Shown piece by piece: positions 1-64,000 of a stretch of 64,000 nt of DNA; the stretch's first letter is position 1; every line of letters begins with the position of its first letter. Position numbers and translations under genes: made by a program. The notes beneath the pieces are model-generated. The model was not told the DNA's origin. It saw only the letters and a program-made list of their open reading frames with translations, and ran no database searches. This DNA comes from Rhodocyclaceae bacterium. GTDB lineage: Bacteria > Pseudomonadota > Gammaproteobacteria > Burkholderiales > Rhodocyclaceae. The DNA lies in the NCBI GenBank assembly GCA_013791905.1, contig VMSX01000030.1, positions 104,741 through 168,740 on the forward strand, in the 5' to 3' direction.

Positions 1-240
1 AATTTGTTCGGCTGCCTGAATGAAGGCGGCCTGCTGATCTACGAAACCTTCATGGTTGGCAACGAACGGTTCGGCAAGCCGAGCAATCCGGCCTTTCTGC
101 TGCGCTCGGGCGAATTGCTCGATCTGGTGAGGAATCGCCTGCGGGTGCTGGCTTTCGAACAGGGCGAGGTCGCTGAACCGCGTCCTGCGGTCATTCAGCG
201 CATTGTCGCGCGGCGCGGCAGTGTGCTGAGGATCCCTTAA
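1..240 (+). CDS. SAM-dependent methyltransferase, C-terminal part (5' end outside window)
   Basis: The reading frame is open from the first base and ends with TAA at 238-240. The visible 79 residues include GGLLIYETFMVGNERFGKP followed by a strand-helix segment ending in VIQRIVARRG. This resembles the last strands of class I SAM-dependent methyltransferases of the TehB-like kind, where a phrase like 'LIYETF..GN...G.P.NP.FLL..GEL' is common. The SAM-binding half lies outside the window, so substrate and exact family cannot be judged. It converges with mnmH, and the stop codons overlap by a few bases. Confidence 0.6.
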   Translation, partial: NLFGCLNEGGLLIYETFMVGNERFGKPSNPAFLLRSGELLDLVRNRLRVLAFEQGEVAEPRPAVIQRIVARRGSVLRIP

Positions 241-1301
241 CCAGCAAGGATTCGCGTGGCGATAGCTTCAATCGCCGCTGGGCTGAGGTCATCGGCGACA
301 AACACAGCAGCATCGCCGTAGTCGCGATAATTTCTTTCCTGCGAACGCTGGTAGAGCGGGTCGTAATGCTGCTCGAGCAGTTCCTCGACGAGGGCGCGAA
401 ATTCTCCTGCTTCGATCAGGGCCGTCCAGCGGGCCAGGGTTTCGTTGCTTTGCAGGCCGTGCAGGTGGCTGAGTTGTTCGATCAGCCAGGTCGGCCGGGC
501 AATGAAGTAATCGTAGTCGCGCAACAGAAAGTCGGCTCTGGCGGGACGGCGTGCCTCGACGCGCAGGCAGGCGGCGCTGCGGATGGCGGCGATCACGGCG
601 TCGGGCACCTGCAGCACGCCGATGCGGCGGCTTTCCGCTTCGACATAAACAGGGCGGGGCGCATCAAAGCCGGAGAGTGCCGCGAATAATTTCGACTCGA
701 ACATCTTTTGCGCCGGTTGCGCTGCATCGGGCAGACGGCCGAGCACCGAGCCCTTGTGCGCGGCGAGTTCTTCGAGGTGCAGCACTTGAGCGCCCTGACG
801 CGCCAGGGCTTCGAGGATGCGGCTCTTGGCGCTGCCGGTGGGGCCGGAAATGACCTTGAAGACGAAGCGCTGTGGTAGTTCGGCCAGCTCGGCCACCACA
901 TGGCGGCGCCAGGCCTTGTAGCCGCCATCGAGCCGATGGGCATCCCAGCCGATCTCACGCAGAATATGGACGAAAGCTCCAGAGCGCTTGCCGCCGCGCC
1001 AGCAATAGACCAGCGGCCGCCAACTCTTGGGTTTGTCGAGAAAGCGCTGCTCGATGTGGTCGGCGATATTGCGGGCGACCAGCGCCGCGCCGACCTTCTT
1101 CGCCTCGAACGCCGACACCTGTTTGTAGAGCGTGCCGACGCGGACGCGCTGCTCATCCGACAACACCGGGCAACTGGTGGCGCCGGGCAGGTGATCCTCG
1201 GCGAACTCGCCCGGCGAACGTGCGTCGAGGATGGCATCGAATTCGCCGAGTTGTGCTACCGTTGCCACCCCTTTAGTAAGCCGTTCAGACATTTCCATCA
1301 T
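237..1301 (-). CDS. mnmH: tRNA 2-selenouridine synthase
   Basis: The enzyme replaces sulfur by selenium in 2-thiouridine at the wobble position of some tRNAs, using selenophosphate and passing through a geranylated intermediate. The 354-residue protein has the expected two parts. The N-terminal rhodanese domain covers about residues 10-135, with the catalytic Cys100 in YCWRGGKRSG. The C-terminal P-loop domain carries GPTGSAKS at 153-160. Length is typical. It is divergent from selD, which makes its selenium donor, and the two ATG codons overlap in one CATG. Start is uncertain: MMEM offers ATGs at 1301, 1298 and 1292, and no clear Shine-Dalgarno precedes any of them. Confidence 0.93.
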   Translation of the reverse strand: MMEMSERLTKGVATVAQLGEFDAILDARSPGEFAEDHLPGATSCPVLSDEQRVRVGTLYKQVSAFEAKKVGAALVARNIADHIEQRFLDKPKSWRPLVYCWRGGKRSGAFVHILREIGWDAHRLDGGYKAWRRHVVAELAELPQRFVFKVISGPTGSAKSRILEALARQGAQVLHLEELAAHKGSVLGRLPDAAQPAQKMFESKLFAALSGFDAPRPVYVEAESRRIGVLQVPDAVIAAIRSAACLRVEARRPARADFLLRDYDYFIARPTWLIEQLSHLHGLQSNETLARWTALIEAGEFRALVEELLEQHYDPLYQRSQERNYRDYGDAAVFVADDLSPAAIEAIATRILAG

Positions 1302-2340
1302 GAAAAAGATCAGATTGACCGAATTTTCTCACGGCGGCGGCTGCGGCTGCAAAATTGCGCCGGCCGTCCTCTCCCGCCTGCTCGCCGAATCCCCGCTCAG
1401 GACGCTGCCCGCCGATCTGCTGGTCGGCGTCGAAACCGCCGACGATGCGGCGGTGTATCGCTTCAACGACACGCAGGCGGTGGTGGCCACCACCGATTTC
1501 TTCACACCGATCGTCGATGATCCCTTCGACTTCGGTCGCATCGCCGCCACCAACGCGCTGTCCGACGTGTATGCCATGGGCGGCACGCCGATCTTCGCGC
1601 TGGCCATCGTCGGCATGCCGCTCGACAAGCTGCCGGAAGAGGTGATCCGGCAGATCCTCGCCGGCGGCGAATCTGTCTGTGCGGCAGCGGGCATTCCCAT
1701 TGCCGGCGGCCATTCCATCGATGTGCTGGAACCGATCTATGGCCTGGTCGGCATCGGCATCGTGCATCCGGCGCATCTCAAGAAAAATGCCGGAGCCAAG
1801 GACGGTGACGTGCTGATCCTCGGCAAGCCGCTCGGCATCGGCATTTTGTCGGGAGCACTGAAAAAGGGACTGCTTACCGAAGCGGGCTATGCCGAGATGT
1901 TGCGCTGGACGACGAAGCTGAATACGGTCGGTCCGCATCTCGCCAAAATGCCCGGCGTCCGCGCGGTGACGGATGTGACCGGCTTTGGTCTGGCCGGGCA
2001 TCTGCTCGAAATGTGCAGAGGCTCGCACCTGGCGGCGCAGGTGGAATTCGACCGCCTGCCCCTGATCGAAGAAGCCGTCACGCATGTGCGTGCCGGCATT
2101 GCCACCGGGGCGTCGAGCCGCAACTGGTCGAGCTATGGTCCGTCGGTGCAACTCGCGCCGGCACTGGAAGAATGGCAGCAGAAGGTGATGACCGATCCGC
2201 AGACCAGCGGCGGACTGCTGGTGGCCTGTGCGCCGGAAAGTGTCGCCGCGGTGCTGGCGGCTTTCCATGCCGATGGCTTTGCCCCGGCGGCGGTGATCGG
2301 CGTACTGCAGGCCGGCGAACCGCTGCTTAACGTGGTTTGA
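1300..2340 (+). CDS. selD: selenophosphate synthase
   Basis: It makes selenophosphate from selenide and ATP, the donor for tRNA selenouridine and, where present, selenocysteine. The 346-residue protein begins MKKIRLTEFSHGGGCGCK. The active-site pair is Cys15 and Lys18, so this is the cysteine form rather than a selenocysteine one. Other family marks are TTDFFTPIVDDPFDFGRIAA, the AGGHSID segment and the late DPQTSGGLL. The frame stays open upstream to 1231, but family alignment favours the ATG at 1300. It is divergent from mnmH and its 3' end overlaps tesA by 14 bases. Confidence 0.95.
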   Translation: MKKIRLTEFSHGGGCGCKIAPAVLSRLLAESPLRTLPADLLVGVETADDAAVYRFNDTQAVVATTDFFTPIVDDPFDFGRIAATNALSDVYAMGGTPIFALAIVGMPLDKLPEEVIRQILAGGESVCAAAGIPIAGGHSIDVLEPIYGLVGIGIVHPAHLKKNAGAKDGDVLILGKPLGIGILSGALKKGLLTEAGYAEMLRWTTKLNTVGPHLAKMPGVRAVTDVTGFGLAGHLLEMCRGSHLAAQVEFDRLPLIEEAVTHVRAGIATGASSRNWSSYGPSVQLAPALEEWQQKVMTDPQTSGGLLVACAPESVAAVLAAFHADGFAPAAVIGVLQAGEPLLNVV

Positions 2341-2941
2341 GCAGCGGTTTGAGGCTGTTCCAGACGTGATCGAGAATCTTCGGCTGCGCGGCGGCAGTCG
2401 GGTGCAGCCGGTCGGCCTGGTAGGCGGTATCGTCCAGCGCAATCGGTTCGAGCAGGAAGGGCAGCAGCGCAGTCTTCTCCTGCTTGGCCACTGTGCTGAA
2501 CAGCGCGGCAAAGCCCTGCGTGTAACTTGGCCCATAGTTGGGCGGCAGACGCATGCCCACCAGCAAGATGCGCGCGCCAGTCGCCTTGGCGGCGCGCACC
2601 ATCTGCGCCAGATTGGCGCGCGACTCGGCCAGCGGCAGGCCGCGCAGACCGTCGTTGGCGCCCAAGGCCAGAATGACGACTGCTGGATGATGGCGTTCCA
2701 GCACGGCGGGCAGACGGGTGCGGCCACCCGCCGTGGTTTCGCCGCTGATGCTGGCATTCACCAGCTGGTAGGGCAGTTTTTCCCGCTGCAGCCGTTCTGC
2801 CAGCAAGGCCGGCCAGCTTTGGTTCACCGCAATGCCGTAGCCGGCGGACAGGCTGTCGCCAAACACCAGTACGGTGTCGGCAGCGAAAACGCTGCGCATG
2901 CCAAGCAACAACAGAAATAAGAGGGTGGATAATCGGGTCAT
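2327..2941 (-). CDS. tesA: periplasmic arylesterase / acyl-CoA thioesterase I (SGNH hydrolase)
   Basis: This is a 204-residue SGNH-family hydrolase of thioesters and aryl esters. It starts with a signal peptide of about 21 residues (MTRLSTLLFLLLLGMRSVFA). Ser30 sits in GDSLS (block I), Asn96 in GANDG (block III) and the catalytic Asp177/His180 in DRLHP (block V). The frame extends upstream to 3100, but that stretch lies over the neighbouring ATPase gene, so the ATG at 2941 directly before the signal peptide is chosen. It is divergent from an ABC ATPase, as tesA and ybbA are in many proteobacteria. Confidence 0.92.
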   Translation of the reverse strand: MTRLSTLLFLLLLGMRSVFAADTVLVFGDSLSAGYGIAVNQSWPALLAERLQREKLPYQLVNASISGETTAGGRTRLPAVLERHHPAVVILALGANDGLRGLPLAESRANLAQMVRAAKATGARILLVGMRLPPNYGPSYTQGFAALFSTVAKQEKTALLPFLLEPIALDDTAYQADRLHPTAAAQPKILDHVWNSLKPLLKPR

Positions 2942-3603
2942 GACTGAAATGGTGTTGCAGGTTGAAGGGCTGGGCAAGGACGTTATCAGTGGCACCAATG
3001 CCACCGGTGGCGACCGCATACTGACGATTCTGCACGAGATCGATTTCAACGTGCAGGCCGGCGAGGCCGTTGCCGTCGTTGGTGCGTCAGGTTCCGGCAA
3101 GTCTACCCTGCTTGGCTTACTCGCCGGGCTAGACCTGCCGACGCGCGGAAGGGTGCAACTGGCCGGCCAGGATCTGGCCGGGCTCGACGAAGACGGCCGT
3201 GCCGCCCTGCGCGGTCGCGAACTGGGCTTTGTCTTCCAGTCGTTTCATCTGCTCGCGGCGCTGACTGCGCTCGAAAACGTCATGCTGCCGCTGGAACTGC
3301 TGGGCAGTCAGTTTGCGCCAGACCCCAGAAGCATCGCCGAGGCCATGCTGGCGCGCGTCGGCTTGGCGGATCGCCTTGGCCATTACCCCAAACATTTGTC
3401 CGGCGGCGAGCAACAGCGCGTGGCCTTGGCCCGCGCCTTCGCGGTGAGCCCGCGCCTGCTGCTGGCCGACGAACCGACCGGCAACCTCGATGCCGCCACC
3501 GGCCAGCAGGTGATCGACCTGATGTTCGAGATGAATGCGGAGCAGGGCACGACACTGATTCTCGTGACCCACGACGAGTCGCTGGCGGGCCGTTGCGGGC
3601 GGA

Positions 3604-6651
<3,048 letters not shown>

Positions 6652-6894
6652 GTTTTTGAGATGACTGCAAAAATCAAAATTTCAGGAAAGCCACCAAAAT
6701 CGCAGGCAACAGCAGGTAGTGGGCGATGCACGTGGCGGTGACTGTCACAAGCAAACAGGCAGGAGAGGCAATCGGTCAAAGTCTTCCGATAATTTTCATT
6801 ACTCCCCCACCTTGAGTATTAATACTACTCACAGCCCCAGCTTAGTCAAAAAAACAGGATGGCGAGGCGAGTGTCGCCCGGAGTCCGCACCAGA
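6652..6894. promoter_or_regulatory. gene-free interval upstream of the histidine kinase with a 12-bp palindrome
   Basis: These 243 bases separate hpnE from the kinase gene. They are less GC-rich than their surroundings and hold the perfect palindrome AGTATTAATACT at 6815-6826, which could be an operator. I found no convincing -35/-10 pair and no small gene with a ribosome binding site. Confidence 0.35.
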
Positions 6895-8301
6895 TCAGGG
6901 CATTTCGCGGAGAACCGCGCGCGCGGCGGCGACGCCGCTCCTAATTGCGCCCTCCAGTGTGGCCGGATAGTCCCCTGCTACATAATCGCCGGCGAGCCAG
7001 ACATTGGCGCAGGACGTGGCGGTGGGCGGGCGTTGCATGTCGGGCGTGCAGGCAAAGGTGGCACGCTTTTCCTCGATGACCCAACTGTGTTGTGGGGCGG
7101 GCAGATCCGGCAGCAGGCCAGCGATTTCGTCATGGATGGCGGCTGCCAGCGCAGTGTGGTCGAGCGCCTGGTGCGGGCCGTCGCCGCTGATGACTGCCGC
7201 GATGAGGCCATGCTGTCCGCACAGCGCGCCACGGTCGAACAGCCACTGGGCGTGGCCGCCCTCGCTGCCGACCATGGCAAAGGGCAGGCGCACCGCTGGC
7301 GGGTAGGCGAGGTAGGCGGTGACGATGGGCTGCCAGTGCATGAGTTCAATTTGCCGGCAGAGCGCGGCGAATTCGGGGTGCGGCGCCAGTAGTTGCGGCA
7401 GATGGTAGGGCGCGGTGGCCAGAATGAGGTGATCGTAAGGGCCATGCGTTTCATCGAGTCCGGACGCCGTCCAGCCAGTCCCTAAAAGGGGATTTCCTTC
7501 GGTCACGCCGACTTTTTCTACTTCGGTAATGCGGGTCGAGCGCAGCACGCGACTGCCGTGTTCTTCCAGATAGCGTGCCGCCGGTTCGGGAAACAGGCTG
7601 GAGAAGTCAGTGGCGGGCAGCAGCAGGTCCGAGGCGGCACGGTCGGCGGCAAGGCTGTCGCGCAGGACGTTCAGAAACACTTGCGCCGAGGCAATGCCGA
7701 CCGGCGTGTTGAGCGCGGCGAGGCAGAGCGGCTCCCACAGGTAGCGGCGCACGCGCGCGGGTTGGTCCGCGAACAATTCGGCCGCTGTCATGTCCGCGGC
7801 TAGCCGAAAATTGCGTGCCTGTTGGGTACGCATGAAGCGGATGGCGGCGAGTTTGTCCTTGAACGAAAGCCCTTGCGCAGAAAGCAGGGCCCAAGCCAGA
7901 TGTAGAGGTGCGGGCAGGCGCGGCGCGGCGATCCTGACTTGACCAGGGAATTCAAGGTGCAGCGATTCGCGTCGCAACGCCGTCCCCAGTTTACGCGGCG
8001 TGCCGGCTGACGCCGTACCCGCTACGGGGCATTTCATCCCGCCAGCGCCGACTTTTGCCATCAGCCGCAATGTCTCGCGGTAGGCGCCGACAAGGATGTG
8101 CGCGCCGTTGTCGACGGTCAGGCCGCCGAGTTCATCCTTAATTTCGACCGCGCGCGCGCGTCCGCCGAGGGTTCGCGAGGCTTCGAAGACGTCGACCTTG
8201 ATTCCGGCGCCGGCCAGTTCAACGGCAGCGGCGAGGCCGGCGTAGCCGGCGCCCACCACTGCCACCCGCGCGGCTACACGCTCATTTACGTTGCCAGCCA
8301 T
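6895..8301 (-). CDS. hpnE: hydroxysqualene dehydroxylase
   Basis: An FAD-dependent amine-oxidase-fold enzyme that reduces hydroxysqualene to squalene, the last of the HpnC/HpnD/HpnE steps. The dinucleotide motif VVGAGYAGLAAAVELA is at about 15-30, followed by the glycine-arginine motif LGGRA. The C-terminal FAD contact is VWLAGDYVAGDYPATLEGAI. The ATG at 8301 gives 468 residues; a GTG at 8319 is also open. The gene overlaps hpnD by 16 bases. Two segments look inserted: KVGAGG...ASAGTPR near residues 82-105 and KVGVTEGNPLLGTGWTASG near 262-281. Both coincide with dispersed-repeat DNA, and both fall where they need not break the FAD motifs. Confidence 0.9.
   Translation of the reverse strand: MAGNVNERVAARVAVVGAGYAGLAAAVELAGAGIKVDVFEASRTLGGRARAVEIKDELGGLTVDNGAHILVGAYRETLRLMAKVGAGGMKCPVAGTASAGTPRKLGTALRRESLHLEFPGQVRIAAPRLPAPLHLAWALLSAQGLSFKDKLAAIRFMRTQQARNFRLAADMTAAELFADQPARVRRYLWEPLCLAALNTPVGIASAQVFLNVLRDSLAADRAASDLLLPATDFSSLFPEPAARYLEEHGSRVLRSTRITEVEKVGVTEGNPLLGTGWTASGLDETHGPYDHLILATAPYHLPQLLAPHPEFAALCRQIELMHWQPIVTAYLAYPPAVRLPFAMVGSEGGHAQWLFDRGALCGQHGLIAAVISGDGPHQALDHTALAAAIHDEIAGLLPDLPAPQHSWVIEEKRATFACTPDMQRPPTATSCANVWLAGDYVAGDYPATLEGAIRSGVAAARAVLREMP
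7462..7516 (-). repeat. dispersed repeat copy R2 (inside hpnE)
   Basis: Read on the minus strand it begins AAAGTCGGCGTGACC, contains a GGAAATCCCC...GGGAC core and ends near GGACGGCGTCC. It is translated in frame within hpnE as KVGVTEGNPLLGTGWTASG. It diverges from the consensus in the middle, so it is a looser member of the family. Confidence 0.55.
7994..8055 (-). repeat. dispersed repeat copy R3 (inside hpnE)
   Basis: On the minus strand the head AAAGTCGGCGCTGGC is joined by a longer middle to GCGTCAGCCGGC. It shares head and tail with the lapB copy but has an extra piece of about 22 bases containing a small CCCG/CGGG hairpin. It is translated in frame as KVGAGG...ASAGTPR. Confidence 0.75.
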
Positions 8302-9128
8302 GTTTTGACGGCCAGCCACAGCTTGCGTGCGGGCGGCAGCGAAGTGCGACGGTCGAGCACCAGAAAGCCGTCACTCGCGATTTCGTCGAGCAGCGTCTGG
8401 TAGATGGCGGCCATCATCAGTCCGGCGCGTTGTGTCTTGCGGTCGACGGCGGGCAGTTGGGCGAGGGCGCGCGCGTAATGTTCGCGTGCGCGTTCGGCCT
8501 GGAATTGCATCAGGGCCTGAAATTCCGGGCTGTGCCGGCTTTGCAGGATGTCACGCTCGCTGACGCCGAAGCGCTCCAGTTCATCTTGCGGCAGATAGAT
8601 GCGGTCGCGGCGGGCATCTTCGCCGACATCGCGGATGATGTTGGTGAGTTGAAACGCCAGCCCGAGGGTGTGCGCATATTTCAGGGTGTGGCGATCGCTA
8701 TAGCCGAAGATTTCGGCCGAGAGCAGGCCGACCACGCCGGCGACGCGGTGGCAATACAGTTGCAGGGCCTTGAAGTCGGCATAACGCGTCTGTTCGAGGT
8801 CCATCTGCATGCCGTCGATGATTTCACCGAGTTGTTCCACCGGCAGGTCGAAGTGTTCGCGGGCGCTGGCCAGCGCCTGGATGACCGGGTGGCTGGGCTG
8901 GCTGGTCGCGTCATCGCCCAAGGTGGCCAGTTCGGCACGCCACCAGTCAAGTTTGACGCGGGCGATGGCGGGTTCGCGACATTCATCGACGACGTCGTCG
9001 ACTTCGCGGCAGAACGCGTAAAGCGCGGTGATGGCCTGGCGCCGCCGGGGTTCGAGGAAACGGAAGCTGACGGTGAAGCTCGAGCCGCTGGCGCGGGCTT
9101 TCTGGGTGCAGTAGTCGTCAGGGTTCAT
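8286..9128 (-). CDS. hpnD: presqualene diphosphate synthase
   Basis: It condenses two farnesyl diphosphates to presqualene diphosphate, the first of three steps to squalene. It is a 280-residue trans-isoprenyl synthase with the first aspartate-rich motif DDVVDE at 44-49 and the second at RDVGED (166-171), preceded by FQLTNII. The DRIYLP phrase just after is typical of HpnD and CrtB. It is translationally coupled at both ends: hpnC ends inside its start (ATGA), and hpnE begins before its stop. Confidence 0.93.
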   Translation of the reverse strand: MNPDDYCTQKARASGSSFTVSFRFLEPRRRQAITALYAFCREVDDVVDECREPAIARVKLDWWRAELATLGDDATSQPSHPVIQALASAREHFDLPVEQLGEIIDGMQMDLEQTRYADFKALQLYCHRVAGVVGLLSAEIFGYSDRHTLKYAHTLGLAFQLTNIIRDVGEDARRDRIYLPQDELERFGVSERDILQSRHSPEFQALMQFQAERAREHYARALAQLPAVDRKTQRAGLMMAAIYQTLLDEIASDGFLVLDRRTSLPPARKLWLAVKTWLAT

Positions 9129-9940
9129 GGGCGTAGTGCGCCGATCAGGATGCGTGGCCAGTCGAAGGCGCCCAGCACTGGTCGGCGGTTGAATACGTCA
9201 TAGTCGACCGCTTCGATCTTGTCGAGGATGCGCAGGCCGCCCGCCACGATGGTGCGGATTTCGAGCCCGATGCGGCCGGGCAGGTCATGGCCGAGGCGCG
9301 CGCCGGAGTTCATCAGCGCACGGGCGCGGTCGACCTGGAAGCGTAGCAGGGTGCGAAAGTCGGCGATGGTGACACGGCGCAAAACACTCTCTTCAGTGAC
9401 ATTGAAGCGTGCCATGTCGTCTTGCGGCAGGTAGATGCGCGGTACGGGCTTGCTCGCATCGACGCCGACATCCTGCCAGTGGTTGACGAGTTGCAGCGCC
9501 GAGCAGATCGCGTCCGAGCGGCGCAGGTTGTCGGGGGTGGCGGCGCCGAACAAGTGCAGCAGCAGGCGGCCGACCGGGTTGGCGGAGCGGCGGCAATAGT
9601 CCATCAATTCATAGAAGTTGGCATAGCGGGTTTTCACCACGTCCTGGGCAAAGGCGTCGAGCAGGTCGCGAAACAGTGCGAGGGGCAGCTGATGTTTCTC
9701 GATATGGGGGCGGAGGCGCAGAAAAACGGGGTGATCGGTCGTCGCACCTTGTTCAATGCGTTCAAGTTCGCTCCGATAGTCGTTCAGCAGGCGCAGCCGC
9801 TCTGCGGCAGGCAGGTCGCCCTCATCGGCAAAATCGTCCGCAGAACGGGCAAAAACATAGATCGCGGCGACGGCCGGACGGAGCCTGGCCGGCAGCAAGA
9901 GCGAAGCAACGGGGAAATTCTCATAGTGATCGACGGCCAT
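9125..9940 (-). CDS. hpnC: hydroxysqualene synthase
   Basis: It converts presqualene diphosphate to hydroxysqualene. The 271-residue protein is a sister of HpnD. Its first aspartate-rich motif is DDFADE at 35-40, and the second site is WQDVGVD at about 155-161, the divergent form usual in HpnC. The frame runs on to 10069, but that part lies over the tRNA-Leu gene. The ATG at 9940 (MAVDHYENFPVAS) fits the family start. It is the first gene of the hpnC-hpnD-hpnE run. No squalene-hopene cyclase gene is in the window. Confidence 0.92.
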   Translation of the reverse strand: MAVDHYENFPVASLLLPARLRPAVAAIYVFARSADDFADEGDLPAAERLRLLNDYRSELERIEQGATTDHPVFLRLRPHIEKHQLPLALFRDLLDAFAQDVVKTRYANFYELMDYCRRSANPVGRLLLHLFGAATPDNLRRSDAICSALQLVNHWQDVGVDASKPVPRIYLPQDDMARFNVTEESVLRRVTIADFRTLLRFQVDRARALMNSGARLGHDLPGRIGLEIRTIVAGGLRILDKIEAVDYDVFNRRPVLGAFDWPRILIGALRP

Positions 9941-9983
9941 CGGGCGCCAGTATAGGTGTGATTCCGGTAAAATCTTTTGTTGC

Positions 9984-10068
9984 GCGAGGGTGGCGGAATT
10001 GGTAGACGCACTGGATTTAGGTTCCAGCGGGGCAACCTGTGCGGGTTCGAGTCCCGCCCTTCGCACCA
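9984..10068 (+). tRNA. tRNA-Leu (anticodon UAG)
   Basis: An 85-base class II tRNA. The acceptor pairs GCGAGGG with CCTTCGC (one G-U), followed by A and an encoded CCA. The anticodon stem CTGGA/TCCAG encloses TTTAGGT, giving anticodon TAG. There is a variable arm, then GCGGG-TTCGAGT-CCCGC as T arm. A -10-like TAAAAT lies at 9968-9973, but no good -35 was seen. It is divergent from hpnC, with only 43 bases between. Confidence 0.96.
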
Positions 10069-10119
10069 AATTGGCATTACTTTTCCTTAATTCACTTAGG
10101 CTTCATTCAAGGATTCTTC

Positions 10120-11457
10120 ATGGAAACGACTCAGGACACCACCACTCAGACAACGACAACTGAGGTAGCAACGCCCAATCCGTTGGAGCGCCGCATCGAT
10201 ATGACCGTGGCGATGACCGAGATCGAACGGGAGGTGGAGCAGCAGCTCAAGAAGATTGCCAAGACGACCAAGATGGTGGGTTTCCGTCCCGGCAAGGTGC
10301 CGATGAAGATGGTCGCTCAAATGTATGGCGGCCAGGCCCGCTCCGAAGCCCTCGGCGCCGCCATCGAAAAAGCCTTTGGCGTGGCGGTGCGTGAACAGAA
10401 TCTGCGTGTGGCCGGTCAGCCGCGCATTGAGCCCAAGGAGGCTAGCGATAAGGACCAGATGGCCTTTACAGCAATATTCGAAGTTTTTCCGGAATTCAAG
10501 ATTGCCGATGTCTCAGGTCGCTCAATCGAAAAGCCGCTGCTGACAATCGGCGATGCCGAGGTCGACAAGACCATCGATGTCTTGCGCAAGCAGCGCACGA
10601 CTTACGCTGCCGCCGAGCGCGCTTCTGCGAAGGGGGACCGGTTAGTGATCGACTTTACCGGCCGCCGCAATGGCGAGGCCTTCGATGGCGGTTCGGCGAC
10701 AGATTACGCCGTCGCTGTGGGTGGCGGCATGATGGTGCCGGATTTCGAGGCTGCGCTGGAAGGGGTGACGGTTGGCCAGGAGAAGGTCTTTGACGCCACC
10801 TTCCCCAAGGATTACCACGCTATCGATCTGGCGGGCAACACCGTGCAATTCACCGTCAAGGTGAAAGCTGTCGAAGCGCCACAACTGCCGGCCGTTGATG
10901 CCGATTTTGCCCGTGCGCTGGGTATTGCCGATGGCGATACCGACAAGATGCGCGCTGAAGTGCGCGCCAATCTTGAACGCGAAGTGGCCAAGCGTTTGCG
11001 CGCCCGCATCAAGGAGCAGGCGATGAATGCCCTGCTCGAAACCAATCCGATCGATGTGCCGACGGCGATGGCTGACGTCGAGGCGCAGCAAATGGCCGAC
11101 AAGGCTCGCCAAGACCTCGAAAGTCGTGGCGCGCAGATGAAAAATATACCTGTCGAAGCCAGCTGGTTTACCGAGCAGGCCGCCAAGCGCGTGCGTCTGG
11201 GGCTGATTGTCGCTGAACTGGTCAAGGAAAAGGACCTGCACGTCCAGCCCGCCGATGTGCGTGCGGTGGTCGATGATTTTGCCGCTACCTTCGAGGATCC
11301 CCAAGAGGTGGTGCGCTGGTATTACAGCCAGCCCCAGCGTTTGGCCGAGGCCGAGGCTTTGGCGATGGAGAACAATGTGGTCGAATGGGTACTGGCAAAT
11401 GCCCAAGTGTCTGACAAGGCCGTTGCCTTTGACGAATTGATGGGTAATGCGGCATGA
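10120..11457 (+). CDS. tig: trigger factor, ribosome-bound chaperone and prolyl isomerase
   Basis: It binds the ribosome exit tunnel and shields nascent chains. The 445-residue protein has an N-terminal ribosome-binding domain containing the signature GFRPGKVP near residue 50. An FKBP-type isomerase domain spans about residues 155-240 ([20 protein letters not shown]...), and a helical C-terminal domain follows. The ATG at 10120 follows AAGGA at a suitable distance; the longer frame would begin inside the tRNA. Its stop overlaps a possible clpP start, and tig-clpP-clpX is the usual proteobacterial order. Confidence 0.96.
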
Positions 11458-11489
11458 TGAAGGGGAGCTTTCCCCACACCCAAACGACC

Positions 11490-12146
11490 ATGACAAATTT
11501 AGTGGCACAGATGTCTGAACTGCAGGCCATGACCGAGCCGCAAGCGCTGGGTATGGTGCCGATGGTGATCGAAACCAGCGGCCGCGGCGAGCGCGCTTAC
11601 GATATCTACTCGCGGCTGCTAAAGGAGCGGGTGATTTTTCTGGTGGGTCCCGTGAATGACGTGACAGCCAATTTGATCGTCGCCCAGTTGCTGTTCCTTG
11701 AATCGGAAAATCCGGACAAGGAGGTGTATCTCTACATCAACTCGCCCGGCGGCGCGGTAACGGCGGGGTTGGCGATCTACGACACCATGCAGTTCATCAA
11801 GCCTGACGTGTCGACGCTCTGCATCGGCCAGGCGGCCTCGATGGGCGCCTTTCTGCTGGCAGCGGGCGCGGCCGGCAAGCGCTACTGCCTGCCGAATTCA
11901 CGCATGATGATCCATCAGCCGATGGGCGGTTTCCAGGGGCAGGCATCGGATATCGAAATTCACGCCAAGGAAATCTTGTACCTCAAGCAGCGCTTGAATC
12001 AAATGCTGGCCAAGCATACCGGCCAGCCGATCGAGCGTATCGAGCGCGACACCGATCGCGACAATTTCCTGTCGGCGGAGGGTGCAGTCGAATTCGGTCT
12101 GGCCGACAAGGTGCTTTCCAGCCGTGGTGAGGCAAAGGATCAATAA
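11490..12146 (+). CDS. clpP: ATP-dependent Clp protease proteolytic subunit
   Basis: Serine protease subunit that forms the barrel fed by ClpX or ClpA. With the start at 11490 it has 218 residues. Catalytic Ser118 is in GQAASMGAF, His142 in MMIHQPMGG, and the aspartate lies in ERDTDRDNF. The family core starts at [25 protein letters not shown]. Other starts are possible: ATG 11454 overlaps the tig stop, and ATG 11511 gives a shorter leader. A GGGGAGCTTTCCCC stem sits between 11454 and 11490. The gene ends two bases before clpX. Confidence 0.94.
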
Positions 12147-12148
12147 CG

Positions 12149-13417
12149 ATGGCAGATAAAAAAGCCGGTCCCGAAAAGCTGCTCTATTGCTCCTTCTGTG
12201 GCAAGAGCCAGCATGAGGTCAAGAAGCTGATCGCCGGCCCGTCGGTGTTCATCTGCGATGAATGCATCGACCTGTGCAACGACATCATCAGTGACGAGGC
12301 CGCCCCCGAAGAAGCCGGCAAGCCGGCGGCACGCGACCTGCCGATTCCTGGTGAAATTCGCGATCAGCTCGATCAGTATGTGATTGGCCAGGGGCAAGCG
12401 AAGAAAATTCTCGCCGTGGCCGTCTACAATCACTACAAGCGGTTGCGTAGCGCATCCAAGGGAAAGGATGACGTCGAACTCTCCAAGAGCAATATCCTCC
12501 TGATCGGCCCGACCGGCTGCGGTAAGACCTTGCTGGCACAGACCCTGGCGCGCATGCTGAACGTTCCCTTTGTCATCGCCGACGCAACGACGCTGACCGA
12601 GGCCGGTTATGTGGGAGAGGATGTCGAAAACATCATTGCCAAGTTGCTGCAAAAGTGCGACTACGAGGCCGCAAAAGCCGAGCAGGGCATCATCTACATC
12701 GACGAGATCGACAAGATTTCACGGCGCAGCGAAAACCGTTCGATTACCCGCGATGTGTCCGGCGAGGGCGTGCAACAGGCCTTGCTCAAGCTGATCGAGG
12801 GCACGATTGCCGCCGTGCCGCCGCAAGGCGGGCGCAAGCACCCGAATCAGGATTTCATCCAGGTCGATACCGCAAACATCCTGTTCATCTGTGGTGGCGC
12901 TTTCGACGGCATGGACAAGATCATCCAGAGTCGCTCTGAAAAGTCCGGCATTGGCTTTGGCGCCCAAGTCAAGAGCAAGGAGAACGTCAGCGTCAGCGAA
13001 ACCCTGGCGCATGTCGAGCCTGACGATCTCGTCAAGTATGGCTTGATTCCCGAACTGATCGGACGGCTGCCCGTCGTGGCGAATCTTACCGAACTGGATG
13101 AGGCAGCGCTGATGCAGATTCTTGTCGAACCCAAGAACGCGTTGCTCAAGCAATACCACAAACTTTTTGCGATGGAAGGGGTCGAACTCGAAGTGCGCCC
13201 TTCGGCATTGCAGGCAATTGCCAAAAAGGCCGTCAAGCGCAAGACTGGAGCACGCGGCCTGCGTTCGATCATGGAAAATGTGTTGCTCGACACCATGTTC
13301 GAGTTGCCCAGCTTGGCGAACGTGACTAAAGTGGTGATTGACGAGAACATGATCGAATCGGGCAGTCAGCCGCTGCTGATCTACGCTGATCAGCCCAAGG
13401 TATCCGGCTCAAACTAA
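12149..13417 (+). CDS. clpX: ATP-dependent Clp protease ATPase subunit
   Basis: Hexameric AAA+ unfoldase that recognises substrates and threads them into ClpP. The 422-residue protein has the N-terminal C4 zinc domain (Cys14, Cys17, Cys36, Cys39), Walker A GPTGCGKT at about 120-127, Walker B IIYIDEID near 181-188, and the IGF loop SGIGFG that docks on ClpP. It directly follows clpP. The next gene, lon, has its own heat-shock promoter, so clpX probably ends the tig-clpP-clpX unit. Confidence 0.97.
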
Positions 13418-13465
13418 GCCGGAGCTAGCCTAGTTTGTGATTCATCCGCCGCTGCCTGGCTGCGG

Positions 13466-13493
13466 CTTGAATCCCTTGCCGCTGCCCCCATGT
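13466..13493 (+). promoter_or_regulatory. sigma-32 (RpoH) heat-shock promoter of lon
   Basis: A -35 of CTTGAAT (13466-13472) is separated by 13 bases from CCCCATGT (13486-13493). This matches the established RpoH pattern CTTGAAA-N13-CCCCATnT with one difference. It lies about 35 bases before the lon start, downstream of clpX, where a lon promoter is expected. Confidence 0.85.
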
Positions 13494-13526
13494 GCAGTAA
13501 ATGGCTAATCAAGAGAGGAAGCGTCC

Positions 13527-15959
13527 ATGTCTGACGAACTCGAACTAACTAAAGAAAACAATCTTTTACCATTACTTCCCTTGCGGGATGTCGTGGTGTT
13601 TCCGCACATGGTCATTCCGCTTTTTGTCGGCCGTCCCAAGTCGATCAAGGCACTTGAGTCTGCCATGGAGGCAGGCAAGAATATCCTGCTGGTAGCGCAA
13701 AAATCGGCTGCCAAGGATGAACCCGATCCTGCTGACTTGTATGACATTGGCTGTGTGGCCAATATTTTACAGATGCTCAAGCTGCCCGACGGTACCGTCA
13801 AGGTGCTGGTCGAAGGTGCTTATCGGGCGCACATCGAGCGTGTCGAAGATCGCAAGACGATGTTTGTTGCCGAAGTGACGCCTGTTGCGCTCAACGACCG
13901 CGGCAGCCACGAGATTGAAGCAATGCGGCGGACCATTCTGGCGCAGTTCGACCAGTACGTGAAGTTGAACAAGAAAATCCCGCCGGAAATCCTCACTTCG
14001 CTGGCCGGAATCGAAGAGGCGGGGCGCCTGGCAGACACCATTGCCGCGCACCTGCCGATGAAACTCGAGCTCAAGCAGGAAATCCTCGAAATGCTGGGTG
14101 TGGATGAGCGCCTTGATAAGTTGTTGGGGCAGCTTGAAACCGAACTCGATATCCTTCAGGTCGAAAAGCGCATCCGTGGCCGCGTCAAGCGCCAGATGGA
14201 AAAGAGTCAGCGCGAGTATTACCTCAACGAACAGGTGAAGGCCATTCAGAAGGAACTCGGCGAGGGCGAAGAGGGCGCCGACATCGAGGAAATGGAGAAG
14301 AAGATCAAGTCGGCCGGCATGAGCAAGGAAGCCTTGACCAAAGCCAACTCCGAGATGAAGAAACTCAAGCTGATGTCGCCGATGTCAGCGGAAGCGACGG
14401 TGGTGCGCAATTACATCGACACGCTGATCGCGTTGCCGTGGAAGAAAAAATCACGCATTTCCAAAGACCTGTCTGCGGCCGAAAAAATCCTCGACCGGGA
14501 TCACTATGGTCTGGAAAAGGTCAAGGAACGCATTGTCGAATATCTTGCCGTGCAGCAGCGCGTAGACAAGATCAAGGCGCCGATTCTCTGCCTCGTCGGA
14601 CCTCCCGGCGTCGGCAAGACTTCACTCGGTCAGTCGATTGCCAAGGCAACCAACCGTCAGTTCGTGCGCATGGCGCTGGGTGGCATGCGCGACGAAGCCG
14701 AGATTCGTGGCCATCGCCGCACTTACATCGGTTCGATGCCGGGCAAGATCCTGCAGAACATGAGCAAGGTCGGCGTCAAGAACCCGCTGTTCCTGCTCGA
14801 CGAAGTCGACAAGATTGGCATGGACTTCCGTGGCGACCCTTCTTCAGCCTTGCTGGAAGTGCTCGACCCCGAACAGAACCATACCTTCCAGGATCATTAC
14901 ATCGAGGTGGATTTCGACCTTTCGGATGTGATGTTCGTCGCTACTGCCAACTCGCTTAACATCCCCTCTGCCTTGCTTGACCGTCTCGAAGTGATTCGGC
15001 TGGCGGGTTACACCGAGGACGAGAAAGTCAATATCGCCCAGCGCTACCTGCTGCCGAAGCAGTTGAAGAACAACGGCGTCAAGCGCGATGAATTGTCGGT
15101 GACCGAAGATGCCATCCGCGACATCGTGCGTTATTACACGCGGGAAGCGGGTGTGCGTGCGCTCGAGCGCGAGATTTCCAAGATCTGCCGCAAGGTCATC
15201 AAGGCGTTGGTGATGCGCAAGCGCAAGAGCAAGATCATCGTCAACGCCAAGAACCTCGATAAATATCTGGGTGTGCAGCGCTTCACCTTTGGCATGGCCG
15301 AAAAGGAAAATCAGGTCGGCCAGGTCACCGGGCTGGCGTGGACCGAGGTGGGCGGCGAGTTGCTGACCATCGAATCCGTCGCCGTGCCAGGCAAGGGCAA
15401 GACCATGACCACCGGCAAGCTCGGCGAGGTGATGCAGGAGTCGATCCAGGCCGCGCTGACCGTGGTGCGCCGCCGCGCCAAGCAGTTGGGCATTGCCGAT
15501 GACTTCTATCAAAAGAACGATCTGCACGTCCACCTGCCCGAAGGTGCGACGCCGAAGGATGGCCCATCCGCCGGCATCGCGATCTGTACCGCGATTGTTT
15601 CCGTGCTGACGGGAATCCCGGTGCGCTCCGATATCGCCATGACCGGCGAAATCACGTTGCGTGGCGAGGTGTTGCCGATTGGTGGACTTAAGGAGAAGCT
15701 GCTTGCGGCCGTCAGGGGCGGGATTCGCCTGGCGCTGATTCCGGAGGAAAACGTCAAGGATCTCGCTGAAATCTCGGACGCAATCAAGAATCGCATCGAG
15801 ATTTTGCCAGTGAGGTGGATCGACAAGGTGCTTGAACTTGCGCTGGAGCGCATGCCCGAGCCTTTGCCCGATGCCCCGGTGCCTGTTGCTGACGCACAAG
15901 CTGCCGCTTTACCCGCGACTGAAGACAAGCCACATTCTTCGGGGTTGCTCAAGCATTAA
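13527..15959 (+). CDS. lon: ATP-dependent Lon protease
   Basis: Cytoplasmic AAA+ serine protease for damaged and regulatory proteins. The 810-residue protein has the N-terminal substrate domain beginning [20 protein letters not shown], a coiled middle ([18 protein letters not shown]), Walker A GPPGVGKT at 358-365, and a C-terminal protease domain. Catalytic Ser681 is in PKDGPSAG and the dyad lysine is in [10 protein letters not shown]. An AGAGGAAG ribosome binding site precedes the ATG. It is expressed at least from the sigma-32 promoter at 13466. Confidence 0.97.
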
Positions 15960-16031
15960 GGAGCGCAAGCGGGCGAATGCTTTGGTAGAATCCGCAACCT
16001 TGCGGCTGTGCCTTGCCGTGCCGGTTTGTGA

Positions 16032-16107
16032 GGGTGCTTAGCTCAGTTGGTAGAGCGTCGCCCTTACAAGGCGAATGTCGGCGGTTCGAACCCGTCAGCA
16101 CCCACCA
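16032..16107 (+). tRNA. tRNA-Val (anticodon UAC)
   Basis: A 76-base tRNA. The acceptor GGGTGCT pairs with AGCACCC, followed by A and an encoded CCA. The D arm is GCTCAGTTGGTAGAGC, the anticodon stem TCGCC/GGCGA encloses CTTACAA (anticodon TAC), and the T arm is CGGTTCGAACCCG. It lies between lon and ppiD, a common place in betaproteobacteria. TAGAAT at 15986-15991 could be part of a promoter but lacks a clear -35. Confidence 0.96.
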
Positions 16108-16186
16108 AAAACCTCATAAACCGGCCCGTGAATGAATCATCAAAAGGTGAACTGCGGTTCGCCTTTTCCACTTTGAAAGCCAGGTC

Positions 16187-18073
16187 ATGTTCGAGTACGT
16201 TCGCAACAGCAAACGATTCATCAAGATAGTCCTCGCAATCATCATATTGCCATTTGCGCTTTGGGGCGTTGACTCCTATGTGCGTACCAGCGGCTCAGGT
16301 GACATTGCGACAGTGGGCGGGACGCCAATTGTCATTACTGAATTTCAGCAGGCATTGCGCGAGCAGCAGGAACGGTTGCGGCCGATGCTGGGCAACACCA
16401 ATCCGGCGATGCTGGATAGCCCGGAAATTCGTAGTGCGGTTCTCGATACCTTGATCAACCAGCGCTTGCTGACCTTGAATGCGGTTAATTCCAAGCTGAG
16501 TGTGAGTGATGCACAGTTGGTGGAGTTCATTGCCACAGTGCCGCAGTTGCAGGAGGATGGCAAATTCTCCAAGGAGCGCTACGCGGCGCTGGTGGCATCG
16601 CAAAACATGAGCAAAGAGATGTTCGAGGCGCGCTTGCGTCAGGATCTTCTCATGCAGCAGGCGATGGCCGCCGTTACCGAAGCGGCGTTGACGGGTCGTT
16701 CCACCGCCGAGCGCTGGCTTGGTACGCAACTTGAAGAGCGTGAAATTGCCGAGGTGATGCTGCGCCCCGAGCAGTATGCCGGGCAGGTAAAGATTGACAA
16801 AGATGCCGTCAAGAATTATTACGAACTCAACCGCAAGCAATTTGAAATACCGGAACAAGTCAGGGTCGAATTCGTCGTGCTTAGTCAGGAGCAATTTGCG
16901 AATCAGGCAATTGTTACTGAAGAAGAAGTCAGAAAGGCCTATACGACGCAGGCGGACCGTAACAAGCAGCCGGAAACGCGGCGCGCCAGTCACATTCTGA
17001 TCACTGCAACCGGTGCCGATGCCCAGGCCGCCCAGACCAGGGCCGCGGGGCTACTGGAACAATTGAAGAAATCTCCGGGTGACTTCGAAAAACTTGCCAG
17101 ACTAAACTCACAGGATCCGGGTTCGGCTGCCAAAGGGGGGGACCTTGACTGGTTCAGCCGTGGCATGATGGTGAAACCCTTTGAGGATGCTGCATTCGCG
17201 CTCAAGGAAAACCAGATCTCCGAGTTGGTTCGTTCTGATTTCGGTTTTCACATCATCAAGCTTACTGGGGTGCGTGCCGAGCGGGTTCAGGCTCTTGAGG
17301 AAGTCAGGGCTGGTATCACTGCTGAACTCAAACGCCAGGTGGCGGCAAGGAAGTACACCGAAGCAGCCGAGAGTTTTACCAACATGGTGTATGAGCAGTC
17401 GGATAGCCTCAAGCCGGTAATCGAGAAATTCAAACTTGACCCGCAGCAGAGCGACTGGTTTGTGAAGGATGGTGCCGCCATACCGCCATTCACCAATGCC
17501 AAGCTGATGGCCGCCCTGTTTTCAGACGATGTACTGAAGAACAAGCGTAATACCGAAGCTGTCGAGGTGGCTCCCAATACGCTGGTCGCGGCGCGCGTGA
17601 TCGAGCACATGCCGGCATCATTACCGTCGCTCGAATCATTACAGCCTTCTATCGAGAAAATTCTGGTGCGTCTGGAGGCGGCTAAGCTTGCTGCCAAGGA
17701 TGGTGCAGACAAACTCGCCCGCTTGCAAAAAGGCGAAAATGTCGTAGTGACTTGGGGTGCCAGCCGTAGCGTTTCGCGCGCCAATGCGCCCCAGATGTCC
17801 ACTGCCGCAGTTCGTGCGGTGTTCAGAGTCGATGTTGCCAAGATTCCGGCCTATGCCGGTGCCGAAATGCAGGGGGGCGGGTTTGCGCTCTACCGCATCG
17901 GTGCGGTGAAGAAATATGCCGCGCCAGGTTCCGAACCGCCTGTGGCGCGCGCCTTGCGTCAAAACTATGAACAGACCGTGGCTGAGCAGGAGTTGATGGC
18001 GTGGATCGAGACGCTGAAGGCGCGGCACGAAGTGACAATCAACCAGAAGCTGCTTGAGTCAAAGGAGCGGTAA
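16187..18073 (+). CDS. ppiD: inner-membrane periplasmic chaperone / peptidyl-prolyl isomerase
   Basis: A folding factor for proteins leaving the Sec channel. The 628-residue protein has one membrane helix near the N terminus ([17 protein letters not shown], about 13-29), a SurA-like N-terminal chaperone region, and a parvulin domain at about 263-365 (SHILITA...[21 protein letters not shown]...[10 protein letters not shown]). A C-terminal extension follows. Position after lon and a tRNA is usual for ppiD. It is followed by a long perfect palindrome before convergent fabI. Confidence 0.94.
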
Positions 18074-18088
18074 GTCTTTTCGGTTGGT

Positions 18089-18130
18089 TGTACGAACAAG
18101 GGCGCGATTAATCGCGCCCTTGTTCGTACA
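18089..18130. terminator. perfect 42-bp palindrome between convergent ppiD and fabI
   Basis: The two 21-base halves are exact reverse complements, centred on GCGCGATTAATCGCGC. Position between convergent genes suggests a bidirectional terminator. However, no U-tract follows on either strand, so it may instead act as an mRNA-stabilising hairpin or a protein site. Confidence 0.65.
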
Positions 18131-18176
18131 CAAGCCCGGTGCCGGCTTTCAGGTAGGCACAGGCTCAGCGATGTAA

Positions 18177-18977
18177 TTAACCGGGCAACGGGTCGGCGTT
18201 GCCGAGTGCCGTGGTGTTGAGTCCGCCATCGACGTACATGATTTCGGCGGTGATGCCGCTGGCCAGATCGGAGAGCAGGAAGGCGGCGGCGTTGCCGACT
18301 TCCTCGATGGTGACGTTGCGGCGCAGCGGGGCGTGGTGAGCGTTGTAAGCCAGCAATTTTCCGAAGTTGCCGATGCCCGAGGCTGCCAGCGTCTTGATCG
18401 GGCCAGCCGAAATAGCGTTGGCGCGGATACCCTGCGGGCCAAGACAAAAAGCGAGATAGCGGGTTGCCGCTTCAAGACTGGCTTTTGCCAGGCCCATGGT
18501 GTTGTAGTTGGGCAGGGTGCGTTCTGCGCCAAGATATGTCAGCGCCAGCAATGCTGGGTTGTTGCCCTTGAGTAGCAAGGGTCGCGCCGCCTTGGCCAGC
18601 GCCGGATAGCTGTATGAGGAAATGTCGTGGGCGATGCGAAATCGCTCCCGGCTGATGCCATCGAGGAAATCCCCTTCGATCGCTTCGCCCGGGGCGAAGG
18701 CGATGGAATGCACCAAACCTTCAAGACCATCCCAATGATTGGCCAGACCGGTAAAAACTGCTTCAATCTGGGCGTCATCACTGACATCCAGTGGGAAAGT
18801 CAGTTTGCTATCGAATTCCTGGGCAAACTTGGTGATGCGGTCGAGAAAGCGCTCGTTCTGATAGGTAAACGCAAGCTGTGCGCCTTCGCGATGACAAGCC
18901 TTGGCGATGCCATAAGCGATGGATCGACTGGACAACAGGCCGGTGAGAAGAATCCGTTTGCCGGCAAGAAAACCCAT
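18177..18977 (-). CDS. fabI: enoyl-[acyl-carrier-protein] reductase (NADH)
   Basis: It performs the last reduction of each fatty-acid elongation cycle and is the triclosan target in organisms that use FabI. The 266-residue SDR-fold protein starts [13 protein letters not shown]. Catalytic Tyr148, Tyr158 and Lys165 fit the Y-x6-K pattern. The ribosome binding site decides the start: AGGAGG lies one base before an ATG at 18983 but seven bases before the ATG at 18977, so the second is preferred. The gene is monocistronic and convergent with ppiD. Confidence 0.95.
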
Positions 18978-19126
18978 GGTCATGCCTCCTGAAGGGCCGT
19001 CCCGAAGGAGGCAATGTCCCCCGTGGGGGCAGCAAAAAAAGTGAGCGTGGGGGCCATCTATTTTCTCCCTGTATCCTTCCGATGCGAGCTGTCAATTATA
19101 GCTGTGATTCCATTACACTTGCCGCC
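18978..19126. promoter_or_regulatory. divergent promoter region of fabI and the binding-protein gene
   Basis: A 149-base interval. It holds a CCCCC-GT-GGGGG hairpin at 19018-19029, followed by a GTGGGGGC direct repeat and an A-run. No clear -35/-10 pair was identified by eye. Confidence 0.3.
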
Positions 19127-21292
19127 ATGCACCGTTTATCGATTTTGCTTCTGCTCACGTTGCTCATGGGATGCGAAACGGCCTGGAACGATCCTTATCC
19201 GGCGGCCGAGCGCGGGCGCAATGTTCTCTATTCAGCATTTACCGATCGCCCCAAACACCTCGATCCGGTGCAATCGTATAGCTCCGACGAAATCACCTTT
19301 ACGGCGCAAATCTATGAACCGCCCTTGCAGTACCACTACCTGCGGCGTCCCTACGAGTTGATAGCGGCTACCGCCGCAGCCGTTCCGCAACCGCGTTATC
19401 TTGATGCTGCCGGGAAGCGCCTGCCGCAATCAGCCGAAGCGGCACGCATTGCGTTTACCGATTATGTAATCGATATCAAGCCGGGCATCCGCTTTCAGCC
19501 GCATCCGGCTTTTGCGCGCACTGCGGAGGGTGTCTATGTCTATCATGAGCTCACCCCCGCCGCGTTGGCTGAAAAGTATGTGCTGAGTGATTTTCCGCTG
19601 CGTGATACGCGTGAGCTGACGGCGGCGGACTATGTCTATGGAATTAAGCGACTGGCTCATCCGAGGCTACATTCACCGATTCTGGGACTGATGAGCGAAT
19701 ACATAGTTGGCTTGGGCGATCTGGCGAAAAATCTGCAAAAGTCGGCGCTGACCTCGGCTGCCAATGCGCGGCGTGACAGGGCTGACGGGTGGCTGGATTT
19801 GCGTGCAGAAGAACTGGTTGGCGTTGCGGTGCTCGACCGTTACAGCTATCGCATTCGCATCAGAGGGAAATATCCACAATTTCTTTACTGGCTGACCATG
19901 CCCTTCTTTGCCCCGATGCCATGGGAGGCCGACAAGTTTCATAGTCAGCCAGGCATGGCAGAAAAGAATCTGACTCTCGACTGGTATCCGATCGGCACGG
20001 GCCCCTACATGTTGACTGAAAACAATCCGAATGCCCGCATGGTGCTGGAAAGGAATCCGCACTTCCGTGGCGAATCATATCCCTGCGATGGGGAACCCGA
20101 GGACCGGCAGAGCGGGTTACTCGATGATTGCGGCAAGTCCTTGCCGTTTATCGACAAGGTTATCTTCACGCGTGAGAAAGAGCAGATTCCCTACTGGAAC
20201 AAATTTCTGCAGGGCTATTATGATGCATCTGGAATATCATCGGATTCTTTCGATCAGGCTATTCAGGTTGGTTCGGGGGGTGAGGTTTCACTGACGGCCG
20301 AGATGCGGGCACAGGGCATTCGCTTGGCGACGTCGGTGGCGACGACAAGTTTTTACATGGGGTTCAACATGCTTGATCCGCTAGTTGGCGGTAGTTCCGA
20401 GCAGGCACAAAAGCTGCGGCAGGCGATTGCCATTGCCATTGATCAGGAAGAATTCATTTCAATCTTTCAGAATGGGCGCGGAATTGCCGCACAAGGCCCG
20501 ATCCCCCCTGGCATCTTTGGTTATCGAAGTGGCAGGGACGGCGTCAATCCTGTGATGTATGACTGGACGACGGATGGTCCGCGCCGCAAATCAGTTGCGC
20601 AGGCACGGCAACTGCTCGCTGCTGCCGGATGGCCGGCTGGTCGACATGCCAAAACGGGTGAGCCGCTGGTCATTCATCTTGATACCACAGCCACCGGCGT
20701 GGGTGCGAAGACGCGTATCGACTGGTTGAACAAACAATTCCAGAAGATCGATGTCCAGCTCGTCGTGCGGAGTACCGACTACAACCGTTTTCAGGAAAAG
20801 GTCCGCAAGGGCGCGGTGCAATTGTTCTACCTGGGTTGGAATGCCGACTATCCTGATCCGGAGAACTTCCTGTTTCTGCTCTATGGTCCGCAGGGCAAGG
20901 TCAAGCACAACGGCGAGAACGCTGCCAACTATGCCAATGCGGAATATGACCGTTTATTCGAGCAGATGCGGGCGCTGGAAAATAGTCCCCGGCGGCAAGC
21001 GTTGATTAATCGCATGATGGTGATTCTGCAGGGAGATACTCCATGGGTTTGGGGCTTCCATCCCCTGGATTACAGTCTGCATCATGTTTGGTTGCTGAAC
21101 CGCAAGCCAAGCAAGGTGGGCAACAACACCATGAAATATCAGCGCGTCGATGCAAAGTTAAGGCAGACTTTGCGCGATCGCTGGAATCATCCGATTGTCT
21201 GGCCGTTGGGCTTGATGGTGGCGTTACTGGTGTTGCTGGCACTGCCGGCATTGTTGGGTCATCGGCGCCGTGAAAGTGCCACGGCGCATTGA
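19127..21292 (+). CDS. ABC-type peptide/nickel binding lipoprotein (family 5) with C-terminal membrane helix
   Basis: A 721-residue member of extracellular solute-binding family 5 (OppA/DppA). The start at 19127 gives a lipoprotein signal MHRLSILLLLTLLMGC with lipidated Cys16. Family features include DYVYGIKRLAHP, the YPIGTGPYML segment and LFYLGWNADYPDPENFLFLLYGP. Unusually, the C terminus carries a hydrophobic helix (WPLGLMVALLVLLALPALLG) followed by arginines, so the protein may be anchored at both ends. No permease or ATPase gene is adjacent. Repeat copy R4 lies inside, coding for QKSALTSAANARR. Substrate unknown. Confidence 0.85.
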   Translation: MHRLSILLLLTLLMGCETAWNDPYPAAERGRNVLYSAFTDRPKHLDPVQSYSSDEITFTAQIYEPPLQYHYLRRPYELIAATAAAVPQPRYLDAAGKRLPQSAEAARIAFTDYVIDIKPGIRFQPHPAFARTAEGVYVYHELTPAALAEKYVLSDFPLRDTRELTAADYVYGIKRLAHPRLHSPILGLMSEYIVGLGDLAKNLQKSALTSAANARRDRADGWLDLRAEELVGVAVLDRYSYRIRIRGKYPQFLYWLTMPFFAPMPWEADKFHSQPGMAEKNLTLDWYPIGTGPYMLTENNPNARMVLERNPHFRGESYPCDGEPEDRQSGLLDDCGKSLPFIDKVIFTREKEQIPYWNKFLQGYYDASGISSDSFDQAIQVGSGGEVSLTAEMRAQGIRLATSVATTSFYMGFNMLDPLVGGSSEQAQKLRQAIAIAIDQEEFISIFQNGRGIAAQGPIPPGIFGYRSGRDGVNPVMYDWTTDGPRRKSVAQARQLLAAAGWPAGRHAKTGEPLVIHLDTTATGVGAKTRIDWLNKQFQKIDVQLVVRSTDYNRFQEKVRKGAVQLFYLGWNADYPDPENFLFLLYGPQGKVKHNGENAANYANAEYDRLFEQMRALENSPRRQALINRMMVILQGDTPWVWGFHPLDYSLHHVWLLNRKPSKVGNNTMKYQRVDAKLRQTLRDRWNHPIVWPLGLMVALLVLLALPALLGHRRRESATAH
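19738..19773 (+). repeat. dispersed repeat copy R4 (inside binding-lipoprotein gene)
   Basis: It begins AAAGTCGGCGCTGACCTCGG and matches copy R5 in tyrA at about 31 of 36 positions by hand alignment. It is read in frame as KSALTSAANARR. Confidence 0.6.
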
Positions 21293-21307
21293 AGACTAAG
21301 CAATCGC

Positions 21308-22015
21308 TCAGCCGGTACGTTCGGTGCGCATCAGGTAATTGACGCTGGTGTCATTGCCAAGCCGGTAGGTCCGGGTGAGCGGGTTGTAACTCATGCCAAG
21401 GACTTCGGTTACGTCAAGGCCGGCTTGCCGGGAAAAGCGGGCCAGTTCAGCCGGGCGCAGGAATTTGGCGTAGTCGTGAGTACCCTTGGGTAGCAGGTTG
21501 AGAATGTACTCTGCACCAATTACTGCAAATAGATAAGCCTTGGGGTTACGGTTGATGGTGGAGAAGAATACCTGGCCACCTGGCTTTACCAGAGCAGCGC
21601 AGGCGGCTATGGTGCTGGCCGGATCGGGGACATGCTCCAGCATTTCGAGGCAAGTGACGGCATCAAAGCTGGCGGGAGCTTCCGCAGCGAGTGTTTCAGC
21701 CGCGACGAGTCGATAGTCGACGTTGTGGCCGCTTTCGAGCAAATGGAGGCGGGCGACACCGAGCGCTTTTTCGGATAGATCAATGCCGGTTACGCTGGCC
21801 CCGCATCCGGCCATGCCTTCGGTCAGCAGTCCGCCGCCACAACCGACGTCCAGCACTCGCTTGCCGGCCAGTCCTACGCAACGATCAATCCAGCCCAGGC
21901 GCAGGGGATTGATGTCGTGCAAGGGTTTGAATTCTGAGGTCGGATCCCACCAGCGGTGTGCCAGTTCGCTGAATTTGGCGACTTCTTGCGGGTCGACGTT
22001 GGTGCTTGTGTTCAT
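21308..22015 (-). CDS. ubiG: ubiquinone biosynthesis O-methyltransferase
   Basis: It methylates two hydroxyl groups during ubiquinone synthesis (the 2-polyprenyl-6-hydroxyphenol and demethylubiquinol steps). The 235-residue class I methyltransferase has the SAM loop [15 protein letters not shown] at about 55-69, the family start [26 protein letters not shown], and the late [20 protein letters not shown]. The gene follows the OmpA-like gene on the same strand, but a strong terminator lies between them. It is convergent with the binding-protein gene, 15 bases apart. Confidence 0.95.
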
Positions 22016-22031
22016 AACGTATTCCAGAAAG

Positions 22032-22060
22032 TGAAAAGCCCTGCAGTGCAGGGCTTTTCA
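22032..22060 (-). terminator. rho-independent terminator of the OmpA-like gene
   Basis: A perfect 14-base inverted repeat (TGAAAAGCCCTGCA and its complement) around one base gives a GC-rich stem flanked by A and T runs. Read leftward it ends GGGCTTTTC. It lies between the OmpA-like stop and the ubiG start. Confidence 0.85.
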
Positions 22061-22083
22061 GCGAGGCTGAGGTTACGGCTTGT

Positions 22084-22755
22084 TTATTTCGTGCCGATCA
22101 CTTCGATTTCGACGCGACGGTCAGGCTGCAGGCACTCAATCAGCTTCTTGGACTTGACGTCGCTCTTGCCGCACTTGTCGCCAGTAACAGGCTGCTTCTC
22201 GCCCTTGCCTTCAGCGTAGACGCGGTTGGCTTCGACGCCCTTGCCGACCAGGTAATCCTTGACCGCAGCAGCACGGCGCTCGGAAAGTTTCTGGTTGTAA
22301 GTGTCCTTGCCAATGCGGTCGGCGTGGCCAACGGCGATGATGACTTCCAGCTTGATACCCTTGATGTCATCGGCGAGCTTGCCCAGCTTGCTCTTGCCTT
22401 CGGCGCGCAGCACAGCCTTGTCGAAGTCGAAGAGAGCATCGGCGGCCAGAGTAACTTTCTGGGCGGCGGGCTTCGGTGCAGCGGCGGGTGCCGGAGCGGG
22501 CGCGGCGGCGGGCGCGGCCATCGGGGCTTCTTTCTTGACCAGATCAGGATCGCACTCGGCGATGGCCATGGCGGGGGTCCAGTAACCGGTACGCCAGCAC
22601 AGGCCGGTACCGCTCTTGGCGACATTGCCGCGCGCGTCGATGACGTAGCCAACGTTACCCTTCATGTCGATGCCCGGTGTCTGAGCTTGGGCAGCAACGC
22701 CGATACACGCCAGCGTAGCGGCGAGCAGGATATTTTTGGAGATGAGTTTCATCAT
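22084..22755 (-). CDS. OmpA-family peptidoglycan-binding outer-membrane protein
   Basis: A 223-residue protein with a signal peptide (cleavage near AAQAQ, residue 24) and a short conserved segment GNVGYVIDARGNVAKSGTGLCWRTGYWTPAMAIAECD in place of a beta barrel; this is quoted by phrase only as residues of the typical betaproteobacterial form. A proline-alanine linker at about 80-98 is followed by an OmpA C-terminal domain binding diaminopimelate (FDFDKAVLRAEGKSKL; VGHADRIGKDTYNQKLSERRA; PDRRVEIEV). An AAGGAAG ribosome binding site serves one of two adjacent ATGs (22755 or 22752). Likely abundant and structural; a terminator follows. Confidence 0.88.
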   Translation of the reverse strand: MMKLISKNILLAATLACIGVAAQAQTPGIDMKGNVGYVIDARGNVAKSGTGLCWRTGYWTPAMAIAECDPDLVKKEAPMAAPAAAPAPAPAAAPKPAAQKVTLAADALFDFDKAVLRAEGKSKLGKLADDIKGIKLEVIIAVGHADRIGKDTYNQKLSERRAAAVKDYLVGKGVEANRVYAEGKGEKQPVTGDKCGKSDVKSKKLIECLQPDRRVEIEVIGTK

Positions 22756-22885
22756 GTTTGTCTTCCTTTTCTTCGGATGTGATGTTGGAGGGGAATATGG
22801 AGAGATGAAGTATGGCCAATCGGAGAATTTACAAGACGACTTAACGCATCAGCCATCGGAATCGTCGAATGCCCATAGGCTAATT

Positions 22886-24232
22886 TTAGTTTATCAGCGT
22901 ATTTTGCCACATCTTTGTATTCATTAGCAATACATCGATGTCGAGATCAACGGGGTGTTTGTCTTCTATCCGCAACGTTCCGGCAACCCAGACGTGGCTT
23001 ACTTGCTCCCGCCCGGCTGCATAAACCAGATGGGATGCGGGGCAGTAACACGGTTGCAAATCCCAGCTGTCAAGCCTTACTGCCACAAGGTCGGCCGCCT
23101 TGCCAATCTTCAGGGAGCCGATTTTCTCATCCAGTCCCAGCGCCCGTGCGCCATCGATAGTTGCCATCCTCAACGCCTGGTGAGCAGGCAGGCTGCTTGC
23201 ATCCTGATTTGCCACTTTGGCCAGCAAGGCGGCGTGGCGCATTTCCTGGAAAATATCAAGCCGGTTGTTGCTGGCAGCTCCATCGCTGCCGAGTCCGACG
23301 CCGACGCCCTGTTTAAGCAAGGCATTCACCGGGGCAATACCACTGGCCAATTTCATGTTTGAGGTCGGACAATGCGCGACATGGCAACCGTGGGTGGCCA
23401 ACAGGTCAATCTCATCTGCATCGAGATGAACGGCATGCACAGCGATCAGCCCCGGCCCAAGCAGACCAAGACGGCGCAACCGTTCCAGTGGCCGCACGCC
23501 ATGTTCCTTCAGGCTTTCTTCGATCTCATTACGGGTTTCATGGAGATGGATGTGAACCGGGAGGTCAAGCTGATCGGCGAGGAGGGCGACGTGTTCGAAG
23601 CTGTTGTCGGCGACGGTGTATGGCGCGTGTGGCGCCAGGCAAAATGAAATCAGGGGCTCGTCCAGCAGGGTTTCCCGGATTGCCAGACCTGTTCTGAGGT
23701 AATCATCGGCGCCACTGCCATACGCACTGGGGAATTCAAAGACAGTGATGCCCAGGGCGGCGCGCATACCGGCTGATAGGGCAGCATCGGCGGCTGCCTG
23801 CGGGAAGAAGTACATATCGTTGAAGCAGGTGATCCCGCCTCTCAGCATTTCCCAGCAGGCCAGCCGCGTGCCGTCGTGCACAAAATCGGCTGAAATATTG
23901 CGGCTTTCCGCTGGCCAGATGCGTTCCTGCAGCCAGCGCATCAGGGGCATGTCGTCGGCGTAGCCGCGCAACAGGCTCATCGCTGCATGTGTGTGCAAAT
24001 TAATCAGGCCGGGTAGCAATACATGCCCGGTCAGCCGGAAATGTCGTTTGCCGACATAGCGCAGTGCTGCCTCGGCGGTTGGCAGTAGGTCAAGGATGCG
24101 ATCCCCCTGAATGATCAGGCTGTGATTTTCGAGAACCACATTAGCTGGTTCTATGGGAATGATCCAGCGTGCGTCAATGATTTGATCGACCTGTTGTTTT
24201 GCTGTGGCTGAGTGATCGGCGGTGGTGACCAT
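22886..24232 (-). CDS. mtaD: amidohydrolase: 5-methylthioadenosine / S-adenosylhomocysteine deaminase type
   Basis: A 448-residue TRZ/ATZ-family metal-dependent deaminase. Metal ligands sit in NLHTHAAM (His80, His82), HIHLHE, and GSDGAASNN with its aspartate. The chemistry is probably removal of the 6-amino group from an adenosine-type thioether left over from SAM use. That fits its place next to the SAM-dependent ubiG, but the substrate of this subfamily cannot be fixed from sequence. The gene precedes the OmpA-like gene on the same strand with 130 bases between them. Confidence 0.8.
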   Translation of the reverse strand: MVTTADHSATAKQQVDQIIDARWIIPIEPANVVLENHSLIIQGDRILDLLPTAEAALRYVGKRHFRLTGHVLLPGLINLHTHAAMSLLRGYADDMPLMRWLQERIWPAESRNISADFVHDGTRLACWEMLRGGITCFNDMYFFPQAAADAALSAGMRAALGITVFEFPSAYGSGADDYLRTGLAIRETLLDEPLISFCLAPHAPYTVADNSFEHVALLADQLDLPVHIHLHETRNEIEESLKEHGVRPLERLRRLGLLGPGLIAVHAVHLDADEIDLLATHGCHVAHCPTSNMKLASGIAPVNALLKQGVGVGLGSDGAASNNRLDIFQEMRHAALLAKVANQDASSLPAHQALRMATIDGARALGLDEKIGSLKIGKAADLVAVRLDSWDLQPCYCPASHLVYAAGREQVSHVWVAGTLRIEDKHPVDLDIDVLLMNTKMWQNTLIN

Positions 24233-24368
24233 TTGGCTTTGAAAAAGTAACGTACCAGCCGCACGTTAGCGCAAATGGACACTTGACGGGCGGGTATGGT
24301 TCAACCGGTCAGGCATGTTAAGATTGCCGGTTTTGGATTGAGCCCTTTTCGCGGGGGCGGCTACCTAC

Positions 24369-26936
24369 ATGACCCCATCCTTCGCCAAAGAAACCCTGCC
24401 GATCAGCCTCGAGGAGGAGATGCGCCATTCCTACCTCGATTACGCCATGAGCGTGATTGTCGGGCGGGCGCTCCCCGACGCTCGCGATGGCCTGAAACCC
24501 GTGCATCGCCGGGTGTTGTTCGCCATGCACGAACTGAACAACGATTGGAACAAGGCTTACAAGAAGTCTGCCCGTATCGTCGGTGACGTCATCGGTAAGT
24601 ATCACCCGCATGGCGACACGGCGGTCTATGACACGATCGTTCGCATGGCGCAGCACTTCTCCCTGCGTTACATGCTGGTCGATGGCCAGGGCAACTTCGG
24701 CTCGGTGGATGGCGACAATGCGGCGGCCATGCGGTATACGGAAATTCGCATGGCGCGCATTGGCCACGAACTGTTGGCCGACATCGACAAGGAGACGGTT
24801 GACTTCGGGCCGAACTACGACGGCGCGGAGCATGAACCGCTGGTCATGCCGGCGCGCATCCCGAATCTGCTGATCAATGGCAGTGCCGGTATTGCCGTTG
24901 GCATGGCGACCAACATCCCGCCTCACAATCTGGGTGAGGTGATCGACGCTTGTCTGGCCCAGCTCGATGACCCGTCCATCGACATCGAAGAACTGATCAA
25001 GATCATTCCGGCACCGGACTTTCCGACGGCCGGACTTATTTACGGCATTTCCGGTGTGCGTGATGGCTATTTGACCGGCCGCGGCCGGGTCATCATGCGT
25101 GCGCGCACCCATTTCGAAGAGCTGGCGAGAAGCGGCAAACAGGCCATCATCGTTGACGAGTTGCCCTATCAGGTCAACAAGAAGACCCTGCAGGAAAAAA
25201 TTGCCGAACTGGTCCACGAAAAGAAAATCGAAGGTATCGCCCACATTCAGGATGAGTCGGACAAGTCTGGCATGCGCCTGGTGATCGAGCTCAAGCGCGG
25301 CGAAGTGCCCGAGGTGGTGCTCAATAACCTCTACAAGCAGACGCAGTTGCAGGACACTTTCGGCATGAACATGGTGGCGCTGGTCGATGGTCGCCCGCAA
25401 TTGCTGAACCTCAAGCAACTGCTGGAATGTTTCCTGTCGCACCGTCGCGAAGTGGTGACACGGCGTACGGCTTTTGAATTGCGGAAGGCGCGCGATCGCG
25501 GCCACATCCTCGAAGGTCTGGCGGTGGCGCTGTCCAACGTCGACGAAATCATTGCGCTGATCAAGGCGGCACCGACGCCGGCGGATGCCAAGCGCGATCT
25601 GATGGCGCGCACCTGGCGCTCTGAGTTGGTCGAGGAAATGCTGTTGCGTGCCGCCGCCGAGGCGTCGCGGCCGGAAGGCCTGGCAGCAGAGTTCGGCCTG
25701 TCGCGGCGCGGATATTTGCTGTCGGACGTGCAGGCACAGGCAATTCTCGAACTGCGCTTGCAGCGCCTGACCGGGCTGGAGCAGGGCAAGATCGTCGCCG
25801 AGTACAAGGAGGTCATGGCACAGATCGCCGATCTGCTCGATATCCTCGCGCGTCCCGAACGGATCACCCAGATCATCGTCGACGAACTCACCGCCATCAA
25901 GGCGCAGTTTGGCGACCCGCGGCGCTCCGAGATCATCCTGCAAACGGCAGACATCAACCTCGAAGACCTGATTGCACGCGAAGACATGGTGGTGACGCTC
26001 TCGCATACTGGTTACATCAAGCGCCAGCGTCTCGAGGATTACCGTACGCAGCGCCATGGCGGGCGCGGCAAGAAGGCGGCCGACATCAAGGACGACGATT
26101 TTGTCGATCAGTTGTTCATCGCCAACACCCACGATTACATCCTGTGCTTCTCGAATCGCGGACGGGTGTATTGGCTCAAGGTTTACGAGGTGCCGGAAGG
26201 CACCCGTACCAGCCGGGGCAAGCCGATCGTCAATCTCTTCCCGCTGGAAGAGAACGAAAAAATTACCGCCGTCCTGCCAACGCCGACTTTTGACGAAAGC
26301 CACTATGTCTTCATGTCGACCGCGATGGGCACGGTCAAGAAGACGCCGCTGTCAGATTTCTCCAACCCGCGCAAGGCCGGCATCATCGCCGTGAATCTCG
26401 ACGAGGGCGATTACTTGATCGGCGTGGCGATTACCGACGGCAGCTTCGACGTGATGCTGTTCTCCGATGCCGGCAAGGCAGTGCGTTTTGCCGAAAGCGA
26501 CGTCCGGCCGATGGGTCGTACTGCCCGCGGGGTGCGCGGCATGATGATGGAAGACGGTCAGGCCGTGATCTGCATGCTGGTCGCCAAGGATGAAAGCCTG
26601 AACGTGCTGACCGCGACGGAAAACGGCTATGGCAAGCGCACGCCAATCACCGATTACACGAAGCATGGCCGCGGCACCAAGGGCATGATTGCGATCAGCA
26701 CTTCCGAGCGCAACGGTGCAGTGGTCGGGGCGGTGCTGGTGCAGGAAACCGACGAGGTGATGCTGATATCCACCGGTGGCGTGCTGATTCGCAGCAAGGT
26801 TACGCAGGTCCGCGAAACCGGGCGCTCGGCGCAGGGCGTCCGACTCATCAATCTGGACGACGGTACCAAGCTGGCTGGCATTGAACTCGTGATCGAAACA
26901 GACGAAGTTGTGATCGAAACGGACGAAGAAGAGTAA
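24369..26936 (+). CDS. gyrA: DNA gyrase subunit A
   Basis: Cleavage-rejoining subunit of the supercoiling topoisomerase. The 855-residue protein has catalytic Tyr123 in [14 protein letters not shown]. The quinolone region reads [11 protein letters not shown], with Thr84 at the place of E. coli Ser83 and Asp88 at that of Asp87. Six-bladed C-terminal repeats include the GyrA box QRHGGRGKK (about residue 560). The C terminus ends in an acidic [14 protein letters not shown]. The segment AVLPTPTF near 640 is coded by DNA resembling the dispersed repeat. It is first in a long forward run, four bases before serC. Confidence 0.97.
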
Positions 26937-26940
26937 GCAT

Positions 26941-28071
26941 ATGGCACGCCCCTTCAATTTCAGCGCCGGCCCTGCCGCTCTGCCTGAGGAGGTTCTGCGG
27001 CAGGCCGCCGAGGAAATGCTCGATTGGCATGGCGCGGGCATGTCGGTGATGGAAATGAGCCATCGCGGCAAGGAGTTCACCAGCATCGCCGCCCAGGCCG
27101 AGGCGGATCTGCGCGAGTTGCTGGCGGTTCCGGACAACTACAAGATTCTCTTCATGCAGGGCGGGGCGATTGCCGAAAACGCGATCATTCCGATGAACCT
27201 GCTGGACGACAGGAAAACTGCCGACTATGTGGTCACCGGTACTTGGTCGGCGAAGTCATTCAAGGAGGCGCAGAAATATTGCGCACCCCATCTGGCCGCC
27301 GGGTCGCCGACCGGTCCATACCTCGCCGTCCCCAAGTTTACGACCGAGCCGGCTGATGCCGTCTCGGGGGCGCCGACTTTCCAGTTATCCGCCGACCCAG
27401 CCTATCTGTTCATCTGCACCAACGAGACCATCGACGGCGTCGAGTTTCATGAGTTGCCTGATCTGGCGGCGCTAGGTCGCCCTGATCTGCCGCTGGTCGC
27501 CGACATGTCGTCCCACATCATGTCGCGGCCCATCGATGTTTCGCGCTATGGCCTGATTTTTGGTGGCGCGCAGAAGAACATCGGTCCGGCGGGCCTCACG
27601 CTGGTCATTGTGCGCGACGACCTGCTCGACCGGGCATTGCCGTTTTGTCCCTCGGCCTTCGAGTTCAAGACCGTGGCGGCGAATGGCTCGATGTACAACA
27701 CGCCACCGACCTACGGCATTTATATCGCGGGTCTGGTGTTCCAGTGGCTGAAGCGGCAGGGCGGGCTAGCGGTCATCGAGGCGCGCAATATTGCCAAGGC
27801 CGAGCTGCTTTACGGTTGTCTCGATGCCAGCGAGTTCTACACAACTCGGGTAGAAAAGCCTTTCCGCTCGCGCATGAACGTGCCATTCTTCCTCAAGGAC
27901 GAATCACTCAACGAGGCTTTCCTCGCCGGGGCCAAGGATGCCGGACTGCTGCAACTGAAGGGGCACAAATCGGTGGGCGGCATGCGCGCCTCGATATACA
28001 ACGCCATGCCGCTGGAGGGCGTGCAGGCTCTGGTTGGCTACCTGAAGGAGTTCGAGCGCAAACATGGCTAG
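26941..28071 (+). CDS. serC: phosphoserine aminotransferase
   Basis: A PLP enzyme that makes phosphoserine from 3-phosphohydroxypyruvate and glutamate, and acts also in pyridoxal phosphate synthesis. The 376-residue protein has [15 protein letters not shown] at the N terminus and the PLP lysine Lys212 in [12 protein letters not shown]. The substrate segment [11 protein letters not shown] is present. Just before that lies a slightly long stretch containing SGAPTFQ, whose DNA resembles the dispersed repeat. Its stop overlaps the pheA start in ATGGCTAG. It heads the serC-pheA-hisC-tyrA-aroA/cmk cluster. Confidence 0.96.
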
Positions 28072-29152
28072 CAGTGAAGAAGAACTGGGCAAACTGCGTG
28101 ACGGTATCGATCACATCGACAACGAGGTGTTGCGCCTGCTGTCGGAGCGGGCGCGACTGGCGCACCGCGTCGGCACGATCAAGCATGGCAACATCTACCG
28201 TCCCGAACGCGAGGCGCAGGTACTCAAGCGCATAGCCGAGACCAATCCCGGCCCCTTGCCGGAAGCAGCGGTACGAACGATTTTCCGCGAGGTCATGTCG
28301 GCCTGCCTGGCGCTTGAGCAGCCCTTGCGAATCGCCTATTTCGGGCCAGCCGGTACCTTCACCGAATCCGCAGCGAAAAAGCATTTTGGCTCGGCGCCGA
28401 CCTTCACGCCTTTCCTGACCATCGACGACGTCTTCCGCGCCGTCGAATCCGGTCAGGCCGACTATGGCGTGGTGCCGGTGGAAAACTCGACCGAAGGCTC
28501 GGTCGGTCGCACGCTGGACCTGATGCTCACCTCGCCCCTGATGATCTGTGGCGAAGTCAATCTGCGCATTCACCAGAACCTGATGGCCCGCGCCACGGAG
28601 TTGAGCGGTGTGAAACGGCTTTATTCGCACGCCCAGTCGCTGGCGCAGTGCCATGAATGGCTGAACCGCAATTTGGCGCATGTCGCCCGCGTGCCGGTCG
28701 CCAGCAACGCCGAAGCGGCGCGCATGGCGGCGCAGGACCCGGAGGCCTGCGCCATTGCCGGCGAAGCGGCGGCGCGTCTGTATGAGCTGAACATCCTTGC
28801 CGCCAATATCGAGGACGATCCCAACAACACCACGCGTTTCATTGCCCTGGCCGGCCATGATGCCGGTCCTTCCGGCAACGGGCAGGACAAGACCTCATTT
28901 GTCTGTTCCGCCCAGAACAAGCCGGGCGCGGTGCATGACCTGCTGACGCCGCTCAAGCGGCATGAGGTCTCCATGAGCCGTTTCGAGTCGCGGCCGGCGC
29001 GTGGTTTCGGCAACAGCCGCTGGGAATATGTGTTCTTCATCGACATCGAAGGGCACCGGCAGGATGCCAAGCTTGCCGCCGCCCTGGACGATCTGCGCGG
29101 CTGCGTCGGCTTCCTCAAGGAACTCGGTTCCTACCCGCGCGCCAGCAATTAA
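28064..29152 (+). CDS. pheA: bifunctional chorismate mutase / prephenate dehydratase (P-protein)
   Basis: It commits chorismate to phenylalanine. The chorismate mutase domain covers about residues 5-90 ([27 protein letters not shown]). The dehydratase domain runs from 92 to 270 ([26 protein letters not shown]) and an ACT regulatory domain from about 280 to 358 (KTSFVCS...[10 protein letters not shown]...[10 protein letters not shown]). Length 362 is normal. The ACT domain implies feedback by phenylalanine. The gene overlaps serC by eight bases. Confidence 0.96.
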
Positions 29153-29176
29153 TTCCAATTAAAACCCGAGGTCGGC

Positions 29177-30265
29177 ATGAGTATCAGCGCACAAGCATTA
29201 TTGTATGTGAAGGGCATTTCGCCGTACGTGCCGGGCAAACCGATCACTGAACTGGCCCGCGAGATGGGGCTACCGGTGGAGCGTATCGTCAAGCTCGCCT
29301 CCAACGAAAATCCGCTGGGCATGAGTCCCAAGGCGCGTGCTGCGGTGACTGCCGCACTGGATGGACTGGAGCGCTACCCGGATCAGTTTGAATTGATCCG
29401 TGCCCTGGCCGAACGGTTGGGCGTTGGGCAAAATCAGGTTGTGCTCGGCAATGGCTCGAACGATGTGCTCGACCTGGCGGCGCGGGTGTTTCTGTCACCG
29501 GGACGCTCGGCGGTGTTCTCGCAACACGCCTTTGCCGTCTATCCTCTCGCGACACTGTCCACGGGCGCCGAATGTGTCGTTGCCCCGGCCAAACATTACG
29601 GCCATGACCTGACGGCGATGCGTGCTGCCATCCGGCCGGACACGCGCCTGGTGTGGATCGCCAACCCGAACAATCCAACCGGGAATTTCCTGCCCTACCC
29701 AGATGTTCGCGCCTTCCTGGAGTCGGTGCCAGGCGATGTGGCTGTTGTCCTGGATGAGGCCTACAACGACTACCTGCCGCCGGCCGAGCGTGTCGACAGC
29801 GTCGCTTGGTTGAAGGATTTTCCCAACCTGATCATCACCCGCACCTTCTCGAAAATCCATGGTCTGGCCGGCCTGCGGGTTGGTTTTGCTGTTGCGTCGG
29901 CAGAACTCGCCGACCTGTTGAACCGCGTGCGCCAGCCCTTCAACCTGAACAATTTGGCGCTGGTGGCTGCCCGCGCGGCGCTCGACGACCATCTGTTCGT
30001 CGCCGAGTCCTACCAGCTCAACCGGCGCGGCATGGAACAAATCGTCGCAGGCCTGAAGCGGCTCGGCCTTGAGCACATTCCCTCGCACGGCAACTTTGTC
30101 ACCTTTGCCGTCAGCGACGGTGCTGCTGTCAATCTGAAACTGCTCAAGCAGGGCGTGATTGTTCGCCCGATTGGTGGTTATGGCCTGCCGAATCACCTGC
30201 GGGTAACCATCGGTCTCGAAACCGAGAATGCGCGGTTTCTCGAAGCGCTGGAAACATCACTGTAA
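29177..30265 (+). CDS. hisC: histidinol-phosphate / aromatic aminotransferase
   Basis: A 362-residue class I/II PLP aminotransferase beginning SPYVPGKPITELARE. The PLP lysine is Lys226 in RTFSKIHGLAGLRVGF, and the phosphate-site phrases SNENPLG and NPNNPTG are present. Its place between pheA and tyrA suggests work on phenylpyruvate or hydroxyphenylpyruvate as well as, or instead of, histidinol phosphate. This is known for HisC2-type enzymes in such clusters and remains inferred here. The stop overlaps the tyrA start (TAATG). Confidence 0.93.
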   Translation: MSISAQALLYVKGISPYVPGKPITELAREMGLPVERIVKLASNENPLGMSPKARAAVTAALDGLERYPDQFELIRALAERLGVGQNQVVLGNGSNDVLDLAARVFLSPGRSAVFSQHAFAVYPLATLSTGAECVVAPAKHYGHDLTAMRAAIRPDTRLVWIANPNNPTGNFLPYPDVRAFLESVPGDVAVVLDEAYNDYLPPAERVDSVAWLKDFPNLIITRTFSKIHGLAGLRVGFAVASAELADLLNRVRQPFNLNNLALVAARAALDDHLFVAESYQLNRRGMEQIVAGLKRLGLEHIPSHGNFVTFAVSDGAAVNLKLLKQGVIVRPIGGYGLPNHLRVTIGLETENARFLEALETSL

Positions 30266-31173
30266 TGACCAGCAAAGTCGTTGTCTGCGGCGTTGGCCTG
30301 ATCGGAGGTTCGTTTGCCTTAGCCATAAAGTCGGCGCTGGCCTCAGTTGCCAATGAGCGGCAGAAGGTCCAGATTGTCGGCATGGGAAGAACGCGCGCAC
30401 CACTGGAACAGGCACTGCAACTCGGCGTGATCGATGCAATCGCCACCGACTGGGCGAGCGCGCTCACGGGTGCCGATCTCGTTCTGCTCGGCATGCCGGT
30501 CGGCCAGATGGCGCCGGTCATGGCGGCCATGGCGCCGCATCTCGAAGCGCACACCCTCGTAACCGATGGCGGCAGTACCAAGGCCGATGTGGTCGCCGCC
30601 GCGCGCGCGGCTTTCGGCGCTCATTTTCCATCAAAAATCGGCCAGTTCGTGCCCGGCCATCCGATTGCCGGCGCGGAAAAGAGTGGGGTCGCGGCGGCTC
30701 GCGCCAACCTTTATCTCGACAAGCGCGTGGTGCTGACGCCGCTGCCGGAAAATGCACCGGAAGCGGTGCGGGCGGTGCGCACCGTCTGGGAAATCTGCGG
30801 CGCGAAAGTGTCTGAACTTGCGCCCGCCGAGCACGATCGCGTGTTCGCCGCCGTGAGCCACTTGCCGCACCTGCTGGCCTTCGCGCTGGTGCATGACCTG
30901 GCGACGCGCGACAACGCCGACCAATTGTTTGGCTTTGCGGCCAGCGGCTTTCGCGATTTCACCCGCATTGCCAGCAGCCATCCTGAAATGTGGCGGGACA
31001 TTTGCCTGGCCAACCGCAATGCCCTGCTCAAGGAGCTCGATGCCTACATGATGGAACTGATGAAGACACGCGTGCTGCTGGCCAGTGCCGACAGTGCCGG
31101 CCTCGAGGAGATGTTTGACGTGGCGCGCACGCGGCGGGATGCCTGGCTCGACGCATTGGAAAACGCCGCATGA
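30265..31173 (+). CDS. tyrA: prephenate (arogenate) dehydrogenase
   Basis: It oxidatively decarboxylates prephenate to hydroxyphenylpyruvate for tyrosine. The 302-residue protein has an N-terminal NAD fold ([15 protein letters not shown]), the [11 protein letters not shown] substrate segment at about 130-140, and the helical C-terminal dimer domain with [19 protein letters not shown]. The loop [12 protein letters not shown] after the first helix is coded by repeat copy R5. It overlaps both neighbours (hisC by one base, aroA by four), so expression is coupled. Confidence 0.95.
30327..30360 (+). repeat. dispersed repeat copy R5 (inside tyrA)
   Basis: It begins AAAGTCGGCGCTGGCCTCAG and continues TTGCCAATGAGCGG. 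It is nearly the same as R4 in the binding-protein gene and is read in frame as [11 protein letters not shown]. Confidence 0.6.
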
Positions 31174-33128
31174 TGGATCACTTCGACCTGCCAGCCTTGA
31201 CGCGGGCTTCCGGCACCATTCGGCTGCCGGGCTCGAAGAGCATTTCCAACCGCATGCTGCTGTTGGCTGCATTGGCCGATGGCGAGACCGAAATCCGCGA
31301 CCTGCTCGATTCGGATGACACGAAGGTCATGCTGGCTGCGCTGCGGAAAGTCGGCGTTGGTGTTACGGCCTCAGCTGCCACACCGGGTAAAAATGCCTAT
31401 CGCATCACCGGCTGCGCGGGTGTCTTCCCCGGCAAGGACGCCGACCTTTTCATGGGCAATGCCGGCACGGCGATCCGGCCGCTGACGGCCACGCTCGCGC
31501 TGTCCGGTGGTCACTACCGGATCAGCGGTGTGCCGCGCATGCATGAGCGGCCGATTGGCGATCTGGTCGATGGCTTGCGCCAGATTGGTTGCGACGTACG
31601 CTACACGGGTAACGATGGTTATCCTCCGCTGGAGATATTTCCAGCCGACGTAAAACTCGATGCGCCGATCCGCGTGCGTGGCGATGTTTCGTCACAGTTT
31701 CTTACCGCCTTGTTGATGGCTTTGCCGCTAACCGGCAAGACGGCAGTCATTGAAATGACGACGGAACTGATTTCGAAGCCCTACATCGAGATCACGCTCA
31801 ACCTGATGGCCCGTTTTGGCGTCACGGTAGAACGCGCGGGTTGGCAACGCTTTACGATTGCCGGCGGGCAGGCGTATCGCAGCCCGGGTGTCGTGCATGT
31901 CGAGGGCGATGCGTCGGGCGCATCCTATTTTCTGGCGGCTGGAGTGATTGGCGGCGGTCCGGTGCGCGTGGAAGGCGTCGGCCGGCAAAGCATCCAGGGC
32001 GATGTGCGCTTTGCCGATGCGCTGGAAACGATGGGGGCACAGATTACCTGGGGCGACAACTTCATTGAGGCGCGCGCGCCCGCAACTGGAAAACTCAAGG
32101 CCTTCGATCTCGACCTGAATCACATCCCCGACGCGGCGATGACGCTGGCGGTGGCGGCACTGTTCGCCGACGGGCCTTGCGTGCTGCGTAACATTGCCTC
32201 CTGGCGCGTCAAGGAAACCGACCGCATTACCGCCATGGCGACGGAGTTACGCAAACTCGGTGCGACGGTGGAGGAGGGGGCGGATTATCTCGTCGTCTCG
32301 CCAGTTTCGACTATTGCGCCGGGCGTGGCGATCGACACCTACGACGATCATCGCGTGGCGATGTGCTTTGCGCTGGTGGCGCTGGGTGGCGTGCCGGTGC
32401 GGATCAACGATCCAGGTTGTGTCGCCAAGACCTTTCCGCACTATTTCGATGCTTTCGGTGAAATTGCCGCGCCGGTTATCGCCATCGACGGCCCTTCGGC
32501 TTCCGGCAAGGGAACCGTGGCACAACGGGTTGCCGCAGAGCTGGGTTTCCATTTTCTCGACAGTGGCGCGCTTTATCGCCTGACCGCCCTGGCGGCATTG
32601 CGTGCCGGCGTGGCGTTGGAGGATGAAATGGCCGTGGCGGGCGTGGCTACCCAGTTGGCGGCCAGCTTTGCCGGCGAGCAGATATTGTTGGCCGGTGACG
32701 ATGTGACCGCAGCCATCCGGGCTGAGGAAATCGGTGTCGGTGCTTCGAAAGTGGCGGCACTGCCGGCGGTGCGTTCCGCCCTGTTTGCCCGCCAGCGTGC
32801 CTATCGGCGCTTTCCTGGACTGGTGGCTGATGGCCGCGACATGGGGTCGGTGATCTTCCCGGAGGCGCAGGTCAAGGTGTTTTTGACTGCCTCGGCCGCA
32901 GCGCGTGCAGAAAGACGTTATAAGCAGTTGATCGACAAGGGAATGCCTGCTAATATGCACGCCCTTTTGCAGGACCTGCAGGAACGTGATGCGCGCGATG
33001 CTGCGCGCAGTGTCGCTCCCCTCAGGCAATGCGACGATGCCGAGCTGGTTGATACTACGCCGTTAGGTATAGATGGAGCAGTGGCTGCCGTGATGGGTAT
33101 TGTCCGCCGGAAGCTGCTTTTGAAGTGA
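31170..33128 (+). CDS. aroA-cmk: fused 3-phosphoshikimate 1-carboxyvinyltransferase / cytidylate kinase
   Basis: One 652-residue polypeptide with two enzymes. Residues 1 to about 430 are EPSP synthase ([40 protein letters not shown]). From about 435 on it is cytidylate kinase, with P-loop GPSASGKG at 441-448, the DSGALYR segment and the [10 protein letters not shown] segment. The junction is short. Such fusions are known in betaproteobacteria; the physiological sense is unclear. Near residue 60 the AroA half has [15 protein letters not shown], a longer loop than usual, coded by repeat copy R6. The next gene is rpsA, the usual neighbour of cmk. Confidence 0.95.
31347..31387 (+). repeat. dispersed repeat copy R6 (inside aroA part)
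   Basis: Head AAAGTCGGCGTTGGTG, then ACGGCCTCAGCTGCCACACC. The tail CCTCAGCTGCCA matches that of copy R5 one kilobase upstream. It is read in frame as [14 protein letters not shown]. Confidence 0.6.
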
Positions 33129-33217
33129 AATCGCAGGTGAAATGAGCTGTCATGCACATTCGCATGATTTTGTGTAACTAGCCCGCCAGTCCGATCGGCG
33201 GTTATTTGGAAAAAACT
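33129..33217 (+). promoter_or_regulatory. leader of rpsA with a hairpin next to the ribosome binding site
   Basis: CCGCC (33183-33187) can pair with GGCGG (33197-33201), ending 16 bases before the rpsA ATG, and CATGCACATTCGCATG upstream may also fold. S1 is known to repress its own translation through leader structure in gammaproteobacteria; whether this leader does so is inference. Confidence 0.4.
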
Positions 33218-34924
33218 ATGTCCGCTACTGCTGTCGCCGTGAATCCAGAAGAATCCTTTGCCGCTCTTTTTGAGGAAAGCCTCTCGCGCCAGGAAATGCG
33301 CGCCGGTGAAGTCATCACGGCTGAAGTTGTCCGCATCGATCAGAATTTCGTGGTCGTCAATGCGGGTCTGAAATCCGAGTCCTTTATCGCGATCGACGAA
33401 TTCAAGAATGATCGCGGCGAAGTCGAAGCCACCCCTGGCGATTTTGTCCTGGTCGCCATCGAGATGCTCGAAGATGGCTACGGTGAAACCCGTCTGTCCC
33501 GCGACAAGGCCAAGCGCATCGCCGCCTGGAACGATCTCGACAAGGCGATGACCGACGAGATCCTTGTCAAGGGTGTGATCACCGGCAAGGTGAAGGGCGG
33601 CCTGACCGTCATGGTCAACGGCATCCGCGCCTTCCTGCCCGGTTCGCTGGTCGATACGCGTCCGGTCAAGGACACCACGCCTTTTGAAGGCAAGGAATTC
33701 GAATTCAAGGTCATCAAGCTTGATCGCAAGCGTAACAACGTTGTGGTATCGCGTCGTGCTGTGCTTGAGGCCAATATGGGCGAAGAGCGCCAGAAGCTGC
33801 TCGAAAACCTGCAGGAAGGCACTATTGTCAAGGGTATCGTCAAGAACATCACCGAATACGGCGCTTTCGTCGACCTCGGTGGCATCGATGGCCTGTTGCA
33901 CATTACCGACCTGGCCTGGCGCCGCGTGCGGCATCCTTCCGAGGTGCTCAACGTTGGTGACGAAGTCATGGCGAAAGTGCTCAAATTCGACCAGGAAAAG
34001 AATCGCGTCAGCCTCGGCATGAAGCAGCTTGGCGAAGATCCGTGGGTGGGCATCGCGCGCCGTTACCCGTCCGGTACCCGCCTCTTCGGCAAGGTGACCA
34101 ACCTGACCGACTACGGTTCTTTCGTCGAGATCGAGCAGGGCATTGAAGGCCTGGTGCACGTCTCCGAGATGGACTGGACCAACAAGAACATCCATCCGTC
34201 CAAAGTCGTTCAGCTGGGCGATGAAGTCGAAGTGATGATTCTCGAAATCGACGAAGATCGTCGCCGTATCAGCCTGGGCATGAAACAGTGCCAGCCGAAT
34301 CCGTGGGATGATTTTGCCGCCAATCACAAGAAAGGCGACAAGGTGCGTGGCGCCATCAAATCGATCACCGACTTCGGTATCTTCATCGGTCTGCCCGGCG
34401 GTATCGACGGTCTGGTGCACTTGTCGGACCTCTCCTGGTCGGCAACTGGCGAGGAAGCCAAGCAGAACTACAAGAAGGGCGACGAAGTCGAGGCGATGGT
34501 GTTGTCCATCGATGTCGAGAAAGAGCGTATTTCACTGGGCGTGAAGCAACTTGATGGCGATCCTTTCACCAGTTTTATCGCGACCCATGACAAGAACAGT
34601 CTGATCAATGGCACGGTCAAGAGTGTCGATGCACGGGGTGCGGTGATTGATCTGGGTGGCGATATCGAAGGCTATCTGCGTGTTTCCGAGTTTTCGCGTG
34701 ACCGTATCGAAGATCTCAGCCAGCATTTGAAACTGGGCGAGGCAGTCGAGGCGTTGATCATTAACGTGGATCGCAAGACACGTTCGATCAACCTCTCGAT
34801 AAAAGCCAAGGATCAGGCCGAGCAAAGCGAGGCAATGCAGAAACTGGCAACGGATTCCGCTTCTGCCGCGACGGGCACCACCAATCTTGGTGCCTTGTTG
34901 AAGGCCAAGTTGAATCAGCAGTAA
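33218..34924 (+). CDS. rpsA: 30S ribosomal protein S1
   Basis: RNA-binding ribosomal protein that brings mRNAs to the 30S subunit. The 568-residue protein has six S1 repeats, visible as returning phrases such as [41 protein letters not shown] and [21 protein letters not shown], each followed by a [16 protein letters not shown] element. The start at 33218 ([22 protein letters not shown]) fits the family; a TTG at 33206 is open but unlikely. It lies between cmk and ihfB as in most proteobacteria. Confidence 0.97.
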
Positions 34925-34959
34925 TCAGGCGCGATGGCTGTGGCCCCCTCCCCCCCCAG

Positions 34960-34982
34960 CCCCCCTTCCCGAAGAAGGGGGG
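34960..34982 (+). terminator. hairpin after rpsA in a C/G-rich run
   Basis: CCCCCCTTC and GAAGGGGGG form a perfect nine-base stem around CCGAA, preceded by long C tracts. It lies between rpsA and ihfB and lacks a U-tract, so it may only attenuate transcription or stabilise the rpsA message. Confidence 0.55.
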
Positions 34983-35067
34983 GGACGGGTGTTCAGCCGT
35001 GTTGCGGCTTCCATATTATTGACTCGCCGCCTCTTTGGGGCGGCCCGGCAGAGGCGTCATTCCCGTC

Positions 35068-35355
35068 ATGACCAAGTCAGAGTTGATCGCTCGTCTGGCG
35101 GAGCGCTTTCCGCAACTGGTGGCGAAGGATGCCGATCTGTCCGTGAAGATGATTCTCGATGCGATGACCGAGGCTCTGGTCAAGAGTGATCGCATCGAGA
35201 TTCGCGGCTTCGGCAGTTTCTCGCTGAATTATCGGCCACCCCGCACTGGCCGTAATCCAAAATCGGGTGACAAGGTCCAGGTGCCAGCCAAATATGTGCC
35301 GCATTTCAAGGCTGGCAAGGAACTGCGTGAGCGAGTTGACCAGTTCGTCAAGTAG
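35068..35355 (+). CDS. ihfB: integration host factor subunit beta
   Basis: DNA-bending protein that acts as a heterodimer with IhfA in transcription, replication and recombination. The 95-residue HU/IHF-fold protein begins [17 protein letters not shown] and holds the DNA-contacting arm signature [22 protein letters not shown] longer frame from 35035 exists but lacks family similarity. It is followed within 12 bases by lapA, the usual order rpsA-ihfB-lapA-lapB. Confidence 0.96.
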
Positions 35356-35367
35356 CCGCTTCTATCG

Positions 35368-35682
35368 ATGAGTGCATTGATCTGGCTCCTGCGTGGAATC
35401 CTCTTCGTCATCCTGCTGGGGCTGGCCATCAAGAATAGTGGCGACGTCGAGCTGCGCTTCTTTTTTGATGCAAGCTGGCAGACGCCTCTGTCTTTGGCGT
35501 TGCTGGGTGCGCTGACGATAGGGGTCGTGCTGGGTTTGCTGGCGCTACTACCGCAACTGATCCGCCAGCGCCGTAATATTAGTACGCTTAAACGTCAATT
35601 GGCCGAACGGGAAAAGTCCCCGGCGCCAGATACGCCGACGCATAATATCGACCAGCCAAGCCAGTCAACGATAGGCATTTAA
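35368..35682 (+). CDS. lapA: lipopolysaccharide assembly protein A (DUF1049)
   Basis: A 104-residue inner-membrane protein with two hydrophobic helices (about 3-20 and 40-62) and a charged coiled tail (RRNISTLKRQLAEREK). LapA works with LapB in controlling LPS assembly and LpxC stability, as known from E. coli. The gene is tightly coupled to lapB, two bases apart. Confidence 0.88.
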   Translation: MSALIWLLRGILFVILLGLAIKNSGDVELRFFFDASWQTPLSLALLGALTIGVVLGLLALLPQLIRQRRNISTLKRQLAEREKSPAPDTPTHNIDQPSQSTIGI

Positions 35683-35684
35683 GC

Positions 35685-36905
35685 GTGGAAATCGAACTGT
35701 GGTGGTTTCTGGCCTTGCCGGTATTTTTCGTGTTGGGCTGGCTTGCCGCACGCATCGACATCAATCAACTGCTACGCGAATCGCGTGCACTGCCCCGTTC
35801 GTATTTCACCGGGCTGAACTTTTTGCTCAACGAGCAGCCCGACAAGGCTATCGAGGCCTTCCTTGAGGCTGCCAAGATCGACCCTGAAACAATCGAGTTG
35901 CACTTCGCGCTGGGCAGCCTGTTCCGGCGTCGCGGTGAAACTGACCGTGCCATCCGGGTACATAAACACCTGATCGACCGCGATGCCTCGCAGAGTCAAT
36001 TGACCGAGGAACAGCGTCTGCATGCTCTTTCCGAATTGGGACAGGACTATTTGAAGGCCGGCTTGCTCGACCGTGCTGAAGAAATATTTGTCAAACTGCG
36101 CGGCACCTTGCGCGACGAAGAAGCTTTGCGCAACCTGCTCGAAATCTACCAGCAGGAAAAGGAATGGGGCAAGGCCATCGCCATTGCCGAGCAGATGCCG
36201 GGCCATGCCGAACATTTGTGGCAGAAAGAAATAGCCGAATTCAACTGCGAGTTGGCGAATTCCGATTTGCTCAATGGCCGGATCGAAGCGGCGCGTCAGC
36301 GTTTGGACGCTGCGCTGCTGGCCAATCGCAAGTGCGTGCGCGCAACCCTGATGCTTGGCGAACTGGAAATGAAAGTCGGCGCTGGCGGGGCGGCGTCAGC
36401 CGGCTCGCCGCGTAATGTGGAGACGGCGATTGCTACCTGGCAGCGTATCGAGCAGCAAAATCCGGTCTTTCTCGCTCTGGCTGCCGAGAAAATGGCAAGT
36501 GCGTATCGTGAACTCGGTCGTGAGGCTGCCGGTACTGAACTGTTACGCGGCTATCTTGAACGCCATCCATCTATCGATATGCTTGATGCGGTGTACCAGG
36601 CCGAACTGGTCGCCAGCGGTCCCGAAGTGGCTTATGTGCTGGTACGTGATGAAATGCGCCGCAATCCGACTCTGCTGGGACTGGACAAGTTGCTGGAAGC
36701 CCAGGTCCTGCTGGCGCCGCCTGAAAAACGTGCTGAACTTGAACTGGTCAAGAACCTCATTCACAATCATACGCGGCGCGTGGCGCGTTATCGCTGTGAC
36801 GATTGCGGCTTCAAGGCACGCCAGTTTCACTGGCGCTGTCCCGCTTGTGGCGGATGGGAAACCTTCCCGCCCAAGCGCACCGAAGAGTTTGACCTGAACC
36901 CTTAG
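35685..36905 (+). CDS. lapB: lipopolysaccharide assembly protein B (TPR and rubredoxin-type domain)
   Basis: An inner-membrane-anchored regulator of LPS synthesis that recruits FtsH to LpxC. The 406-residue protein starts at GTG 35685 with one membrane helix (WWFLALPVFFVLGWLAARI). TPR repeats follow from about 45 to 340, and a C-terminal rubredoxin-like metal site uses Cys371, Cys374, Cys385 and Cys388. Inside a TPR the stretch KVGAGGAASAGSPR (230-243) looks inserted between GELEM and the helix ETAIATWQRIEQQNP. It is coded by repeat copy R7. Confidence 0.93.
   Translation: MEIELWWFLALPVFFVLGWLAARIDINQLLRESRALPRSYFTGLNFLLNEQPDKAIEAFLEAAKIDPETIELHFALGSLFRRRGETDRAIRVHKHLIDRDASQSQLTEEQRLHALSELGQDYLKAGLLDRAEEIFVKLRGTLRDEEALRNLLEIYQQEKEWGKAIAIAEQMPGHAEHLWQKEIAEFNCELANSDLLNGRIEAARQRLDAALLANRKCVRATLMLGELEMKVGAGGAASAGSPRNVETAIATWQRIEQQNPVFLALAAEKMASAYRELGREAAGTELLRGYLERHPSIDMLDAVYQAELVASGPEVAYVLVRDEMRRNPTLLGLDKLLEAQVLLAPPEKRAELELVKNLIHNHTRRVARYRCDDCGFKARQFHWRCPACGGWETFPPKRTEEFDLNP
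36372..36412 (+). repeat. dispersed repeat copy R7 (inside lapB)
   Basis: Head AAAGTCGGCGCTGGCGGGG followed by GCGTCAGCCGGCTCGCCGCG. The inner bases GCTGGCG and CGTCAGC form a seven-base stem with one G-U pair. It is read in frame as KVGAGGAASAGSPR. Confidence 0.75.
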
Positions 36906-36931
36906 CAATTTGATCCCCTGATCAACCAGAG

Positions 36932-37855
36932 ATGAAACTTCCTGACACCCAGAAGGCGCGCATTCTTATTGTTGGCGATGTCATGCTAGATCGCTATTGG
37001 TTTGGTGATGTTTCGCGAATTTCACCCGAGGCACCGGTACCCGTGGTCAAGGTCGAGAAGCGCGAGGATCGGCCTGGCGGTGCGGCAAACGTGGCGCGCA
37101 ATATAACGGCGCTTGGCGCCAGGGCAGTGCTGCTTTCCGTGGTCGGCAAGGATGAGGCCGGTCAGACGCTGGCCCGGCTATTGGCGGAGTCAGCCATCGA
37201 CGCCAGCCTGCATGAAGATGCCCAACTGAATACTACCGTCAAGCTGCGCGTACTGGGACGGCAGCAGCAATTGCTGCGTATCGATTTTGAAAATGCCCCG
37301 ACGCATGAGGTACTGCAGACCAAGCTGGCGGAATTCCGGCAGCGGCTGGTGGACTGTGACCTGGTCATTCTGTCCGACTATGGCAAGGGCGGACTCACGC
37401 ATATCGCCGAGATGATCCGGCTGGCGCGGGAGCACGGCAAACTCGTGCTCGTCGATCCCAAGGGCGATGATTACGCGCGTTACGCCGGGGCCAGCATCAT
37501 CACACCCAATCGCGCCGAATTGCGCGAAGTGGTGGGGCGTTGGCGGGATGAAGCGGATTTGACTGCCCGCATCGGCAAGTTGCGTGCCGAACTGGGGCTG
37601 CAAGCACTGCTACTGACCCGTTCGGAAGAAGGCATGAGCCTGTTCTCCGATGCCGGGGTTGTTCACGAACCGGCGCAGGCGCGCGAGGTTTATGATGTCA
37701 GTGGTGCTGGTGATACCGTTATTGCCACGCTGGCCGTTATGCTGGCGAGCGGCCAGTCGATGTCTGACGGCATGCGCTGGGCCAACCGGGCGGCGAGTGT
37801 GGTGGTCGGCAAGCTTGGCACAGCGACCTGTTCGCTGGCTGAACTGGCGGAATGA
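36932..37855 (+). CDS. hldE1: D-glycero-beta-D-manno-heptose-7-phosphate kinase
   Basis: It phosphorylates heptose 7-phosphate at C1 on the way to ADP-heptose for the LPS core. The 307-residue PfkB/ribokinase-family protein has the N-terminal [16 protein letters not shown] and the C-terminal [20 protein letters not shown], with catalytic Asp261. It corresponds to the kinase half only of E. coli HldE (RfaE), so the adenylyltransferase (RfaE2) must lie elsewhere. It is followed by hldD. Confidence 0.94.
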
Positions 37856-37877
37856 TCTGAGAGGAAGGACACGGAAA

Positions 37878-38885
37878 ATGGGCTCGTACTACATCGTTAC
37901 CGGCGCCTGCGGTTTTATCGGTGCCAACATCGTCAAGGCACTCAACGAGCGCGGCATCAACAATGTCATCGCCGTCGATAATCTCAAAAAGGCCGACAAG
38001 TTCAAGAACCTGGTCGATTGCGAGATTGCCGATTATCTCGACAAGCATGAGTTCAGCGACATGGTGCATGGCGGACAGTTCGATGGCGCGGTTGAGGCGA
38101 TTTTCCATGAGGGCGCGTGCTCCGACACCATGGAAACCGACGGCCATTACATGATGGAGAACAATTACCGCTACTCCCTTGCCCTGCTGGATTTCTGCCT
38201 TGACCACGAAGTGCCCTATCTGTATGCCTCCAGCGCCTCGGTCTATGGCGGAGGCCGCATCTTCCAGGAGTCGCGCGAACACGAGGGGCCGCTCAACGTC
38301 TACGGTTATTCGAAGTTTCTCTTCGACCAGATCGTGCGCCGCCGCATCGGCCCCAACGCGAACTGCACCGATTCGCAGGTGGTCGGCTTCCGCTATTTCA
38401 ATGTCTATGGCCCGCGCGAGCAGCACAAGGGGCGCATGGCTTCAGTGGCCTTCCACCACTTCAATCAGTATCAGGCCACCGGCAAGGTCAAGCTTTTCGA
38501 GGGCTGCGATGGTTATGCCAATGGCGAGCAGAGCCGCGATTTCGTCTATGTTGATGACGTGGTCAAGGTCAACCTGTATTTTCTTGATCATCCAAGAAAA
38601 TCCGGCATCTTCAATCTTGGCACCGGCCGGGCGCAACCCTTCAATGACATCGCCACGTCTACCGTGAATGCCTGCCGGACGCTGGAAGGCAAGGCCAAGC
38701 TTTCACTGCAAGAAATGATCGAGCAGGGCATCATCGAGTATGTCGATTTTCCCGAGGCGCTGAAAGGCAAATATCAAAGTTTTACACAAGCGGATATTTC
38801 CGCATTGCGGGCGGCCGGTTATGGCGATACGTTTGCCACGGTGGAGCAGGGCGTGATGAACTATGTGGAACATTTATCCAAGTGA
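37878..38885 (+). CDS. hldD: ADP-L-glycero-D-manno-heptose 6-epimerase
   Basis: It makes the final ADP-heptose epimer for the LPS inner core. The 335-residue extended SDR protein starts [22 protein letters not shown] with its NADP motif at 8-15, the catalytic YGYSKF near 142-147, and the HEGACSDT segment usual in HldD. The start follows GAAGGACACGGAAA. The upstream frame extends into hldE1 and is ignored. Its stop overlaps the cysM GTG start (GTGA). Confidence 0.96.
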
Positions 38886-39784
38886 ACCCCAATACTCTCG
38901 ACGATTTTGTTGGCAACACACCATTGGTGCGCTTGCAGCGCTTGCCGGGTAATGACAACAGCCGGCGCAACAATGTAATTTTCGCCAAGCTCGAAGGCAA
39001 CAATCCGGCCGGCTCGGTCAAGGATCGACCGGCCCTGTCAATGATCCGGCGCGCCGAGGAGCGCGGCGATATCAAGCCGGGCGATACCCTGATCGAAGCG
39101 ACCTCGGGCAATACCGGCATTGCGCTGGCAATGGTGGCGGCCATGCGCGGCTACAAGATGGTGCTGGTGATGCCCGAAAATCAGAGCATCGAACGGCGCC
39201 AGAGCATGAAGGCCTATGGCGCCGAACTGGTGCTGACGTCAAAGGCCGGCAGCATGGAAGGCGCGCGTGACCTGGCTGACCAGATGGCGCGTGAAGGCAA
39301 GGGTGTCGTGCTTGACCAGTTTGCCAATCCGGACAATCCGCGCGCCCACTACGAGGGCACCGGACCCGAAATCTGGCGCGATACCGAGGGTCGGGTGACC
39401 CACTTCATTTCCAGCATGGGCACCACCGGCACGATCATGGGCTGCTCGCGCTACTTCAAGGAAATCAATCCGGCGATCCAGATCGTCGGTTGCCAGCCTG
39501 AGTCTGGCGCACAGATTCCCGGCATCCGTAAATGGCCGGCCGAGTACCTGCCGAAGATTTGCGACTTCTCGCGCGTCGACCGGCTTGAGTCGGTTGGCCA
39601 GAAGGACGCCGAAGAGATGACGCGGCGACTGGCGACGGAAGAGGGCATCTTTGCCGGCATCTCCTCCGGCGGCGCGCTGGTGGTGGCCTTGCGGATTGCC
39701 GCCGAGGTCGAGAATGCCGTGATCGTCAGCATCGTCTGCGACCGCGGTGACCGATATTTATCCACGGGAGTATTCCCCGCGTGA
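38882..39784 (+). CDS. cysM: cysteine synthase B (O-acetylserine sulfhydrylase)
   Basis: A PLP enzyme that joins O-acetylserine and sulfide or thiosulfate to give cysteine or S-sulfocysteine. The 300-residue protein has PLP Lys47 in [15 protein letters not shown], then [13 protein letters not shown], and GISSGGAL near the end. Acceptance of thiosulfate by CysM-type enzymes is established and would suit this thiosulfate user. GTG start; coupled to hldD and to the following exonuclease gene, each by a GTGA overlap. Confidence 0.93.
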
Positions 39785-40554
39785 TTCCGGTTCTGGTCTT
39801 CGACATCGAAACGATTCCCGACATCGCGGGTTTGCGGCGTTTACATGAACTGCCGGATACGCTGGTCGATGCCGAGGTTGCCGAGTTTGCCTTCCAGAAA
39901 CAACGGGCGAAGAACGGCAGCGATTTCCTGCCACTGCATCTGCAGCGGGTCGTCGTCATTTCCTGTGCCATGCGCAACGACGAGGGTTTTCGCGTCTGGT
40001 CGCTGGCCGAGCCGAAATCCGGGGAAGGCGAAATCATCCAGCGTTTCTTCGAAGGGATTGCCAAATACACGCCCAATCTGGTGTCGTGGAATGGCGGTGG
40101 CTTCGATCTGCCGGTGCTGCACTATCGTGGCCTGATCCACGGCGTGACGGCTGCCCGCTACTGGGATCTCGGCGAGGATGATCGCGATTTCAAGTGGAAC
40201 AACTACATCAGTCGCTACCACACGCGCCACCTCGACCTGATGGACCTGCTGGCGATGTACCAGCCACGCGCCAATGCACCGCTCGACCAGTTGGTGAAAC
40301 TGATGGGCTTGCCGGGCAAGCTGGGCATGGATGGCGGTGCGGTATGGGGTGCCTGGCTGGATGGCAAGATCGACACCATCCGCGACTACTGCGAGACCGA
40401 TGTGGTCAATACCTACCTTGTCTATTTGCGTTTCCAGAAGATGCGCGGCAACTTGACTGCGGCGGCGCACGATGCCGAAGTGGCGGTGCTGCGCGAGCAC
40501 ATCGGTGCTCTGGATATGCCGCACTGGCGGGAATTCATTGCCGCCTGGAAGTGA
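39781..40554 (+). CDS. 3'-5' exonuclease, DNA polymerase B exonuclease-like
   Basis: A 257-residue DEDD-type nuclease of the PolB exonuclease-2 family. Exo I is FDIETIPD (residues about 6-13), Exo II is SWNGGGFDLPVLHYR (about 100-114), and Exo III is YCETDVVNTYLVYLRF near 202-217, the tyrosine fitting the DEDDy type. It lacks a polymerase domain, so it is a stand-alone proofreading or repair exonuclease; its substrate is not known. GTG start overlapping cysM. It is convergent with the next gene, only three bases apart. Confidence 0.85.
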   Translation: MIPVLVFDIETIPDIAGLRRLHELPDTLVDAEVAEFAFQKQRAKNGSDFLPLHLQRVVVISCAMRNDEGFRVWSLAEPKSGEGEIIQRFFEGIAKYTPNLVSWNGGGFDLPVLHYRGLIHGVTAARYWDLGEDDRDFKWNNYISRYHTRHLDLMDLLAMYQPRANAPLDQLVKLMGLPGKLGMDGGAVWGAWLDGKIDTIRDYCETDVVNTYLVYLRFQKMRGNLTAAAHDAEVAVLREHIGALDMPHWREFIAAWK

Positions 40555-40557
40555 TTC

Positions 40558-41400
40558 TCAACGGCTGATTGCGGTTTCCAGCAGCAGCAGAAAATCCTTT
40601 TCGTCCCTGACCTGCGCGACCTCGGCTGAGGTAACGGTATAGCCATGCGGCCGGGCAATCGCTTCGTAGCGCGGAATGCGCGCATGAAACAGGTGGGGGA
40701 ATACCCAGCGCGAGAAATCGTCCGGGTCGGCGGAATCGATGTCGACCAGCTTTCGCGCGGCGAGGTATTTCGGCAGATACTCGGCAAGGAAAGCCGGACG
40801 GAAATACATCGGCTTGGGATCGGACTGGGCGCGGCGAATCAGTTCAGTCTCCTCTTCCGCCGTGGTGACCTGGATATAGAGGATCAGCGTGTGTTCGACC
40901 AGCAGGTCGATGACCGCCGGTTCTTCAAGTTCGCAGAGGCTGCCGCCGACATCGTTCACGAAATGGGCGTAACCGTAAATGTCCTGAGCCTTCCTGAGGA
41001 ACTCGGGCACGTCGCGCATGGCAGCGATCTCGCCCTCACGGTACATCGCCTGGCGCCGGCTGAACTCCGTGAAGGGAATGCCGCCCTGCGCCGGGTCACC
41101 CAGTTTGCCGACGAAGGACAGCACCGGGCCGAGGTCGTCCACCTTGATGTTGTTCTTGATGTCGATCCAGTCACGCCGCAACAGGTCGCGCAAAAAGGCA
41201 ACCTGCATGGCCTGCTGCTTGATGAGGTCGAGGATGGGTTCGTCGAGATAACGCTTGCCGATGCGATAGTCGGCCGAATAGTGAAACCAGTCGTGCCGGC
41301 GCAGCAGTGACGACAGCCAGGTCTTGCCGACGCCCGACATGCCGAGCAGGGTGATTTTCTTGTGTGGCCAGGCGCGGAAGGCGTTGATGTCAAATTTCAT
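40558..41400 (-). CDS. P-loop ATPase/kinase-like protein of unknown role
   Basis: A 280-residue protein with Walker A GMSGVGKT at 20-27 after a short strand (KKITLLGMSGVGKTWLSSLLRR). The segment TLILYIQVTTAEEETELIRRAQ is typical of P-loop kinase folds near the nucleotide. The frame is open for 111 codons more upstream, but that part overlaps malQ and is not protein-like. MKFDINAFRAWPHK at 41400 is the likely start, five bases after malQ. It forms the last gene of a cph-ABC/DUF1854-glgX-malQ strand run. I do not recognise a known function. Confidence 0.75.
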   Translation of the reverse strand: MKFDINAFRAWPHKKITLLGMSGVGKTWLSSLLRRHDWFHYSADYRIGKRYLDEPILDLIKQQAMQVAFLRDLLRRDWIDIKNNIKVDDLGPVLSFVGKLGDPAQGGIPFTEFSRRQAMYREGEIAAMRDVPEFLRKAQDIYGYAHFVNDVGGSLCELEEPAVIDLLVEHTLILYIQVTTAEEETELIRRAQSDPKPMYFRPAFLAEYLPKYLAARKLVDIDSADPDDFSRWVFPHLFHARIPRYEAIARPHGYTVTSAEVAQVRDEKDFLLLLETAISR

Positions 41401-41405
41401 GTGGT

Positions 41406-43583
41406 TTATTTTGCTTTGCGTGCGGCATTGACTGCCATCACGAGTGCATTGTAGCTGGCCAGGGAGGGCCAACCCTCGATGGGCAGCGGCAACTTGCGTT
41501 GCCAGTTGGGGTGCTGGTCTTCGAGCGTTCCCGGCAGGTTGGGTTGTTCCAGCACGCCAAGGAAATCTTCGGGCTGCACCACCATGATCTGCGCTGGCGA
41601 GCGTGCCAGATAGGCATGGATCGCCAGGACGGTTTCGGCGGAGAGTTCCGGCATCTCCGCCGCCACCTTGCTTACGCCCGCAGGCAGCAGGTGTTCCTGT
41701 TCGAGCGCCCAGAGCAGCCGATCGCGATCCCAATCGCGTTCGGTAACCAGGCGCTGGCGGAGTTCTTCACTGGGAAAGAGCTGCAGGGTGGCGCGGATAT
41801 CCAGGTCTTCGCCCTGCCAGAAACCGCGCAAGGTGGGCAGGTCGTGCGTACCGGCAGCCACCAGTGCCTGTTGCGGCATATCTGCCGGCAAGCGGAAATT
41901 GCCATCCGGGTAGCGCTCGAACATCAGCGGATGGTAGGAAAGCACGCCGCATTCGGCCAGGCGTGGCCGGAAGCCCTCGGGCACGGTGCCGAGGTCTTCG
42001 CCGATCACCAGGCACTGGTTGCGCTGGCTTTCCAGCGCGACGATGCCGAGGATGTCCTCGAAGGGGTAGTTCACATAAGTGCCTTCGGTGGCGGGAATAT
42101 TGGCCGGCACCCAGAACATGCGCGTTAGTCCCATCACATGGTCGATGCGCAGTGCGCCGGCATGCTTCATGTTGGCGCGCAGGATGTCGATCAGGGGGAC
42201 ATAGGCTGCTGCCCGCAGGCGGTGGGGGACGAACGGCGGCAGTCCCCAGTCCTGGCCCATCAGATTGATTTCGTCGGGCGGTGCGCCGGCATGGGCAGCG
42301 GCGGCAAACACCGCCTGCCAGTTCCAAACTTCGGCGCCACTCGGGTTGGCGCCGACCGCGAGATCTTGATACAGGCCGACTGACATGCCGCATTGCTGTG
42401 CACGCGCGGCAGCGGCGGCAAGCTGTGCGTCGGCCAGCCATTGCAGCCAGGCGTGGTAGCTGACCGCCGTAGCGTGGTCAGCGGCAAATGCGTCAACCGC
42501 CGGTGACTCCGGGGTGCGATAAGCTTGCGGCCATGCTGGCCAGCCCCAGATGTTTTCGTCGGCAGCGCGAAAGTGAGCCTGCAGGGCGGCAAAACGCGCA
42601 TGGCGTTCGAGTTCCCCGCCCTGCGCGATCCGCCAGGCTGCAAATGCGGCCGTACGCTCATCGGTTTTGGCAAGAAAATGCACGAAGAGGATTTCCAAAA
42701 TCTCGAACTTGGCGCGCGCCACGGCAACGTAGTCAACCAGTTCGGTTTTGCGCAAGTCCTGCAGGCGTTTTTGAAAGTCGGCGCTGGCGAGACGGCGCTG
42801 TGCCTCGGCGCAGGTGGAAAATTCAGGCACGGCCTCGACATCGAGATAGAGCACATTGACAAAGCCGCGCTGCGACGGGCTGTAGGGGCTGATGTGCGCT
42901 GGGTTGTCGGGAAACAGGGCGTGCAGGGGATTGACGCCGACCAGGTCACCGCCGGCGGCGGCCGTGAGTGCGAGCAAATCTCCAAGGTCGGTGAAATCGC
43001 CAATGCCCCAGTTGCGGCGCGAACGCACGCCATACAGTTGCAGTGTCAGTCCCCAGATGCGGCCGCCCGCGCGGATGGCCGCTGGCTGATGACACTGCTG
43101 CGGGACGACGATGAGCGGCATGGTCAGGCTGATCAACTCATCCATCGATGTCACGTGCAAGCGGTGATAGCCCGGTTCCGCAATAGGCGGAAGTTCGAGC
43201 TGACAGCGCAGCAAGTTGCCCTGTGCAGCTAGACGGGGCAGAGTGGCGGGGGTGAATTGCGCCGCAGAGGACTCGCCCGTTTCCTGGATGACTGTCCAGT
43301 TCCACCCTTGCGCGCAGTCCTTTGCCGGCAGCACCAGTGGAATGCTGATGGCCGCACCCCTGCGTACCACGCTGACCGGTGGCAGGGGGTGCTGCCACTC
43401 GGCGGCATCCAGTTCGCGCAGGAGCGTAGTGGGAGCATCGGCTACCGCTTTGGGGTCGAAGTGCATCGCCGCGAGGAGCGCCTGCTGGGTGTAGGTCGAC
43501 GTCAAGTGCTGGCCGCCCCAGATGTCGTGATACGCATCGGCAATGCCGCAGCGGTTGGCGAGGATTTTCAGGTAATCAGTCAT
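41406..43583 (-). CDS. malQ: 4-alpha-glucanotransferase (amylomaltase)
   Basis: It transfers glucan segments between maltooligosaccharides, serving glycogen turnover with GlgX and GlgP. The 725-residue GH77 protein has the nucleophile in [17 protein letters not shown], the acid/base in [10 protein letters not shown] and a third carboxylate in [12 protein letters not shown]. An N-terminal extension of about 140 residues carries a beta-rich module. Its 5' end overlaps the glgX stop by four bases. The phrase [10 protein letters not shown] near residue 265 is coded by repeat copy R8, though it also fits the family, so insertion is doubtful here. Confidence 0.94.
42774..42797 (+). repeat. dispersed repeat copy R8 (inside malQ, antisense)
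   Basis: AAAGTCGGCGCTGGCGAGAC followed by GGCG, close to the consensus. It is read from the other strand in malQ as RRLASADF. Because the protein phrase is plausible for MalQ, chance or selection cannot be excluded. Confidence 0.5.
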
Positions 43584-45751
43584 GCTTGCTGTTGGTTTTC
43601 TGTAGGGGGTGCCAATTCTTGCTGGCGCATCAGGGCAAGTGTACGACCTTCAAGCGGATAGGTGTCGTCACCGCTGAAGTTGCCGTCGACACGCAAGCCG
43701 GCATGGAAGTGGGTGTCGAGCAGGGATTGCCAGACGTAGCCGCTGCCCAGCCTTGGCAAGCGGAAATCGATCCGCTCGTGGTGGGCGTTGAACAGCAGGA
43801 TGAAATTATCATCATGGACCGCCCGGCCGCGCTGATCGACCTCACCGAGCAACTCACCCGACAGATAGACGCCCAGGCTGCGCGCGAAGTCGTGCTCCCA
43901 TTCATGGTCGCTCATCTCGCTGCCATCGGGCTTGATCCAGTGGATGTCCTTGATGCTTCTGCCGTCGTCGCCGCGAATCGGCTGGCCCTGGAAGAAGTTG
44001 CGCCGGTGAAACACCGGATGGGTGCGGCGCAGGAGGATCAGCCGCGCGACAAATTCCAGCAATTCATGGTCAGCATCGCTCAACGACCAGTCTACCCAGC
44101 TGACTTCGTTGTCCTGACAGTAGGCATTGTTGTTGCCCTGCTGGGTCCGACCCATTTCGTCGCCGGCCAGCAGCATCGGCACGCCCTGCGAAAGGAACAG
44201 GGTGGCCAGCAGGTTGCGTTTCAGGCGAGCGCGCAGCGCATTAATTTCCGGATCGTCGGTCGCGCCTTCGACGCCACAGTTCCAGGAAAGATTTCGGTCG
44301 CTGCCGTCACGGTTGTTCTCGCCGTTGGCCTGGTTGTGCTTGTTGTTGTAGCTGACCAGATCATGCAGCGTGAAGCCGTCATGCGCCGTAACGTAATTGA
44401 TGCTGGCATGCGGGCGGCGACCGTTGTGGGCGTAGAGATCGCTTGATCCGGTCAGGCGCCGGGCGAACTCGCCGATCAGGCCGCCATCGCCACGCCAGTA
44501 GGCGCGCATGCAGTCGCGATATTGGTCGTTCCACTCGGCCCAGCCGACCGGGAAATTGCCGACCTGATAACCGCCTTCGCCCAGATCCCAGGGCTCGGCA
44601 ATCAGCTTGACCTGCGATAGCACGGGGTCCTGGTGCAGGATGTCGAAGAACGCGCCCAGCCGGTCGACCTCGTGCAACTCGCGCGCCAGCGCCGAGGCCA
44701 GGTCGAAACGGAAACCATCGACGTGCATTTCCTGCACCCAGTAGCGCAGTGAGTCCATGATGAGCTGGAGGACACAGGGATGCTGGAGATTGAGCGTATT
44801 GCCGCAGCCGGTGTAATCCGTGTAGTGGTGCAGCTTGCCGGGGGTCAGGCGGTAATAGGCGGCATTGTCGATGCCCCTGAAGCTGAGTGTCGGTCCGTGA
44901 TGGTTGCCCTCGGCGGTGTGGTTGTACACCACATCGAGGATGACCTCGATGCCAGCCGAATGCAGGGTCTTGACCATGGTCTTGAATTCCTTGGTCGAGC
45001 CGCTGGCAGAGTAGCGCTGGTCGGGGGCGAAAAAACCAATGGAGTTGTAACCCCAGAAATTACGCCGCCCCTGATCGACCAGATAACGGTCGTCGATAAA
45101 GGCATGGGTCGGCATCAGTTCCACCGAAGTGATGCCGAGGCGTTGCAGGTGCTCGATGACCGGTGCGCTGCCCAAGCCGGCATAGGTGCCACGCAAAGCT
45201 GGGGGAACGTCAGGATGATTCTTTGTGAACCCGCCCACATGCAGTTCGTAGATCACCATCTCGTGCCAGGGAATGTTCGGCGCACGGTCGCCACCCCAGG
45301 AAAACGCCGGGTCGGTTACCCGGCACTTGGGCATGCCGGGGGCGCTATCGCGGCGATCGAGCGATAGGTCGCCCGCCGGATGGCCGTGGCGATAGCCGAA
45401 GTGGGTATCGCTCCAGTTGAGCGGGCCGACGATGTCCTTGGCGTAGGGATCGATCAGCAGCTTGTGCGGGTTGAAACGGTGTCCGTGCTGCGGGTCATAG
45501 GGGCCATGCACCCGATAGCCGTAGAGCAGGCCGGGCCGTGCCTCAGGCAGATAACAATGCCAGACCAGGTCGGTCTGTTCGCACAACTGGATGCGCTGTA
45601 CCTCGTGCTGCCCACTGGGGTCGAACAGGCAAAGCTCGACCTTCTCGGCATGTTCGGAAAACAGGGCGAAATTCACCCCTTCGCCATCCCAGGTGGCGCC
45701 CCGCGGATAAGGAACGCCGGGCCAGACGGAATTGATTAACGGGGCACTCAT
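43580..45751 (-). CDS. glgX: glycogen debranching enzyme
   Basis: It hydrolyses alpha-1,6 branches of phosphorylase-limited glycogen. The 723-residue GH13 protein has an N-terminal carbohydrate-binding module ([29 protein letters not shown]), [10 protein letters not shown], the nucleophile in [12 protein letters not shown], the acid in LIAEPWDLG and [15 protein letters not shown]. It is followed by malQ (four-base overlap) and preceded by the DUF1854 gene (four-base overlap), so glycogen and cyanophycin-associated genes share one transcript here. Confidence 0.95.
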
Positions 45752-46236
45752 AGAAAACGCTTGAGAATTTTCTGGCTGTGCGCATCCAGCGCCAGGCGAT
45801 CACGAATCAGGAAATGGATGCCCTGGCTGTCGGCGATCATAAGTGCGCCGGCATTATCCCTACCGCGCAGCCGGCGAATATCGTCCTCGCTCTTAAGGAT
45901 CAGCGCGGTTGTCCCGCGATCGGTGTCGACCTGCCAGGTGCTGGGTGTGGCATAGCTCGATACTGAAACAATGCGACGAATTTCAGGAACGAATTCGCGC
46001 TGGGCGAGTTCGGCGACGATCAGGCTGCGGATGTCTGCCGGCAGGACGTCAAGGGTTTCGAGCCATTGCAGTTCCTTGCCGTCAGCCGACATCAGCGAGA
46101 TGCCATAGTCGGGTGCGGTGATGCCGAAGGCGCGCACCGGCACGATGCCTTCATGTGCGAGGCCCTCGGCGTCGGTCAGGACGAGGCGGCCGAAGCCGTT
46201 GCGCGTCAATGCGAATGGGCTGGCGGTGGGCTTCAT
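45748..46236 (-). CDS. cyanophycin-associated DUF1854 family protein
   Basis: A 162-residue protein without signal peptide or membrane helix. It has the family phrases [36 protein letters not shown] (given as two parts: residues near 20 and near 40), [13 protein letters not shown] and [16 protein letters not shown] at the end. DUF1854 proteins are found beside cyanophycin synthetases and a dedicated ABC transporter, as here; function is not established. It overlaps both neighbours by four bases, which implies coupled translation with the transporter. Confidence 0.82.
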
Positions 46237-48488
46237 GGGGAAGAGCCGTTCTCGCCCAGTGCCGGCGGTGCGTCGAGTTGCTTGGTTTGCGCCTGATACA
46301 GTCGCCAGTAGGCGCCCTCACTGGCCATCAGGGTTTCGTGGTTGCCGATCTCGACGATTCTGCCACGATCCATCACCACCAGGCGATCGGCGCGGCGCAA
46401 GGTAGACAGGCGGTGGGCGATGGCGATTGTCGTGCGGCCGCGGATCAGGTTGTTGAGTGCGCTCTGGATCTCGAATTCTGTTTCTGTATCGACCGCCGAG
46501 GTGGCCTCGTCAAGAATCAGGATGCGCGGATCGATCAGCAGCGCGCGGGCGATCGAGATGCGCTGGCGCTCGCCGCCCGACAGCGACTGGCCGCGTTCGC
46601 CAACCAGTGAATCGTAACCGTGCGGCTGGCGCAGGATGAACTCATGGGCATGGGCGGCACGGGCGGAGGCGACAATCTCTGCCCGGGTGGCGTCGGGCTT
46701 GCCGTAGGCGATGTTCTCGGCGATGGTGCCGAAGAACAGGAAAGGTTCCTGCAGCACCAGGCCGATATTGCGGCGGTAATCGGCGATCGCTACGCTGCGT
46801 AGATCGGTGCCCTCGACCCTGATGGCGCCTTCGGTGACATCGTAGAAGCGGCAGATCAGATTGACCAGCGTACTCTTGCCCGAACCGCTGTGGCCGACCA
46901 GGCCAATCATTTCACCCGGCGCAATCGCCAGTTCAATCTCGTGCAGGACGGCGCGGTTGCCATAGCGGAAGCTCACCTTGTCGATATCGATGCCACCCTT
47001 GAGCGGCGGCAGGGTAACCGGATTGACTGGCTCGGGGACGCTCGACACATGATCGAGAATGTCGAAAATCCGCTTGGCGCCAGCGGCAGCCTTTTGTGTC
47101 ACGGAGATGATTCGGCTCATCGAATCAAGCCGGGTGTAAAAGCGGCTGATGTAGGCAAGGAAGGCAATGAGCACACCCACGGTGATCTGGTCCTTTGACA
47201 CCAGCCAGATACCGAAGGCCCAGACGACGAGAATGCCAATTTCGGTGAGCAGGCCGACGGTGGGGGCGAACAGCGACCAGATGCGGTTCAGGCGGTCATT
47301 GACTTCCAGATTGCGTTTGTTGGCTTCGCGGAAACGCTGCGCCTCGCGGGCTTCCTGTGCGAAGGCCTTGACGACGCGAACGCCGGGAATGGTGTCGGCC
47401 AGCACGCTGGTGACTTCGGCCCAGACGCGGTCGATCTGTTCGAAACCGGTGCGCAGCTTGTCGCGCACCAGATGGATCATCCAGGCGATGATCGGCAGCG
47501 GTGTCAGTGTTACCAGGGCGAGCCAGGGGTTGATCGAGAACAGGATGGCCGAGGTCATCACGATCATCAATACGTCGGTGGCAAAGTCGAGCAGGTGCAA
47601 TGACAGAAAGACGTTGATGCGGTCGGTTTCCGAGCCGATGCGCGCGAGCAGGTCGCCGGTGCGCTTGCCGCCGAAGTATTCGTGGCTGAGCTTCAATAAA
47701 TGCTCATACGTCGTGGTGCGCAGGTCGGCGCCGATGCGTTCTGATACCAGCGCCAGTATGTAGGTACGCGCCCAGTTCAGCGCCCAGGCCAGCAGGGCCG
47801 AACCCAGCAGGCCGCCGAGCAGCCAGGCCACCTTGTTGGGATCGATGGGCGTGCCGTTCTGATAGGGAATCAGTACGTCGTCCATCAGCGGCATGGTGAG
47901 GTAGGGCGGCACCAGCGTGGCTGCGGTGGCGGCGAGCGTCAGCAGAAAACCGGCGATGAGTTGTCCCTGATAGGGTTTGGCGAAGCGCCAGATGCGCAGC
48001 AGCGTCCACGTCGAGGGCGGAGTATGCAATTCGCGGAAGCAGTTGGGGCAATCCTCCTCGTCAGGTTGCAACTGCATCTGGCAAATCGGGCAGATGGCGG
48101 CGGGGGCGGGCAGGGGCGGCTGGCCGCTCGCCACGCTGTCGCGCTGGCGCACGAATTCGCGCTCGAAGCGCAGTGCCGCGGGGCTGTGGCCAAGGGTGTA
48201 ACGCCACAGCGCCAGGCGACCCTGTTCATCCTCAAGTTCCAGCGTGCCAACACCGGCGTGGTCGTGGTGGGCCAGCTTCAACCCGGCCGTCAGCCGCCAG
48301 GTTTTCCAGGAAGTGTCGTTCTCTCCGGTGGCAATCAGGCGTCGGTCGGTCAGCGCGACGAGGCCGGGACGAAAGTCGAGATGATCGTCGAGGTCGAGTT
48401 CCAGCCAGGCGATCAGTTGCTCGTCCGGCGCCAGGCAGGCCCGCAACTCGCTCTGCCAAGCTTCGGGTAAAGTATCGGGTTCAATCAC
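46233..48488 (-). CDS. cyanophycin-associated ABC exporter, fused membrane and ATPase domains with N-terminal zinc ribbon
   Basis: A 751-residue half-transporter. Residues 1-115 form a soluble PH-like or DUF-type module (ALTDRRLIATGEN). Cys133, Cys136, Cys147 and Cys150 form a zinc-ribbon site (CPIC...CPNC). Six membrane helices follow (about 170-455). The ATPase has Walker A GHSGSGKST near 528-536, LSGGERQRISIARA and LILDEATSAVD. Transporters of this layout neighbour cyanophycin genes; substrate unknown, possibly arginine, aspartate or dipeptides. It heads the minus-strand run and is divergent from the cyanophycin synthetases. Confidence 0.85.
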   Translation of the reverse strand: MIEPDTLPEAWQSELRACLAPDEQLIAWLELDLDDHLDFRPGLVALTDRRLIATGENDTSWKTWRLTAGLKLAHHDHAGVGTLELEDEQGRLALWRYTLGHSPAALRFEREFVRQRDSVASGQPPLPAPAAICPICQMQLQPDEEDCPNCFRELHTPPSTWTLLRIWRFAKPYQGQLIAGFLLTLAATAATLVPPYLTMPLMDDVLIPYQNGTPIDPNKVAWLLGGLLGSALLAWALNWARTYILALVSERIGADLRTTTYEHLLKLSHEYFGGKRTGDLLARIGSETDRINVFLSLHLLDFATDVLMIVMTSAILFSINPWLALVTLTPLPIIAWMIHLVRDKLRTGFEQIDRVWAEVTSVLADTIPGVRVVKAFAQEAREAQRFREANKRNLEVNDRLNRIWSLFAPTVGLLTEIGILVVWAFGIWLVSKDQITVGVLIAFLAYISRFYTRLDSMSRIISVTQKAAAGAKRIFDILDHVSSVPEPVNPVTLPPLKGGIDIDKVSFRYGNRAVLHEIELAIAPGEMIGLVGHSGSGKSTLVNLICRFYDVTEGAIRVEGTDLRSVAIADYRRNIGLVLQEPFLFFGTIAENIAYGKPDATRAEIVASARAAHAHEFILRQPHGYDSLVGERGQSLSGGERQRISIARALLIDPRILILDEATSAVDTETEFEIQSALNNLIRGRTTIAIAHRLSTLRRADRLVVMDRGRIVEIGNHETLMASEGAYWRLYQAQTKQLDAPPALGENGSSP

Positions 48489-48702
48489 GGAGTAAAACGA
48501 GAAATTAATAAAGGCTGGTGCCTGCGTGCGCGGGTGTCAGGCCGTAAAAGAAAAGCTGAAAACGTGCAGGCAATGGCGATTTTAAGGCTTGCCGTCCCGC
48601 CAGCGCCGACTTTTATTTTTGCTGGGGGCGTCAGCCTGCGGCGCGATGTTGCGTTGACGTGGTTGCAGCAACTTGTCCAGACAGTCTCAACAACATAACA
48701 AA
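48489..48702. promoter_or_regulatory. divergent control region of the cyanophycin genes
   Basis: The 214 bases between the ABC exporter and the first cphA gene must hold promoters for both directions. They contain dispersed repeat copy R9 at 48591-48614 and, right after it, TTTTATTTTT and a GCTGGGGGCGTCAGCC segment resembling the repeat tail. No confident promoter boxes were found by eye. Confidence 0.45.
48591..48614 (-). repeat. dispersed repeat copy R9 (intergenic, before cphA)
   Basis: On the minus strand it reads AAAAGTCGGCGCTGGCGGGA followed by CGGC, the exact consensus head. It is one of two intergenic copies. A T-rich run follows it on the plus strand, giving a terminator-like look, though it precedes rather than follows a gene. 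Confidence 0.7.
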
Positions 48703-50892
48703 ATGAAATCCATTGAATTCCTCAAGATCGTGCATTTGCGCGGTCCCAACATGTGGACCTATCGGCCGGTGATCGAGGCCTGGGTCGACATCGGCGAACT
48801 GGAAGAATCCCCTTCCAACACCTTGCCTGGCTTCAACCAGCGGCTGACGACCTGGCTGCCGACGCTGCAAACACATCGGTGCAGCTATGGCGAGCCGGGC
48901 GGTTTTGTCAGACGCCTTGAAGAAGGCACCTGGCCGGCGCATATCCTCGAACACGTCACCCTCGAATTGCAAAACTTGGCAGGCCTGTCCGGTGGCTTCG
49001 GTCGCGCCCGCAGCATGACGCAGACGGGTCATTACAAGGTGGTCGTGCGTGCCTGGCACGAAGAGGTCACCCGCACGGCGCTTTACGCGGCACGTAACCT
49101 GGTGATGGCGGCCATTGAAGACCGCCCGTTCGACGTTGCCGGCACCATCAAGCAACTGCATGAAATGGCCGACCGCCTGATGCTTGGCCCGAGTACGGCC
49201 TGCATCGTCGATGCGGCCGGCGACAAGTCGCGGCGCATTCCGCATATTCGCCTCAATGACGGCAACCTGGTGCAACTCGGTTACGGCTCGAAAAGTCGCC
49301 GCATCTGGACGGCCGAAACCGACCGCACCAGCGCCATTGCCGAAAGCGTCGCCAGCGACAAGGACCTGACCAAATCGCTGCTCGCGCCCTGTGGTGTGCC
49401 GGTGCCTGAAGGCCGCATGGTCGACAGCCCGGCCGATGCATGGGAGGCCGCCCAGGAAATCGGTCTGCCGGTGGTCGTCAAGCCCGACAACGCCAATCAT
49501 GGCCGTGGCGTCTCACTCGAACTGATGAGCCAGGCCGAAGTCGAGGCGGCCTTCCCGATTGCCGATGCCGAAGGTGGCGGGGTGATGGTCGAGCGTTTTG
49601 TGCGCGGCGAGGAACACCGCCTACTGATTGTGAATAACAAGCTGGTAGCGGCGACGCGCGGCGAGAGCATCTTCATTACGGGAGACGGCAAGGCGACGGT
49701 ACGCGCCCTGATCGACAGTCAACTCAATACCGACCCGCGCCGTGGCGCAGCCGAGGAATTTCCGCTCGAGACGATTGTTCTTGAGAATGAACCGCTGATT
49801 CTGCAGTTGCTCAAACGCCAGAAGATGGATGGCGATGCGGTGCCGGCGGTAGGCCAGCAGATACTGATCCAGCAGAATGGCAACTGCGCCATCGACGTCA
49901 CCGACCTGGTGCATCCCGATGTGGTACGCACGGCCTGCCTCGCTGCGCGCATCGTCGGGCTGGACATCGCCGGCATCGATCTGGTGGCTGAGGACATTTC
50001 ACGTCCGCTCGCCGAACAGGGTGGTGCCATTGTCGAGGTGAATGCCGGCCCCGGCCTGTTGATGCACCTCAAGCCGGCGCAGGGCCAGCCGCGGCCGGTC
50101 GGCGAAGCGATTGCCGATCATCTCTTTCCGAGTGGCGACAACGGCCGCATTCCGGTCATCGGCATCACTGGCAGCCGCGACACCACGGCCGTCGCACAGA
50201 TCGTCGCGCGCCTGCTGCAACTCGATGGCCGGCGCACCGGGCTGGCCTGTGCAGCCGGGCTCTTTCTCGGCAACCGCAAGGTACAAGCCGGCGACTGCAC
50301 GCAATGGGAGGCGGGACAGCGCTTGCTGATCAACCGCACCGTCGATGCCGTTGTGATAGAGAATCCCTCGCACGTCATGGTCAGTGAAGGACTCGCCTAT
50401 GACCGTTGTCAGGTCGGCGTCATCACTGCCATCGACAATGCTGCCCTGTTGCCTGAACATGGTATCGACTCCGCCGAATTGCTGTTCAAGGTATTCCGCA
50501 CCCAGATCGATGTGGTGCTGCCGGGCGGCGTTGCCGTCCTGAATGCCGACGATCCGACGGTGGCTTCGATGGCTGAGCTGTCCGACGGCGAGGTGATCCT
50601 GTTTGGCTCCGATGCAGCCCTGCCCATCATCATCGAACATCGCAGCAAGGGCGGTCGAGCCCTGGTGGTGCGCGACGGGCGCATTCTGCTGGCCGTCGGT
50701 CCGCAGGAAGCACCCTTGATTGACCTGGCCGCCGTGCCGCTGCTCAATGAATCTGCCAGTCATCTGGCGGGCATTCTCGGCGCCATCGGCGCTGGCTGGG
50801 CGCTTGGCCTGCCTCCCGAGATATTGCGCACCGGCATCGAAACCTACCATTTTCCCGGCCATTCTTTTGGCGATAGCGCCGCGACTAACTAA
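48703..50892 (+). CDS. cyanophycin synthetase-like protein, shortened and with decayed ATP loop
   Basis: A 729-residue relative of CphA. The N-terminal domain (LKIVHLRGPNMWTYRPVIEA) and the ATP-grasp domain (about 210-480; VVVKPDNANHGRGVSL) are intact. In the Mur-ligase-like domain the P-loop of its neighbour, GTNGKT, is replaced by GITGSRDTT (487-495), without the lysine, and the protein stops before the C-terminal ligase domain. It may extend chains using only the ATP-grasp site, or help the second synthetase. Cyanobacterial CphA2 also lacks the second site, but equivalence is inference. The start at ATG 48703 is preferred to TTG 48673. Confidence 0.85.
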   Translation: MKSIEFLKIVHLRGPNMWTYRPVIEAWVDIGELEESPSNTLPGFNQRLTTWLPTLQTHRCSYGEPGGFVRRLEEGTWPAHILEHVTLELQNLAGLSGGFGRARSMTQTGHYKVVVRAWHEEVTRTALYAARNLVMAAIEDRPFDVAGTIKQLHEMADRLMLGPSTACIVDAAGDKSRRIPHIRLNDGNLVQLGYGSKSRRIWTAETDRTSAIAESVASDKDLTKSLLAPCGVPVPEGRMVDSPADAWEAAQEIGLPVVVKPDNANHGRGVSLELMSQAEVEAAFPIADAEGGGVMVERFVRGEEHRLLIVNNKLVAATRGESIFITGDGKATVRALIDSQLNTDPRRGAAEEFPLETIVLENEPLILQLLKRQKMDGDAVPAVGQQILIQQNGNCAIDVTDLVHPDVVRTACLAARIVGLDIAGIDLVAEDISRPLAEQGGAIVEVNAGPGLLMHLKPAQGQPRPVGEAIADHLFPSGDNGRIPVIGITGSRDTTAVAQIVARLLQLDGRRTGLACAAGLFLGNRKVQAGDCTQWEAGQRLLINRTVDAVVIENPSHVMVSEGLAYDRCQVGVITAIDNAALLPEHGIDSAELLFKVFRTQIDVVLPGGVAVLNADDPTVASMAELSDGEVILFGSDAALPIIIEHRSKGGRALVVRDGRILLAVGPQEAPLIDLAAVPLLNESASHLAGILGAIGAGWALGLPPEILRTGIETYHFPGHSFGDSAATN

Positions 50893-50906
50893 CTCACGCC
50901 ACCCAT

Positions 50907-53477
50907 ATGGAAATTTCACGCATCCGGGCCCTGCGCGGCCCGAACCTCTGGAGCCGGCACACTGCGATTCAGGCGCTGGTGCTCTGTGAAGAAAACGAAA
51001 ATGCCTTGAGCCGCCTGCCGGGATTCGAGGCACGCATTCGTGCGCGCTTTCCCCACATCGGTGCAATGCGCCCGATCGGTTATGAAGGCGACATTTCGGT
51101 TGCGCATGCCATCCAGTTCGCCGCTCTCAACCTGCAGGCGCAGGCCGGTTGTCCGGTAACCTTCAGCCGCAGCGCGCCGACCATCGAGCCCAATCTGTAT
51201 CAGGTGGTGGTCGAATACACCGAAGAAGCCGTCGGCCGCCGGGCATTTGCCCTAGCCGAGGAACTTTGCCGTTCTGCCGAAAACGACACCCCCTTTGACA
51301 TCGATGCGGCACTCGCCGAGTTGCGCGAACTCGACGAAGACGAGCGCCTCGGGCCGTCCACCGGTTCCATTGTCAATGCCGCCCTGGCGCGCGGCATCCC
51401 GTGTCGCCGTCTGACCACCGGCAGCCTGGTGCAAATGGGCTGGGGCAGCAAGCAGCGCCGCATTCAGGCCGCCGAAATCGACAGCACCTCGGCCATTGCC
51501 GAATCCATAGCTCAGGACAAGGACCTGACCAAGCAGTTGCTGCATGCTGCCGGAGTACCGGTGCCGATTGGCCGTATCGTCCGGAATGCCGCCGAAGCCT
51601 GGCAAGTCGCCAATGAAATTGGCTTGCCGGTAGTGGTGAAACCGCGCGATGGCAATCAGGGCAAAGGCATCACCGTGAATATCTCGAGCCGCGATCAGAT
51701 TGAAATCGCTTTTGTGGCGGCCGAGGCCGTGCGCGACGATGTCATGGTCGAGCGCTTCATCACCGGTCACGACTTCCGCCTGCTGGTCGTCGGCGACAAA
51801 CTGGTCGCGGCAGCGCGGCGCGACCCGCCCCACGTCATCGGCGATGGTCAGCATACGGTGCGCGAGCTGGTCGACATCGTCAATAGCGACCCGCGCCGTG
51901 GCGTTGGCCATGCGACCTCATTGACAAAAATCCGCTTCGACGATATTGCCCGCGCCTGTCTGGCGGTGCAGGGCTATTCCGCCGAGTCAACGCCGCCGAA
52001 GGGGGCGCGTGTCGTCCTGCGCAACAATGCCAATTTATCGACCGGCGGATCGGCAACCGACGTCACCGACGATGTGCACCCGGACGTTGCGGCGTGTGCC
52101 GTGACGGCAGCCAAGATGATCGGGCTGGATATCTGCGGTGTCGACTTTGTCTGCGAAAATGTCAGCCGCTCGCTTGAAGACCAGGGCGGCGGCATCGTCG
52201 AGGCAAATGCCGCGCCCGGCCTGCGCATGCATCTGACCCCCTCATACGGCAAGGGGCGCGATGTCGGTGCGGCAGTCATCGACACGATGTTTCCGTCTGG
52301 TGATGACGGACGCATTCCAATCGTCGCCGTGACCGGCACCAATGGCAAGACCACCACGGTGCGCCTGATTGCTCACCTGATTGCCCAGACCGGCAAGCGT
52401 TTGGGCATCACCGCAACGGACGGCGTGTATGTCCACGGTCTGCGCATCGACACTGGTGATTGCAGCGGGCCAAAGAGCGCACGGAATGTCCTGTTGCACC
52501 CGGAAGTCGACGCGGCGGTCCTGGAAACCGCGCGTGGCGGCCTATTGCGCGAAGGTCTGGGCTTTGATCGCTGTGATGTCGCGGTGGTCACCAATATCGG
52601 CAAGGGCGATCATCTCGGTCTCAACTACATCACCACGGTTGATGACATCGCGGTGGTCAAGCGTGTCATCGTCCAGAATGTCAGTCCGCAAGGTTACGCC
52701 GTGCTCAACGCGGCCGACCCGCATGTTGCGCGCATGGCCAAGGTTTGTCCCGGTAAAACCATTTTCTTCGCAACCGATCCGCATCATCCGGTCATGATGA
52801 CGCACCGGGCCGAAGGCAAGCGTGCGCTCTACCGCGATGGAGACGCGCTGGTCGCTGCCGAGGGGGCGCTGGTCGAGCGGATCGAATTGTCCGGTATTCC
52901 GCTGACGCGCAATGGCAGCATCGGCTTCCAGGTCGAAAATGCCATGGCCGCCATTGGCGCGGCCTGGGCGCTGGGACTGGACTGGAATACCATTCGCCTC
53001 GGTTTGGCGACCTTTGTCAGCGATATCAGCACCGCCCCCGGTCGTTTTAATGTTTTTGACTATCGGGGCGCGACCCTGGTTGCCGACTATGGCCATAACC
53101 CCGATGCAATTGCGGCGCTGACACAGGCCGTTTCAGCCCTGCCGGCCAAGCAACGCTGGGTGGTAATCAGCGGCGCTGGCGACCGGCGCGATGAGGACAT
53201 CCGTAACCAGACAGAAATACTTGGCGAAGCTTTTGACGGCGTCATTCTTTATGAGGATGCCTGTCAGCGCGGTCGCGCCGATGGCGAGGTGCTGAAACTG
53301 CTGCGCGATGGCTTGGCCAAAGCTTCCCGTGCCACAGTCATCGAGGAAATTCGCGGTGAATTTCTCGCTATCGATTCGGCATTGGCAAAACTGCAAACTG
53401 GTGATCTGTGCCTGATCCTCGTTGATCAGGTGGAAGAAGCTCTGGCCCACATCAAGCAGCGCATCGCTGAGGGGTGA
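50907..53477 (+). CDS. cphA: cyanophycin synthetase
   Basis: It builds the arginine-aspartate storage polymer (multi-L-arginyl-poly-L-aspartate) without ribosomes, using one ATP for each aspartate and each arginine. The 856-residue protein has the N-terminal primer domain (ISRIRALRGPNLWSRHTAI), an ATP-grasp domain (PVVVKPRDGNQGKGITVNIS), and a Mur-ligase domain with P-loop GTNGKTTTVRL at 477-487, AVLETARGGLLREG and the C-terminal ADYGHNPDAI. All standard parts are present. It is the second of two tandem genes 14 bases apart and is followed by a terminator. Confidence 0.95.
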   Translation: MEISRIRALRGPNLWSRHTAIQALVLCEENENALSRLPGFEARIRARFPHIGAMRPIGYEGDISVAHAIQFAALNLQAQAGCPVTFSRSAPTIEPNLYQVVVEYTEEAVGRRAFALAEELCRSAENDTPFDIDAALAELRELDEDERLGPSTGSIVNAALARGIPCRRLTTGSLVQMGWGSKQRRIQAAEIDSTSAIAESIAQDKDLTKQLLHAAGVPVPIGRIVRNAAEAWQVANEIGLPVVVKPRDGNQGKGITVNISSRDQIEIAFVAAEAVRDDVMVERFITGHDFRLLVVGDKLVAAARRDPPHVIGDGQHTVRELVDIVNSDPRRGVGHATSLTKIRFDDIARACLAVQGYSAESTPPKGARVVLRNNANLSTGGSATDVTDDVHPDVAACAVTAAKMIGLDICGVDFVCENVSRSLEDQGGGIVEANAAPGLRMHLTPSYGKGRDVGAAVIDTMFPSGDDGRIPIVAVTGTNGKTTTVRLIAHLIAQTGKRLGITATDGVYVHGLRIDTGDCSGPKSARNVLLHPEVDAAVLETARGGLLREGLGFDRCDVAVVTNIGKGDHLGLNYITTVDDIAVVKRVIVQNVSPQGYAVLNAADPHVARMAKVCPGKTIFFATDPHHPVMMTHRAEGKRALYRDGDALVAAEGALVERIELSGIPLTRNGSIGFQVENAMAAIGAAWALGLDWNTIRLGLATFVSDISTAPGRFNVFDYRGATLVADYGHNPDAIAALTQAVSALPAKQRWVVISGAGDRRDEDIRNQTEILGEAFDGVILYEDACQRGRADGEVLKLLRDGLAKASRATVIEEIRGEFLAIDSALAKLQTGDLCLILVDQVEEALAHIKQRIAEG

Positions 53478-53523
53478 GAACCACCCTGCGGGGCATTGCG
53501 GCGATGTGTCAGTGGTTTGCTTT

Positions 53524-53563
53524 ACTCGGCCAGGGTGTTTTCTTGCTCAATGCCTGGCCGAGT
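53524..53563 (+). terminator. rho-independent terminator of the cphA pair
   Basis: ACTCGGCCAGG at 53524-53534 pairs perfectly with CCTGGCCGAGT at 53553-53563, followed by GTTTTACTT. The loop is 18 bases. It lies 46 bases after the cphA stop and may also serve the convergent lipoprotein gene. Confidence 0.8.
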
Positions 53564-53599
53564 GTTTTACTTAGTCCTTCCGCACCAGAAGCCTAGGCA

Positions 53600-54049
53600 T
53601 CAGGGCTTGAGGTAGGCAAAACCTCCCCGCCCCTGCAGTTTGGCGATTTCAGCGACGCCGGACGGAACGAACTTGGCCTCTGGGAGGAACGACTTGCGAT
53701 CCATGCTGCGGTTCTTGAGCGTGATTTCGCAGACATCGAAGGTGACCCCGCGTTCCGTCAGGTTCTCGACCAATGGGTTGTAGGGATTCCCATTCTTGTC
53801 CTTGGCGCCATCCATCAGAAAGTCAACGCCCAGCGCGTGGGTCACCACAATGATCTGCGCCTGCGGATTGACGTCCAGATGGTTGCCGACATTGCGCAAG
53901 GTCGCAATCGCATGGGATGAATCATTGACGTGGTAGACCACCTTGTCTGGGTGTACGTTATTGGTCAGATCGCCCATCGAAGAACAACCACCCAGGACCA
54001 ATGCGCTTGTTGCAATCAATGCGACTACCCAGTTTCCAAGCTTGCTCAT
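53600..54049 (-). CDS. DsrE-like lipoprotein
   Basis: A 149-residue protein with a lipoprotein signal (LIATSALVLGGC, lipidated Cys22) and a DsrE/DsrF-like fold (KVVYHVNDSSHAIATLRNVGNHLDVNPQ, quoted in part; IIVVTHALGVDFLMDGA; LTERGVTFDVCEITLKNR). A single cysteine sits at about 106 in FDVCEITL, where many DsrE-like proteins carry their sulfur-accepting residue. Cytoplasmic DsrE proteins carry persulfides; this one is secreted and lies next to the sox cluster, so a role in periplasmic sulfur handling is plausible but unproven. Confidence 0.78.
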   Translation of the reverse strand: MSKLGNWVVALIATSALVLGGCSSMGDLTNNVHPDKVVYHVNDSSHAIATLRNVGNHLDVNPQAQIIVVTHALGVDFLMDGAKDKNGNPYNPLVENLTERGVTFDVCEITLKNRSMDRKSFLPEAKFVPSGVAEIAKLQGRGGFAYLKP

Positions 54050-54984
54050 GTTTTCTCCTCTGTCAGAATTAATGGCGTCGGCTACGCCTGATTATTTTGT
54101 CGCCGACTGAACGCTACTATTGTCGGCAGCGTATTACAACCATCCTGAAAGCAGGGCTTACCCGGCTGGTTAAACATGTCCGCTGTGCGGGAATGTCGAG
54201 CAAAGTGCCTAAGCTGGCAGGGAAAACCAATCAGCATAAACATGAGCAATCTGGTGCTGTTCTGCGTATTGCGATGCAGCAAATGATTCTCATTAGCTGC
54301 ATCGCAGCGCGTCCTCAAGTAAATCGTGATGCGGCTCCGGGAGTTAACAAACAATGCAACACGCATGATCCAGTATGCATGAATGAGTTGCATGCCGAGC
54401 TGCATATGGTGGCTTCCGTCAGTCCGTGCCAAAGAGCTCGATTAAAACGATATGGTGAAAACCAGAATGGAATTGCATTAGCAAAACCTATATAAAACAA
54501 ACCACTGGATTAATGGCCTTGTTTGTGGCTTAGGGGATGTGATTCCCCTTGCCACCAATAAAACGACTTTGTGTGAAGGGACATTGACGATGATGTATGA
54601 ATTAAAGCAATGAAACCCGGCAGTTGGGGGTTATGCCATAAGAGACATCAAGGTAGTCAGGGGGTTGTCTATGATAAGAATATTAGTAACTAATTATGCA
54701 CAAATAATACTTGCAACCTGCAAAAACCATGAGTTAGGCTGCGTCATCATTCATAAAAAAGTATCGACAAAATTAATGATTGACATAAAACCATAGCTTT
54801 CTCATGGTTATGTTTGGCAGCATCGGGTAGCAATGGCTATATGCCGCTAGAGCGAGATGGTCTTTACAGCCAGACTGCTGTTGCGGAATACCGCCCTGTA
54901 ACAGAGACAAAATAAAAAAATATCAACTTGGTTGCCGTAGGCATACCGAGGTACTTCAATTAACCCAAGTTTGAGAGGTTCGAA
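54050..54984. promoter_or_regulatory. 935-base interval upstream of the sox cluster, AT-richer, structured, without a convincing gene
   Basis: Open frames here are short, lack good starts or show no protein-like composition. Structure includes a hairpin at 54525-54555 (GTGGC/GCCAC plus AGGGGA/TCCCCT), the palindrome ATTAGT-A-ACTAAT at 54682-54694, AACCAT/ATGGTT at about 54789-54809, and CTGTT-GCGG/CCGC-AACAG at 54878-54904. TTGACA at 54780-54785 overlaps the AACCAT inverted repeat, as an operator-controlled promoter for soxY might, but no good -10 follows at 17 bases. Two tiny coupled frames (54590-54613 and 54610-54693) follow a GAAGGGA ribosome binding site. Confidence 0.5.
54525..54555 (+). 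terminator. two-part stem-loop in the pre-sox interval
   Basis: GTGGC (54525-54529) pairs with GCCAC (54551-54555) and AGGGGA (54532-54537) with TCCCCT (54544-54549). An AATAAAAC run follows. It could be a terminator or a structured leader. Confidence 0.4.
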
Positions 54985-55455
54985 ATGAATCAGTTGCGTA
55001 GAACATTTTTGAAGAGTTCCGGCATGGCCGGTGCGGTAATGGTTGCCATCGGGGCAGGCTTGCTCAAGTCTGGCGAAGTCATGGCGGCAACATGGAACAA
55101 GCTTGCCTTCACATCGAACAACATTGCCGACGCCATGAAAAACGCTAATTACGGCGGAGCCACGGAAAGCAAGGACATCGTGATCACGGTGCCGGATATC
55201 GCGGAAAACGGTGCGTCTGTACCGGTTGAAGTGACCAGCAACATCCCCGGAACCACATCCATCGCCATTTTTGTCGAGAAGAACATCACCCCGCTGGCGG
55301 CTGATTTCGAGATTTCCAATGGCGCCGAGCCATACATCTACACCTTCGTCAAAATGGGCCAGACCTCCCAGGTCCGCGTCGCGGTCAGGGCCGGAGGCAA
55401 GGCTTACACCGTGAGCAAGGAAGTCAAGGTCACCATCGGCGGCTGCGGCGGCTGA
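54985..55455 (+). CDS. soxY: thiosulfate-carrying Sox protein, SoxY subunit
   Basis: SoxY carries sulfur intermediates on its last cysteine while Sox enzymes act on them in the periplasm. The 156-residue protein has a Tat signal (RRTFLKSSGMAGAVMVAIGAG), a SoxY beta-sandwich, and the C-terminal swinging arm GGCGG with Cys154. GAGAGG precedes the ATG at a normal distance. It starts the sox run and is followed 55 bases later by soxZ. A long gene-poor control region lies upstream. Confidence 0.96.
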   Translation: MNQLRRTFLKSSGMAGAVMVAIGAGLLKSGEVMAATWNKLAFTSNNIADAMKNANYGGATESKDIVITVPDIAENGASVPVEVTSNIPGTTSIAIFVEKNITPLAADFEISNGAEPYIYTFVKMGQTSQVRVAVRAGGKAYTVSKEVKVTIGGCGG

Positions 55456-55510
55456 TCACCCTGGACTGGTCCGGGAATTCACCAAATAAAGAATTGACGA
55501 GGAGACGAAC

Positions 55511-55831
55511 ATGGCTGAAGAAATGAAAATGCGTGCGACGCTACAGGGCGACATCACCGACGTGAAGGTGCGGATGAACCACATCATGGAAACCGGTGCG
55601 CGCAAGGATCCAAAGACAGGAAAACTTATCCCGCCGCACTTCATCGATCAGGTGGTGGCTACATTGAATGGCAAGACCGTGCTGGATGCGCAGTGGGGTA
55701 TCGCTATTTCCAGAAACCCGTTTATCGGGTTCAAGGTAAAGGGCGCCAAGGTCGGCGACAAGATTGTCGTCAACGCTGTTGATAATTTGGGCACGAAGTT
55801 CAGCGGCGAGGTAGCCGTAGCCGCACGATAA
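55511..55831 (+). CDS. soxZ: sulfur carrier partner SoxZ
   Basis: A 106-residue Ig-like protein that pairs with SoxY and is exported with it, having no signal of its own. Family phrases are MRATLQGDITDVKVRMNHIMETG, KLIPPHFIDQV and GISRNPFIGFKVKG-type strands (here GIAISRNPFIGFKVKGAKVGD). GAGGAG lies before the start. It follows soxY and precedes the SoxXA gene after 150 bases containing an inverted repeat. Confidence 0.95.
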   Translation: MAEEMKMRATLQGDITDVKVRMNHIMETGARKDPKTGKLIPPHFIDQVVATLNGKTVLDAQWGIAISRNPFIGFKVKGAKVGDKIVVNAVDNLGTKFSGEVAVAAR

Positions 55832-55902
55832 ACATCGATTCGTGTCAGTCGGTCCGGATGCTTTGTCTGCACCGGCGTTCGGGACGAAATGAATCCCAGA
55901 TG

Positions 55903-55952
55903 AGGCAGGTGTCTTGATGGGAATGCCTTTGCGCTTCGGCTCAAGACTGCCT
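55903..55952 (+). promoter_or_regulatory. inverted repeat between soxZ and soxXA
   Basis: AGGCA and TCTTGA on the left (55903-55907, 55912-55917) pair with TCAAGA and TGCCT on the right (55941-55946, 55948-55952). It may set different amounts of SoxYZ and SoxXA by processing or partial termination; a U-tract is missing. Confidence 0.4.
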
Positions 55953-55981
55953 GCAACATGCAATCGATCTAGGGGAAAGTT

Positions 55982-57244
55982 ATGAAAATGAATAATTCGC
56001 AACTTATGCTGTTTGTTCTTGCAGTTTGCTTTTCATTTGCTGCGCCGGCTTCAGCCAGTGAATCTGGCAAGGGGAAAAAAGCGGCCCAGCTGGAACTGAA
56101 GAATCCCGCTTACGCCGGTCCCTGGGAGCGCTACAAGGGCTGGCCGGAAACCAGTTGGAGCGAATTCTCCACGCTACAGAAGATTGTCCCGTCGCCCATC
56201 GGCAAAACCATCAAGATCAAGGGTTCCATCGAGGGTGATCCCAAGAAAGGCGAAAAGCTGGCCTTTGACCGTTCGCGTGGTGGCAGTTGCCTGGCCTGCC
56301 ACGTCATGGGCAATCCGATACCCTCATTGCCCGGCAACGTCGGCCTCGACCTTTCAGCTCACGCCATCTGGGGCCGCAGCGACGAATACATCTTCAATTA
56401 CATCTTCGATCCGCGCAAGACAAATCCCAACACGGTGATGCCACCGTGGGGTGCGCACAAGCTGTTCAGTGTTGAGGAAATCAAGGACATCGTGGCGTTC
56501 CTCAAAACGCAGAAAACGCATTCCGTGTTCAAGGACAACCTGGAAAATCCCACCACCCGGCCAGTTCCGGAAGAGACGCGGGATAACCTCGACCCCTTTG
56601 TCAATGAAGCGATGGCGGCAATGGAGAAGGGCAAGGAGCTGTATTCCAGGGAAGGTCCAAACAAGCAATCCTGCACTACCTGCCATGCCGAGCCGGAGCG
56701 GATGTTCAAGAGCTGGGCGGCAGGCATGCCGAAGTACGAATCGTGCCTGCGCAAGGTGATCGGGGTTGAGGAATTTATCACCCGCCATGCACGCGCCACC
56801 ACCGGTGACGATTTCCTGATGCAAAGCGATGAGAATCTTGCCCTGTCCGTTTACCTGCGTTTTCTGACTAATGGCGAGCCGATGAATGTCGATGCCAAGT
56901 CAAAAGATCACAAACTGGCCATCAAGCGCGGTACGAAATTGCTCAACACCAAACTCGGGCAATTGAATCTGGCCTGCGTTGATTGCCATACCGCCGAGAA
57001 GGGTGGCAATAAATGGATCCGTGGCCAGTGGCTGGGCGAGTTCCGTGGCCAGATGGACCACTTCCCCACATGGCGTACCAGCCGTTCGGAAATCTGGGAC
57101 ATCAACAAGCGCTTCCAGTGGTGCAACGTGTCGGTTCGCGCCAACGAACTTCCGCCCGGCTCTCCCGAGTATGGCGACATCGAGCTGACGCTTTCCGTCC
57201 TCAATAACGGACAGAAGATCAGCGTGCCGGGAATCCGGCATTGA
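55982..57244 (+). CDS. soxXA: fused SoxX-SoxA c-type cytochrome, three haem sites
   Basis: SoxXA oxidatively joins thiosulfate to SoxY. Usually SoxX and SoxA are separate; here one 420-residue protein holds both. After a signal peptide (cleavage near ASA, residue 26), the SoxX-like part has haem site CLACH (103-107) and the axial-ligand region VMPPWGAHKLFSVEEIKDIVAFL (Met153). The SoxA-like part has CTTCH (231-235), CVDCH (332-336) and Cys381 in RFQWCNVSVRA, the position of the haem-ligating persulfide cysteine, followed by PPGSPEYGDIELTL. No frameshift or internal start separates the halves. It lies between soxZ and soxB. Confidence 0.88.
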   Translation: MKMNNSQLMLFVLAVCFSFAAPASASESGKGKKAAQLELKNPAYAGPWERYKGWPETSWSEFSTLQKIVPSPIGKTIKIKGSIEGDPKKGEKLAFDRSRGGSCLACHVMGNPIPSLPGNVGLDLSAHAIWGRSDEYIFNYIFDPRKTNPNTVMPPWGAHKLFSVEEIKDIVAFLKTQKTHSVFKDNLENPTTRPVPEETRDNLDPFVNEAMAAMEKGKELYSREGPNKQSCTTCHAEPERMFKSWAAGMPKYESCLRKVIGVEEFITRHARATTGDDFLMQSDENLALSVYLRFLTNGEPMNVDAKSKDHKLAIKRGTKLLNTKLGQLNLACVDCHTAEKGGNKWIRGQWLGEFRGQMDHFPTWRTSRSEIWDINKRFQWCNVSVRANELPPGSPEYGDIELTLSVLNNGQKISVPGIRH

Positions 57245-57279
57245 AGTCGCCCAACTAAAACCGCAGATGCAAGAAAAGT

Positions 57280-57306
57280 CAGGCAAAGGGCGCGTCCCTT
57301 TGCCTG
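57280..57306 (+). terminator. hairpin between soxXA and soxB
   Basis: CAGGCAAAGGG (57280-57290) and CCCTTTGCCTG (57296-57306) form a perfect 11-base stem around CGCGT. No U-tract follows, so it may be a processing or stabilising stem within the operon rather than a full terminator. Confidence 0.55.
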
Positions 57307-57354
57307 ATGCATACCCGTAATGGGGCAGTTTTTGATCGCACAGGGTGCTCTCAC

Positions 57355-59070
57355 ATGTCCATGAACCGTCGCGAATTCATGCAAATCCTGGCGGTGGCTT
57401 CTGCCGCCGGTTTTGCCTTGAACAGCCGGCAAGCCTTGTCGCAGGGCAATGCCGGGAATTTTTACGACCTGCCGGCTTTCGGCAATGTTTCGTTGATGCA
57501 TTTCACCGATTGCCATGCGCAGTTGCAACCGATTTACTTCCGTGAGCCGAACGTCAATATCGGCCTCGGCGACAGCCTGAACCGTCCGCCGCATCTGGTG
57601 GGCGAAAAGCTTCTGAAATCCTTTGGTATCCGTCCCGGTAGTGTCGAGGCGCATGCTTTCACCTATCTCGACTTCGACAAGGCCGCGCGCACCTATGGCA
57701 AGGTCGGCGGCTTCGCTCATCTGTCGACACTGGTCAAGAAAATCCGCGCCAGCCGTCCGGGTGCCCTGCTGCTCGATGGCGGCGATACCTGGCAGGGCTC
57801 GGCCACTGCCCTGTGGACCAAGGGGCAGGACATGGTAGACGCCTGCAAGTTGCTCGGTGTCGATGTGATGACCGGCCATTGGGAATTCACCCTGGGCGCG
57901 GAGCGTGTGCAACAAATCATCGACAACGATTTCAAGGGCAAACTTGATTTCGTTGCGCAGAACATCAAGACCAACGATTTCGGCGACCCGGTGTTCCCGC
58001 ACTATGTGATCAAGCAGATCCAGGGCATCCCGGTCGCCATCATCGGCCAGGCCTTTCCCTATACGCCGATCGCCAATCCGCGCCACATGATTCCCGACTG
58101 GAGTTTCGGCATCCAGGATGACCACATGCAGGAGGTCGTCAACACCGCGCGTGCCAAGGGTGCGCAGGTTGTCGTGGTGCTGTCGCACAACGGCATGGAT
58201 GTGGACCTGAAAATGGCCAGCCGGGTGAGCGGCATCGACGCCATCATGGGCGGCCATACCCACGACGGCATACCCGCACCCTCGATAGTCAAGAATCCGG
58301 GTGGCCAGACGCTGGTAACCAATGCCGGCTCCAACGGCAAGTTCCTCGGCGTGCTGGATCTGGACGTCAAGGGCGGCAAGGTTGCCGGCTTCAAGTACAA
58401 ACTGATGCCGGTATTCGCCAACCTGATCGAGCCGGATGCCGACATGGCGGCGCTGATCAAGAAGGTGCGTGCGCCCTACGAGGCCAAATTGGCAGAAAAA
58501 CTCGCTATCACCGAAGGCACGCTGTACCGCCGCGGCAACTTCAACGGCACCTTCGATCAGTTGATCCTCGACGCCATGATGGAAGTGAAGGGCGCGGACG
58601 CGGCATTCTCCCCGGGCTTCCGCTGGGGCACTTCGCTGTTGCCGGGTCAAACCATCACGCTGGAACACCTGATGGACCAGACCGCGATCACCTACCCGCA
58701 GACCACCCTGAACGAAATGACCGGCGCAACCATAAAGGACATCATGGAAGATGTCTGCGACAACCTGTTCAACCCCGATCCCTACAAGCAGCAGGGCGGC
58801 GACATGGTGCGGGTCGGCGGCATCAGCTATACCTGCGATCTGCAGCAGGGCATGGGCAAGCGCATCAACAACATGATGCTCAAAGGCAAGCCGCTTGACC
58901 CCAACAAGACCTACAAGGTGGCCGGCTGGGCGCCAGTGGCCGAAGGTGCAACCGGCGAACCGATCTGGGACGTCGTGGCCAGCTACCTGCGTGACAAGAA
59001 GGTCATCTCACCGCGCAAGCTCAACCTGCCGAAACTGATCGGCATCAAAGGCAACGATGGCATTGCCTGA
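57355..59070 (+). CDS. soxB: thiosulfohydrolase SoxB
   Basis: It hydrolyses the sulfonate from SoxY-bound S-thiosulfonate, releasing sulfate. The 571-residue dimanganese metallophosphatase-fold protein has a Tat signal (MNRREFMQILAVASAAG) and metal motifs FTDCHAQL, LLDGGDTWQGS, GHWEFT, LSHNGMD and GGHTHDG. GHWEFT in place of the nucleotidase GNHEF marks SoxB. The frame is open from 57307, but AGGG before ATG 57355 and the Tat signal support this start; ATG 57361 is also possible. Confidence 0.96.
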   Translation: MSMNRREFMQILAVASAAGFALNSRQALSQGNAGNFYDLPAFGNVSLMHFTDCHAQLQPIYFREPNVNIGLGDSLNRPPHLVGEKLLKSFGIRPGSVEAHAFTYLDFDKAARTYGKVGGFAHLSTLVKKIRASRPGALLLDGGDTWQGSATALWTKGQDMVDACKLLGVDVMTGHWEFTLGAERVQQIIDNDFKGKLDFVAQNIKTNDFGDPVFPHYVIKQIQGIPVAIIGQAFPYTPIANPRHMIPDWSFGIQDDHMQEVVNTARAKGAQVVVVLSHNGMDVDLKMASRVSGIDAIMGGHTHDGIPAPSIVKNPGGQTLVTNAGSNGKFLGVLDLDVKGGKVAGFKYKLMPVFANLIEPDADMAALIKKVRAPYEAKLAEKLAITEGTLYRRGNFNGTFDQLILDAMMEVKGADAAFSPGFRWGTSLLPGQTITLEHLMDQTAITYPQTTLNEMTGATIKDIMEDVCDNLFNPDPYKQQGGDMVRVGGISYTCDLQQGMGKRINNMMLKGKPLDPNKTYKVAGWAPVAEGATGEPIWDVVASYLRDKKVISPRKLNLPKLIGIKGNDGIA

Positions 59071-59100
59071 GCCGGGTGCCGGCGCATCGATCATGGGAAT

Positions 59101-59106
59101 AAGGAG
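59101..59106 (+). promoter_or_regulatory. ribosome binding site placing the yeeE start at an ATC codon
   Basis: AAGGAG lies four bases before ATC 59111 and seven before ATC 59114. The spacing favours 59114. No standard start codon follows in frame until 59210, 103 bases away. Confidence 0.6.
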
Positions 59107-59113
59107 ATAAATC

Positions 59114-60220
59114 ATCGCTGACTCAAGCCTCACAACAATTGTCGTCGGGTGGGGCTTCGCCCTCGGCATCGTCTTTGGCTTCATCGCCAATAAAACCAGT
59201 TTCTGCACCATGGGGGCCGTCTCGGATGTCGTCAACATGGGGCACTGGGGGCGCATGCGCGCCTGGCTGCTGGCAATTGCCATCGCCATGCTCGGCACCA
59301 ATGCGCTGGCATATTTCGGCCAGATCGATCTGGCGAAAACCATCTATACCGGCAGCAGTTTTCCCTGGCTGGCCTTTATCGTGGGCGGACTGTGTTTTGG
59401 CGTTGGCATGACACTCGCTTCGGGTTGCGGCAATAAAACCCTGGTGCGCATCGGCGGTGGCAACCTGAAATCCCTGGTCGTGTTCATCTTCATGGGCTTT
59501 GCTGCCATCGCGACGCTGAAGGGCATCCTTGGCGCATTCCGCGTCAATGTGCTGCAGGCGCCCAGCGTTTCGCTGCATTTCGATCACGGCCAGACCCTGC
59601 CCGCGCTGCTGTCCGGTGGCGGCGGCATGCAAACCATGCAACTGGCAGTAACCGGCGCCATTGTCCTGGCCATCCTGATTTTCGTTTTCAAGGACCGGGA
59701 ATTCCGCCAGGAACTGGACAACAAGCTGGCTGGCCTGGTCATCGGCCTGATCGTGGTCGGCGGCTGGTATCTGACGGGCCACATCGGCCTGGCGGAAAAT
59801 CCGGATACGCTGGAGATGACCTATTTCGGCACCAACACCCGCCTCGCCGAATCGATGTCGTTCGTCGCCCCGACCGCCTACACGCTGGAATATTTCGGCT
59901 ACTGGACCGACACCTCGAACATCATCACCTTCGGCGTCGCCACCATCTTCGGCGTGGGCCTCGGCTCGTTCCTGTATGCGCTGATTTCCAAGTCATTCCG
60001 CTGGGAATACTTTACTTCGTCCCAGGACATGATCAACCACATCGGCGGCGGCGTGCTGATGGGCTTTGGCGGCGTCACCGCCATGGGCTGCACCATCGGG
60101 CAGGGCGTCACCGGGGTATCCACCCTCTCGCTGGGATCCCTCCTGGCGTTTGTCTCCATCGTCGCCGGCTCTGCCATCACCATGAAAATCCAGACCTCGT
60201 TAATGATGCGTGAAGCATGA
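59114..60220 (+). CDS. YeeE/YedE family sulfur-compound transporter, start codon non-standard
   Basis: A hydrophobic protein of about 368 residues with many membrane helices. Conserved cysteine motifs of the YeeE (thiosulfate uptake) family are present: FCTMGAVSD (Cys31), ASGCGNK (Cys105) and MGCTIGQG (Cys326). Between the stop at 59108 and the ATG at 59210, which lies inside FCTMGAVSD, the frame has no ATG, GTG or TTG. AAGGAG at 59101-59106 is seven bases before ATC GCT GAC at 59114, so this ATC is the likely start (or a changed ATG). Placed after soxB, it may import thiosulfate or another sulfur compound. Confidence 0.8.
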   Translation: MADSSLTTIVVGWGFALGIVFGFIANKTSFCTMGAVSDVVNMGHWGRMRAWLLAIAIAMLGTNALAYFGQIDLAKTIYTGSSFPWLAFIVGGLCFGVGMTLASGCGNKTLVRIGGGNLKSLVVFIFMGFAAIATLKGILGAFRVNVLQAPSVSLHFDHGQTLPALLSGGGGMQTMQLAVTGAIVLAILIFVFKDREFRQELDNKLAGLVIGLIVVGGWYLTGHIGLAENPDTLEMTYFGTNTRLAESMSFVAPTAYTLEYFGYWTDTSNIITFGVATIFGVGLGSFLYALISKSFRWEYFTSSQDMINHIGGGVLMGFGGVTAMGCTIGQGVTGVSTLSLGSLLAFVSIVAGSAITMKIQTSLMMREA

Positions 60221-60275
60221 CAAACAAGCTTTTCCCCGACCATCCCCAACCCACACACTGCAGGAGCAATCAACC

Positions 60276-60773
60276 ATGACCAGACAGACTCTCCTTCCGT
60301 TACTTGCCATCACACTGCTCGCCCCATTTGCACAACTGGCTGGCGCCGCAGAACCCGCCCCGGTGGTGCGCTACTCGGCGGAGCAGAAATATGAATATGC
60401 GCGCGACGACCTGATGAATGCCATCAGCAGTCGCGGCTTTGTCATCGACCAGAACTCGCACGTCGGCCAGATGCTCGATCGCACCGGCAAGGACCTCGGC
60501 ACCACCAAGAAAATCTTTGGTGACGACCAGGCCCAGACGTTTTCGTTCTGCAGCGCGGTACTCTCGCGCAAGACCATGGAGGCCGATCCGCACAACATCG
60601 CGTTCTGCCCCTACACCATCCTCCTCTACAGCACCGCGGCCGAACCCAAGAAGGTGTATATCGCCTATCGTCCCCCGTCCAGCCCGAGTGGCAGCCCCGC
60701 TTCCAAGGCCGCGCTCAAGGAAGTCGAGATGCTGCTGGACAAGATTTCCCGCGAGGCGCTGAACATCAAATGA
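60276..60773 (+). CDS. secreted DUF302 family protein
   Basis: A 165-residue protein with a signal peptide (MTRQTLLPLLAITLLAPFAQLAGA). Its DUF302 domain shows the helix YARDDLMNAISSRGFVID, two cysteines (FSFCSAVL and IAFCPYTILLY) and the strand KKVYIAYRPP. AGGAG lies nine bases before the ATG. DUF302 proteins occur beside sulfur-oxidation and YeeE genes; their role is not established. The stop overlaps the next gene (ATGA), so it is probably made with the DsbC-like protein, which may act on its cysteines. Confidence 0.82.
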   Translation: MTRQTLLPLLAITLLAPFAQLAGAAEPAPVVRYSAEQKYEYARDDLMNAISSRGFVIDQNSHVGQMLDRTGKDLGTTKKIFGDDQAQTFSFCSAVLSRKTMEADPHNIAFCPYTILLYSTAAEPKKVYIAYRPPSSPSGSPASKAALKEVEMLLDKISREALNIK

Positions 60774-61486
60774 AAATGATGAAACCATTCTCTGGTCTTG
60801 CCTTGCTGGCTATCTTCATCGCCGGTACGGCCCTGGCCAATGAGGCCGGCATCAGCGCCGCGATGCAAAAGAGATTCCCGTACCAAAAACTCGTCAGTGT
60901 CACCAAGACGCCTTATTTCGGCTTGTACGAAGTGGTCTTCGATGACCAGCTGGTGTACGCGGACGAGAAACTGAGCTACATGATTAGCGGCAGTGTGATT
61001 GACCTGCGCACCATGCAAAACCTTACCGAATTAAGGGAAAAGGCGCTGTTTGCGGTCAATCTGAATACCTTGCCCCTCGATCTTGCGCTCAAGCGCGTCA
61101 AGGGCAATGGCAGCCGGAAAGTGGTCGTCTTTGCCGATCCGAACTGCTCCTTTTGCAAGCGACTGGAAAAGGAAATGGTCAATTTGAACAACCTGACCAC
61201 CTACATCTTTCCGCTCTCACTGCTGAACGGTTCCGAAGAGAAGAATCGCGCCATCTGGTGCTCGTCCGACCGTCTCAAGGCTTGGGACGACACGATGCTG
61301 CGCAACGTGTCGCCGACCGCAGAGAAGAAATGCGACACCGCCGCACTGACCAAAATCGCCGCAATGGCGAAAGATCGCCGCGTCAACATAACCCCCACGT
61401 TGATTTTCGAAGACGGCTTGGTAAAGCCGGGCATCATGACCACCGATCTGCTTGAGCAGCAGTTGGTGGCATCGGGTTCAAAGTAA
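60770..61486 (+). CDS. DsbC-type periplasmic thiol:disulfide isomerase, CSFC active site
   Basis: A 238-residue protein with a signal peptide, an N-terminal DsbC-like dimer domain (about 24-95) and a thioredoxin domain with Cys126-Ser-Phe-Cys129 in FADPNCSFCKRLEKEM. The cis-proline loop is VNITPTLIFEDG. E. coli DsbC has CGYC, so the active site differs. At the end of the sox run it may keep SoxY or SoxXA cysteines reduced, as SoxW or DsbC-like proteins do elsewhere; this is inference. It is followed by a terminator made by repeat copy R10. Confidence 0.88.
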   Translation: MKMMKPFSGLALLAIFIAGTALANEAGISAAMQKRFPYQKLVSVTKTPYFGLYEVVFDDQLVYADEKLSYMISGSVIDLRTMQNLTELREKALFAVNLNTLPLDLALKRVKGNGSRKVVVFADPNCSFCKRLEKEMVNLNNLTTYIFPLSLLNGSEEKNRAIWCSSDRLKAWDDTMLRNVSPTAEKKCDTAALTKIAAMAKDRRVNITPTLIFEDGLVKPGIMTTDLLEQQLVASGSK

Positions 61487-61524
61487 GCAACAATCCAAGT
61501 TGGATTGATTGTGCAGCCATTCCG

Positions 61525-61552
61525 AAAGTCGGCGCTGGCAGAACGGCGCCGG
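61525..61552 (+). repeat. dispersed repeat copy R10 (intergenic, acts as terminator stem)
   Basis: AAAGTCGGCGCTGGCAGAAC followed by GGCGCCGG, consensus head with two changes. It lies 39 bases after the DsbC-like stop and folds as described for the overlapping terminator. Confidence 0.75.
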
Positions 61553-61559
61553 TTTTTTT
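61529..61559 (+). terminator. rho-independent terminator at the end of the sox run
   Basis: TCGGCGCTG and CGGCGCCGG pair over nine positions (two wobble pairs) around GCAGAA, followed by seven T residues (61553-61559). A smaller stem CAATCCA/TGGATTG lies upstream at 61491-61507. Confidence 0.85.
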
Positions 61560-61626
61560 GTTGCGCCGATTTTGCATGCAGGGATGGATCGTGCAGAATG
61601 TCCTTTCTTGACTGAAAGGGAAACGC

Positions 61627-64000
61627 ATGGCCAAGCTCAAACGCGTACAGGATGCCGGTAACGAAAGCATCCGCACCGGACTCTCCGAGGAGTGCATCCG
61701 CCTGGCATTCCTTGACAATCTTTTCTATGTTCAGGGGCGCTTCCTTGAAGTAGCCGCGCCCGATGATATGTACAAGGCGCTGGCCTACACAGTGCGTGAC
61801 CGTTTGTTGCACCGCTGGGTCAGCACGATCCGCACCTACCAACAGGTCAATCCGCGCACGGTCTGCTATCTCTCGGCCGAATATCTGCCGGGCCCATTTC
61901 TCGGCAATAACCTGCTCAATCTCGGCATCGAAGAGCCCACCCGCCGTGCGCTGGCCGGGCTCGGCGTCGATCTGGATGAACTGATCGAGCATGAAGAAGA
62001 GCCGGGGCTGGGCAATGGCGGCCTCGGTCGCCTCGCCGCCTGTTTCATGGATTCGCTGGCGACGCTGCAGATTTCCGCGATCAGCTATGGCATCCGTTAC
62101 GAGTTCGGCATCTTCACCCAGGCCATCCGCGACGGCAAGCAGGTCGAGACCACTGACAACTGGTTGCGTTACGGGAATCCCTGGGAAGTGCGGCGGCCCA
62201 ATGTCGCCTATGAGGTGAAGCTCGGTGGTCACACCGAACAGTATGTCGATGAGCATGACCGCTTCCGCGTGCGCTGGGTACCTGGCGAGACCTTTCTCGG
62301 CGTGGCCATCGACACGCCCATCCTCGGGCACGGTGTCAGCACGGTGAATCTGTTGCGCCTGTGGAGCGCCGAGGCCGCCGAGGGCTTTGATTTCCATGCC
62401 TTCAATCGCGGTGACTACTATGGCGCGGTGACGCGCGAGGTGCGCTCGGAAACCATCAGCAAGGTGCTTTACCCCAACGACGAGCCGGAAATCGGCAAGC
62501 GCCTGCGTCTCCTGCAGCAGCATTTCTTTGTCACCTGTTCGTTGCAGGACATGTTGCGCATCCATCGCAGCACCGGTCTGCCGATCGAGGACTTCCACAA
62601 GAAATTCAGCGTGCAGCTCAATGACACGCATCCGGCCATCGCGGTGGCGGAACTGATGCGCCTGCTGATCGACAAGGAAGGACTGGACTGGGATGTGGCA
62701 TGGAACGTGACGCGTCATACCTTTGCCTATACCAATCACACCCTGCTGCCCGAGGCGCTGGAAAAATGGTCGATCGCCCTGTTCGAGAACCTGCTGCCGC
62801 GCCATCTGGAAATCATTTATGAAATCAACGCGCACTTCCTCGACGATGTGCGCCTGCATTTTCCGTTCGACAGCAGTCGCGTGGAACGACTCTCGATCAT
62901 CGACGAAAGTGGCCCGCGCCATGTGCGCATGGCGCATCTGGCCTGCGCCGGCAGCTTCGCCATCAACGGCGTCGCCGAATTGCACAGTCGCCTGCTCAAG
63001 GAAACCGTGCTGCGCGATTTTTACGAGATGTGGCCGGAGAAATTCCAGAACAAGACCAATGGCGTCACGCCGCGCCGCTTCATGATGCTCAGCAACCCCG
63101 GTCTGGCCAGCCTGCTGACCGAAACCATCGGTTCCGACTGGGAAAATGACCTGTTGAAGCTGCGGGCGCTGGAAGGCTATGCCGACGATCCGGCGTTCCA
63201 GGAACGCTGGCGGCAGATCAAGCGCGAGTGCAAGCTGCGCATGGCCGCAACCATCGCTAAACGTTGCAACGTGCAGGTCGATCCGGCCAGTCTCTATGAC
63301 GTGCAGGCCAAACGCATTCATGAATACAAGCGCCAGCACCTTAATGTGCTGCACATCATCACTCTCTACAACCGCATCAAGCTCAATCCGGCTGCGGATA
63401 TCGTGCCGCGCACTTTCATCTTCGGTGGTAAATCGGCTCCGGGTTACGCGATGGCCAAGTTGATGATCCAACTGATTATCGCGGTGGGCGAGGTGGTGAA
63501 TCGAGACCCCGATGTTGCCGGCCGGCTGAAGGTGGTGTTCCTGCCCAATTTCAGCGTCAAGCTGGGGCATGGGCTCTACCCGGCCGCAGATCTGTCGCAG
63601 CAAATTTCGACCGCCGGCAAGGAGGCATCGGGCACCGGCAACATGAAGTTCTCGATGAACGGTGCACTCACCATCGGCACGCTCGATGGGGCCAATGTCG
63701 AAATTCGCGAAGAGGTTGGCGCCGACAATTTCTTCCTCTTCGGCCTCACTGCCGAGGAGGTGGAGCGCACGCTGGCTGATGGCTACCGGCCGCGGGACAT
63801 TTACAACGGCAATCCGGAACTCAAGGGCGTCATCGACCTGATCGGCAGCGGCCTGTTTTCGCACGGCGACCGCGGCGTGTTTCAGCCGCTGATCGACAAC
63901 CTGCTGCAGCATGATCCCTATCTGTTGCTTGCCGACTATGCTGCCTATATCGCCTGTCAGGAGCAGGTCAGCGCGGCTTATCGCGACCCGGTCGGCTGGA
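61627..64000 (+). CDS. glgP: glycogen phosphorylase (3' end outside window)
   Basis: It releases glucose 1-phosphate from glycogen ends with PLP as cofactor. The frame is open from ATG 61627 to the last base, 791 codons, and is missing a C-terminal piece only. Landmarks are YLSAEYLPGPFLGNNLLNLG, EEPGLGNGGLGRLAACFMDSLA (quoted in part), NDTHPAIAVAELMR, VTPRRF and the PLP lysine Lys674 in GTGNMKFSMNG. It completes a glycogen-breakdown set with GlgX and MalQ upstream. A long frame on the opposite strand is only its shadow. Confidence 0.96.
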   Translation, partial: MAKLKRVQDAGNESIRTGLSEECIRLAFLDNLFYVQGRFLEVAAPDDMYKALAYTVRDRLLHRWVSTIRTYQQVNPRTVCYLSAEYLPGPFLGNNLLNLGIEEPTRRALAGLGVDLDELIEHEEEPGLGNGGLGRLAACFMDSLATLQISAISYGIRYEFGIFTQAIRDGKQVETTDNWLRYGNPWEVRRPNVAYEVKLGGHTEQYVDEHDRFRVRWVPGETFLGVAIDTPILGHGVSTVNLLRLWSAEAAEGFDFHAFNRGDYYGAVTREVRSETISKVLYPNDEPEIGKRLRLLQQHFFVTCSLQDMLRIHRSTGLPIEDFHKKFSVQLNDTHPAIAVAELMRLLIDKEGLDWDVAWNVTRHTFAYTNHTLLPEALEKWSIALFENLLPRHLEIIYEINAHFLDDVRLHFPFDSSRVERLSIIDESGPRHVRMAHLACAGSFAINGVAELHSRLLKETVLRDFYEMWPEKFQNKTNGVTPRRFMMLSNPGLASLLTETIGSDWENDLLKLRALEGYADDPAFQERWRQIKRECKLRMAATIAKRCNVQVDPASLYDVQAKRIHEYKRQHLNVLHIITLYNRIKLNPAADIVPRTFIFGGKSAPGYAMAKLMIQLIIAVGEVVNRDPDVAGRLKVVFLPNFSVKLGHGLYPAADLSQQISTAGKEASGTGNMKFSMNGALTIGTLDGANVEIREEVGADNFFLFGLTAEEVERTLADGYRPRDIYNGNPELKGVIDLIGSGLFSHGDRGVFQPLIDNLLQHDPYLLLADYAAYIACQEQVSAAYRDPVGW

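Follow-up and report, generated by a model that had tools for sequence, protein, structure and literature searches.

Gene order and features of the sox locus

The window analysed here is a DNA stretch of 64,000 nucleotides from a Rhodocyclaceae draft genome, and the sox genes described below lie on its forward (+) strand. The gene order is soxY-soxZ-soxXA-soxB, with the products of soxY, soxZ and soxB all scoring over the cut-offs of their curated models. SoxY (54985..55455; TIGR04488, 159.7 bits, cut-off 125) carries a Tat signal and a C-terminal GGCGG motif. Its gene is followed by soxZ (55511..55831; TIGR04490, 121.7 bits, cut-off 76), the fused gene soxXA (55982..57244) and soxB (57307..59070; TIGR04486, 890.6 bits, cut-off 550). 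Downstream of soxB a YeeE/YedE-type sulfur transporter is encoded (59210..60220, +; PF04143, 227 bits, cut-off 27), which is a possible SoxT; three NCBIfam transporter models match it, each under its cut-off. The frame of a DUF302-like protein (60210-60773; PF03625, 20.7 bits, below the cut-off of 23) overlaps the end of this gene. In certain sulfur oxidisers other than this one, a DUF302 gene stands between soxA and soxB (PMC5248467, available text). The sox cluster ends with a DsbC-like periplasmic disulfide isomerase (60770-61486; PF10411, PF13098). On the other side, a DsrE/DsrF-like protein is encoded on the reverse strand (53600-54049; PF02635, 38.3 bits) divergently from soxY. By eye it has a lipoprotein-looking signal, and it also adjoins the cluster in another Rhodocyclaceae metagenome-assembled genome (MAG), L005. 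Two neighbouring cyanophycin synthetase genes (48673-50892 and 50907-53477) are found further away. The first is shorter (739 aa) and reaches the cut-off of the subfamily without reaching that of the equivalog; the second exceeds both.

The soxXA gene is a 420-residue open reading frame (ATG to TGA, zero internal stops) that encodes a fused SoxX-SoxA three-haem cytochrome c. The initial annotation had placed SoxX and SoxA on one chain with the SoxX part first, and the curated profiles agree. On the whole protein, the SoxX model TIGR04485 scores 64.0 bits (cut-off 61, residues 100-176) and the SoxA model TIGR04484 scores 145.9 bits (cut-off 110, residues 211-419). For residues 80-180 alone the SoxX score is 60.2 bits, slightly below the cut-off, and a six-frame search of the genome gives 60 bits. 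The three CxxCH motifs proposed at residues 103-107, 231-235 and 332-336 are present together with Cys381 on this one frame. Pfam assigns the C-terminal part to SoxA/TsdA. Among solved structures, the nearest SoxA chain by sequence is 1h31_A (E=3.5e-18, residues 201-419) and the nearest SoxX chain is 1h31_B (E=8.9e-5, residues 83-156). An AlphaFold model of the protein (21-row alignment, mean pLDDT 72.4, no haem modelled) superimposes on the SoxA chain 1h31_A with Z=20.6 and an rmsd of 2.4 (220 residues aligned, 195-420) and on the SoxX chain 1h32_B with Z=10.9 and an rmsd of 3.3 (104 residues aligned, 71-178). The pLDDT is 47-62 in residues 321-390.

A putative signal peptide for periplasmic export (residues 1 to ~26, 55982..56059) was recognised by eye from the sequence. 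It is followed by an N-terminal extension (residues 37-81, 56090..56224) that stands ahead of the SoxX fold and in which Pro47, Trp48, Arg50, Tyr51 and Trp54 are invariant in 21 aligned rows. The corresponding motif PW.[RKH][YF] was found in 43 of 52 fused proteins and in none of 111 separate SoxA frames or 116 separate SoxX frames; N-termini may be lacking from this count where a short locus truncates the frame. The fused proteins without the motif are L132, L124, L133, L169, L170, L134, L135, L136 and the truncated L038.

The SoxX cytochrome domain (residues 100-176, 56279..56509; TIGR04485 and the 1h32_B match) has its haem motif at Cys103, Cys106 and His107 (56288..56302). Cys106 and His107 are present in 36 of 36 aligned proteins and Cys103 in 35, the remaining one having a gap. 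Met153 (56438..56440; 36/36) is the predicted second ligand of this haem; SoxAX is reported to contain an electron-transfer haem with His/Met ligation (PMC6879331, available text). A linker (residues 181-203, 56522..56590), delimited from the 21-row alignment and with a pLDDT of ~70 over residues 181-200, leads to the SoxA domains (residues 211-419, 56612..57238; TIGR04484 and the 1h31_A match). These contain the motif of haem 1 (Cys231, Cys234 and His235; 56672..56686) and that of the catalytic haem 2 (Cys332, Cys335 and His336; 56975..56989), both kept in 36/36. His269 (56786..56788) is the predicted sixth ligand of haem 1. Cys381 (57122..57124), assigned by conservation as the catalytic persulfide/thiosulfonate site, is preceded four residues earlier by Arg377. 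Cys381 is kept in all fused (52/52), separate dihaem (42/42) and monohaem (47/47) SoxA proteins, Arg377 in 52/52, 41/42 and 47/47, respectively.

The genome (3.64 Mb, 30 contigs, rated 99.99% complete) contains one such gene. A whole-protein search returns the window protein alone, and no separate soxX was found at E<=0.01; the SoxX profile finds one place in the genome, the fused frame (60 bits). No other SoxA scores over the threshold, the one further match (22.9 bits) being far below the cut-off. Likewise, no SoxC reaches its cut-off (best match 22.8 bits against 420). One DsrA is present (505.4 bits, cut-off 392.85). The gene content would be in line with a Sox system that lacks SoxCD and works together with Dsr, in either direction of Dsr; this combination appears among the core pathways in the available part of PMC6397845.

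The predicted sixth ligand of haem 1

The two-chain SoxAX complexes of Rhodovulum sulfidophilum (1h31, 1h32) and Paracoccus pantotrophus (2c1d) share with the window protein the fold, the catalytic Cys, the three haems and the expected chemistry. They differ in consisting of separate chains and in one residue near haem 1, and the P. pantotrophus SoxA frame (L190) is without the PW.RY motif. The SoxA part had initially been described as keeping two haem motifs as in this three-haem class. This holds for the motifs; at the predicted sixth-ligand position of haem 1, the window protein has His269 where both SoxA proteins have an aligned Cys. In Rhodovulum SoxA this Cys is presumably the haem 1 ligand.

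Position 269 was compared in a MAFFT alignment of 141 distinct SoxA domains (52 fused, 42 separate dihaem, 47 monohaem). His is present in 49 of the 52 fused proteins and Cys in the remaining three (L134-L136). The separate dihaem proteins have Cys (37), Ser (3), Glu (1) or His (1), and all 47 monohaem proteins have Cys. An alignment-free count of the residue that stands 19 positions after the conserved Pro, made on a slightly different set of rows, gave the same picture for the fused proteins, with His in 49/49 outside L134-L136 and Cys in 3/3 of these. By this count Cys is found in 38/45 separate dihaem proteins (His in 0/45) and in 48/51 monohaem proteins. Besides the haem motifs and Cys381, no conserved Cys is found in the fused set.

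With His269 in place of Cys, haem 1 is predicted to be bis-His ligated (His235/His269) instead of His/Cys. Met249 was considered as ligand and is disfavoured, being kept in 44/52 fused proteins against 49/52 for His269. Judged from the aligned sequences, His269 is a property of one fused clade and not a consequence of fusion as such. Since L134-L136 are fused and yet keep Cys, the notion that fusion brings about the His ligand was rejected. In the literature searched, no mention was found of a His ligand for haem 1 in fused forms, although it may already be in print.

Three divergent fused forms (L169, L170 and L133, from genomes G1156, G1129 and G119) have 11 extra residues between the SoxA haem motifs. 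His269 is kept in all three; the SoxA scores of L169 and L170 lie below the curated cut-off. The 47 monohaem SoxA proteins (for example L070 and L125) have neither Cys231 nor His235 and keep both Cys234 and Cys at position 269 (47/47). This suggests a disulfide between these two residues in place of the haem.

Distribution and origins of the fusion

A contig scan with the window protein, whose patterns favour close relatives, yielded 35 loci. All are fused and open through the SoxX and SoxA parts, and 34 have three CxxCH motifs, the remaining one (L038) being cut by the contig end. All 35 come from MAGs, including Rhodocyclaceae, Thiobacillus, Hydrogenophilus, Pseudolabrys, Reyranella, Enhydrobacter and Thiomargarita. 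In L005 the fused frame is kept at 82% identity; it is therefore not a sequencing artefact of one assembly. A further fused soxXA, with soxYZ and soxB nearby, is located on plasmid unnamed1 (1.18 Mb) of Indioceanicola profundi SCSIO 08040 (L189, 10001-11128). Among the entries listed in the PLSDB table, which is incomplete, there is no gene at this place.

In the sampled genomes the fused form is patchy. It was found in at least 1 of 398 genomes of the phylum sample (that of the window itself), at least 7 of 369 of the class, at least 12 of 300 of the order and at least 2 of 199 of the family. Each of these counts includes the window genome and is derived from query ranges and frame lengths of the 4 to 9 candidates scored per genome, so that fused genes may be missed. 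None of the five congeners listed has the fused form, and two of them (G019 and G080) each have a SoxA scoring ~218 bits. Replacement by horizontal transfer may reasonably be inferred.

With the window's proteins as tblastn queries, soxY, soxZ or soxB was found beside the fused gene in 21 of the 35 loci. In the other 14 (L006-L015, L017, L027, L028 and L032), none was found in the fetched flank (up to 5 kb, some contigs being shorter). When ORFs of 18 loci were clustered to look at the neighbours of the orphan loci, no family other than the fused gene itself occurred in more than four. Further SoxA genes were searched for in the genomes of 27 of the 35 loci and in 18 sampled genomes with a fused gene; these 45 entries correspond to 42 distinct genomes after three pairs with identical places were collapsed. 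One SoxA match is present in 20 of the 42 and more in 22 (E<=1e-20). For the 14 orphan loci, ten genomes (L006-L014, L017) contain a further SoxA and four (L015, L027, L028, L032) do not. Since many of the genomes with a fused gene are MAGs of unstated completeness, the absence of a second SoxA is a soft result. Given the orphan loci and the coexisting second SoxA, a side role of the fused protein is possible in some genomes.

A tree of fused and unfused forms was built from 128 SoxA domains (44 fused, 41 separate dihaem, 43 separate monohaem). In this tree, 41 fused rows including the window protein form one clade with an SH-aLRT support of 100; 41 of the 49 proteins with His269 stand in it, the rest having been left out as near-copies. 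The window protein thus belongs to one all-fused clade that spans alpha-, beta- and gammaproteobacteria. The other fusions appear to be of separate origin. L135 and L136 fall within the separate dihaem group in both the SoxA and the SoxX tree and may represent one or two events, and L134 stands apart on a long branch of the SoxA tree, so its place is unsure. The SoxX-domain tree, which contains SoxX-like rows only and has many open forks (99 columns), places the three sets likewise among the rows listed, with a support of 80 for a main fused set of 40 rows.

Parsimony counts four changes, at least two of which are forced by well-supported branches. When all 44 fused rows are forced together, the log-likelihood cost is 56.8 (AU p=0.0415). 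A single origin of all fusions is therefore rejected, although not strongly. With L134 and L135/L136 outside the main clade, the fusion probably arose more than once. In two unfused loci (L208, L209), soxX precedes soxA, and their stop-to-stop frames overlap. In five others (L113, L138, L145, L147, L173), the two separate genes share a reading frame, are arranged head to tail and have just one stop codon separating them. A fusion from such overlapping or abutting pairs would need little.

It is true, as the initial annotation had it, that SoxX and SoxA are two proteins in well-studied systems. Nevertheless, fused SoxXA has been published before, for Halorhodospira (PMC8877833) and for Beggiatoaceae (PMC11172852, which cites Kappler and Maher 2013, among others). 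The available parts of PMC6335251, PMC3072093, PMC12285272, PMC10609205 and PMC10532065 make no mention of such a fusion. No mention was found, in the literature searched, of the spread within one clade, of separate origins or of the His269 pattern. According to its description, the Halorhodospira protein resembles that of the window in having SoxX fused N-terminally to a dihaem SoxA (PMC8877833, available text). Beggiatoaceae are likewise described with a single gene for SoxX and SoxA, no separate soxX being reported in the available text, and with a SoxCD-less Sox system. Thiomargarita L027 and L028 are in the clade of the window protein, and these two as well as the Thiotrichaceae locus L032 have His269.

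For Beggiatoa leptomitoformis, which is likened to the window here by published description, one soxAX gene with one protein accession is given in the available part of PMC7356093. In that genome soxAX, soxYZ and soxB carry widely separated locus tags, whereas the genes form one cluster in the window. Its soxAX is upregulated on average 15-fold on endogenous sulfur by RT-qPCR, and the SoxAXYZ proteins were detected without significant change (PMC11507549, available text).

Proposed function and alternatives

Very probably, the window gene encodes a periplasmic fused SoxXA, the enzyme with which thiosulfate oxidation begins in bacteria; it would conjugate thiosulfate to SoxYZ in a SoxCD-less route and has a haem 1 that is predicted to be bis-His. 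By analogy with SoxAX and TsdA, thiosulfate would be joined oxidatively to Cys381 on haem 2, and the -SSO3 group would then be passed to the Cys of SoxY (GGCGG). The SoxX haem (His107/Met153) on the same chain would take up the electrons of haem 2 and pass them to an external cytochrome c. Sulfate would be released by SoxB and the sulfane sulfur would continue via the SoxCD-less route (Dsr). This scheme follows the model for SoxAX and TsdA, in which thiosulfate is conjugated to the haem-ligating Cys and electrons pass to a His/Met haem (PMC4423706, PMC6879331; available text). The spacing of Arg377 and Cys381, with three residues between them, equals that of Arg119 and Cys123 in TsdA, where the Arg is called invariant in TsdA and SoxA (PMC4423706). 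The same source, as far as available, gives an edge-to-edge distance of 10.7 Å between the two haems of R. sulfidophilum SoxAX and mentions a rival mechanism, based on copper, that was proposed for SoxAX. The literature searched yielded no biochemistry on any member of the main fused clade.

The fusion was initially proposed to fix a one-to-one stoichiometry. In kind this is nothing different, since the unfused SoxA and SoxX pair as a heterodimer anyway (PMC4423706, available text). As also proposed initially, the fusion may alter the exit of electrons from the complex; the two haems of the route share one chain in the fused protein, and none of the results points to a different route. A fusion comparable in its parts is TsdBA of Marichromatium purpuratum (5lo9), in which a Cys-ligated thiosulfate-oxidising cytochrome is likewise joined to its electron acceptor (PMC6879331, PMC9774590; available text). 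Unlike SoxXA, TsdA forms tetrathionate and does not use SoxYZ.

A different job of the fused protein, either with another sulfur carrier or in TsdA-like formation of tetrathionate, would be in line with the 14 loci where no soxY, soxZ or soxB was found alongside, with the additional SoxA in 22 of the 42 genomes and with the changed ligand position of haem 1. In the window, however, the gene sits between soxYZ and soxB and encodes the only SoxA found, 21 of the 35 loci keep soxY, soxZ or soxB adjoining, and the catalytic Cys and Arg are kept. A different job is therefore considered unlikely.

Less likely still is a fusion of SoxA to some general class I cytochrome c in place of SoxX. For the N-terminal part, the Pfam matches are all to generic cytochrome c families (PF13442, PF00034), and the isolated segment stays just short of the SoxX cut-off. 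Against this reading, the whole protein exceeds that cut-off, as do all seven of the additional proteins scored (six divergent fused proteins and the plasmid copy, 63.6-82.4 bits). SoxX chains are among the solved structures that match by both sequence and fold, although generic cytochromes c match the fold too, at lower Z. Furthermore, the SoxX-domain tree, weakly resolved and built from SoxX-like rows only, gives the groups of the SoxA tree. An artefact of assembly or annotation, in which a frameshift or a lost stop codon joined two genes, could be imagined for a draft genome in 30 contigs. It is refuted by independent assemblies, with 35 related loci open through both parts and a further copy on a plasmid record titled complete (L189), and has practically no probability left. 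The preferred reading remains a fused SoxXA acting on SoxYZ.

It is conceivable, though somewhat doubtful, that the main fused clade represents a redox redesign beyond the covalent joining of two proteins, with a bis-His haem 1 and horizontal spread among alpha-, beta- and gammaproteobacteria. The N-terminal PW.RY segment is found in 43 of 49 proteins of this clade. If this were true, the potential of the bis-His haem 1 should be well above that of a Cys-ligated haem, and haem 1 could become a working electron store or a second exit for electrons. For the Cys-ligated active-site haems of SoxAX, potentials of about -400 mV or lower are reported (PMC6879331, available text). Study of a naturally single-chain enzyme whose haem 1, as predicted, has no Cys ligand would presumably also be simpler, with no second Cys-ligated haem to overlap the signals of the catalytic one. 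For annotation, the His/Cys pattern marks these fused proteins as a subclass of their own, which the generic SoxA model scores low (145.9-147 bits for the window protein against 200-260 bits for many separate SoxA proteins).
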